The notes below the pieces were generated by a model that ran no database searches, had not been told where the DNA came from, and saw nothing but the letters and a program-made list of their open reading frames with translations. A DNA stretch of 20,649 nt, from the IMG/VR virus record IMGVR_UViG_3300020185_000312, positions 1 through 20,649 of that record; one strand, written 5' to 3'. This stretch comes from a virus. Position 1 is the stretch's first letter. Each line of letters begins with the position of its first letter. A program made the translations under genes and the position numbers. Shown here piece after piece: positions 1-20,649 of this stretch.

Positions 1-44
1 CTAAAAAACCTGCAGCTAAAAAACCTGCAGCTAAGAAGAAATAG
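1..44 (+). CDS. 3' end of a Lys/Ala/Pro-rich protein (partial)
   Basis: Only the last 13 codons are present, read from base 3 to the TAG at 42-44. They encode K-K-P-A-A repeated twice and then K-K-K. Such tails are typical of histone H1-like or HU-like basic DNA-binding proteins and of lysine-rich tails of some ribosomal or phage proteins; the body of the protein lies outside the window, so the family cannot be assigned. A clear terminator follows 26 bases downstream, which agrees with this being the true end of a plus-strand gene. Confidence 0.6.
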   Translation, partial: KKPAAKKPAAKKK

Positions 45-70
45 GTCTTTTAATTTACTGAAAAATATTG

Positions 71-104
71 ACCCATCAACATTATGTTGATGGGTATTTT
101 ATTT
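71..104 (+). terminator. Rho-independent terminator after the Lys-rich gene
   Basis: A perfect 10-bp stem (ACCCATCAAC at 71-80 with GTTGATGGGT at 86-95) closes a 5-base loop (ATTAT) and is followed by ATTTTATTT. It separates the Lys/Ala/Pro-rich gene from the next small gene at 122. Confidence 0.85.
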
Positions 105-121
105 AACCAATATTTTGCAAT

Positions 122-391
122 ATGAAAAACACAAATAAACCCACATATTTAAAGTGGCTATTTACAGAGCACAAAACAGGAAAGTTGAAATTTTTACTAA
201 TGTTAATTGGTATAGTGCAATCATGTTACATTACGCCTTTAATTATAGATGAATATAATTATGGAATGCCAATTATTGTTGCCATTCTTGGAATTGTAGC
301 GTCTTATGGATTTACTATAGGTATTGCCATACAACCTTTTTCTATATATAACAGACTAGTTAAAATAGGTTGGTGGAAAAATAATTTATAA
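122..391 (+). CDS. small two-helix membrane protein, unknown function
   Basis: The 89-residue product is not recognised. It has a basic N-terminus (about residues 1-22), a hydrophobic segment at about 24-42 (FLLMLIGIVQSCYITPLII) and a second at about 49-70 (MPIIVAILGIVASYGFTIGIA), so two membrane-spanning helices joined by an acidic, aromatic loop are likely. The C-terminus is short and basic. The gene starts 17 bases after the terminator at 71-104, with TATTTTG shortly before the ATG, a near match to the Bacteroidetes -7 element, so it may have its own promoter. It converges on the minus-strand gene ending at 400. Small membrane proteins like this are common accessory genes in phages; no role can be inferred. 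Confidence 0.65.
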   Translation: MKNTNKPTYLKWLFTEHKTGKLKFLLMLIGIVQSCYITPLIIDEYNYGMPIIVAILGIVASYGFTIGIAIQPFSIYNRLVKIGWWKNNL

Positions 392-399
392 ATTTTAAA

Positions 400-747
400 T
401 TAATTTTTAATAATCTTCCAACTCTCTAATGGGTTGGTTTCATATTTTAAAGGCGTTTCTCTATATATTAAGAATTTGAAACTCTTACCAGGAACAAGAC
501 TATCGTTCCCTTGAATTTTTACATAGTCACCATCTTTAAGTTTTTCACTTTCTGCAGCGTCTACTATTTTAAACAAATCATCTAACTGTCTTTCCATTTT
601 GACTGTAACGCCTTCAAAGTTCAATATAACTGTTTCACCTGGTTTACTATCAAATATGCTTTCTGAAGCTTTAACATCTTCTTGTGCTGCCATTTCTTCG
701 TAAGATTCTTTTATTAATTGTCTGATAACTTCTTTTGTAATTTTCAT
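400..747 (-). CDS. small protein with N-terminal IxE tag (possible packaged protein)
   Basis: The 115-residue product begins with the lysine-rich helical tag MKITKEVIRQLIKES, which recurs at the start of several other proteins in this window. The start at 747 was chosen over an upstream in-frame ATG at 855 because the tag begins exactly here and the longer version would run into the helicase gene. After the tag comes an acidic linker and then a compact, probably beta-rich domain (about residues 40-110; GETVILNFEGVTVKM, DGDYVKIQG, KSFKFLIYRE). I do not recognise the domain. The tag contains L-I-K-E followed by S, which fits the (I/L)-x-E rule of T4-type prohead proteases; delivery into the capsid is therefore an inference. 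It is divergently arranged with the helicase gene at 821. Confidence 0.7.
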   Translation of the reverse strand: MKITKEVIRQLIKESYEEMAAQEDVKASESIFDSKPGETVILNFEGVTVKMERQLDDLFKIVDAAESEKLKDGDYVKIQGNDSLVPGKSFKFLIYRETPLKYETNPLESWKIIKN

Positions 748-774
748 TTTTTTATTTTTGTAAAAATTGTTACC

Positions 775-813
775 TATAAATATAGGAATTTTTCTTTTTT
801 TCTTGTAATTTTG
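775..813 (+). promoter_or_regulatory. divergent promoter region: TATAAATA and TAATTTTG elements
   Basis: The 73-base gap between two divergent genes holds TAATTTTG at 806-813, an exact match to the Bacteroidetes -7 consensus TAnnTTTG, 7 bases before the helicase ATG at 821, so its transcript would be nearly leaderless. At 775-782 lies TATAAATA, identical to the T4 late-promoter -10 sequence, inside a near-palindrome (CCTATAAATATAGG). Which element is used is not shown by sequence alone. Confidence 0.5.
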
Positions 814-820
814 TAATATT

Positions 821-2716
821 ATGAGCACAAACCCAATTGTCATAACAAAGCTCAAGTCTAACTATAAAGTGGAATATAATTATAGGAAGAATTTGAGCGA
901 CTTCATTAAAAGCTTCCCAGATGACCAAAGGAAGATAAATGTAGATTACATACAAAATCCTGATGGTACTGGTTATGAGAGTTGGTATAGAGTTATTTCT
1001 GCTGGGTACATAGGTAAAGTTATATCTTTCATAAAAGATAATGGTATGCCTTTTAAGTTTACCAATTTAAGTCCTGAAGAGGTTGAGATATTAAGAAAAA
1101 ATTTTGTAAAAAGACAAGAGTCTTTGCTTAAGGCATTGTCTATAAAAACAGAAAACATAGACACTTCTAAGGTTGATTTCTCATTCATGAATATAGAGCC
1201 ATATGATTATCAAAAACAAGCTGCAATATTTTTTGACGCTTGTAATGGAAGAGCTTTGTTGGGAGACCAGCCAGGCGTTGGAAAGACTGCGGCGGCAATG
1301 ACTTATGCTTGTTGGAAAGGTAAAAAAACATTAATCGTATGCCCAGCAAATCTTAGATTAAACTGGAGAAATGAAATACATAAATTCACGAATGAAAAAG
1401 CTTTTGTGTACAAGTGGAAACCAACTAAAAAATCAAAGAAAATCAATAATTCCAAAGAAGAATCTATGTTTCATATTATGAGTTATAGCTCTTTGGATAC
1501 ATACATAACAATAGAAATGTCTCACACTTGCAAGAACGTATTTTGCGGTTGGAAAGAGAGAAATAGTAAAAAAAGATATAAAGACAAAACTTGCCCCAAT
1601 TGTGGCGTGAGAAACATGATTGCCTCAAGAGCAACTAAAAATATAACATTCACACCAGATAAAATGGGAGAAGTTTTAAATGCGGAGGATTATGAAATAT
1701 TGATAATGGATGAGGCTCATTATATCAAAAACAACTCAGCAGACAGAACTAAGTTGGCAAAGAAAACTTTAAAAGATATTCCTCAAAAACTTTTACTTAC
1801 TGGTACAGCCATAAAAAGCAGACCCTACGAATTCTTTTCGCTACTTAATTTCCTTTACCCAGAAGAATGGAGTAATGCCCACTCTTTTGGCGTTAAGTAT
1901 TGTGCTGCAGAAAAAAACAATTTCGGATGGGATTATAATGGAGCATCTAATCTAGATGAGTTGTTTGAAAAAATATCACCATTCTTTCTTAGAAGGTTAA
2001 AAAAAGACATTCTAAAACACTTGCCTCCAAAAACTTACACTGCTATACCTATAGAGCTTAGCCCTATAGAGATGAGAGAATACAATAAAATTAAAAAAGG
2101 CATAAAAGAAGAGAGTGCTCAAGATGACCAAGAGGCTGACAATAGAATGAATCACTTAACTAGGATTCAAAAGTTAAAACAGTTTACTTCCGAAATAAAA
2201 ATGAAAAGAGCATTTGATTTTATTCAAGACATTATTGACGGAGACGAGAAGGTTGTTGTGTTTAGTCAGTATAAAGGAATTTCTTACGAAGTTGCTAATA
2301 AGTTCGGAGATAAAGCAGTCGTATTTAATGGAGATATTAATTCAAACAAAAAAGAAGAGGCTGTAGAGGCTTTTATGACAGATGACAATGTCAAGGTCTT
2401 CTCTGGAACAATAGGAGCAGCAGGAGTCGGTATAACGCTTACATCGGCAAGTATTTCTATATTCATTGACCAACCATGGACTAGTGCAGATAGAGAGCAG
2501 GCAGAAGACAGAATACACAGAGCGTCCTCCACGTCAGATAAAATACAAATCATAAGACTTATATGTCAAGATACAATCGATGAAGATATAGAAAAGCTTT
2601 TAAATCAAAAATCCTCAATATTATCTAAAGTTTTAGATGGAAAAGAATTTGAGCAGACAGTTGAAGTTAAAGACGGTAATATATTCGGAGATTTAATAAA
2701 ATTATTATACAATTAA
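821..2716 (+). CDS. SNF2-family superfamily 2 DNA helicase/translocase
   Basis: The 631-residue protein has the complete set of SNF2/superfamily 2 motifs. Motif I (Walker A) is GDQPGVGKT at 148-156, preceded by a Q-motif-like YDYQKQA at 128-134. The DEAH box is at 297-300 (ILIMDEAH) and TGTA (motif III) at 327-330. The second RecA-like lobe has VVVFSQYKG near 478-486, GAAGVGITL at 532-540 and QAEDRIHR (motif VI) at 560-567. An insertion in lobe 1 carries a probable zinc ribbon with C237, C242, C258 and C261. The first 120 residues are a separate N-terminal domain, as in SMARCAL1-like annealing helicases and their phage relatives. Such proteins use ATP to translocate on DNA and remodel forks, and are often found in large phages for replication or recombination. 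The ATG lies just after a TAnnTTTG promoter element; the lipoprotein gene follows after 4 bases. Confidence 0.93.
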   Translation: MSTNPIVITKLKSNYKVEYNYRKNLSDFIKSFPDDQRKINVDYIQNPDGTGYESWYRVISAGYIGKVISFIKDNGMPFKFTNLSPEEVEILRKNFVKRQESLLKALSIKTENIDTSKVDFSFMNIEPYDYQKQAAIFFDACNGRALLGDQPGVGKTAAAMTYACWKGKKTLIVCPANLRLNWRNEIHKFTNEKAFVYKWKPTKKSKKINNSKEESMFHIMSYSSLDTYITIEMSHTCKNVFCGWKERNSKKRYKDKTCPNCGVRNMIASRATKNITFTPDKMGEVLNAEDYEILIMDEAHYIKNNSADRTKLAKKTLKDIPQKLLLTGTAIKSRPYEFFSLLNFLYPEEWSNAHSFGVKYCAAEKNNFGWDYNGASNLDELFEKISPFFLRRLKKDILKHLPPKTYTAIPIELSPIEMREYNKIKKGIKEESAQDDQEADNRMNHLTRIQKLKQFTSEIKMKRAFDFIQDIIDGDEKVVVFSQYKGISYEVANKFGDKAVVFNGDINSNKKEEAVEAFMTDDNVKVFSGTIGAAGVGITLTSASISIFIDQPWTSADREQAEDRIHRASSTSDKIQIIRLICQDTIDEDIEKLLNQKSSILSKVLDGKEFEQTVEVKDGNIFGDLIKLLYN

Positions 2717-2720
2717 AAAT

Positions 2721-2993
2721 ATGAAAAAACTAAACACTATTTTATACATTCTAATTTTGAGTTTCTTAATTACAGGATGTGCAGACGTAAGCCCTAACGC
2801 AATCGATTGCGTTAATGAATCTTCTTATGGATTCTTTGGGGGTTTATGGCATGGACTAATATCAATATTTTCTTTTATAGGAAGCCTGTTTATGGATGAT
2901 GTGGCAGTGTATGCCTATAACAACAATGGAGCCTTTTATGATTTTGGTTTTTTACTGGGGGTTGGGGCTTTTGCTTCTCGTGCGACAAAGTAG
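2721..2993 (+). CDS. small lipoprotein-like membrane protein
   Basis: The 90-residue product starts with a signal peptide (KKLNTILYILILSFLITGC) whose lipobox L-I-T-G-C would make C20 the lipidated residue. The mature part has a hydrophobic stretch with FFGGLWHGLISIFSFIGSLF at about 38-57 and a second, Gly/Phe-rich one near the C-terminus (YDFGFLLGVGAF). The arrangement GLWHG-I-I-S-FIGSLF followed by a NNNG-FYDFGF motif resembles a small conserved protein family that I recall from bacterial genomes; its function is unknown to me. It follows the helicase by 4 bases and directly precedes the first DUF1566 unit, 4 bases after its stop. It could be a host-derived gene carried with the variable-protein array, for instance a membrane partner, but that is inference. 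Confidence 0.7.
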   Translation: MKKLNTILYILILSFLITGCADVSPNAIDCVNESSYGFFGGLWHGLISIFSFIGSLFMDDVAVYAYNNNGAFYDFGFLLGVGAFASRATK

Positions 2994-2997
2994 TAAT

Positions 2998-3321
2998 TTG
3001 ACAATTACAAAACACATATTACTAGAAGACAGAAAGTCAATCAACGGACTAGAAGTGTCTCATAATCTAGGGTCAATGAATTGGCATGAAGCAAAAATTG
3101 CTTGTAAAAAATTAGGACTAGGATGGAGATTGCCAACAAAAGACGAATTAAATATGCTTTATGAAAATAAGGAAGAAATTGGCGGTTTTGCTAATGTCAA
3201 CTATTGGAGTTCTACGGAGTACGGTAACGCCAGTGCGTGGAAGCAGAGTTTCGGCAGTGGTTTCCAGAACTTCAACTTTAAGGCCAGCCTCAACTATGTT
3301 CGCGCTGTTCGGGCTTCTTAA
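2998..3321 (+). CDS. DUF1566/C-type-lectin-like variable protein, unit 1
   Basis: First of three tandem genes of identical length (107 residues). The fold signature is DUF1566/Fibrobacter major paralogue type: NWHEAKIACKKLGLGWRLPT at 28-47, E50-L51, IGGF at 61-64, YWSSTE at 69-74 and the C-terminal YVRAVRAS. These domains adopt C-type-lectin-like folds and are known targets of diversity-generating retroelements. Residues 66-68 and 75-99 differ sharply between units while interleaved A80, W81, Q83, F85, G88, Q90 and K95 are fixed. There is no ATG; the only sensible start is TTG at 2998, also conserved in the other units. An ATG-initiated extension upstream was rejected because it is a shadow of the lipoprotein gene. 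The N-terminus TITKHILLED contains L-L-E, a possible prohead-protease site. Confidence 0.75.
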   Translation: MTITKHILLEDRKSINGLEVSHNLGSMNWHEAKIACKKLGLGWRLPTKDELNMLYENKEEIGGFANVNYWSSTEYGNASAWKQSFGSGFQNFNFKASLNYVRAVRAS

Positions 3322-3341
3322 CAATTTAACTATTTAACCAT

Positions 3342-3665
3342 TTGACAATTACAAAACACATACTACTAGAAGGCAAAAAGTCAATCAATGGATTAGAAGT
3401 GTCTCATATTTTGGGTATATTGAATTGGTATGACGCAAAAATTGCTTGTCAAAAATTAGGAGCAGGATGGAGATTGCCAACAATAAAGGAATTGAATATG
3501 TTTTATGAAAACAGGGAAGAAATTGGCGGTTTTGCTAGTTTCAGCTATTGGAGTTCTACGGAGAACGATAACTACTATGCGTGGAGTCAGAATTTCACCA
3601 ATGGTATACAGAGCAACTTCAATAAGTACGGCACTGGCTACGTGCGTGCTATTCGGGCTTCTTAA
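3342..3665 (+). CDS. DUF1566/C-type-lectin-like variable protein, unit 2
   Basis: Second unit, exactly 344 bp downstream of unit 1 and again 107 residues from a TTG start. It keeps the same scaffold (NWYDAKIACQKLGAGWRLPT, IGGF, YWSSTE, the A-W, Q, F, G, Q and K anchors) but has a different variable set, for example N-D-N-Y-Y at 75-79 and Y-G-T-G at 96-99. It also carries silent and conservative changes in its constant tail (GTG CGT GCT ATT instead of GTT CGC GCT GTT), showing it is an older duplicate rather than a recent copy. The 20-base spacer between units contains TTTAACTATTTAACC and no strong ribosome binding site. It is probably translated by coupling with unit 1, or else is a silent cassette; the sequence does not decide. 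Confidence 0.7.
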   Translation: MTITKHILLEGKKSINGLEVSHILGILNWYDAKIACQKLGAGWRLPTIKELNMFYENREEIGGFASFSYWSSTENDNYYAWSQNFTNGIQSNFNKYGTGYVRAIRAS

Positions 3666-3685
3666 CAATTTAACTATTTAACCAT

Positions 3686-4009
3686 TTGACAATTACAAAA
3701 CACATACTAATAGAAGGCAAAAAGTCAGTCAACGGACTAGAAGTTTCTGATAATTTGGGTATAATGAATTGGTATGACGCAAAAATTTACTGCAAAAAAT
3801 TAGGAGCAGGATGGAGATTGCCAACAAAAGACGAATTGAATATGCTTTATGAAAACAAGGAAGAAATTGGCGGTTTTGCTAGTAACTACTATTGGAGTTC
3901 TACGGAGGTCGATTACAACTATGCGTGGATTCAGAATTTCTTCAATGGTTACCAGAGCAACAACAATAAGAACTACTACAACTATGTTCGCGCTGTTCGG
4001 GCTTCTTAA
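3686..4009 (+). CDS. DUF1566/C-type-lectin-like variable protein, unit 3
   Basis: Third unit, again 344 bp on, 107 residues, TTG start. Its variable segment is closest to what a DGR template would encode: many AAC, AAT and TAC codons, giving S-N-N-N-K-N-Y-Y-N at 91-99. The scaffold residues are unchanged. The N-terminal peptide is TITKHILIEGKKS, whose HILIE is identical to the start of the capsid-like ORF at 12524 (GSHILIEK). After the stop the unit-spacing sequence is repeated once more (CAATTTAACTATTTAAC) and then the tRNA promoter begins. Function is likely ligand or receptor binding by analogy with other DUF1566 DGR targets, perhaps on the virion or host surface; that is inferred from family knowledge. 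Confidence 0.72.
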   Translation: MTITKHILIEGKKSVNGLEVSDNLGIMNWYDAKIYCKKLGAGWRLPTKDELNMLYENKEEIGGFASNYYWSSTEVDYNYAWIQNFFNGYQSNNNKNYYNYVRAVRAS

Positions 4010-4067
4010 CAATTTAACTATTTAACAATTAAAATAAATATATTTTTTATCTAATGTAATATTTTTA

Positions 4068-4075
4068 TATATTTG
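4068..4075 (+). promoter_or_regulatory. Bacteroidetes-type promoter of the tRNA pair
   Basis: TATATTTG matches the TAnnTTTG -7 consensus exactly and lies about 50 bases before tRNA-Arg. No sharp TTTG -33 box is visible; the upstream stretch is T-rich. Confidence 0.5.
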
Positions 4076-4124
4076 TCGTTAGGTAAGAAAGGGTTCTTTG
4101 AAATGTTGGAAAAGTAATTTAAAT

Positions 4125-4201
4125 GGACGGGTAGCTCAGCTGGATAGAGCATCTGCCTTCTAAGCAGACGGTCGAAGGTTCGAATCCTTCTCCGTTCACC
4201 A
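4125..4201 (+). tRNA. tRNA-Arg (TCT)
   Basis: A full cloverleaf can be folded: acceptor GGACGGG with TCCGTTC, D-arm GCTC/GAGC, anticodon stem TCTGC/GCAGA around loop CTTCTAA (anticodon TCT, reading AGA), and T-arm GAAGG-TTCGAAT-CCTTC. The discriminator is A4198 and CCA is encoded at 4199-4201. AGA is a favoured arginine codon in this AT-rich sequence, so the gene likely supplements the host pool. Confidence 0.95.
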
Positions 4202-4207
4202 TTTAAT

Positions 4208-4281
4208 GGGCCTCTAGCTCAGCTGGTTAGAGCAACTGACTCATAATCAGTAGGTCACAGGTTCGAGTCCTGTGGGGCCCA
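4208..4281 (+). tRNA. tRNA with CAT anticodon (Met or lysidine-Ile)
   Basis: Cloverleaf: acceptor GGGCCTC with GGGGCCC (including a T-G pair), D-arm GCTC/GAGC, anticodon stem ACTGA/TCAGT around CTCATAA (anticodon CAT), T-arm ACAGG-TTCGAGT-CCTGT, discriminator A4281. CCA is not encoded (GAT follows), unlike the neighbouring tRNA-Arg 6 bases upstream. Whether it is elongator Met or Ile2 (needing TilS modification) cannot be settled by eye. Its last 13 bases recur at 5086-5098. Confidence 0.92.
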
Positions 4282-4339
4282 GATAGCCAAAGTTAAAACA
4301 CTTGCACGTAGTGGCTATCGCACATCCATTTTTGGATGA

Positions 4340-5023
4340 CTAAGATTTTAACAAATTGTTCTTTGAATTTATTACCTCGGTGATGATGTCAAGATACTTT
4401 TGAGCATTTTTTGGTTTGAAGTATTTTAGCTGAGAAGCATCAATGAGAAGTAATTCAATTTTATTCTCAAGACATGCCTGGAATTTTCTTTGGTCGTTGT
4501 TTTGAATTTGTTTGAGCTTATCTTCTCCAAATATGGGTTCGTAATGGAATATGCCATTAAGTTCAATTGCAAGTTTGAAGCTCGGAATGTAGATGTCAAG
4601 TTCAGAATTTATTGCATCCTTTTGGTTGTAGTGTATTTCTAAATCTGGATATAAAGTTGAAAGTTGCCCTTCTAACCACGCTTCAAGTTTTGACCTACGA
4701 GTGCCATGAGTTTTGTGTTTATTATTGTAAGTAGCAGCACATGATTGTGAACAAAATTGGTTTTTGTATTTTTTTACTTGACTTAGGTCTCTATATGCTT
4801 CTTTGCCGCAGTTGGAACATTTACATTTAATTTTATTGTTTCCTCTGTTGTTTTGGCATTTTCTGCTACAGAATTTGATTTTGTTTTTTCTACTTCCGTT
4901 TAAGTAGGCAGTAATAAATCTTTTGTCTTTGTAGAAAGTTTCTTTGCAAACATAGCATTGGCATGGCAGTTTATCCATTCCTTTTGCTTGATTGTATTCT
5001 TCATCAGAGTATAATGGTTTCAT
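4340..5023 (-). CDS. Vsr-like EDxHD homing endonuclease with two zinc knuckles
   Basis: The 227-residue protein begins with two zinc-binding modules: C23-x2-C26 with C52-x3-C56, and C69-x2-C72 with C91-x3-C95. The C-terminal half is a very-short-patch-repair-like nuclease domain: E114 in SKLEAWLEGQL, D143 in SELDIYIPSFKLAIELNG (E154), H160 in IFHYEP and D177 in NNDQRK. This spacing fits the EDxHD class exemplified by I-Bth0305I, a phage homing endonuclease. Such enzymes cut intron- or gene-lacking alleles so that their own gene is copied in. The gene lies opposite in strand to the adjacent tRNAs, between a tRNA 3' end and a second 13-bp copy of it (5086-5098), which suggests recent insertion. 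A 9-bp inverted repeat just before the start may limit translation. It may be free-standing or part of a larger element interrupting the structured RNA region. Confidence 0.85.
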   Translation of the reverse strand: MKPLYSDEEYNQAKGMDKLPCQCYVCKETFYKDKRFITAYLNGSRKNKIKFCSRKCQNNRGNNKIKCKCSNCGKEAYRDLSQVKKYKNQFCSQSCAATYNNKHKTHGTRRSKLEAWLEGQLSTLYPDLEIHYNQKDAINSELDIYIPSFKLAIELNGIFHYEPIFGEDKLKQIQNNDQRKFQACLENKIELLLIDASQLKYFKPKNAQKYLDIITEVINSKNNLLKS

Positions 5024-5025
5024 AT

Positions 5026-5057
5026 CTCATTTTCATATAAATAGTTTAGAAAATGAG
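5026..5057 (-). promoter_or_regulatory. hairpin immediately upstream of the homing endonuclease start
   Basis: A 9-bp perfect inverted repeat (CTCATTTTC at 5026-5034 and GAAAATGAG at 5049-5057) with a 14-base loop ends two bases before the ATG at 5021-5023. In T4, hairpins that hide the ribosome binding site keep homing endonuclease genes silent in early transcripts; this one could act the same way. It might also be a weak terminator. Confidence 0.45.
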
Positions 5058-5085
5058 TTTTCGAAACAAAATGTGCCCACAAAAC

Positions 5086-5098
5086 CCTGTGGGGCCCA
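5086..5098 (+). repeat. 13-bp copy of the tRNA(CAT) 3' end
   Basis: CCTGTGGGGCCCA at 5086-5098 is identical to 4269-4281, the 3' end of the CAT tRNA. The two copies bracket the homing endonuclease gene and its leader. The copy can also pair with the preceding GCCCACA to make a local hairpin. It looks like an attachment-site or target duplication, or gene-conversion tract, left by insertion. Confidence 0.6.
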
Positions 5099-5580
5099 CT
5101 CAAATATTTTATCATTGCAAGCAGCTGTCACCTTCAACTTTAATAAGGAGAGTTTAATAGTCACTTCTTAGACACTGCTTGCATCTTATTAAGCCTGACA
5201 CAGCAGGTTTATAGAGGTTGTACGGTCCAAATTTACTCTATAAAATCTCATGGGACCTATGCTGGTGACAATTCCAGACGCGGAGATGAGATGAAACCTT
5301 AGACACTTAATTAATGTCTGTATGGGATTAAGCCGTGAAAGAACGGGGCAGACTGTGAAAAAAACTGCCCCTTTTTAAGACATTTAAAATTCGTGCTGCT
5401 TAATCAACGGCTAGTCCAGTCCATAGGACGATTAGAAATGGTATGATAACCATAATGGAGATACTCCAACAGTAGTTAAGTCTACACAAGTGTTCAGGAT
5501 AGGTGTGAGTCGTTGTTGATGCCTTGCCGCCAGGTATTGGAAGAAGCGTCCTTGAGATAGCACCCGCTTGATGTTGGAAT
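5099..5580 (+). ncRNA. large structured non-coding RNA candidate
   Basis: About 480 bases with no credible reading frame but clearly higher GC and dense pairing. Elements seen: GCAAGCAG (5117-5124) with CTGCTTGC (5175-5182); CAGCA (5201-5205) with TGCTG (5260-5264) enclosing TATAGAG (5210-5216) with CTCTATA (5236-5242) interleaved with GGTCC (5224-5228) and GGACC (5253-5257), i.e. a pseudoknot; AGACA/TGTCT at 5301-5319; GGGGCAG/CTGCCCC at 5345-5371; GTCC-ATA-GGAC at 5419-5429; ATGGT/ACCAT at 5438-5453; TGGAG-ATA-CTCCA at 5456-5468; and TCCAACA (5465-5471) as an alternative partner of TGTTGGA (5572-5578). Large ornate RNAs such as GOLLD and ROOL lie beside tRNA genes in phages, so membership in such a class is plausible but unproven. 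The plus strand is chosen because the tRNAs are on it. Ends are approximate. Confidence 0.6.
5345..5376 (+). terminator. terminator-like hairpin inside the structured RNA region
   Basis: A perfect 7-bp GC-rich stem (GGGGCAG with CTGCCCC, 13-base loop) is directly followed by TTTTT at 5372-5376. It could end the RNA at about 5376, making the downstream 200 bases a separate RNA, or be an ordinary internal stem, since folded sequence continues after it. Confidence 0.5.
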
Positions 5581-5584
5581 TAAT

Positions 5585-6283
5585 TTAAATAAGCTCTATT
5601 AACTCCTCAAATTGTTTTTCTGATAGTCTATCGAAAGATATTTTTTTCTTGATATTTTTAGAATATATTAGCTCTTCATTTGGCTCATCTATATACCAAT
5701 CTTTTCCTCCAATTTTTACTTTAGGTAAATCTAAGTCTATTTTTTTTCTACTTCCTGATTTAGATTTTTTACTTTCACCACTCAATTTTGTAAAGAATAA
5801 TTCGTTTTTTATTATTCTATCAACTCTTAATTTTTCTTTTGTTTGTTGGATATAGTTTTTAGCAAAATATATTGTTTGTATTTCATTTCTCCTAATTATA
5901 ACATATATTTCATTTCCATTGCTATTTGTTTTTTTATCCACAAATAATAAGTTTTTTCCTATAGAATCTATTTTATCATCTTCAGAATAATAATTTATTT
6001 CATCTGGGTTTATTTTTATATATGTTAGTCTTATTCCAAAATCTTCATCTTCTGGGAATTTGTAATCTTCTATAAATTTATACTTCTTTTTTATAGACTC
6101 TTTTTCGCCATTACTTAAGTTGTATGTTCCTACAGTTTTATACTCTCCAACAGAACCTTCCTTTTCATATCCTACTGGTATATTTTTTCTATCTAAAAAC
6201 CTTTCAGACAACCTATCTAGAGAATGCACCCCAGAAAAGGCTTCTTCTAAAATTTCTTTAACGATTTTTCTAATATAATTCAT
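5585..6283 (-). CDS. tagged phage protein of unknown function
   Basis: The 232-residue product starts with the helical tag MNYIRKIVKEILEEAFSG, related to the tags at 747, 10795, 14713 and 15516. The start at 6283 is preferred over an ATG six codons upstream at 6301 because the tag begins here. Next comes HSLDRLSERFLDR at about residues 20-32, a motif style I recall from small phage proteins, then a mixed alpha/beta region with IGKNLLFVDKK and EIYVIIRRNEIQTIYFAKN, reminiscent of a small nuclease/toxin-like sheet but without recognisable catalytic residues. A basic linker (KKSKSGSRKK) leads to a C-terminal helix pair. The (I/L)-x-E sites V-K-E and L-E-E|A fit prohead processing, so it may be packaged; the catalytic role, if any, is unknown. 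It is divergent from the kinase gene at 6314. Confidence 0.72.
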   Translation of the reverse strand: MNYIRKIVKEILEEAFSGVHSLDRLSERFLDRKNIPVGYEKEGSVGEYKTVGTYNLSNGEKESIKKKYKFIEDYKFPEDEDFGIRLTYIKINPDEINYYSEDDKIDSIGKNLLFVDKKTNSNGNEIYVIIRRNEIQTIYFAKNYIQQTKEKLRVDRIIKNELFFTKLSGESKKSKSGSRKKIDLDLPKVKIGGKDWYIDEPNEELIYSKNIKKKISFDRLSEKQFEELIELI

Positions 6284-6290
6284 ACATTTG
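6283..6290 (+). promoter_or_regulatory. TAnnTTTG promoter element before the kinase gene
   Basis: TACATTTG matches the Bacteroidetes -7 consensus and lies 23 bases before the ATG at 6314. It overlaps the start codon of the divergent tagged gene. ATATTTATTA, a recurrent pre-start element of this window, lies at 6302-6311. Confidence 0.45.
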
Positions 6291-6313
6291 TAAATAGTCA
6301 CATATTTATTATT

Positions 6314-7009
6314 ATGAAAAGAAAAATGTTAGTTTTAGTTGGCCCACCTTCTGTAGGAAAGTCAACATGGATATCTTCAAACTATCCAGAATCATATGTC
6401 ATTAATAGAGATGATATTGTAGAATCAGTAGCATCAAGTTACGGTTGGACTTATGATGATATGTTTGCAACACCACCAGAAGATGCAGAAATAGGTGAAG
6501 TTGACGAAAAGTATGGAACAATCAAAGAGTCTCCATCTTGGATGACTTGGGCTAATACTATATTTGACAAAGTTTTTGAGGCAAATGGAAAAGTTCAAAA
6601 ACTAATGAATGATAAAGTTGCTCAGGCACATCCTAGCAATAAAGATGTAGTTGTTGATATGACAAATATGAATTCAAATTCTAGAAAAAATGCAATGAAA
6701 GCAATAGAGGGAAATGAAGAAGATTATCATAAAGTAGCTGTAGATTTTAAATTTCAAGGAGCAGAAGAGGTAATAAAAAAAATGGCAGAAAAAAGAGCCG
6801 AATCAGCTCGAAGGATGGGTAAGTCTAAAACCATTCCTGCACACGTATTTGACAAAATGTTTTCATCTTATTCTAAACCCTCAACTTCAGAAGGTTTTGA
6901 TGAAATAGTTTCTGTTGATAATGTAAATAATCTTAAAAGTGCTTTAGATGACGAAAGCTTAAAAGAATCAATTAGAAGAACGGTGAGAAAAGAATTATGG
7001 AATTTGTAG
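6314..7009 (+). CDS. PseT-like polynucleotide 5'-kinase (P-loop kinase domain)
   Basis: The 231-residue protein is a P-loop kinase of the T4 polynucleotide kinase (AAA_33) type. Walker A is GPPSVGKST at 10-18, followed by YVINRDD at 28-34, matching the INRDD of T4 Pnk that binds substrate. The VVVDMTNMNSNSR stretch at 112-124 corresponds to the T4 DTNLNPERR region, and KTIPAHVFDKMFSSY at 172-186 matches its KAVPIDVLRSMY lid/arginine region. The C-terminal phosphatase domain of T4 Pnk is absent. Such enzymes phosphorylate 5'-OH ends of RNA or DNA, for example to repair tRNAs cut by host anticodon nucleases. The last 18 residues (ESLKESIRRTVRKELWNL) look like the packaging-type tag seen elsewhere but at the C-terminus. 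An insertion at about 45-80 is unlike T4. The next gene overlaps its end by 13 bases. Confidence 0.85.
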   Translation: MKRKMLVLVGPPSVGKSTWISSNYPESYVINRDDIVESVASSYGWTYDDMFATPPEDAEIGEVDEKYGTIKESPSWMTWANTIFDKVFEANGKVQKLMNDKVAQAHPSNKDVVVDMTNMNSNSRKNAMKAIEGNEEDYHKVAVDFKFQGAEEVIKKMAEKRAESARRMGKSKTIPAHVFDKMFSSYSKPSTSEGFDEIVSVDNVNNLKSALDDESLKESIRRTVRKELWNL

Positions 7010-7473
7010 GAAAATATAAAAATTGGTACAAAAGACTTGTTGATTCAGGGTATCCAAATGCTAAAGAGAAAGTTACAGAATTTATGGAATCACACAATGA
7101 CATTATATGGGAAAAAAAATTGATAAAATTAGTTAAAAATGGTATGAGCACAAAGTTGGCAATGGATAAAATTGCCGCATTAAGAGAAGGTTTTTCTGGT
7201 GATAATAAATGTGAAAAATTTGTTCAAGGAATAGAAGAAAAAAGTTCAATAAATACAAAAAGTCAACATTTTATAATTAAAAGTTTGCCACCTGAAGATA
7301 GATTGTTATTTTTAAAAAAGTTTAAAACAAAATATTTTGAAAATAATTTTGATGAACTTTATCAAGACCTGGAAGATGATTGTGTAAAAAGGGGTTATGT
7401 TGATAATGAAATCAAGTTCATAGTTGAAGGTAAATATGTGAAGGCATATGTCAAAGTTGAGATTATTATGTAA
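6997..7473 (+). CDS. unknown protein coupled to the kinase gene
   Basis: The 158-residue product is mainly helical and not recognised. It begins MEFVGKYKNWYKRLVDSG, with an aromatic/basic N-terminus, and contains an acidic C-terminal part (DELYQDLEDDCVKRGYVDNEIKFIVEGKYVKAYVKVEIIM) with a likely beta hairpin at the end. Its ATG lies inside the last codons of the kinase gene (13-base overlap in another frame), so translation is probably coupled and the two proteins may act together. No catalytic motif, membrane segment or zinc ligand pattern is visible. Confidence 0.75.
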   Translation: MEFVGKYKNWYKRLVDSGYPNAKEKVTEFMESHNDIIWEKKLIKLVKNGMSTKLAMDKIAALREGFSGDNKCEKFVQGIEEKSSINTKSQHFIIKSLPPEDRLLFLKKFKTKYFENNFDELYQDLEDDCVKRGYVDNEIKFIVEGKYVKAYVKVEIIM

Positions 7474-7515
7474 TATAGTAAAAAAACAATATATTTATAA
7501 CAAATATCAAATTAT

Positions 7516-8013
7516 ATGCAACAGGTACTAGTATTAAATAGCACTTACCAACCAATTAATGTAACTAGTTTGGCAAGAGGTTTTAAGTTAGTATTCAAAG
7601 GTAAGGCAGAAATATTAGAACACATTAATAAAAGTCCTATTATTACTGAAAAAAATGTTTTTAAAAGACCTACGGTAATAAGATTGCTTAAGTATGTATC
7701 AGTTCCTTTTAGAAAGGTTTATTTGTGTAGACAAAATATATTTAAAAGAGACGATTTTAAATGTTTATATTGTGATAGTGAAAAAAACTTAACAATAGAC
7801 CACGTAATACCCAGCTCTAGAGGGGGTAATAATACTTGGCAAAATTTAGCTACATGCTGTAAGTCTTGTAATGAAACTAAAGACAACAAAACGCCAGAAG
7901 AAGCTAACATGAAAATGAGACATACACCATTTAGGCCTTCATATATATATTATGTCCAAAAATTTAAACAAATTCATAAGTCTTGGAATGTCTATGTTGG
8001 TCTTAAAGTCTAA
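7516..8013 (+). CDS. HNH endonuclease family protein
   Basis: The 165-residue protein has a complete HNH zinc fold: C83-x2-C86, the D95-H96 dyad in TIDHVIPSSRGGNN, N106 and W108-Q-N110 in NTWQNL, then C115-x2-C118 and N119. The N-terminal part (VLVLNSTYQPINVTSLARGFKLV, RPTVIRLLKYVSVP, YLCRQNIFKRD) is the conserved region of a widespread bacterial and phage HNH family in which nuclease and N-domain occur together at about this length. Members cut DNA using a single metal ion; physiological roles are mostly unknown. The stop codon overlaps the stop of the convergent GH16 gene (8010-8013), so no terminator separates them. It may be a homing-type or genome-processing nuclease. Confidence 0.88.
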   Translation: MQQVLVLNSTYQPINVTSLARGFKLVFKGKAEILEHINKSPIITEKNVFKRPTVIRLLKYVSVPFRKVYLCRQNIFKRDDFKCLYCDSEKNLTIDHVIPSSRGGNNTWQNLATCCKSCNETKDNKTPEEANMKMRHTPFRPSYIYYVQKFKQIHKSWNVYVGLKV

Positions 8014-8876
8014 TTTTTTTTATAAGCTCTAACGTAATCTATTTCATGATATGTTGGAAATTTAGCCTCATCTAATTTTCTTTCCTTAATAGGGTCTATT
8101 TGGTTTCCTATAATAATGTGCATAGGGTATTTAAATTCATTGATAGCTCTTGGGTTGCTAAATACTCTAATTAATATATTATCATAATATATTTTAAACC
8201 CTTTCTCATTCCATTCTACAGCATATGTGTGAAATTCTTTTGATATATTTTGAACATTATGCCCCATTACTTTCATTTTTTTATTTTTAGGAGTCCCCCA
8301 ATGAAAGTTAGATTCAAAACTTACCAAACCTTTAACGGGTCTACCAGTGTACATTTCGTATATGTCTATTTCTGGTGGCCACGAGTTTTTGGATGCCATC
8401 CAAAACGCAGGCCAATGCCCAGGTTGAACGGTCATTTTACTTCGTATCTCAAAGAAACCATATTTTTGCTCAAAAGATTTTGAACTATCTAAATGTCCAA
8501 CTCTATAAGGAATGGTAAATTTTCCATAATTCACTCCGTTTAAGTCAGTGTAATTTATTTTTATGGGATTTTTTTCAGATTTTTGTTTTATTGTTGAATC
8601 TGTAAACTCAAACATATTGTCTCCGCAATATTGTATTGGAGCTCTGTTTTCATTTACAATATTCCCAGGATGGTATCTTAATCCAAAATAATGGTCAGTT
8701 CTCCACTTTTTTTTGTCTAATTTTTTTTTATCAAAATTATCTTCAAAAGTGATTGTCCATCCATTTTTTTTTGAATTGTTTTTTACATTATTAAATTTTC
8801 TTGAATAAAACGCTAAGTAACACCATAGTCTAATTTTTAAAAATAAATTAACCAGGTAATCTTTTACTATCCACAT
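8010..8876 (-). CDS. GH16-family beta-glycanase (laminarinase/lichenase-like)
   Basis: The 288-residue protein has the GH16 jelly-roll signatures: WTITFEDNFD near 40-49, KYGFFEIRSKM at 138-148, GHWPAFWM at 153-160 and the catalytic motif E169-I-D171-I-Y-E174 (ExDxxE), whose first glutamate is the nucleophile and last the acid/base. The C-terminal YHEIDYVRAYKK (276-287) is the usual end of the domain. GH16 enzymes cleave beta-1,3/1,4-glucans, agar, carrageenan or porphyran with retention; substrate cannot be told here. The N-terminus (VNLFLKIRLWCYLAFYS, residues 9-25) is hydrophobic with basic residues and may be a signal anchor. It sits downstream of the holin-like and lysozyme genes on the same strand, which suggests a job in depolymerising host capsule, matrix or stored glucan during entry or release. 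All catalytic residues are intact. Confidence 0.9.
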   Translation of the reverse strand: MWIVKDYLVNLFLKIRLWCYLAFYSRKFNNVKNNSKKNGWTITFEDNFDKKKLDKKKWRTDHYFGLRYHPGNIVNENRAPIQYCGDNMFEFTDSTIKQKSEKNPIKINYTDLNGVNYGKFTIPYRVGHLDSSKSFEQKYGFFEIRSKMTVQPGHWPAFWMASKNSWPPEIDIYEMYTGRPVKGLVSFESNFHWGTPKNKKMKVMGHNVQNISKEFHTYAVEWNEKGFKIYYDNILIRVFSNPRAINEFKYPMHIIIGNQIDPIKERKLDEAKFPTYHEIDYVRAYKKN

Positions 8877-8893
8877 ATATGTATGATTTTCTC

Positions 8894-9106
8894 TTATTTT
8901 TCATTATTAAATAAGCCTCCAACTGTTCTTAGTCCAACTAGAGTGCATCCTGCTATTAGTAAGGAGCTAAACAGCTCTTTTCCTACGTCATAAAAGTGAA
9001 AACCATCTAAAGTGTAAGTGATGGCACACAATGCTAAAAATATGTTACCCCAAAACTTTTTGCTTGATAATTTCCCACCCTTTTTTTCGGTGAATAAATC
9101 TCTCAT
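8894..9106 (-). CDS. putative holin-like small membrane protein
   Basis: The 70-residue protein has a basic N-terminus (RDLFTEKKGGKLSSKKFWG), then two hydrophobic stretches at about 20-36 (NIFLALCAITYTLDGF) and 44-62 (ELFSSLLIAGCTLVGLRTVG). The order K-K-F-W-G followed by a helix, a short polar loop and L-L-I-x-G-x-x-L-x-G-L-x-x-V-G resembles small class II-type phage holins or holin-like proteins near endolysin genes. It lies 3' of the lysozyme gene on the same strand, with tRNA-Ala between them, and is followed by the GH16 gene after 17 bases. The holin call rests on size, topology and context only. Confidence 0.55.
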   Translation of the reverse strand: MRDLFTEKKGGKLSSKKFWGNIFLALCAITYTLDGFHFYDVGKELFSSLLIAGCTLVGLRTVGGLFNNEK

Positions 9107-9132
9107 AATACTTGTTCTTTTTTGTTTGAATG

Positions 9133-9206
9133 TGGAGGATATCGGAGTCGAACCGATGACCTCCTGCGTGCAAGGCAGGCGCTCTAGCCAGCTGAGCTAA
9201 TCCCCC
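9133..9206 (-). tRNA. tRNA-Ala (TGC)
   Basis: Read on the minus strand: acceptor GGGGGAT with ATCCTCC, D-arm GCTC/GAGC, anticodon stem CCTGC/GCAGG around CTTGCAC (anticodon TGC), T-arm ATCGG-TTCGACT-CCGAT, discriminator A (complement of T9133). CCA is not encoded. It sits between the lysozyme and holin-like genes in the same transcription direction, so it must be cut from a common transcript or have its own promoter; the element ATATTTATTA (9219-9228, minus strand) precedes it. Confidence 0.94.
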
Positions 9207-9245
9207 ATTCAAGTTCATTAATAAATATCAAGAAAAAATAGGTAT

Positions 9246-10262
9246 TCACAACAACCCAGCCAATTTTTTTAATCTTTTTTTGTGATTTTCGGATATTATA
9301 TTTTTTGTTTTTTTGTATCTCAACATTAATGGGTTGAACTCCAAAGACTTGCCAAACATTTCAGATTCTTTTTTTCTTCTTTTCACATGACCTGGGTAAG
9401 ATATTCTTGTAGACAATATTTTATCTCTAGCTTCTTCGTACATACCTTTTTTGACTAGCTGTATAAAGTTAGTACTTCTAAAACCACCTCTTCCCATATT
9501 GAAAGCCATTGACACCATCGCATCGTACATGTCTTGGTCTACATAGAAAGGAATGCTATCAGCCTCCCAGTCTTCAAAAACGCTATTAACAGCATTTTTA
9601 GCATTTGTCAAGTCGTTGAGTAATAATTCCTCTGCTTTTGTCCTTGTTATTTTTTCTCCAACTTTAAATTGAGAATTACTCTTTTTTTCAGCATGACCCC
9701 AACCTACAGTTATCATACCATCTCCTAAGTCATAAGCTTGCAAAACTGGTTCGCCTTTTTCTTTTATCGCACCTTCTTCGATTTTTATGAAATCCATAAA
9801 AGAATCAGAAACATCATTTGGAATTTCATTATAAAAAACATTTTCTATTTTTTCTTTCTTTATATCACTATCAACATCTTTTTCAATCTGCTTCTCGTTA
9901 TCACTATTTAAATTTATTCCTAAATCAAGAGTCGAAACTTCACCATTTATTTCATCTACATTTTTAGATGCATAGTCATGAATTTCAGCATAACTCAATA
10001 TTCCAACTAAAGAAGCGAAAGCATATTTTAAAATTTTTAATTTTAATTTTTTAGGCAATTTTTTTGCTTTTAATATAAGCGTGTCTAAATATTTTTTTGC
10101 TTGTTCTGACGTTTTTATTGATTTTGTAGAATCTTTTACCTTATCTTTTACTATATCCCACTCATAAGTTGGAGAAGGTTTATCTAAATCTGATTCTAAC
10201 AATACGTTTATTGCTTCATTTAGTAAGTTATCTATGTTTAATATTTGTGATTCAGTTAGCAT
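9246..10262 (-). CDS. T4-type lysozyme (GH24 endolysin) with N-terminal membrane segment
   Basis: The 338-residue protein ends in a GH24 muramidase domain (about residues 150-310): MDFIKIEEG with catalytic E163, AYDLGDGMITVGWGH (D178, T185, H190), GEKITRTKAEELLLNDL, and AMVSMAFNMGRGGFRSTNF. It hydrolyses the MurNAc-GlcNAc bond of peptidoglycan. The start at 10262 was chosen over one 21 codons upstream because the upstream extension crosses the terminator hairpin at 10287-10319, while ATATTTATTAAC abuts this ATG. The N-terminal 145 residues are extra compared with T4 lysozyme (164 residues): a helical, acidic first section (IDNLLNEAINVLLES), a basic part, and a hydrophobic stretch at about 79-93 (LKYAFASLVGILSYA), possibly a membrane anchor. 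The C-terminus is basic (HKKRLKKLAGLL). It could be the lysis enzyme or a tail-associated lysozyme. Confidence 0.9.
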   Translation of the reverse strand: MLTESQILNIDNLLNEAINVLLESDLDKPSPTYEWDIVKDKVKDSTKSIKTSEQAKKYLDTLILKAKKLPKKLKLKILKYAFASLVGILSYAEIHDYASKNVDEINGEVSTLDLGINLNSDNEKQIEKDVDSDIKKEKIENVFYNEIPNDVSDSFMDFIKIEEGAIKEKGEPVLQAYDLGDGMITVGWGHAEKKSNSQFKVGEKITRTKAEELLLNDLTNAKNAVNSVFEDWEADSIPFYVDQDMYDAMVSMAFNMGRGGFRSTNFIQLVKKGMYEEARDKILSTRISYPGHVKRRKKESEMFGKSLEFNPLMLRYKKTKNIISENHKKRLKKLAGLL

Positions 10263-10286
10263 GTTAATAAATATGTACAAAAAATA

Positions 10287-10319
10287 AGACCACTTATAGT
10301 AGCGAGCTTTAAGTGGTCT
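10287..10319 (-). terminator. terminator between the 144-residue protein gene and the lysozyme gene
   Basis: A perfect 10-bp stem (AGACCACTTA at 10287-10296 with TAAGTGGTCT at 10310-10319) and a 13-base loop; on the minus strand it is followed by TATTTTTTG. It ends transcription from the gene at 10361-10795 and implies a separate promoter for the lysozyme gene. Confidence 0.75.
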
Positions 10320-10360
10320 ATGCAACCGAAGTTACAACGGTCCTAACCGTATTTTAAATG

Positions 10361-10795
10361 TTATGGGTATTGAAATTCAATCTCAATAGATTTATAATCA
10401 TTATTTATTGATACCGCTGTTGGGTAAAGGCTGTTTGAATTTTCTGTTTTTTCTATGTTCAACTTAAACCCTTCAAAACTATCGCCGTCAATAATGCCTG
10501 AGCCAAAGTCATAAACTTTTTCAATATTTTCTAATTCATCCTCCCATGAATCTTCTGTTCCTCTATATACTTCAGAGTTTAAAGTCAATTTATGAATGTT
10601 AGGCTTTAATACACTGAATCCATATGTCTTTTCGCTAGTAAATAAGCTCCATTCTACCGTTGCAGTGGCGTCTCCAAAATAATCGTTTGGCCCCAGCACA
10701 TCTTTCATATATAAATGTAAATTTACTTTTGTCACATACGTTTCTGAATCCGAACTTAATGCTTCTCTTATTATTTTCCTAATTTCATGCTTCAT
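10361..10795 (-). CDS. tagged beta-rich protein, unknown function
   Basis: The 144-residue protein opens with MKHEIRKIIREALSS, the recurrent tag, here with I-R-E|A exactly as the T4 prohead-protease rule (I/L)-x-E|A predicts. The rest alternates polar and hydrophobic residues (YVTKVNLHLYMKDVL, GDATATVEWSLFTSEKTYGFSVL, FEGFKLNIEKT, SIEIEFQYP), as expected for an all-beta domain. No family is recognised. ATATTTATTAAC abuts the ATG. It has its own terminator (10287-10319) and is divergent from the YqeY-like gene at 10868. Virion or internal capsid protein is a guess based on the tag. Confidence 0.7.
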   Translation of the reverse strand: MKHEIRKIIREALSSDSETYVTKVNLHLYMKDVLGPNDYFGDATATVEWSLFTSEKTYGFSVLKPNIHKLTLNSEVYRGTEDSWEDELENIEKVYDFGSGIIDGDSFEGFKLNIEKTENSNSLYPTAVSINNDYKSIEIEFQYP

Positions 10796-10867
10796 GTTAA
10801 TAAATATGATAAAAATTAATTAAATTTGTTATTATTTATTTAGAAAATATATCCATAAAATAAAACT

Positions 10868-11266
10868 ATGAAAAACTTAAAAGAAATAATATCTAAAGAT
10901 TTTATGACAGCCTTTAAGATGAAGGATATGAACAAAAAAAACTTTCTTGGAGTCGTTAAAGGAGAGATTCAACTACAAGAAGGTAGGGGTGTAGAGTCTA
11001 CAGATGAAAACGTTTTGAAGGTTTTGAAAAAAATAGAAAAATCGTTAAAACAAACAAATACCGAAGAGTCTAATGTGGAACTGGGTTATATAAAAAAATA
11101 CCTACCAGAACAAATGAGTGAAAAAGAAATAAAGGAAATCGTGCTTGAATATACAACTTCTGGGGTGGTTAATATTGGTCAAATAATGGGAAGGTTTAAC
11201 AAAGAGCACAAGGGTAAGGCAGATAATAAATTAGTTTCTGAAATAGCTAAATCCATTCTAAACTAG
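10868..11266 (+). CDS. GatB/YqeY domain-like protein
   Basis: The 132-residue product aligns by eye along its length with the YqeY family (usually about 150 residues): an N-terminal helix LKEIISKDFMTAFKMKD(M)NKK, the central KVLKKIEKSLKQT region, then the family's best-kept segment YLPEQMSEKEIKEIV at about 78-92 and IGQIMGRFNKEHKGKADNKLVSEIAKSIL at the C-terminus. YqeY resembles the tail domain of the GatB subunit of the amidotransferase that makes Gln-tRNA or Asn-tRNA, a tRNA-binding module; free-standing YqeY has an unsettled role. A phage copy could bind tRNA and would fit a genome that carries its own tRNAs. The next gene starts 1 base after its stop, so they form an operon. Confidence 0.85.
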   Translation: MKNLKEIISKDFMTAFKMKDMNKKNFLGVVKGEIQLQEGRGVESTDENVLKVLKKIEKSLKQTNTEESNVELGYIKKYLPEQMSEKEIKEIVLEYTTSGVVNIGQIMGRFNKEHKGKADNKLVSEIAKSILN

Positions 11267-11267
11267 A

Positions 11268-11576
11268 ATGTCACATCTACAAAAATATATATACAATAAA
11301 TACAGCACACCCAGCCAAGATAGTGAAATAAAGCTTATCACATATTGTAATTTTATATCAGATATACTTAAAAGCTATTTGATAAAAAAAAATATGACAA
11401 CAGAAGTTTTGTCTAAAAAAATTGACATACCACAAGATGACATTAAGTTGATGTTGAGCGATGTTTATGTATACAATTTTAGCGTAGAGGAACTGGCTAA
11501 ATTAGACCTTTTATTTGAAGGGCATTATGATATTTATGAAAAAAAACTTTTGATAGAAACGATAAAACAATTTTAG
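11268..11576 (+). CDS. small HTH-like protein downstream of YqeY-like gene
   Basis: The 102-residue product has a central region that reads like a helix-turn-helix of the XRE/Cro type: SYLIKKNMTTEVLSKKIDIPQDDIKLMLSD at about 37-66, followed by VEELAKLDLLFE, the usual capping helix. The Q-x-x-L-A positions are replaced by E-V-L-S, so the assignment is weak. No DNA-cleavage or metal motif is seen. It begins 1 base after the YqeY-like gene and is surely co-transcribed; its stop overlaps the stop of the convergent gene at 11573. A small regulator is the likeliest role. Confidence 0.6.
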   Translation: MSHLQKYIYNKYSTPSQDSEIKLITYCNFISDILKSYLIKKNMTTEVLSKKIDIPQDDIKLMLSDVYVYNFSVEELAKLDLLFEGHYDIYEKKLLIETIKQF

Positions 11577-12298
11577 TTAGAACCAGTGTAATTTTTACGT
11601 GGTTCCATCTTTTCGTAAAAACCTTCTTTAGAGCCCTTCCAATCCCAAGGCAAACCATGTTCTATGTTGTATTCTAATTGTGTATCAGATACTCCCTTTA
11701 GTTTTAATAAAGCCTTTTTCAATAAGGGTATATTATCCTTTGCCATGGATTCAGAGATAACATCTCTTACAATCATTCTTACTGATTCATTTATTTTAAA
11801 ATCTTCAGAATCAATAGCTTTTAAGTAAGATGTTGAATCTTTTTGATATCTAGCTAAAGTTTTTAGTTCATCTTTTAAGTCATCATCTAATTCCACCAAA
11901 TCAGCTTGAGTGTTTTCATAATCTTCTAATCCTTTTCCTATAACTAAAGAATCTAAGTTGTCATTTATATAATTTTCTAACACTTCTTCGTTCAGTTCCC
12001 AATCTCCCAATTCTTCGTCAGGCATTCCATCTTCATCAAAGTCAACGCCTAAAATGCTCCTTGTTGCATAAGGTTCTAACTCATCTTTGTCTAAAAGATA
12101 AATGTTAAATATATATTTTTTACCAGATGATTTATCTTGCAAAACAGCAATTTCGCTGTTATCACTAAATATTACGTCCATTTTATATTCTTTAGCCTCT
12201 TTTCCCATTTTTTGATTTTCACCATCTCTCCATGGTGCGTCAGACATGTACTCTGCACCCATGGGTAAGTTGCTATTATTTTCATTTATGTTTTTCAT
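11573..12298 (-). CDS. acidic phage protein with internal tag motif, unknown function
   Basis: The 241-residue protein is strongly acidic. Its N-terminus (NLPMGAEYMSDAPWRDGE) looks like an extended structural arm. A small domain at about 38-70 (YKMDVIFSDNSEIAVLQDKSSGKKYIFNIYLL) is probably beta-sheet, followed by a D/E-rich stretch with DFDEDGMPDEELGDWELNEEVLENYI. At about 170-185 FKINESVRMIVRDVISESMA resembles the tags at other N-termini but lies internally. The C-terminal 60 residues contain a short helix-rich part ending in a Trp/Lys section (GLPWDWKGSKEGFYEKM). I do not recognise the family. It follows the 44-residue basic protein gene by 6 bases on the minus strand and may share its transcript. 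Confidence 0.7.
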   Translation of the reverse strand: MKNINENNSNLPMGAEYMSDAPWRDGENQKMGKEAKEYKMDVIFSDNSEIAVLQDKSSGKKYIFNIYLLDKDELEPYATRSILGVDFDEDGMPDEELGDWELNEEVLENYINDNLDSLVIGKGLEDYENTQADLVELDDDLKDELKTLARYQKDSTSYLKAIDSEDFKINESVRMIVRDVISESMAKDNIPLLKKALLKLKGVSDTQLEYNIEHGLPWDWKGSKEGFYEKMEPRKNYTGSN

Positions 12299-12304
12299 AG
12301 TAAT

Positions 12305-12439
12305 TTATTTTCCTTGACCTCTATATTTTTTTTTGTAATACTTTGCACCTTTAGAATTAGAATTTTTACTCTTAGCATGAATACCAGGCCTTTTCTTTTT
12401 CATTTCACCTGATTTGTTTCCATTGGATAATTTTGCCAT
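12305..12439 (-). CDS. 44-residue highly basic protein
   Basis: A short frame of 45 codons encodes a Lys/Arg/Gly/Ser-rich protein: start MAKLSNGNKSGEMKKK, then RPGIHAKSKNSNSKGAKYY and end KKKYRGQGK. There are no acidic residues beyond one Glu. The R-P-G-I-H-A-K and YRGQGK motifs look deliberately conserved and I believe similar short proteins occur in other marine and Bacteroidetes genomes, but the function is unknown; a nucleic-acid-binding role is suggested by charge. The start at 12439 has ATATTTATTA (12463-12472, minus strand) about 24 bases upstream, and the gene precedes the acidic protein by 6 bases. Positive and acidic products side by side could pair up, but that is speculation. Confidence 0.7.
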   Translation of the reverse strand: MAKLSNGNKSGEMKKKRPGIHAKSKNSNSKGAKYYKKKYRGQGK

Positions 12440-12523
12440 TTTAAATATAATTTAATTGTTAATAATAAATATTAAAAAAATTCATTTATTGACTTTAATT
12501 GATGTTTTTCTTATCTTGCATAA

Positions 12524-12853
12524 ATGGGTAGTCATATTTTGATAGAGAAGTGTGGAAACATTAGTTTGGAAATAACCTCTGTTCAAGTAACAGGAGAAAG
12601 TAGGCCACTAAGAGCACGCTGGACTCCTGAGCTTGCTCAAGATTTAGACGCTTTAGACTACTACACCAATAGTTATCAGCCAGAAGAGCCTGAAAATGTA
12701 TATAAAAAGATATTATTAACTGAAAAATATATACCTTGTAATTTTAAAAGTATCGATATCGAAGAAGAGCTTTCTAATATTTTAGCCACAGAAGTTGCAG
12801 CATCTATTAATTCAAATATATTCGGTAGTTTAAGTGATTTGGAAAATGAATGA
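12524..12853 (+). CDS. small ORF with two gp23 (major capsid)-like segments
   Basis: The 109-residue product contains two stretches that read like the C-terminal part of T4-type major capsid protein gp23: ISLEITSVQVTGESRPLRARWTPELAQDL around 13-41 and SIDIEEELSNILATEVAASIN around 76-96. In gp23 these are almost adjacent (the consensus is roughly K-A-x-Y/W-T-x-E-L-A-Q-D-L, then E-x-E-L-x-N-I-L-x-T-E-I). Here about 35 residues separate them, including ENVYKKILLTEKYIP (58-71). The N-terminus GSHILIEK repeats the HILIE of the DUF1566 proteins. A whole capsid protein would exceed 400 residues, so this is a mini-gene or a remnant. The frame is intact and the next ORF's ATG overlaps its stop, which argues for expression. 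TTATCTTG lies before the ATG as a possible promoter element. Confidence 0.7.
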   Translation: MGSHILIEKCGNISLEITSVQVTGESRPLRARWTPELAQDLDALDYYTNSYQPEEPENVYKKILLTEKYIPCNFKSIDIEEELSNILATEVAASINSNIFGSLSDLENE

Positions 12854-13169
12854 TTCTATAAAATTATATTTAGAAGAGTGGAATAATTTAGTTTATCCTA
12901 AAAAAGAAAACGTATACAAAAGAAAACTTCTTGTTGAAAAGGTTGAAAAACATCCTAGGATTACTTTCCCTTTTGTAAGGGATGTGGCAGCAAATTTAGT
13001 AAGCGATTCACTTGTTACTGTTCAACCTCTTGAAGCACCAACGGGTATATTGTTTTATATGGACTATAATAGTAATTCAAATAAAAGAATGCTATTAATT
13101 GAAAGAAGAAAAAGAAGAAGAAGAAGAAGAAGAAGGCCAGAAAATGAAGGAAAAAAAATTTATAGATAG
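12846..13169 (+). CDS. small ORF with gp23 N-terminal-like segment and poly-Arg tail
   Basis: From the ATG overlapping the previous stop (ATGAATGA) the product is 107 residues. After ENVYKRKLLVEKVEK (21-35), nearly the same motif as in the preceding ORF, comes FPFVRDVAANLVSDSLVTVQ and then PLEAPTGILFYMDY (41-74). This matches the gp23 core signature (x-V-R-R-x-x-x-x-L-V-A-x-x-x-V-Q-P-M-x-x-P-T-G-x-x-F). A further KRMLLIE (80-86) follows and then the frame runs through a GAA/AGA triplet tract as R-R-K and eight further arginines before stopping. In the frame used by the next ORF the same tract reads E-rich. The poly-Arg end therefore looks like the result of a one-base slip in the tract; before it, this ORF and the next may have been one gene. 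Confidence 0.62.
   Translation: MNDSIKLYLEEWNNLVYPKKENVYKRKLLVEKVEKHPRITFPFVRDVAANLVSDSLVTVQPLEAPTGILFYMDYNSNSNKRMLLIERRKRRRRRRRRPENEGKKIYR
13101..13135 (+). repeat. GAA microsatellite at the junction of two ORFs
   Basis: Seven perfect GAA units at 13114-13134, extended imperfectly upstream to 13101 (GAAAGAAGAAAAA). The tract encodes poly-Arg in one frame and poly-Glu in another. Changes in length not divisible by three would switch the upstream ORF between ending here and continuing into the sheath-like ORF. Confidence 0.8.
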
Positions 13170-13386
13170 CTGGATTAAGACATACAAAAGAACTTTATTA
13201 ATTGAAAAGTATGTTGAACATAATGTTCGAGTTTTAGAAACTGATTTCACTGTTTTAGGTTATGACTTAATCACATCTGATTCAACTATAATCGGAATTA
13301 GCTCTAGAGCAGTCGGCGGTCCAATTAATTATCCTACACAAATAAGAAGCTCAGAAGAATTTGGAGAAATTTTTGGTAATGTGTAA
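13144..13386 (+). CDS. small ORF with tail-sheath-like N-terminal segment
   Basis: From ATG 13144 the product is 80 residues; a longer version from TTG 13099 would add a Glu-rich leader read from the GAA tract. TYKRTLLIEKYVEHN at 13-27 repeats the motif of the two preceding ORFs. The remainder, with S53-S-R-A-V-G-G-P-I-N-Y-P-T-Q-I and S69-S-E-E-F-G-E-I-F-G, closely follows the N-terminal pattern of contractile tail sheath proteins (V-G-x-A-x-x-G-P-V-N-x-P-x-x-I-x-S-x-x-x-F-x-x-x-F-G). Sheath proteins are several hundred residues long, so only a fragment is present. The frame overlaps the end of the poly-Arg ORF. It may be a decoy or interaction peptide, or a fragment left by recombination. 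Confidence 0.65.
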   Translation: MKEKKFIDSWIKTYKRTLLIEKYVEHNVRVLETDFTVLGYDLITSDSTIIGISSRAVGGPINYPTQIRSSEEFGEIFGNV

Positions 13387-13436
13387 TATATTTCAATAAT
13401 TTACGTTTATATAAAACAACAATTAAACATTATATT

Positions 13437-13784
13437 ATGAGTTTAACACAAAAGGAGAAAGACGAAATTTACGAAAAAGTTGAAAACATGACACCTAAAC
13501 AAAGAAGCGATAGAATGAATAGGTTGGTAAATGAATCTATAGTTAAGAGTGTCTTTGTACATGTTGTTTTGTTGTTATATATAATTGTATCCTTGTACAT
13601 AAAACAAAACTATGAAATTAATAGCCTTATATATACAGCTTTAATTGGGGTAGGCATTTTTTGGACTTACGGTTGTATGTTGACGTTTCAAGCATATTTG
13701 TTTTTTAAGAGCGCAAAAAATTTATCTAATTCATTTGGTTCAAGCATAAAAGATGGCATTGATTTTTTAGATTCAAATGAATAA
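13437..13784 (+). CDS. small membrane protein with amphipathic N-terminus
   Basis: The 115-residue protein starts with a charged helix (TQKEKDEIYEKVENMTPKQRSDRMNRLV, residues 4-31), then two transmembrane helices at about 38-55 (KSVFVHVVLLLYIIVSLYI) and 64-90 (SLIYTALIGVGIFWTYGCMLTFQAYLFF), ending in a polar tail. No family is recognised. It is followed by a strong bidirectional terminator (13801-13836), so it ends the plus-strand block that includes the capsid/sheath-like ORFs. Roles such as superinfection exclusion or lysis control are common for such phage proteins but nothing in the sequence points to one. Confidence 0.7.
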   Translation: MSLTQKEKDEIYEKVENMTPKQRSDRMNRLVNESIVKSVFVHVVLLLYIIVSLYIKQNYEINSLIYTALIGVGIFWTYGCMLTFQAYLFFKSAKNLSNSFGSSIKDGIDFLDSNE

Positions 13785-13800
13785 TTTGATTTAAAAACAC

Positions 13801-13836
13801 AAAAAAAGCGACTCTAATAATTAGGTCGCTTTTTTT
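13801..13836. terminator. bidirectional terminator between convergent genes
   Basis: AAAAAAAGCGAC (13801-13812) pairs with GTCGCTTTTTTT (13825-13836); the 12-base interior contains CTAA and TTAG that extend the pairing. The A-run and T-run serve both strands, ending the gene at 13437-13784 and the minus-strand gene ending at 13853. Confidence 0.9.
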
Positions 13837-13852
13837 TATTTATTTAACTATT

Positions 13853-14713
13853 TTATCCTATTTTTTCTATTTCAGAAATGATTTTATTTGCTTGAATTTG
13901 TAATTCTTTTATTTTTTCATTTCTTGAAGCTTCTTCTTTGAAAATTCTTCTAATTTCACTTTCACTAATAGGTTCATGATTTTCTGTAAACTTACCACTT
14001 ACACCAGCCATTTTTCTGTCTTTATATGCTGCTGCCAATGTAGGCTTTCCTTTTAGTTCTACAATTCTAATATCTTGCTTGCTAACATCTAATCCATCCC
14101 ATTTATTTTTAGGAGTTAATACATTATCAACAAAAGATTGAACTCTTGATTTTAAATCAGCCTTTTCTTCATCAGTCAACTCTCTTACAACTTGACCAGT
14201 GGTTAATTTGTCTAGACCTTTCCATTCTATCATTTCACCTTTATCTATTGCAGTTTCAACAGCTTTCTTAGCAAGAGATATAGCTTCCTCTCCTTTCTTT
14301 GGGTCTTTTTTAAACATGCTCATTAAACCTTCTTCAACACCTTCGTTTTCTTCAATGCCTTCATTTTCTTCAACGCCTTCATTTTCTTCAATGCCTTCGT
14401 TTTCTTCAACGCCTTCATTTTCTTCAATGCCTTCGTTTTCAGCCTTTAATTCAGCTTTATCCTCATCAGACATTGCTTTTGCAGCATCTTCTAATTCTTT
14501 CATTGCATCAGCCATCTCTTTAGCTTCTGGTGTTTCTGGCATTTCTTCCGCAACTTCAGCAGCCGCTTCTATATCCACTTCTTCTTCCATGCTATAATTT
14601 TCCTTCAATGCTTCTTGAATTGTTGCTTTTTTAGATTTTAAAGATTGTATTTTTAAAAATCTATATGCCTCTTCTTTTATTATTTGATTAAGCTCTTTTT
14701 TTGAAATTTTCAT
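13853..14713 (-). CDS. acidic repeat protein with IxE tag (scaffold- or internal-protein-like)
   Basis: The 286-residue protein starts MKISKKELNQIIKEEA and has a second conserved block KKATIQEALKEN at 28-39; both contain (I/L)-x-E followed by A or E. The neighbouring gene at 15516 shares MKISK-x-EL-x-x-x-I and ATIQE-S. Then comes an Ala/Glu/Met-rich helical region (EAAAEVAEEMPETPEAKEMADAM), six copies of ENEG(I/V)E at 92-127, a globular region from about 130 to 240 with GLMSMFKKDPKKGEEA and LTDEEKADLKSRVQSFVDNV, and a C-terminal IFKEEASRNEKIKELQIQANKIISEIEKIG coiled-coil-like helix with another KEE-A. High acidity and tags recall T4 core/internal proteins. It is 2 bases downstream of the 15516 gene, so co-transcribed. 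The exact function is unknown. Confidence 0.75.
   Translation of the reverse strand: MKISKKELNQIIKEEAYRFLKIQSLKSKKATIQEALKENYSMEEEVDIEAAAEVAEEMPETPEAKEMADAMKELEDAAKAMSDEDKAELKAENEGIEENEGVEENEGIEENEGVEENEGIEENEGVEEGLMSMFKKDPKKGEEAISLAKKAVETAIDKGEMIEWKGLDKLTTGQVVRELTDEEKADLKSRVQSFVDNVLTPKNKWDGLDVSKQDIRIVELKGKPTLAAAYKDRKMAGVSGKFTENHEPISESEIRRIFKEEASRNEKIKELQIQANKIISEIEKIG
14333..14440 (-). repeat. six 18-bp tandem repeats coding ENEG(I/V)E
   Basis: Six in-frame copies of an 18-base unit alternate between I and V versions (so three 36-base pairs), within the acidic repeat protein. The alternation indicates growth by duplication of a two-unit block. Confidence 0.9.
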
Positions 14714-14715
14714 GA

Positions 14716-15516
14716 TTATTTATTTTGTAATATTTCTTTTATTTCCTCACTAACATTGCCACCATTAGACTCTATTGCTTCAGACAAAGTCTTTAACTGA
14801 CTAATTAATTGCTCTTTTTTAGTGTTGTCCTTATAAGACTTAACAGCTTTTTTAGCTTCTGATAAAATAAATGTTTTCAACTCTTTTTTAGTATAAGATT
14901 CTTTTAAATCTTTTTCTATATTACTTCCATCAATCTCTATCCCAGCAGCAATTCTATCTGTAGGCTCTTCAGCGTCTTCTTCAGGCATTCTTTCATGAAC
15001 TTCAGCTTTAGCTTGACCAGCAGTGTGAGAATTTCCTTTTTTCTCATCTCCAGCAGAAACATAAGTTTTAGCTTTTTCGTCTACTAATTTATCTTCAGAG
15101 TTCATTTCTAAATCTTCAACTCTTTCATCAAATGGTCCAGAAGCATCTGTTCCTTGAATATCTTTTTTAGATGTAAAATTAGCTTTAGCCTGTCCTTTAG
15201 TGTGTGTATCTGCACCTTTCTTTGCGCCAGCATCAACCTTTACAGCTACCGAAGCCTTTTTGTCAGAACCTTCAACATTATCTTTTGAGTTCATTTTTGG
15301 CATTTTTTCTACTTCGCCTTCTTTTTCTAATTTTTTAGAAGGGTCTTTATATACCAATGCCTTATCAGAGTCGCCTAGTTCATCATTTGAATTCATATCA
15401 ACATCGTATACGTTCATTGAATCTGTAACCGCTTCTGACTCTTGAATAGTAGCCCTTTTTATAGACTTTGCTTCATCTCTAATCATGTCTATAAGTTCTT
15501 GTTTGCTAATTTTCAT
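14716..15516 (-). CDS. tagged acidic/basic repeat protein, paralogous N-terminus
   Basis: The 266-residue protein starts MKISKQELIDMIRDEAKSIKRATIQES, paralogous over about 30 residues with the following gene. The middle is low-complexity and contains three related blocks beginning MNSNDELGDSDKALVY (about 41-56), MNSKDNVEGSDKKAS (about 75-89) and MNSEDKLVDEKAKTYV (about 139-154); the last two go on to D(A/E)KKG-x-x-HT-x-GQAKA. After D-x-A-A-G-I-E-I-D a C-terminal tag-like helix follows (YTKKELKTFILSEAKKAVKSYK). Nothing catalytic is visible. Repeats, tag and pairing with another acidic protein suggest a core or internal virion protein cut by the prohead protease. TATAAATA/TATTTATA lies at 15554-15561 upstream. 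Confidence 0.74.
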   Translation of the reverse strand: MKISKQELIDMIRDEAKSIKRATIQESEAVTDSMNVYDVDMNSNDELGDSDKALVYKDPSKKLEKEGEVEKMPKMNSKDNVEGSDKKASVAVKVDAGAKKGADTHTKGQAKANFTSKKDIQGTDASGPFDERVEDLEMNSEDKLVDEKAKTYVSAGDEKKGNSHTAGQAKAEVHERMPEEDAEEPTDRIAAGIEIDGSNIEKDLKESYTKKELKTFILSEAKKAVKSYKDNTKKEQLISQLKTLSEAIESNGGNVSEEIKEILQNK

Positions 15517-15602
15517 TTTTTTATTTTTAAAATTTCATTATTATTATAATAACTATAAATATATACAAAAAAGAAAAATTCGTTTTTTAAAAAGTATTTT
15601 TA

Positions 15603-15634
15603 TTTGTTTGAAAATAAAAAGATTATTATATTTG
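15603..15634 (+). promoter_or_regulatory. Bacteroidetes-type promoter of the three-gene operon
   Basis: TTTG at 15603-15606, a 20-base spacer, then TATATTTG at 15627-15634: a match to the -33 TTTG / -7 TAnnTTTG promoter of Bacteroidetes at usual spacing. Transcription would start near 15640, which decides for the ATG at 15652 over those further upstream. Confidence 0.65.
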
Positions 15635-15651
15635 TTATGATAAGATATAAT

Positions 15652-16209
15652 ATGAAAAATTTAGGACAATTTATAGGCCACTTTACTGTAAAGAACGATA
15701 ATAAAGAAAGTTTGTTTAAAGTTTACTTTTACGATAAAGGGATATCTTTTGGTGACAACTTTTTGAGAGGTATAATAGAAAATGAAGATACCTATAAAGA
15801 TTTCATGACTATAAATGAGAATTGGAAATCCAACAATAAAGATAGAGAAGTTGTTATGAAACAAATAATGGAAATGCTAGAAAAGCATCAAAATTATCTT
15901 TCTAATTTTTTTATGGATAACGAATTAGAAAATACAATAAAATCTAAAATTCTAAAAGATTCTAATGAATTGTTTTTTGAGCATTTAAAAAATGAAAACA
16001 TGTTATCCATTATAACTAGAAAAGAATTTGAAGCTAAAATAGTAGATGAAAAAATAGGGGAATACTATGTTGAAAATTTGAAAGACACAAAGTCAAACTC
16101 TGAATTTTATACATACATATCAAAATCTTCTGGATTATCATTTTATTTGATGGTAGTAGATAATAAGATAAAAATAGGATTTTCAGAAAAAGAAGTTAAA
16201 AGTCTTTAA
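15652..16209 (+). CDS. unknown protein, first gene of the PcfJ-like operon
   Basis: From the ATG at 15652 the product is 185 residues (MKNLGQFIGHFTVKND...). Earlier in-frame starts at 15604 and 15637 lie within or upstream of the promoter and were not used. The protein has a beta-rich N-terminal part (FKVYFYDKGISFGDNFL), a long helical middle (VVMKQIMEMLEKHQNYLSNFFMDNELENTIKSKI) and a C-terminal sheet-like region (SGLSFYLMVVDNKIKIGFSEKEV). No motif of a known enzyme is seen. The stop is 7 bases from the next ATG, so it is co-transcribed with the HNH-like and PcfJ-like genes, and may work with them. Confidence 0.72.
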   Translation: MKNLGQFIGHFTVKNDNKESLFKVYFYDKGISFGDNFLRGIIENEDTYKDFMTINENWKSNNKDREVVMKQIMEMLEKHQNYLSNFFMDNELENTIKSKILKDSNELFFEHLKNENMLSIITRKEFEAKIVDEKIGEYYVENLKDTKSNSEFYTYISKSSGLSFYLMVVDNKIKIGFSEKEVKSL

Positions 16210-16216
16210 GAAAAAA

Positions 16217-16723
16217 ATGAGTATTATAAAAGACGAAATAGATATTACTTTAGACGTATGTGAGCCAGACAAGTTGTACAGAAGCTTTGTTGGTGAAGAA
16301 TATTGGAATGACATGTTAAACTCTTCCATTAAAGAGTGTAATGGAGTTTGTCAAGGCTGTGGATACAACCCTCCAGATAAAAATTTTTTAGAAATACATA
16401 TTATATCAGGTAATGTATCTGACGTTGAAACATATTCATACACCATTTTATGCAAAACATGTCATACATTAAAGCATATTGATATAGCTTCTGAAAAAGG
16501 TTGGATAAAGCTTTGCAATTCTATTTATGACCAAAAAAGACTAATATCTATATGTCGTTCAGGTAAATCTAGATTGCTAGAAAAAATAAAGTCTGGTGAG
16601 ATTATGATTTTAAAAACTGAAGCCTCTCAATATTCAAAATCTTTATCTGAGGATGTTTTTAATAAGAAAAAGAAAATAAAAGTGATATTTGGCAGGAACT
16701 TTCCTCAAGATAGATTAAAATAA
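16217..16723 (+). CDS. HNH-like zinc protein
   Basis: The 168-residue product holds an HNH-type zinc pattern: C45-x2-C48 (VCQGCGY), an L-E-I-H61 in the position of the first catalytic histidine, then C79-x2-C82-H83 and H87 (LCKTCHTLKH). The usual D-H dyad is changed to I-H and the central Asn is not evident, so it may be a weakened or differently tuned nuclease, or a zinc-binding structural protein. The flanks are helical with no other domain. It is the middle gene of a promoter-led three-gene operon, followed 6 bases later by the PcfJ-like gene. A DNA-processing role beside the PcfJ-like protein is plausible. Confidence 0.65.
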   Translation: MSIIKDEIDITLDVCEPDKLYRSFVGEEYWNDMLNSSIKECNGVCQGCGYNPPDKNFLEIHIISGNVSDVETYSYTILCKTCHTLKHIDIASEKGWIKLCNSIYDQKRLISICRSGKSRLLEKIKSGEIMILKTEASQYSKSLSEDVFNKKKKIKVIFGRNFPQDRLK

Positions 16724-16729
16724 AATATA

Positions 16730-18658
16730 ATGAAATATAAAAATTTAAAACAACAATTTAGTTTTCATCACAAAGAAGAAGATGGTGATATATATTTCTG
16801 TTCCTGTGGGAAAAAGATAAATAAAGAAAATAACAAGGCAAACCCAGAGGAGATAACCATGTCTATAGACAATAGTCAATATGATGTAGATATAATGTCT
16901 AGATTTGACGATGTTGTTAATGTCATTTGTCCAAAGTGTGGCAAAGACTATTCTAAGCAAAAAAATTTACAACTTTTAATTGATTCTAATAAATACTTCT
17001 TTAGTAAATTTGAATTTTTTACAAAAGGAGATTTGATTATTCTTAGAAAGGTAAAAGTAAAATCATGTTGCACAAAAAAATCAAGATACATAAGATTTAA
17101 AGATGTTGATTCTTATATATCTGTAAACAAAAAAAGTAAAAAATTATTTTTTAATAGTTATAACGATAATAAAGAAATAGAAATAGGACTTGATATTCTT
17201 GTTGGTGTTTTGAAATCTTTTTATATAGACTCGGATGAAATAAACGTTACAGATAATTTAATATCTATACATAGATTTTTGAGCGAAATAGCCAGTATTG
17301 TTGTTGATTCTAAAAATATGGACATTGTTGAAGGTTTGATGAATCAAATGATTGGCAAGCCTGGGGTTGATGTATTGTATAAAGTTAATTGTATATTTTT
17401 TGGAATTATATGTTACTCAAATCTCTCGACTATTGCACTAACAAAAGGAACGGTGTTTCTATTCGATATGATGAATAATTGTAATATGCCAAACGTTTCT
17501 ACACTTTCTGATAAAGGTGTTACTTCGCCTTTGAAAATATTTAATTTTTTAGTATCACTAGAAAATGAAAAGGCTCAAAAAGAAATAGAGTCAGAAAAGG
17601 AACAAGAATCGGAATTTGTATATAAATCCAAAGACAATAAACTTCATAATTTAAAATTCGATTTAAAAAGATGGGGATTTGGTGAGTCTAAAAAAAGTGC
17701 TCTTGTTAAAGATGGAGGTAAATTAAATGTAAGGGAAGATTTAAAAATCAAGTCTGTTTCAAAATTTATATTTAATAAAATAGACAAATTTAATGATTAC
17801 AAAAGGCTAATTAGGTTTACTAAATTTTTATCATATGAAGAATTAGTTTCTCTAGTAATGAATTATGATATTCAATTTATTGTCAACCTTTTTGATTTAG
17901 TTGAATTTAGAGAAGATATAAACACAAACAGTCTTAAGCAGATTATTCCTTTAATATTAGATTGGATTGAAAATGGAAGAACTGCTTACAGATTTTCTTC
18001 AATTCATTCAGATAAGTTGGATTATAAAAATGGAGGTATTGAATTAAAAGAAGGTGTTAAAGTTAATTATGCAGCAGTATCTAGTTTTAGCTTTTATGAA
18101 TATGATGATTGTGTAAGAATGATAAATGCATTAGAGTGGGATAGAAATAAAGAATTCAATAAAATAAAAAAAGTAAAAGATTTAAAAGAATATCATGATA
18201 AATTAGTTGAGCACTTTAATCTACTAAGTGATAAAGCTAAAAATGAAAGATTTGTTGAGTTTGCAAAAAAGTTTAAATATCTAGAAGACTATATTGGAGA
18301 CTATAAGTTAACTCTTTTGTCTCAACCAAAATTAGTTTTAGATGCTGCAAGAGACATGAAGAACTGTGCAGGCTCATATGTAACAAGAATAAGTAGAGGT
18401 CAATATTTGCTATTGTTGGCAAATGACAAATCTAAAGAAAGGAATTCTGATGAAAAGTCTAGATTTATGCTAGGTCTTAACGTGTCAAATGAAGGGCTTA
18501 TATTTGAACAATTTAAAGGTGATTGCAACTTCCCAGCCTCTAACAGACAAAGAGAGATGATGAAGTTATATTTAGAAGACAAAGATATATCTTATAAAGA
18601 TGTAGGAGATTTGAGAATAACTAGAAGTGAGGGTGAAAAGCCTGAATTATTTTTATGA
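16730..18658 (+). CDS. PcfJ-like protein with N-terminal zinc ribbon
   Basis: The 642-residue protein has an N-terminal zinc ribbon-like region (YFCSCGK at 22-28 and VICPKCGKDY at about 64-73, two C-x(1-2)-C pairs) and a C-terminal region matching PcfJ-like proteins: L-V-x-x-A-x-x-M-K-N-C-A-G-S-Y at about 535-550 with R-x-x-R-G-Q-Y-L-L-L, then I-F-E-Q-F-K-G-D-C-N at 591-600 and a closing helix. PcfJ proteins were named from enterococcal conjugative plasmids and are now common in plasmids and phages of many phyla; their activity is not known to me. The middle 400 residues are Lys/Asn-rich helical sequence. It ends the operon; its stop overlaps that of the convergent LamG gene by 6 bases. Domain limits are by eye. 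Confidence 0.8.
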   Translation: MKYKNLKQQFSFHHKEEDGDIYFCSCGKKINKENNKANPEEITMSIDNSQYDVDIMSRFDDVVNVICPKCGKDYSKQKNLQLLIDSNKYFFSKFEFFTKGDLIILRKVKVKSCCTKKSRYIRFKDVDSYISVNKKSKKLFFNSYNDNKEIEIGLDILVGVLKSFYIDSDEINVTDNLISIHRFLSEIASIVVDSKNMDIVEGLMNQMIGKPGVDVLYKVNCIFFGIICYSNLSTIALTKGTVFLFDMMNNCNMPNVSTLSDKGVTSPLKIFNFLVSLENEKAQKEIESEKEQESEFVYKSKDNKLHNLKFDLKRWGFGESKKSALVKDGGKLNVREDLKIKSVSKFIFNKIDKFNDYKRLIRFTKFLSYEELVSLVMNYDIQFIVNLFDLVEFREDINTNSLKQIIPLILDWIENGRTAYRFSSIHSDKLDYKNGGIELKEGVKVNYAAVSSFSFYEYDDCVRMINALEWDRNKEFNKIKKVKDLKEYHDKLVEHFNLLSDKAKNERFVEFAKKFKYLEDYIGDYKLTLLSQPKLVLDAARDMKNCAGSYVTRISRGQYLLLLANDKSKERNSDEKSRFMLGLNVSNEGLIFEQFKGDCNFPASNRQREMMKLYLEDKDISYKDVGDLRITRSEGEKPELFL

Positions 18659-19402
18659 TATAAATCTTGATTTCAATGCGTTATAGTTATGTTTAATTTC
18701 TGAATCTGACAAAGCTCTATTATATAGTGTAGTTGACCCTATTTTTCCTCCAAAAAATCCATATCCCATCGAATTTCCTATGTATAGTTTGGTCATAGTA
18801 ATATCGTCATTATTAGTTCGTGTACTAGAATCACAGAGCTGTCCATTATAGTAAATGGCTTGTTTTAATGGTTCTACCACAAAAGTTGCATTATGCCATG
18901 TATCGTAATAGTTTGGATTTATTTCACCTGGCAATTGTGTGTTTGTGACTCCATTACTATATTTAGTCCGAAGAGATAGTTGATGAGTATAAGAAAAATG
19001 ATTGCCAATGGAAAAACAAGCAAATTCAGTATTAGACCAAGCCCCAGTCTGTCCTAAGCTCCTGAAGTCAGTATCTGTTAATGAAGGTTTATACCAAATA
19101 GAGTAAGTTAAATGTGACAATGTAACACTTGTATTACATTGGATAAAGTCATTTATTCCATCGAGACTTAAGACGCCTTTGTTTTCTTCTGAAAATGTTG
19201 TTCCATTACGTAAGTTAGCAAAACCCGAACTTGGTAGAGAAAGGCTCATTGGACCAGAGGTGGCAATGACACTTGATGGCTTGTAGGTTCTAGATAAGCT
19301 GTAAACCTTTTGGTCAACATCAATATTAGAATTATTATTTCCAATATCAAAACAGTCTATTAATCCATCTGTAATCAACTTATTACTTCTATTTACGCTC
19401 AT
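18653..19402 (-). CDS. LamG/concanavalin A-like tail or adhesin protein
   Basis: The 249-residue protein is a single LamG-like (concanavalin A-type) jelly-roll: GVLSLDGINDFIQCNTS at 87-103, LTYSIWYKPS, WHNATFVVE, KQAIYYNGQLCDSSTRTNN, LYIGNSMGYGFFGGKIGSTTLYNRALSDSEIKHNYNALKSRF at the C-terminus. That last signature (G-x-I-G-x-x-x-L-Y-N-R-A-L-S-x-x-E-I) is typical of phage tail and capsid decoration proteins and bacterial adhesins that bind glycans. It begins with MSVNRSNKLITDGLIDCFD, usual for phage versions. It overlaps the PcfJ-like gene's stop and follows the small protein at 19416 after 13 bases. A role in host surface recognition is likely. Confidence 0.85.
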   Translation of the reverse strand: MSVNRSNKLITDGLIDCFDIGNNNSNIDVDQKVYSLSRTYKPSSVIATSGPMSLSLPSSGFANLRNGTTFSEENKGVLSLDGINDFIQCNTSVTLSHLTYSIWYKPSLTDTDFRSLGQTGAWSNTEFACFSIGNHFSYTHQLSLRTKYSNGVTNTQLPGEINPNYYDTWHNATFVVEPLKQAIYYNGQLCDSSTRTNNDDITMTKLYIGNSMGYGFFGGKIGSTTLYNRALSDSEIKHNYNALKSRFIS

Positions 19403-19415
19403 TATTTGTTTGATT

Positions 19416-19673
19416 TTATTCTTCTGTATTTGACCATTCTCTGCTAGTCATTATTTTCACCATTTCACTATGACTGTATGGACCTTCTTTTGTTTGTAGA
19501 CCATTTAATGAACTTGGCATTTTAGAGCCCTCCCATTTAACAAAAGATTTAGCATTGTTCAATGATTTTCTTATTGTTTCTGGTGAAGTTTCCATAACTT
19601 GATTAAAATCAATCAAATCTATTTCAGATAAGTTGAATATCACATAATTTCTATCTTCTATTTTCTTTAACAT
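19416..19673 (-). CDS. small conserved tail-locus protein
   Basis: The 85-residue protein has the pattern YVIFNLSEIDLIDFNQVMETSPETIRKSLNNAKSFVKWEG followed by P-S-S-L-N-x-L-x-T-K-E-G-P-Y-S-H-x-E-M-V-K-I. I recall such proteins in tail-fibre regions of marine phages; their exact function is unknown, perhaps a tail-fibre chaperone or connector. It is compact and hydrophilic with no membrane segment or zinc ligands. It sits between two tail/adhesin genes on the same strand with short gaps (13 bases on each side), so co-transcription is certain by position. Confidence 0.72.
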   Translation of the reverse strand: MLKKIEDRNYVIFNLSEIDLIDFNQVMETSPETIRKSLNNAKSFVKWEGSKMPSSLNGLQTKEGPYSHSEMVKIMTSREWSNTEE

Positions 19674-19686
19674 AATTAATAATTTT

Positions 19687-20151
19687 TTAAGTAACGTCTA
19701 TAATCGAAGAGTTTTCAGGACTGTTAATGTTAATGGAAACATCTTGGCCACTTAAGATGATAACATTAACTAAAGTTCCTTTTAAGAATTTGCTTTCATT
19801 TATTGTAATGCTAGTAGCATTTGACATTCGAATATTGCCATCAGCAAATGATGCTAAACCATTCATTTTAACCACCCCCTTAGCCTTAAAATTAAGATAT
19901 GCAAGACTAGCAAGCGAACTGCTAGATATATAAAATTGATAAGAATTTCCAATCATACTTGCAGCATCGCTAAAGTCAAAAATTATTTGGTTAGAAGTTA
20001 AAATATCAATTTTAAAAATAGTTTCCGATAAATATGTTTTATCTAGCTTTATAGTGTTACTCCCACTAATTGGTTGAATTAATTTTTTTCCTGAAACAGC
20101 TCCTTCAGATACTAGTCCTCCCCTAAAAATTGTTTTACCCTTTTCGTTCAT
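19687..20151 (-). CDS. beta-rich tail-associated protein
   Basis: The 154-residue product is rich in Ser, Ile, Asn and Gly with alternating hydrophobic residues (IFKIDILTSNQIIFDFSDAASMIGNSYQFYISSSSLA, NFKAKGVVKMNGLASFADGNIRMSNATSITINESKFLKGTLVNVIILSGQDVSININSPE), as expected for an all-beta tail fibre or head-fibre module. There is no recognisable enzyme signature. Its N-terminus (NEKGKTIFRGGLVSEGAVSGKKL) is an extended arm, common in fibre proteins. It lies between the truncated LamG gene and the 85-residue gene in the same direction. Confidence 0.68.
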   Translation of the reverse strand: MNEKGKTIFRGGLVSEGAVSGKKLIQPISGSNTIKLDKTYLSETIFKIDILTSNQIIFDFSDAASMIGNSYQFYISSSSLASLAYLNFKAKGVVKMNGLASFADGNIRMSNATSITINESKFLKGTLVNVIILSGQDVSININSPENSSIIDVT

Positions 20152-20168
20152 ATTGATAAATTTTAATA

Positions 20169-20649
20169 TTATTTAAACTTTGCTTTTATTGCATTGTAAT
20201 TTCTTGATACCTCTTCGGCACTTATTGCTCTATCATACATCATTAATGAGCCGACTTCACCATCAATGGTATCAGAAAAGCTAGAGCCTCCTTTACCTAT
20301 AAACAACAGTCCAGTGCTTGGATTTTCCATCCAAGAAGAGTTTAGCCAAGGCGTTTCGCCAGACGTACTGGATTTAACCAACTCTCCATTTATATAAAAT
20401 TTTCTATTACCTTCAGTAAGCAATTGTCCTTCATCAGTAAATGTAACTAAATTCCATTCATTTGGTTCATTACCTTCTCTAGGTACTGTAAAAGCTCCTT
20501 TAGTTTCATTGTTAGACAAAACAGCCCCAAAATTAGCTCCTAAATTAAATCCCCATCTACTATTAGATGAGCCAGCCAGTCTATATCTAAAATAAGCATC
20601 ATCAGCAGGTGATGTACCTCCTAAGTCAGAACCTAAAATAAGTATAGTA
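20169..20649 (-). CDS. LamG-domain tail/adhesin protein (N-terminus outside the window)
   Basis: The frame stays open from the stop at 20169 to the window edge; the start is beyond 20649, so at least 159 codons are seen. The TTG at 20519 is inside the gene. Visible parts: GGTSPADDAYFRYRLAGSSNSRWGFNLGANF, then NEWNLVTFTDEGQ, RKFYINGELVKSS, GLLFIGKGGSSFSDTIDGEVGSLMMYDRAISAEEVSRNYNAIKAKF. This is the second half of a LamG/concanavalin A-like domain, closely akin to the end of the protein at 18653-19402 (NYNALKSRF versus NYNAIKAKF). It is the first gene of the tail/adhesin block and probably binds host surface glycans. Confidence 0.85.
   Translation of the reverse strand, partial: TILILGSDLGGTSPADDAYFRYRLAGSSNSRWGFNLGANFGAVLSNNETKGAFTVPREGNEPNEWNLVTFTDEGQLLTEGNRKFYINGELVKSSTSGETPWLNSSWMENPSTGLLFIGKGGSSFSDTIDGEVGSLMMYDRAISAEEVSRNYNAIKAKFK

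Follow-up and report, generated by a model that had tools for sequence, protein, structure and literature searches.

Tandem target genes in a large phage suggest a virus that lets bacteria diversify its proteins

The array, its flanks and its phage

The window, by which we mean the whole stretch of DNA analysed here, makes up an entire virus record of 20,649 bases, with three tandem genes of the Lcl_C/DUF1566 family at 2998–4009 on the forward strand: unit 1 at 2998–3321, unit 2 at 3342–3665 and unit 3 at 3686–4009. Each encodes 107 aa from a TTG start, translation from that codon being an inference. The first-pass annotation, made from the letters of the window without database searches, had described three 344-bp tandem units with a DUF1566 domain of C-type-lectin-like fold, and this description holds: the start-to-start spacing measures 344 bp, all three units pass the curated cut-off of the Lcl_C/DUF1566 profile (PF07603; 47.6, 48.0 and 55.5 bits against 34.9), and the AlphaFold2 model of unit 3 (pLDDT 87, with the first ten residues below 50) matches C-type lectins, as far as a predicted structure can tell. 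Its best Foldseek likeness is the C-terminal domain of Lcl from Legionella pneumophila (PDB 8q4e; TM 0.77, profile E 2.8e-15), which has the fold and family of the phage unit, and C-type lectins come next. This fold is common to several solved targets of diversity-generating retroelements (DGRs), according to the accessible parts of two reports (PMC6328139, PMC5006420). Unit 1 also sits inside a longer open frame (2896–3321, +), which contributes an additional hydrophobic stretch and runs across part of the lipoprotein gene in a different frame; this longer frame is open in the sister phages G001 and L184 too, and may reflect chance or a frameshift fusion.

The array lies between a helicase/lipoprotein gene pair and two tRNA genes. 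On its left, a small lipoprotein-like ORF (phrog_30702; 2721–2993, +), conserved in the sister phages L178, L179, L184 and L191, is followed by the boundary direct repeat TTTGACAATTA at 2997–3007 (+); on its right, tRNA-Arg and tRNA-Met (4125–4282, +) adjoin the array, and the same flank is found in phages in which the site is empty. Behind each unit comes a tail. That of unit 1 (3313–3351, +) consists of octamer-spaced TTAACAAT/TTAACTAT/TTAACCAT/TTGACAAT, like the repeats 3′ of bacterial variable regions of the same DGR family; that of unit 2 (3657–3695, +) combines octamer repeats with a TTTGACAATTA at 3685–3695, and that of unit 3 (4001–4034, +) holds the right boundary repeat, a variant (TTTAACAATTA) at 4021–4031. 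An octamer tail follows most phage units, with 0–4 copies among the 12 counted. Copy number at this one locus is three in the window, five in G001, one in L184 and zero in L179 and L191. In the empty site of L191 the left flank runs straight into the right flank with a single copy of TTTGACAATTA, which is what recombination between direct repeats would leave. Units were present in two of the 17 loci returned by a helicase search, some of which end at a contig edge; one of them, L194, has a match to no more than a small part of the helicase.

An HNH/homing-endonuclease-like gene (phrog_559, phrog_3339; 4340–5023, −) adjoins the array. It has no match when the flanks are compared with those of L179 and L191, in which the site is empty, and the corresponding place in G001 is taken by a different ORF, zinc-ribbon/nuclease-like by eye.

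Scanning of 2.9 million viral contigs returned the same units, which we name by record, in G001 (five in tandem, A1–A5), G002 (two, B1 and B2), G003 (one, C1), G007 (one, D1) and G008 (two, E1 and E2); those of the window are W1–W3. G001 is syntenic with the window, their DNA being about 80%–93% identical along long stretches. The predicted proteins of G001 (62 of 102 ORFs) and G002 (66 of 88) are collinear with different parts of G452, a 232-kb record to which G859, G860, G007 and G003 also map (G008 was not part of this mapping), and this collinearity indicates that G001, G002, G859, G860, G007 and G003 are fragments of one large-phage group. It also rules out that G002 is an unrelated phage; on sequence evidence, G002 and G001 are the same phage type at two loci. 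The window itself matches G452 in three of its 29 ORFs, with almost nothing outside the helicase end. Hence, the window and G001 seem to extend past the end of G452, and genomes of 250 kb or more are suggested. The records that carry the cassette measure 20.6–88 kb, and none is known to be complete. In G452 (viral record 3300028416_000004), ORFs at about 3–16 kb look by eye like bacterial metabolic genes, for instance one resembling an acyl-CoA dehydrogenase, and that end may be host-derived or mis-assembled.

Three consecutive small ORFs elsewhere in the window (12524–13383) each carry a fragment of a virion protein: residues 132–164 and 5–51 of the Gp23 major capsid protein (Pfam E 1e-10 and 5e-7) and, weakly, a piece of tail sheath (phrog_23, E 0.004). 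A K-x-LL-x-E-K-like motif is also seen in these ORFs, two of the three recur in G001 at 80274 and 80713, and one idea is that such pieces are decoys for capsid-sensing defences. Otherwise dissimilar proteins encoded at 400–855, 13853–14713 and 14716–15516 (all −) have in common a short helix-like segment close to one terminus, of the form MKI(T/S)KxxIRQLIKES (repeat family D3), which occurs in several window proteins. An N-terminal KHILLE motif, counted with a loose pattern, was found in four of 39 ORFs in the window, 3/148 in G001, 2/121 in G002, 0/141 in G859, 2/212 in G860, 5/354 in G452 and 3/704 in G009; that it marks a prohead-protease site is an idea we dropped, there being only these loose counts behind it. 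G859 (14245–14691, −) and G860 (43276–43743, −), members of the same phage group, each encode one Lcl_C-like protein whose N-terminus (RHLILENG) is similar; it is possibly a non-variable relative of the units.

Variable regions and bacterial templates

The variable regions of the three units lie at 3181–3312 (132 nt), 3525–3656 and 3869–4000 (all +), and each ends 9 nt before the end of its gene, stop codon included. As had been noted at first pass, 21 codons within residues 66–99 differ among the units, and in 18 of these the third base is constant (the exceptions are codons 82, 89 and 98). Variable sites fall on codon positions 1, 2 and 3 in the proportions 15/20/5 in codons 65–101, compared with 14/8/10 in codons 1–64. 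The accompanying statement that the units encode the same scaffold needs qualifying: the scaffolds diverge at 26 codons ahead of the variable stretch and at four beyond it, and the window units share 73–82 of 107 residues over the whole protein and 52–55 of the first 65. Because the scaffolds differ as well, the array is not a fresh triplication.

A template was predicted by aligning the phage units and setting the variable sites to A, and was written down before any bacterial template had been seen. A search with 44 bases of it, one codon position being set to N and at most three mismatches allowed, matched three of 399 Flavobacteriales genomes, exactly in G802 and G748 and with one mismatch in G846, and the reversed control matched none. 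Among 395 Bacteroidia genomes, a 38-base piece gave three matches, namely G802 again, G084 (exact) and G317, where the match is a variable region with three mismatches; a longer template pattern had no match in nine genomes from the order of G317. The template repeat that the first-pass annotation had expected does exist, in bacterial genomes and beside a DGR-type reverse transcriptase (RT). At each of the four template loci (L269, L270, L271 and L211) the gene order is Lcl_C target, bAvd (Avd-like), template and RT, with Pfam bAvd detected at all four. The RT profile, made from eight presumed DGR RTs (four viral and four bacterial, chosen by active-site motif and not classified further), gives E-values of 7e-168 for L269, 3e-168 for L271, 4e-91 and 6e-73 for L270, and 4e-61 for L211. 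The RT of L270, the locus with the best-matching template, is split over two frames; in L211 the RT is cut by the contig end and the target ORF breaks at the start of the variable region. Both contigs are short (5.7 kb for L270 and 3.6 kb for L211). L269 lies among recF, ribD and peroxiredoxin genes, and hence is chromosomal. Both targets scanned, those of L269 and L271, have Lcl_C and Collagen matches in Pfam (the Collagen match of L271, at 26.7 bits, is just below the cut-off), and the targets of L269, L271 and L211 have by eye a probable signal peptide. The template was seen in four genomes only, and no link to the host of the window phage has been shown.

Octamer-spaced TTTAAC/TTTATC repeats stand directly 3′ of the variable regions in the window (3313–3351) and in L269, L271, L211, L217, L219, L221 and L230, and seven of 16 bacterial members add the hairpin ACCGC-GNA-GCGGT 34–55 nt downstream of the variable region. 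Repeats and hairpin together are likely a target-recognition element; they were not seen after the templates looked at.

Variation among the window units tracks the adenines of the bacterial template. When the units are set against the template of L270, 36 template-A columns are variable and 15 invariant, compared with six and 75 for non-A columns (Fisher p = 2e-14); repeated with the template of L211, the test gives p = 3e-13. The restriction of variation to template adenines is strong, not absolute, and the adenine-directed mutagenesis previously proposed from the window alone is borne out. At non-A positions, W1 and W3 each agree with the L270 template at 80/81 and W2 at 74/81. The single mismatch of W1 and W3 falls at a codon for which L269, L271 and L211 have the base seen in these units, and W1, W3, A2 and B1 agree with a composite template at 81/81. 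The 3′ constants of W1 and W3 are like those of L270 and L271. Those of W2 belong to a different template type, nearest to L211 (three non-A mismatches versus 7–8 to the other templates), and those of D1 are like L269 (two versus 7–9). Judged by these matches, different units carry the 3′ constants of different bacterial templates. Three units, B2, E1 and E2, fit none of the four templates (15, 27 and 15 non-A mismatches to the best); they were left out of an 11-unit test and scored separately for mismatches to the templates.

Pairs of units from different phages add to this picture. W1 and A2, the latter from the sister phage G001, have no differences over 180 scaffold positions and 24 in the variable region, 23 of them at template A; here the phage scaffold has stayed as it was and all change lies in the variable region. 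W3 and A5, counted after an extra codon of A5 had been removed, differ at 2/180 scaffold positions and at 22 positions of the variable region, of which 19 are at template A. The variable regions of W1 and B1 are identical throughout, on scaffolds that differ at 23/180 nt. The three comparisons together indicate that variable regions have been both rewritten and exchanged. All are comparisons between records, and read-level population variation lies outside the data.

Search for a reverse transcriptase and template in phage records

The first-pass annotation had proposed looking for an RT and a template repeat in the full phage genome, and had held that their absence from the complete genome and its relatives would refute a DGR. 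A complete genome was not at hand. The RT profile detected no RT in 11 phage records totaling 1.13 Mb (the window, G001, G002, G003, G007, G008, G009, G452, G459, G859 and G860), all fragments or of unknown completeness, and a composite template scan of the same 11 records returned variable regions only, which keep 23–37 of the 51 template adenines. Likewise, RVT_1 was not found in G000–G003, in 28 viral records (15 of them reached via the helicase search) or in G859 and G860; in the wider Lcl_C family it was present in seven of 50 records (six viral and one bacterial), and in neither G007 nor G008. A blastn search with the last variable region against G001 and G002 gave only the units and short chance pieces. 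Cassette-bearing and sister fragments cover G452 coordinates of roughly 22–136 and 152–229 kb with no RT there, and the remaining coordinates are covered by G452 alone, without RT or units.

One half of the template pattern had no match in the viral contigs. The other half, in a form that also fits the templates of L269–L271, matched 57 of the 2.9 million; these are distant, DGR-like sequences (the best matching at 105/151 positions), and hence no template donor is seen among them. The best of the 55 that were measurable agrees with the predicted template at 96 of 120 first bases, compared with 114 for L269, 118 for L270 and 117 for L271. GenBank phages yielded only two distant matches.

A 327-kb record, G009 (viral record 3300044644_001125), has 48 matches to the Lcl_C unit profile, some scattered singly and others in tandem, with about ten in the longest run. 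No RT was detected in it with the RT profile and no template was found by the composite template scan. By eye, its variable-looking positions resemble DGR variable regions.

The search for RT and template was thus negative in the phage records scanned and positive in bacterial genomes, in one case among housekeeping genes. This weakens the version of the reading that places the machinery inside the phage, and the DGR signature itself stands. Since the phage records are fragments or of unknown completeness, the absence of machinery is strong evidence, not final.

How the variation could arise

That the array units are DGR targets, as had been proposed, is supported by comparison of sequences. 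We think it probable, with room for doubt, that they are RT-less phage target arrays diversified in trans by chromosomal DGRs of Flavobacteriales-type bacteria. The units would be free-standing C-type-lectin (Lcl_C) domains in an expandable tandem array of a large phage, and an infected Flavobacteriales-type host would supply template, Avd and RT from its chromosomal DGR. Template RNA would be copied with errors at A (mutagenic retrohoming), and the cDNA would replace the stretch from GGCGGTTTTGC to GTTCGCGCTGTTCGG in a phage unit, homing both into the bacterial collagen-like/Lcl_C gene and into phage units that share the ends. The bacterial DGRs have collagen-like/Lcl_C surface adhesin-like proteins as targets of their own. 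Copies in the phage would be gained, lost and exchanged through recombination between direct repeats or between units, and the array would end up with copies holding different variants. The action of bacterial machinery on the phage during infection is inferred, as is the identity of the host; the product is likewise inferred to be a binding protein that varies, which would either bind a receptor or act as a mimic or decoy of the host adhesin domain.

The chief result against diversification in trans is the absence of a hairpin from the phage units. Eight of 16 bacterial variable regions have a GC-rich hairpin no more than 100 nt away, seven of the eight being ACCGC-GNA-GCGGT, and none of 14 phage units has one (counts that include both units of G008 and a further region of L223); the chance level is 9/3000 shuffled tails. 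A scan with 6-bp stems gave 0/12 phage units and 3/15 bacterial regions, and one with 5-bp stems 0/12 versus 8/15. Variable regions were sought at 19 bacterial loci; L222, L226, L227 and L229 had none, and a spurious opposite-strand match in L217 was excluded. In BPP-1, a hairpin downstream of the variable region (VR) is required for efficient homing, according to the available portion of that study (PMC3240598). The missing hairpin makes capture by recombination the main rival: bacterial DGRs would diversify their own targets in cis, and phages would acquire variable regions already diversified, the conserved ends allowing homologous recombination, and then shuffle them among their own units, without retrohoming into phage DNA. 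The constant ends GGCGGTTTTGC and GTTCGCGCTGTTCGG could act as homology, and variable regions do move, W1 and B1 being identical there on different scaffolds. We nevertheless regard capture as unlikely, as the 180-nt scaffold in W1/A2 and W3/A5 remains phage-type until the variable region begins. Compared without gaps, the last 60 nt before a bacterial variable region are identical to the window units at only 14–46 of 60 positions, and imported tracts should therefore show. The tails also speak against it, with GCTTCTTAAC in ten of 14 phage units and GCTTTTTAAC in 12 of 16 bacterial targets, although the two differ by a single base. Further points against diversification in trans are that some units misfit the templates, that the bacterial DGRs are not all intact and that six viral Lcl_C-family records do have an RT.

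A DGR of the phage's own in an unsampled part of its genome, or one on another mobile element of the same host, seems to us somewhat less plausible even than capture. The cassette-bearing records are short beside their relative G452 with its 232 kb, which leaves parts unsampled, and phage DGRs are numerous (3575 viral genomes with a DGR, in the accessible part of a large survey; PMC8144416). However, the fragments placed along G452 show no RT over the two intervals given above, and the 2.9 million viral contigs yielded no close template with a pattern that fits those of L269–L271. Plain duplication of genes, with positive selection acting on the residues that bind and no DGR at all, would be in keeping with the evident tandem duplication and with scaffolds that differ too, but can hardly be entertained given the adenine rule, the constancy of third bases and the finding, next to a DGR-type RT, of a template predicted beforehand; the template match already contradicts it.

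Among known systems, the bacterial DGRs at L269, L270, L271 and L211 are like the phage array in their variable region, adenine pattern, non-adenine positions and similar octamer tail. They differ in that Avd, template and RT are carried in cis and the target protein is longer, with repeats of collagen type in L269 (and, narrowly missing the cut-off, in L271), whereas the phage has the Lcl_C domain alone in tandem, no RT or template found and no hairpin. Targets without an RT of their own have been described, in the text available for each system, from Thiohalocapsa PB-PSB1, where remote DGR targets in trans within one genome were assigned by a match at all non-adenine sites (PMC10907252), and from nanoarchaea, where partial DGRs consist of target, VR and cis elements (PMC4372165). 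In both, as far as those portions go, template and target belong to one genome; in the present case they are apart, with targets seen in phage records and templates in bacterial genomes. Phage DGRs with more than one target, such as the Tentaclins (PMC10743442), and multi-VR DGRs that include DUF1566 proteins among their targets (PMC6642488) resemble the array in having several targets but, in the excerpts of those papers that are accessible, have RT and template in cis. Among the matches listed in the open literature, with subscription papers largely outside it, there was no report of RT-less phage targets with a template in bacterial genomes. The large survey mentioned above, in its accessible part, required a repeat to lie no more than 20 kb from an RT (PMC8144416), and targets without an RT would hence be invisible to it.

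A more far-reaching version of diversification in trans, to which we give even chances, is that the phage outsources hypermutation: it would carry only tandem targets, which the chromosomal DGR of any infected flavobacterium rewrites in trans, one array thus holding the products of several templates. A template shared with the phage serves, in the host itself, a collagen-like/Lcl_C surface-type protein; the repertoire of variants kept by the phage would therefore be one of exactly the domain that is diversified in its hosts. This suggests a virus that lets bacteria diversify its proteins. Should bacterial DGRs indeed act in trans on the genes of phages, the two sides of the phage–host conflict would have DGRs as a common weapon, and phages without an RT could still evolve binding proteins at DGR speed.

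Follow-up and report, generated by a model that had tools for sequence, protein, structure and literature searches.

Three separable structured RNA modules in tandem beside tRNA genes of a phage

GOLLD and ROOL are phage RNAs of ~600-850 nt that lie near tRNA islands, carry predicted pseudoknots and have an unexplained function; GOLLD often exceeds 800 nt and has a universally conserved 3' region, and one marine GOLLD is located downstream of a Met-tRNA (PMC12286853). STAXI, a repeated pseudoknot found near DNA-processing genes, is a comparatively defined candidate motif (PMC2864571).

The window analyzed here is a 20,649-nt stretch of DNA from an uncultivated phage (IMG/VR record IMGVR_UViG_3300020185_000312, positions 1 to 20,649; G000 below). 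An earlier note on its sequence had proposed one large structured RNA at 5099-5580, possibly a member of GOLLD or ROOL or else a new class. The region is indeed structured, noncoding, adjacent to tRNA genes and kept in relatives, but it is not one large RNA: the true element extends over ~5113-5584 and is composed of three modules, A, B and C (Table 1).

Infernal searches with the Rfam models of GOLLD (RF02032), ROOL, tmRNA, RNase P and group I introns gave no match in 5099-5580 at the gathering threshold or at E<=10, so that membership in GOLLD or ROOL is not borne out. No other Rfam family matched meaningfully at either threshold, and L012 and L013, two contigs with copies of module B, gave nothing beyond sub-threshold chance matches; the region thus falls in no described Rfam family. 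The same search recovered a group I intron in a related phage (see below), serving as a positive control. No tRNA-like domain was detected within 5099-5580 by ARAGORN or Rfam.

The locus and its tRNA neighborhood

The stretch 5099-5580 is gene-free, as had been claimed. Stop codons are abundant in every reading frame, no open reading frame of at least 50 amino acids fills it, and a convergent gene ending at 5585 bounds it downstream. A coding gene with errors is ruled out by the stops in all frames together with the covarying stems described below. The raised GC content that had been noticed was also confirmed, at 0.411 against 0.307 for the window, ranking second among 1,009 segments of equal size. 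Folded as a single sequence, the whole region is weakly more stable than its shuffles (z -1.60; 7/100 shuffles), and module A alone (first 79 nt) is clearly so (z -3.28); the decisive evidence of structure is the covariation in B and C described below.

Upstream, a promoter-like site and a leader precede the two tRNA genes. The promoter-like TATATTTG fits TAnnTTTG, the Bacteroidota -7 type. The sequence TAnATTTGTCGTTA is kept before tRNA-Arg in the window and in all five related phages (G001-G005), despite G005 being only ~68-70% alike there. The leader word listed in Table 1 is probably a boxA. At a guess, from promoter and leader style only, the host belongs to the Bacteroidota. No conserved promoter was found directly before A, B or C.

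In G003 the modules directly follow tRNA-Met. In the window, an insertion carrying an endonuclease gene separates the two, and on its far side the last 13 nt of the tRNA end are repeated (CCTGTGGGGCCCA, 4269-4281 and again 5086-5098).

The same locus is variable in other relatives. In G004 a group I intron (L005 7225-7461, minus strand; 80.8 bits) sits right after the tRNA-Met anticodon, in the anticodon loop; behind it comes a putative endonuclease gene of another, zinc-finger type. G005 holds several tRNA-like sequences between tRNA-Arg and tRNA-Met (L006 5560-5880, minus strand), whose acceptor stem and T arm are good but which lack normal D and anticodon arms; one scored 27.7 bits as a tRNA, just below the cut-off, and two contain the complementary words GACGTACA/TGTACGTC. 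Immediately ahead of module A, G001 and G004 carry a tRNA-like element of class II that is degenerate (GCGATAATGGTG...TTGAAATCGC) and whose anticodon-like loop reads CAT.

Elsewhere in the window, three tandem paralogues of 107-141 amino acids (2896-4009) share a YWSSTE motif and differ mainly near their C-terminal ends, a pattern that we take to resemble targets of diversity-generating retroelements; no reverse transcriptase was recognized among the window proteins examined. Many unrelated window proteins share a similar basic N-terminal helix, such as MKISKxELxxxIxxEA, as a kind of common tag.

Table 1 Features of the window and of two related contigs (window coordinates unless a contig is named).
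Feature	Position	Strand	Remarks
Promoter-like TATATTTG	4068-4075	+	conserved GTCGTTA follows
boxA-like GTTCTTTGAAA	4093-4103	+	tRNA operon leader; conserved in window and G001-G005
tRNA-Arg(tct)	4125-4201	+	ARAGORN; Rfam 68.3 bits
tRNA-Met(cat)	4207-4282	+	ARAGORN, Rfam
Insertion between tRNA-Met and module A	4282-5098		absent in G003
Endonuclease gene inside insertion	4340-5023	-	
Module A	5113-5191	+	long hairpin; 6 relatives, 77-93% identity
Module B	5191-5377	+	8 relatives; possible H-type pseudoknot; intrinsic terminator at its 3' end
Module C	5391-5584	+	multi-helix; 6 relatives, covariation
Class-II tRNA-like element	L002 6200-6300; L005 6195-6275	-	
Basic N-terminal helix proteins	400-855, 5585-6301, 10361-10795, 13853-14713, 14716-15516		

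Structure and covariation of the modules

Module A is built on the 8-bp long-range pairing recognized from the sequence alone, which is exact (GCAAGCAG 5117-5124 with CTGCTTGC 5175-5182) and is extended by 5126-5129/5171-5174. An inner hairpin (5145-5150/5164-5169) and the conserved loop GAGAGTTTAATAGTC complete it. The loop may bear a 10-nt likeness to the 5' end of 16S rRNA. The stems are never broken in the six relatives; they vary hardly at all between them and give no covariation signal either way.

Module B begins with a P1 helix (5191-5197/5204-5210) and contains a hairpin at 5262-5265/5274-5277 and another, starting near 5301, that covaries and whose pairing is left intact by a 12-nt insert in two relatives. 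On the evidence of the alignment, the module ends in an intrinsic terminator on the plus strand (5345-5376; stem 5345-5351/5365-5371 and U5). A terminator pattern scan with a loop limit of 8 had missed it, its loop being 13 nt. The terminator stem carries a compensatory change in the unrelated phage G007, from GGGGCAG/CTGCCCC to GAGGGTAG/CTACCCTC.

The interleaved pairings proposed for this part of the locus are present: TATAGAG (5210-5216) with CTCTATA (5236-5242), and GGTCC (5224-5228) with GGACC (5253-5257). The cores of both helices (AUAGAG/CUCUAU and GGUCC/GGACC) occur, nearly invariant, in 8/8 sequences, inside or next to 28 nt that show no variation at all, with a single U-A to U-G change. 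An H-type pseudoknot in module B is thus a plausible, conserved candidate. CAGCA (5201-5205) and TGCTG (5260-5264), described as enclosing these pairings, do occur, but their enclosing role was rejected: they compete with the local hairpins CCTG/CAGG and CTGG/CCAG, are shortened in one relative, lack covariation support and are not kept across relatives. A possible long-range ATCTCAT/ATGAGAT stem (~5242-5292) is likewise lost across relatives.

Module C is closed by a helix of UCCAACA (5465-5471) and UGUUGGA (5572-5578), inside which lie GUAG/CUAC (5472-5475/5482-5485), CAAGUG/CGCUUG (5487-5492/5565-5570) and GGUGU/GCACC; its 5' domain consists of small hairpins. Module C was found to lack both a promoter and a terminator. 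Words resembling group I R/S elements (CTTGAGATAG) were considered and rejected, as the fold is nested and gives no Rfam match.

Homologues were compared for covariation, with 5-8 homologues per module, a small sample from whose alignments the structures themselves were derived. Two-sided compensatory changes in B and C exceeded shuffled and slid controls. In the 43-pair model of module B, 97.3% of cells are paired, and two-sided changes affect four pairs (seven cells, against 2.0 and 2.3 in shuffles). The 55-pair model of module C, also with 97.3% of cells paired, has such changes at six pairs (nine cells, against 3.0 and 3.3 in shuffles and at most 2 in slid controls), for example UCCRACA/UGUYGGA and the replacement of GGUGU/GCACC by GGUGG/CCACC. 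The ratio of G-U to A-C cells is that expected of a plus-strand RNA, with 34 G-U against 2 A-C cells in B and 43 against 2 in C, counted on structures that were themselves chosen on the plus strand. At the level of sequence comparison, B and C are shown to be RNAs read from the plus strand.

Distribution and exchange among phages

Related phage contigs were found through the adjacent 238-aa gene, which retrieved five (G001-G005). Four of these (G001-G004; L002-L005) hold the sequence from 5117 up to the adjacent gene at 80-94% DNA identity, so that, with the window, the A-B-C tandem follows tRNA-Met in five phages. The homologous locus of G005 (L006) contains no module, and covariance models give no match there; the interval from tRNA-Met to the homologous gene has only a pair of short repeats and one plain terminator.

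Pattern scans over 2.9 million viral contigs returned module fragments from contigs with no other match to the region. Module B occurs without A and C in G006 (L011) and G008 (L013), and in G007 (L012) it stands apart from module A; all three copies have 90-93% identity (match from 5187/5191-5377). The module A copy of G007 (49551-49633, 89% to 5113-5197) lies 2.4 kb from its module B. Module C appears without A and B in G009 (L016; G009 positions 12147-12340, 80% to 5392-5587). Each module is therefore found without its tandem partners in unrelated phages, which contradicts the single RNA proposed earlier. In an all-against-all comparison, no nucleotide similarity besides the modules and tRNAs was seen between G000-G005 and G006, G007, G008 or G009. 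When 0.52 Mb were searched with covariance models of A, B and C, no contig had more than one copy of a module and no further sites appeared. Matches in L014 and L015 (16-18 nt only) and in L063 (18 nt only), without further similarity, were set aside as chance. Phage, plasmid and genome collections gave no convincing relative, and no close cultured relative was found by protein.

The 109-kb phage G007 also has an 850-nt gene-free stretch (44945-45800; L037 4945-5800) with z -4.9 against shuffles, for which no Rfam family matched; from its predicted folding it is a candidate for another large phage RNA.

The modules recombine INDEPENDENTLY, with identity matrices that disagree block by block. 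In module B, G001 matches the unrelated G007 at 95.7% identity but the related G002 and G004 at 84-85% (84.5% for G004). Module C is 96.8% identical between G002 and G003, whose adjacent gene is 82.1% identical. The window shares 96% of the adjacent gene with G001 and 80% with G004, while its module C is 96% identical to that of G004. These mosaic identities show modules recombining independently of the blocks around them; comparison also shows them to be separable units, present in single copy per contig examined.

Possible roles and comparison with known RNAs

We give an even chance to the reading that the three structured noncoding RNA modules of this tandem are independent of each other, are exchanged horizontally and most likely act as stable stand-alone RNAs in trans. 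The A-B RNA would form the 3' part of a tRNA-Arg/tRNA-Met transcript that starts at the conserved promoter-like site before tRNA-Arg and stops at the module B terminator, and host processing of the tRNA 3' end would free it. Module C would have to be transcribed by read-through or as part of a host transcript. Elsewhere, each module would ride the 3' end of whichever gene it landed behind. Such RNAs would be of use to every phage with the same group of hosts, which would account for the modules traveling as parts into gene neighborhoods that differ each time. More tentatively, they may represent three new phage RNA classes used as interchangeable parts, the tandem being a cassette that acts in trans on the shared host or on competing phages.

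The surroundings of the solo copies bear on all alternatives. All lie in sense direction between co-directional genes. Module B of G007 starts at the upstream stop codon, as does module A of the same phage at another stop; module C of G009 starts 6 nt past a stop; and in G006 and G008 the upstream reading frame runs into module B. The solo copies thus begin at or within ~7 nt of an upstream stop, or are entered by the upstream frame. The next start codon follows ~23-26 nt after module B in G007 and G008 and ~21 nt after C in G009. Neighboring proteins have no convincing relation to each other, and tRNA genes adjoin the modules in the window's group only, not the solo copies inspected.

This placement is what would be expected of cis-acting 3'-end elements that terminate, insulate or protect upstream transcripts and have no role once separated. 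We regard this main rival as unlikely, yet it draws further on the covarying stem of the module B terminator, on the resemblance of the module A outer stem to a hairpin in G007 that is an ordinary terminator (GCAAGTAG..CTACTTGC-T6; covariance-model match, E 0.047) and on the plain terminator at the same place in G005. Termination, however, takes ~30 nt, whereas sequence and structure are conserved here over 80-190 nt; module C lacks a terminator, and large stretches left unpaired in the models are invariant.

That the modules are selfish mobile sequences, carried for instance by homing endonucleases and needing structure only for their own spread, appears improbable. The tRNA locus is a hotspot, with the endonuclease gene and 13-nt tRNA-end repeat of the window and the endonuclease-like gene and group I intron of G004, and the frames that enter module B in G006 and G008 look like insertion at a gene end. 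Against this, no endonuclease gene was recognized directly beside the solo copies inspected, each contig has a single copy, and neither a catalytic or intron signature nor a target-site duplication around the modules was seen.

Riboswitch- or attenuator-like leaders, in which B (pseudoknot and terminator) and C regulate the next downstream gene, seem decidedly improbable. The position of the solo copies between co-directional genes, with B and C ~20-25 nt ahead of the next start codon, is a point against the stand-alone reading, as cis-regulation also predicts it; the lack of a conserved promoter directly before each module is another. That the modules are dedicated to regulating a single gene family in cis is nevertheless unlikely, because the proteins encoded downstream have no convincing relation to one another, with no recurrent regulated gene found, and because no plus-strand gene follows B or C in G000-G004. 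No alternative antiterminator strand in B changes together with the G007 terminator, and no Rfam riboswitch matched.

One large RNA of the GOLLD/ROOL type, with the solo modules as fragments, is scarcely tenable: five phages keep the modules in tandem and in the same order behind tRNA-Met, a position also described for a marine GOLLD (PMC12286853), but neither Rfam model matches, a terminator interrupts the region, and the modules recombine separately.

A locus comparable to those of GOLLD and ROOL here resolves into three small exchangeable modules with defined boundaries, each small enough to be synthesized, folded and tested singly. Phages that are otherwise unrelated have no DNA in common besides tRNAs and these modules, which is a strong, if circumstantial, indication of a transferable function.

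With GOLLD and ROOL the locus shares its setting only, as structured phage noncoding RNA by tRNA genes with a predicted pseudoknot; it differs in comprising three modules of ~80, 187 and 194 nt (~470 nt in total), each separable, with a terminator in mid-region. Like STAXI and similar pseudoknot-bearing metagenome motifs, the modules, of which B has a possible pseudoknot, are candidate RNAs known from comparative analysis alone, but they match nothing in the Rfam library. Phage tRNA group I introns (RF00028) occupy the same locus, in tRNA-Met of G004, and module C is of similar size; unlike these introns, the modules interrupt no gene that needs splicing and have no Rfam match. Some bacterial small RNAs derive from 3' ends and close with an intrinsic terminator. 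Module B resembles them in following a stop codon or a tRNA and in its terminator, and departs from them in moving as a unit between unrelated genes and phages.

Follow-up and report, generated by a model that had tools for sequence, protein, structure and literature searches.

The locus described here raises the question of why a phage should keep short pieces of capsid and tail-sheath protein as separate small genes. The sequence analysed, called the window throughout, is a 20,649-nt stretch from an uncultured T4-like phage, and its cluster of three mini-ORFs lies at 12524–13386. An earlier note on this DNA had offered two ideas: mimics of virion proteins that titrate host sensors or regulate assembly, or debris left by recombination between structural genes. 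A functional mimic set is favoured over debris on the strength of the relatives' open frames, the selection on ORF1, the significance of the profile matches, and the recurrence of a permuted mini gene in four further phage groups. That preference holds for ORF1 and for the fused mini genes of those other groups; it is tempered by the loss of one piece of ORF2 from two of six genomes, and by the absence of any sign of purifying selection on ORF3 among close relatives.

Three overlapping ORFs and the proteins they derive from

As the note had claimed, the three ORFs are intact and overlapping, and all lie open on the plus strand, with start codons that are conserved. ORF1 (12524–12853, 109 aa) consists of a tag, the gp23 piece B1, a second tag and the gp23 piece B2. 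ORF2 (12846–13169, 107 aa from its ATG) consists of a tag, the gp23 piece A, another tag and an arginine-rich tail, and ORF3 (13144–13386, 80 aa from its ATG) joins a tag to an N-terminal piece of the tail sheath. ORF1 overlaps ORF2 by 8 nt, and ORF2 overlaps ORF3 by 26 nt. Piece B1, the putative second E-loop strand (RPLRARWTPELAQD, 12554–12652, + strand, Gp23 positions 130–164), and piece B2, the putative start of the spine helix (IDIEEELSNILATEV, 12749–12832, + strand, positions 167–194), come from adjoining stretches of gp23 that are set apart in ORF1 by an inserted linker of ~32 residues. Piece A (TFPFVRDVAANLVSDSLVTVQPLEAPTGILFYMDY, 12954–13094, + strand, positions 5–51) covers the Gol region and the putative first E-loop strand.

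The similarity to gp23 is significant in profile searches for both ORF1 and ORF2. Against the Pfam Gp23 family (PF07068), ORF1 scores 1.2e-10 (41.8 bits, in two stretches) and ORF2 4.5e-7 (30.1 bits), both above the curated cut-off of 24.4; against the PHROG "major head protein" family (PHROG 138), the values are 1.3e-10 and 1.1e-4. The origin of the segments had to be redrawn in part. ORF1 does contain two gp23 segments, as the note had it, and their source is the middle of gp23 (Pfam ~130–196, equivalent to residues ~277–341 of a 519-aa gp23 from a relative), not its C-terminus. The segment of ORF2 is also genuine gp23, relocated from the core to the first quarter of the protein (residues ~70–112). 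The sheath assignment of ORF3 is weaker and leans on a homologue: ORF3 itself matches the PHROG tail sheath family (PHROG 23) over only the N-terminal ~55 residues of the sheath at 0.0047, which is weak taken alone, while its homologue in G001 matches residues 5–57 of a 777-aa protein of G017 at 1.2e-5, and that protein is a sheath at 6e-79. Searches of ORF1–3 against Pfam and PHROG gave no convincing family besides gp23 and sheath, and matched no described anti-defence family.

The gp23 pieces amount to only about 45 and 65 of roughly 520 residues. The full order of the HK97 fold (A, insertion, B, A-domain, C-terminus) is absent from the mini-ORFs, which hold positions ~5–51 and ~130–196 in reversed gene order. 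Since only these two stretches are present, and in reverse, the minis are best regarded as derived from the capsid family rather than as functional members of it. A split or mis-assembled capsid gene was considered and ruled out: the order is reversed, gp23 is intact in sister phages, and six independent contigs agree. Neither the window nor the five other contigs that carry the operon contain a full-length gp23, all six being genome fragments. Sister phages, identified by their match to the G002 baseplate wedge protein (72–79% identity), encode a normal gp23 of 519–521 aa adjoining the scaffold and protease genes, together with a 777-aa sheath. Because close relatives carry these normal full-length proteins, the mini pieces are extra. 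Their best matches among gp23s reach 47–59% identity in several lineages, none of them specially the phage's own; an origin from its own recent gp23, also considered, is unsupported, as the minis are about equally distant from many gp23s. A separate observation concerns L097, in which one phage has two adjacent full-length gp23 genes (5260–6762 and 6873–8756).

The repeated tag

The motif that the earlier note saw ahead of each segment is real. It comprises nine residues, Y-K-[KR]-x-L-L-[IVT]-E-K, and in 14 copies the L, E and K positions hardly vary. Since the codons do vary between copies, the tag is conserved as a protein motif. It stands ahead of every piece, once more inside ORF1, and also behind piece A of ORF2. 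On the plus strand of the window, YKKILLTEK falls within the gp23 homology of ORF1 (12701–12727), YKRKLLVEK (12915–12941) and NKRMLLIER (13080–13106) lie in ORF2, the latter followed by the arginine-rich tail up to about 13136, and YKRTLLIEK lies in ORF3 (13183–13209). The basic, arginine-rich tail of ORF2 is retained in L025, L002 and L004. Good copies of the tag in these contigs are almost all in the mini-ORF cluster, which rules out a general leader of the phage. One extra copy is C-terminal in the neighbouring HTH protein (11268–11576, + strand), a weak HTH match encoded upstream of the operon; it reads YEKKLLIET in the window (11535–11561) and YEKKLLIEK in relatives. Judged by this common motif, the HTH protein and the minis may share a binding partner.

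Terminal tags of other kinds are in wide use in this lineage. An N-terminal tag of the form [IL][KR]x[IL][IL]xE[EA] (MKISKQELIDMIRDEA, MNEIRKIIREAL) occurs in about 35 proteins, rarely internally in most contigs. Examples are found in the window on the minus strand at 14716–15516 and 10361–10795, and many such genes share the upstream element CTATTTAT with virion genes. This tag is a candidate capsid-targeting leader. The tag of the minis, YKRxLLIEK, differs from this IRKIIREEA-type leader of the lineage's other late, tagged proteins. A further terminal tag, SESYKNRLKxLAGL or a close variant, appears at the N- or C-termini of proteins in L219, L222, L073 and others; the window's lysozyme-like protein and the presumed scaffold protein both carry it C-terminally.

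Transcription and neighbouring genes

A sigma-70-like promoter, TTGACT-17-TATCTT, lies just 5′ of the ORF1 start codon (12489–12517, + strand). Both hexamers are identical in the window, L003, L025 and L026, with a spacer that differs; such patterns are about as frequent in this A+T-rich DNA as chance predicts (9 found against 8.8 expected). Upstream of the virion genes of this lineage, CTATTTAT was seen 30 times against 2.2 expected; over the 70 nt that precede start codons in G001–G005, G016 and G017, its enrichment is about nine-fold, with sheath, scaffold and protease genes as notable cases. This distribution makes it a candidate late promoter of the phage lineage. It is absent ahead of ORF1, and an ORF1 that lacks it and carries a conserved sigma-70-like element of its own is compatible with expression before the capsid. 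Another element, TTGACTTT, was considered as an early-gene signal and ruled out because late tail genes are also preceded by it; it is specific to ORF1 only together with TATCTTG at 17 nt.

Behind ORF3, a small membrane protein of 115 aa (13437–13784, + strand) has hydrophobic segments at 35–53 and 64–82. Its close homologues are confined to the three nearest operon-carrying relatives, and L002 and L004 have unrelated small membrane proteins at the equivalent position. A terminator-like inverted repeat, AAGCGAC...GTCGCTTTTTTTT (13806–13840, + strand), closes the unit after this gene; in L003, L025 and L026, the stem is conserved and the loop is changed. ORF1, ORF2, ORF3 and the membrane-protein gene thus probably form one transcript with a schedule unlike that of the virion genes, as indicated by its own promoter-like element, the lack of CTATTTAT and the conserved terminator-like hairpin.

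Two further features of the window lie apart from the operon. Three tandem Lcl_C (PF07603) genes at 2896–4009 vary over their last ~126 nt mainly at NNC-type codons, with identical ends; 35 of the 41 variable sites have an A in at least one copy, and the sites are spread 16/19/6 over the three codon positions. G002 has five copies of this gene. The gene ends look like tandem variable regions of a diversity-generating retroelement; a reverse transcriptase was found on none of nine contigs from the group, the majority of them incomplete. A glycosyl hydrolase family 16 gene (8010–8876, − strand, 4.7e-21) possibly acts against a host or environmental polysaccharide.

The operon in relatives and the selection acting on it

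Five further viral contigs of 41–88 kb, from other metagenomes, carry the operon (L002, L003, L004, L025 and L026). The site is identical in all five, with YqeY and HTH genes on one side and a small membrane-protein gene on the other. They share the order of the ORFs and the tag, two of them minus the gp23 piece of ORF2, so that the cluster the earlier note described does exist in related phages. The frames are kept open: ORF1 homologues are full-length in all five, at 47–70% protein identity to that of the window. ORF2 has the layout of the window in L025, L002 and L004, and ORF3 homologues occur in L025, L003, L002 and L004. The gp23 piece of ORF2 was lost in different ways in two of the six genomes. 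ORF2 is truncated in L003; in L026, the piece has been deleted and ORF2 is joined to ORF3 at the tag, which identifies the tag copies as recombination points.

Purifying selection, the other property on which the note's idea depended, was found in part of the cluster. The dN/dS ratio (omega) of ORF1 is 0.23–0.57 between clades and 0.7–0.9 in a few closer pairs, and ORF1 and its tags are maintained in six genomes at a synonymous divergence near 1. When the observed changes are placed at random, frames stay open in 0.2–3% of cases for ORF1 and 0.2–0.3% for the fused minis described below, and the differences in both fall mostly at third codon positions. By the pattern of substitution, then, both kinds of gene are under purifying selection. 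For comparison, omega is 0.17–0.29 in the adjoining genes for the membrane protein and the HTH protein. The omega of ORF3 is near or above 1 among close relatives, and the window differs from L025 by 13 nonsynonymous and 0 synonymous changes (p 0.03). On the same kind of evidence, ORF3 evolves fast and shows no purifying selection when close relatives are compared.

Permuted capsid pieces in other phage groups

A run of the gp23 profile across all fetched loci brought out a second type of gene, the fused mini, in which piece B is joined directly to piece A in a single gene of ~125–136 aa, the second piece coming first. Fused minis occur in four further phage groups (L024, L044–L046, L015 and L135). 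In the first three of these, omega is 0.25–0.36 with saturated synonymous divergence. Those of L024, L045 and L015 carry a short F[KR]x[FIL][RQ]G-like motif at one terminus or at both, and lie directly upstream of glycosyltransferase genes (assigned by eye). A fifth group, represented by the 29.8-kb contig G024, has a tandem array of three mini genes with a common leader, MRT/SIxQY, that is unrelated to the tag (MRTINQY, MRTIKQY and MRSLKNL). Their contents are piece B, the C-terminal strand region of gp23, and a tail-fibre-like C-terminus, the last recognised by eye. A 270-aa mosaic gene in G016 ends in the gp23 C-terminal region and is an insertion before a glycosyltransferase gene, absent in the sister phage G017, and the L015 phage has an additional gene with the gp23 A-domain region. 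On the contig of the L135 fused mini, a 201-aa protein resembles the N-terminal region of gp23 (L241:1105–1710, − strand, 5e-7).

In a tree of 71 columns, the 11 B segments of the minis group together on one side of a branch with an SH-aLRT support of only 83, and may therefore have a single origin. Among named phages, gp23-type mini queries returned gp23-type matches, with no permuted mini among the matches listed, and the ORF3 query found nothing; a pattern scan of GTDB species genomes found no minis. The 484-kb phage LR756508 was examined as a possible carrier of a permuted mini and set aside, the match being its normal gp23.

The surfaces retained

An AlphaFold model of a same-lineage gp23 (26 sequences, mean pLDDT 68), whose best PDB matches are T4 gp23, places piece A at helix 70–90 and strands 92–111, and piece B at strands 277–295 and helices 300–341, with B2 in helix 311–341. 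By analogy with HK97, the two pieces would represent the two strands of the E-loop and the spine helix, which flank the insertion region. The B-then-A order would consequently place both termini of a mini where the insertion domain had been. For the fused mini, no confident fold was predicted (pLDDT 41, four sequences).

These regions have a bearing on bacterial immunity. The Lit protease becomes active once EF-Tu is bound by the Gol region, which lies in the first quarter of gp23 (PMC3014915), and CapRel binds a capsid protein at its P-domain sheet and spine helix (PMC9712102). By this comparison, the minis appear to retain what Lit and CapRel recognise, which is consistent with a decoy function. 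Within gp23, these surfaces also show the highest conservation and serve as assembly interfaces, so the overlap with the sensed surfaces may be coincidental.

What the small proteins may do

The best explanation, to which we assign a probability of a little under two in five, is that the cluster encodes accessory virion-protein mimics that compete with freshly synthesised gp23 and sheath for their binding partners, host sensors being the likeliest. Each small protein would display one capsid or sheath surface joined to the common short tag: the Gol-region helix and first E-loop strand, the second E-loop strand and spine helix, or the sheath N-terminal arm. The mimics would then occupy a partner to which new gp23 or sheath would otherwise bind, and the tag would keep them together in one complex. 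Host defence sensors of conserved capsid and tail surfaces would be the most likely partner, silenced while the real virion proteins accumulate. Since the pieces are contact surfaces without a catalytic site, occupation of a partner is the simplest way for them to work. The decoy role is rated highest because two known bacterial sensors, Lit and CapRel, read the gp23 regions that are kept, and the excess of amino-acid changes in ORF3 and the losses of the ORF2 piece fit an accessory gene in an arms race. Those losses, in two of six genomes, and the near neutrality of ORF3 among close relatives can equally be held against a decoy. In addition, a mimic bearing the trigger surface could activate a sensor and not block it. 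The wider proposal that several uncultured T4-like phage groups keep tagged, permuted virion-protein fragments as decoys showing sensor-read surfaces is offered more tentatively still.

The mimics might instead be directed at assembly, binding gp23 or sheath subunits either to regulate the phage's own assembly or to poison that of competing T4-like phages in superinfection exclusion, perhaps with the involvement of the operon's small membrane protein. This account, which we consider doubtful, follows closely behind the decoys, since the kept regions are the most conserved ones and form assembly interfaces. All identified pieces are contact elements of HK97-fold capsids or contractile sheaths, and their positions (E-loop, spine helix, sheath N-terminal arm) suit it. 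So does the similar distance of the minis from many gp23s, which a broad target would predict, as does the presence of a small membrane protein at the same site in every lineage of the group. However, dominant-negative peptides made before or with gp23 would also harm the phage that makes them, unless its own gp23 were resistant.

Recombination debris, in which gp23 and sheath pieces were joined by short repeats and remain open under weak or no selection because they are short, is unlikely for the cluster as a whole and would apply above all to ORF2 and ORF3. The truncation in L003, the fusion in L026 with loss of the gp23 piece at a tag, the use of tag copies as recombination points, the omega of ORF3 at or above 1 among close relatives, and the G016 insertion missing from G017 are all what debris would produce. 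They are countered by an ORF1 omega well below 1 across six genomes at a synonymous divergence near 1, by the constraint on the fused minis (0.25–0.36) despite synonymous saturation, by an identical permuted order in separate lineages, and by the conservation of the promoter-like and terminator-like elements.

Could the pieces be packaged, like internal proteins, and enter the next host by way of the head, with the leader or tag as capsid-targeting and prohead-protease signal? The T4 prohead protease follows the cleavage rule [LI]xE, which LLIE|K in the tag resembles, although a K following the putative cut would be unusual. Tandem small genes with only a leader in common, clearest in G024, the retained arginine-rich tail of ORF2, and the wide use of terminal tags in this lineage would all agree with packaging. 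Yet the lineage's main N-terminal tag, the IRKIIREEA type on late-like genes with CTATTTAT, differs from YKRxLLIEK, ORF1 lacks CTATTTAT, and the tag is frequently internal, which together make packaging quite improbable. Least probable by far is a role for the segments as DNA or RNA, in recombination homology or regulation of gp23 mRNA: the few synonymous changes in ORF3 between the window and L025 would suit it, but tag copies encode the same residues by different codons, differences in ORF1 and the fused minis are concentrated at third positions, and the protein identity of the pieces to any gp23 is at most about 59%.

Comparison with known systems

Capsid and tail proteins are frequent triggers of bacterial immunity, and they are hard for a phage to alter. 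If the minis are decoys, cheap fragments of these proteins would be a general phage answer, and those that evolution has kept would show which surfaces the sensors recognise. If assembly is their target, they would amount to natural peptides that inhibit the building of capsids and sheaths. In both cases they represent phage genes that escape annotation based on full-length proteins or are recorded there as broken capsid genes. No such gene set was found in the named phages searched, and the literature searched contained no phage-encoded capsid-fragment decoy or antagonist.

The T4 internal proteins are a diverse set with only a capsid-targeting sequence in common (PMC3012670). IPI–III of the T-even phages resemble the minis: they too are sets of small accessory proteins, variable apart from a short common leader. 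Unlike the minis, they are not built from pieces of virion proteins, and for the mini tag a targeting role is putative. The source of pieces A and B is the protein family of T4 gp23 itself (PF07068, PHROG 138), to which the profile matches are significant; compared with T4 gp23, the minis lack the insertion domain and the A-domain, and present the remainder in reversed order, split by tags. Piece A comes from the conserved stretch in the first quarter of gp23 that also holds the Gol peptide, the trigger of the Lit protease of e14. Gol, however, triggers defence as part of the full capsid protein, whereas the minis are free-standing small genes. The capsid contacts of CapRel-SJ46, the P-domain sheet and the spine helix, are the part retained as piece B; CapRel is a sensor of the host, whereas the minis are encoded by the phage.
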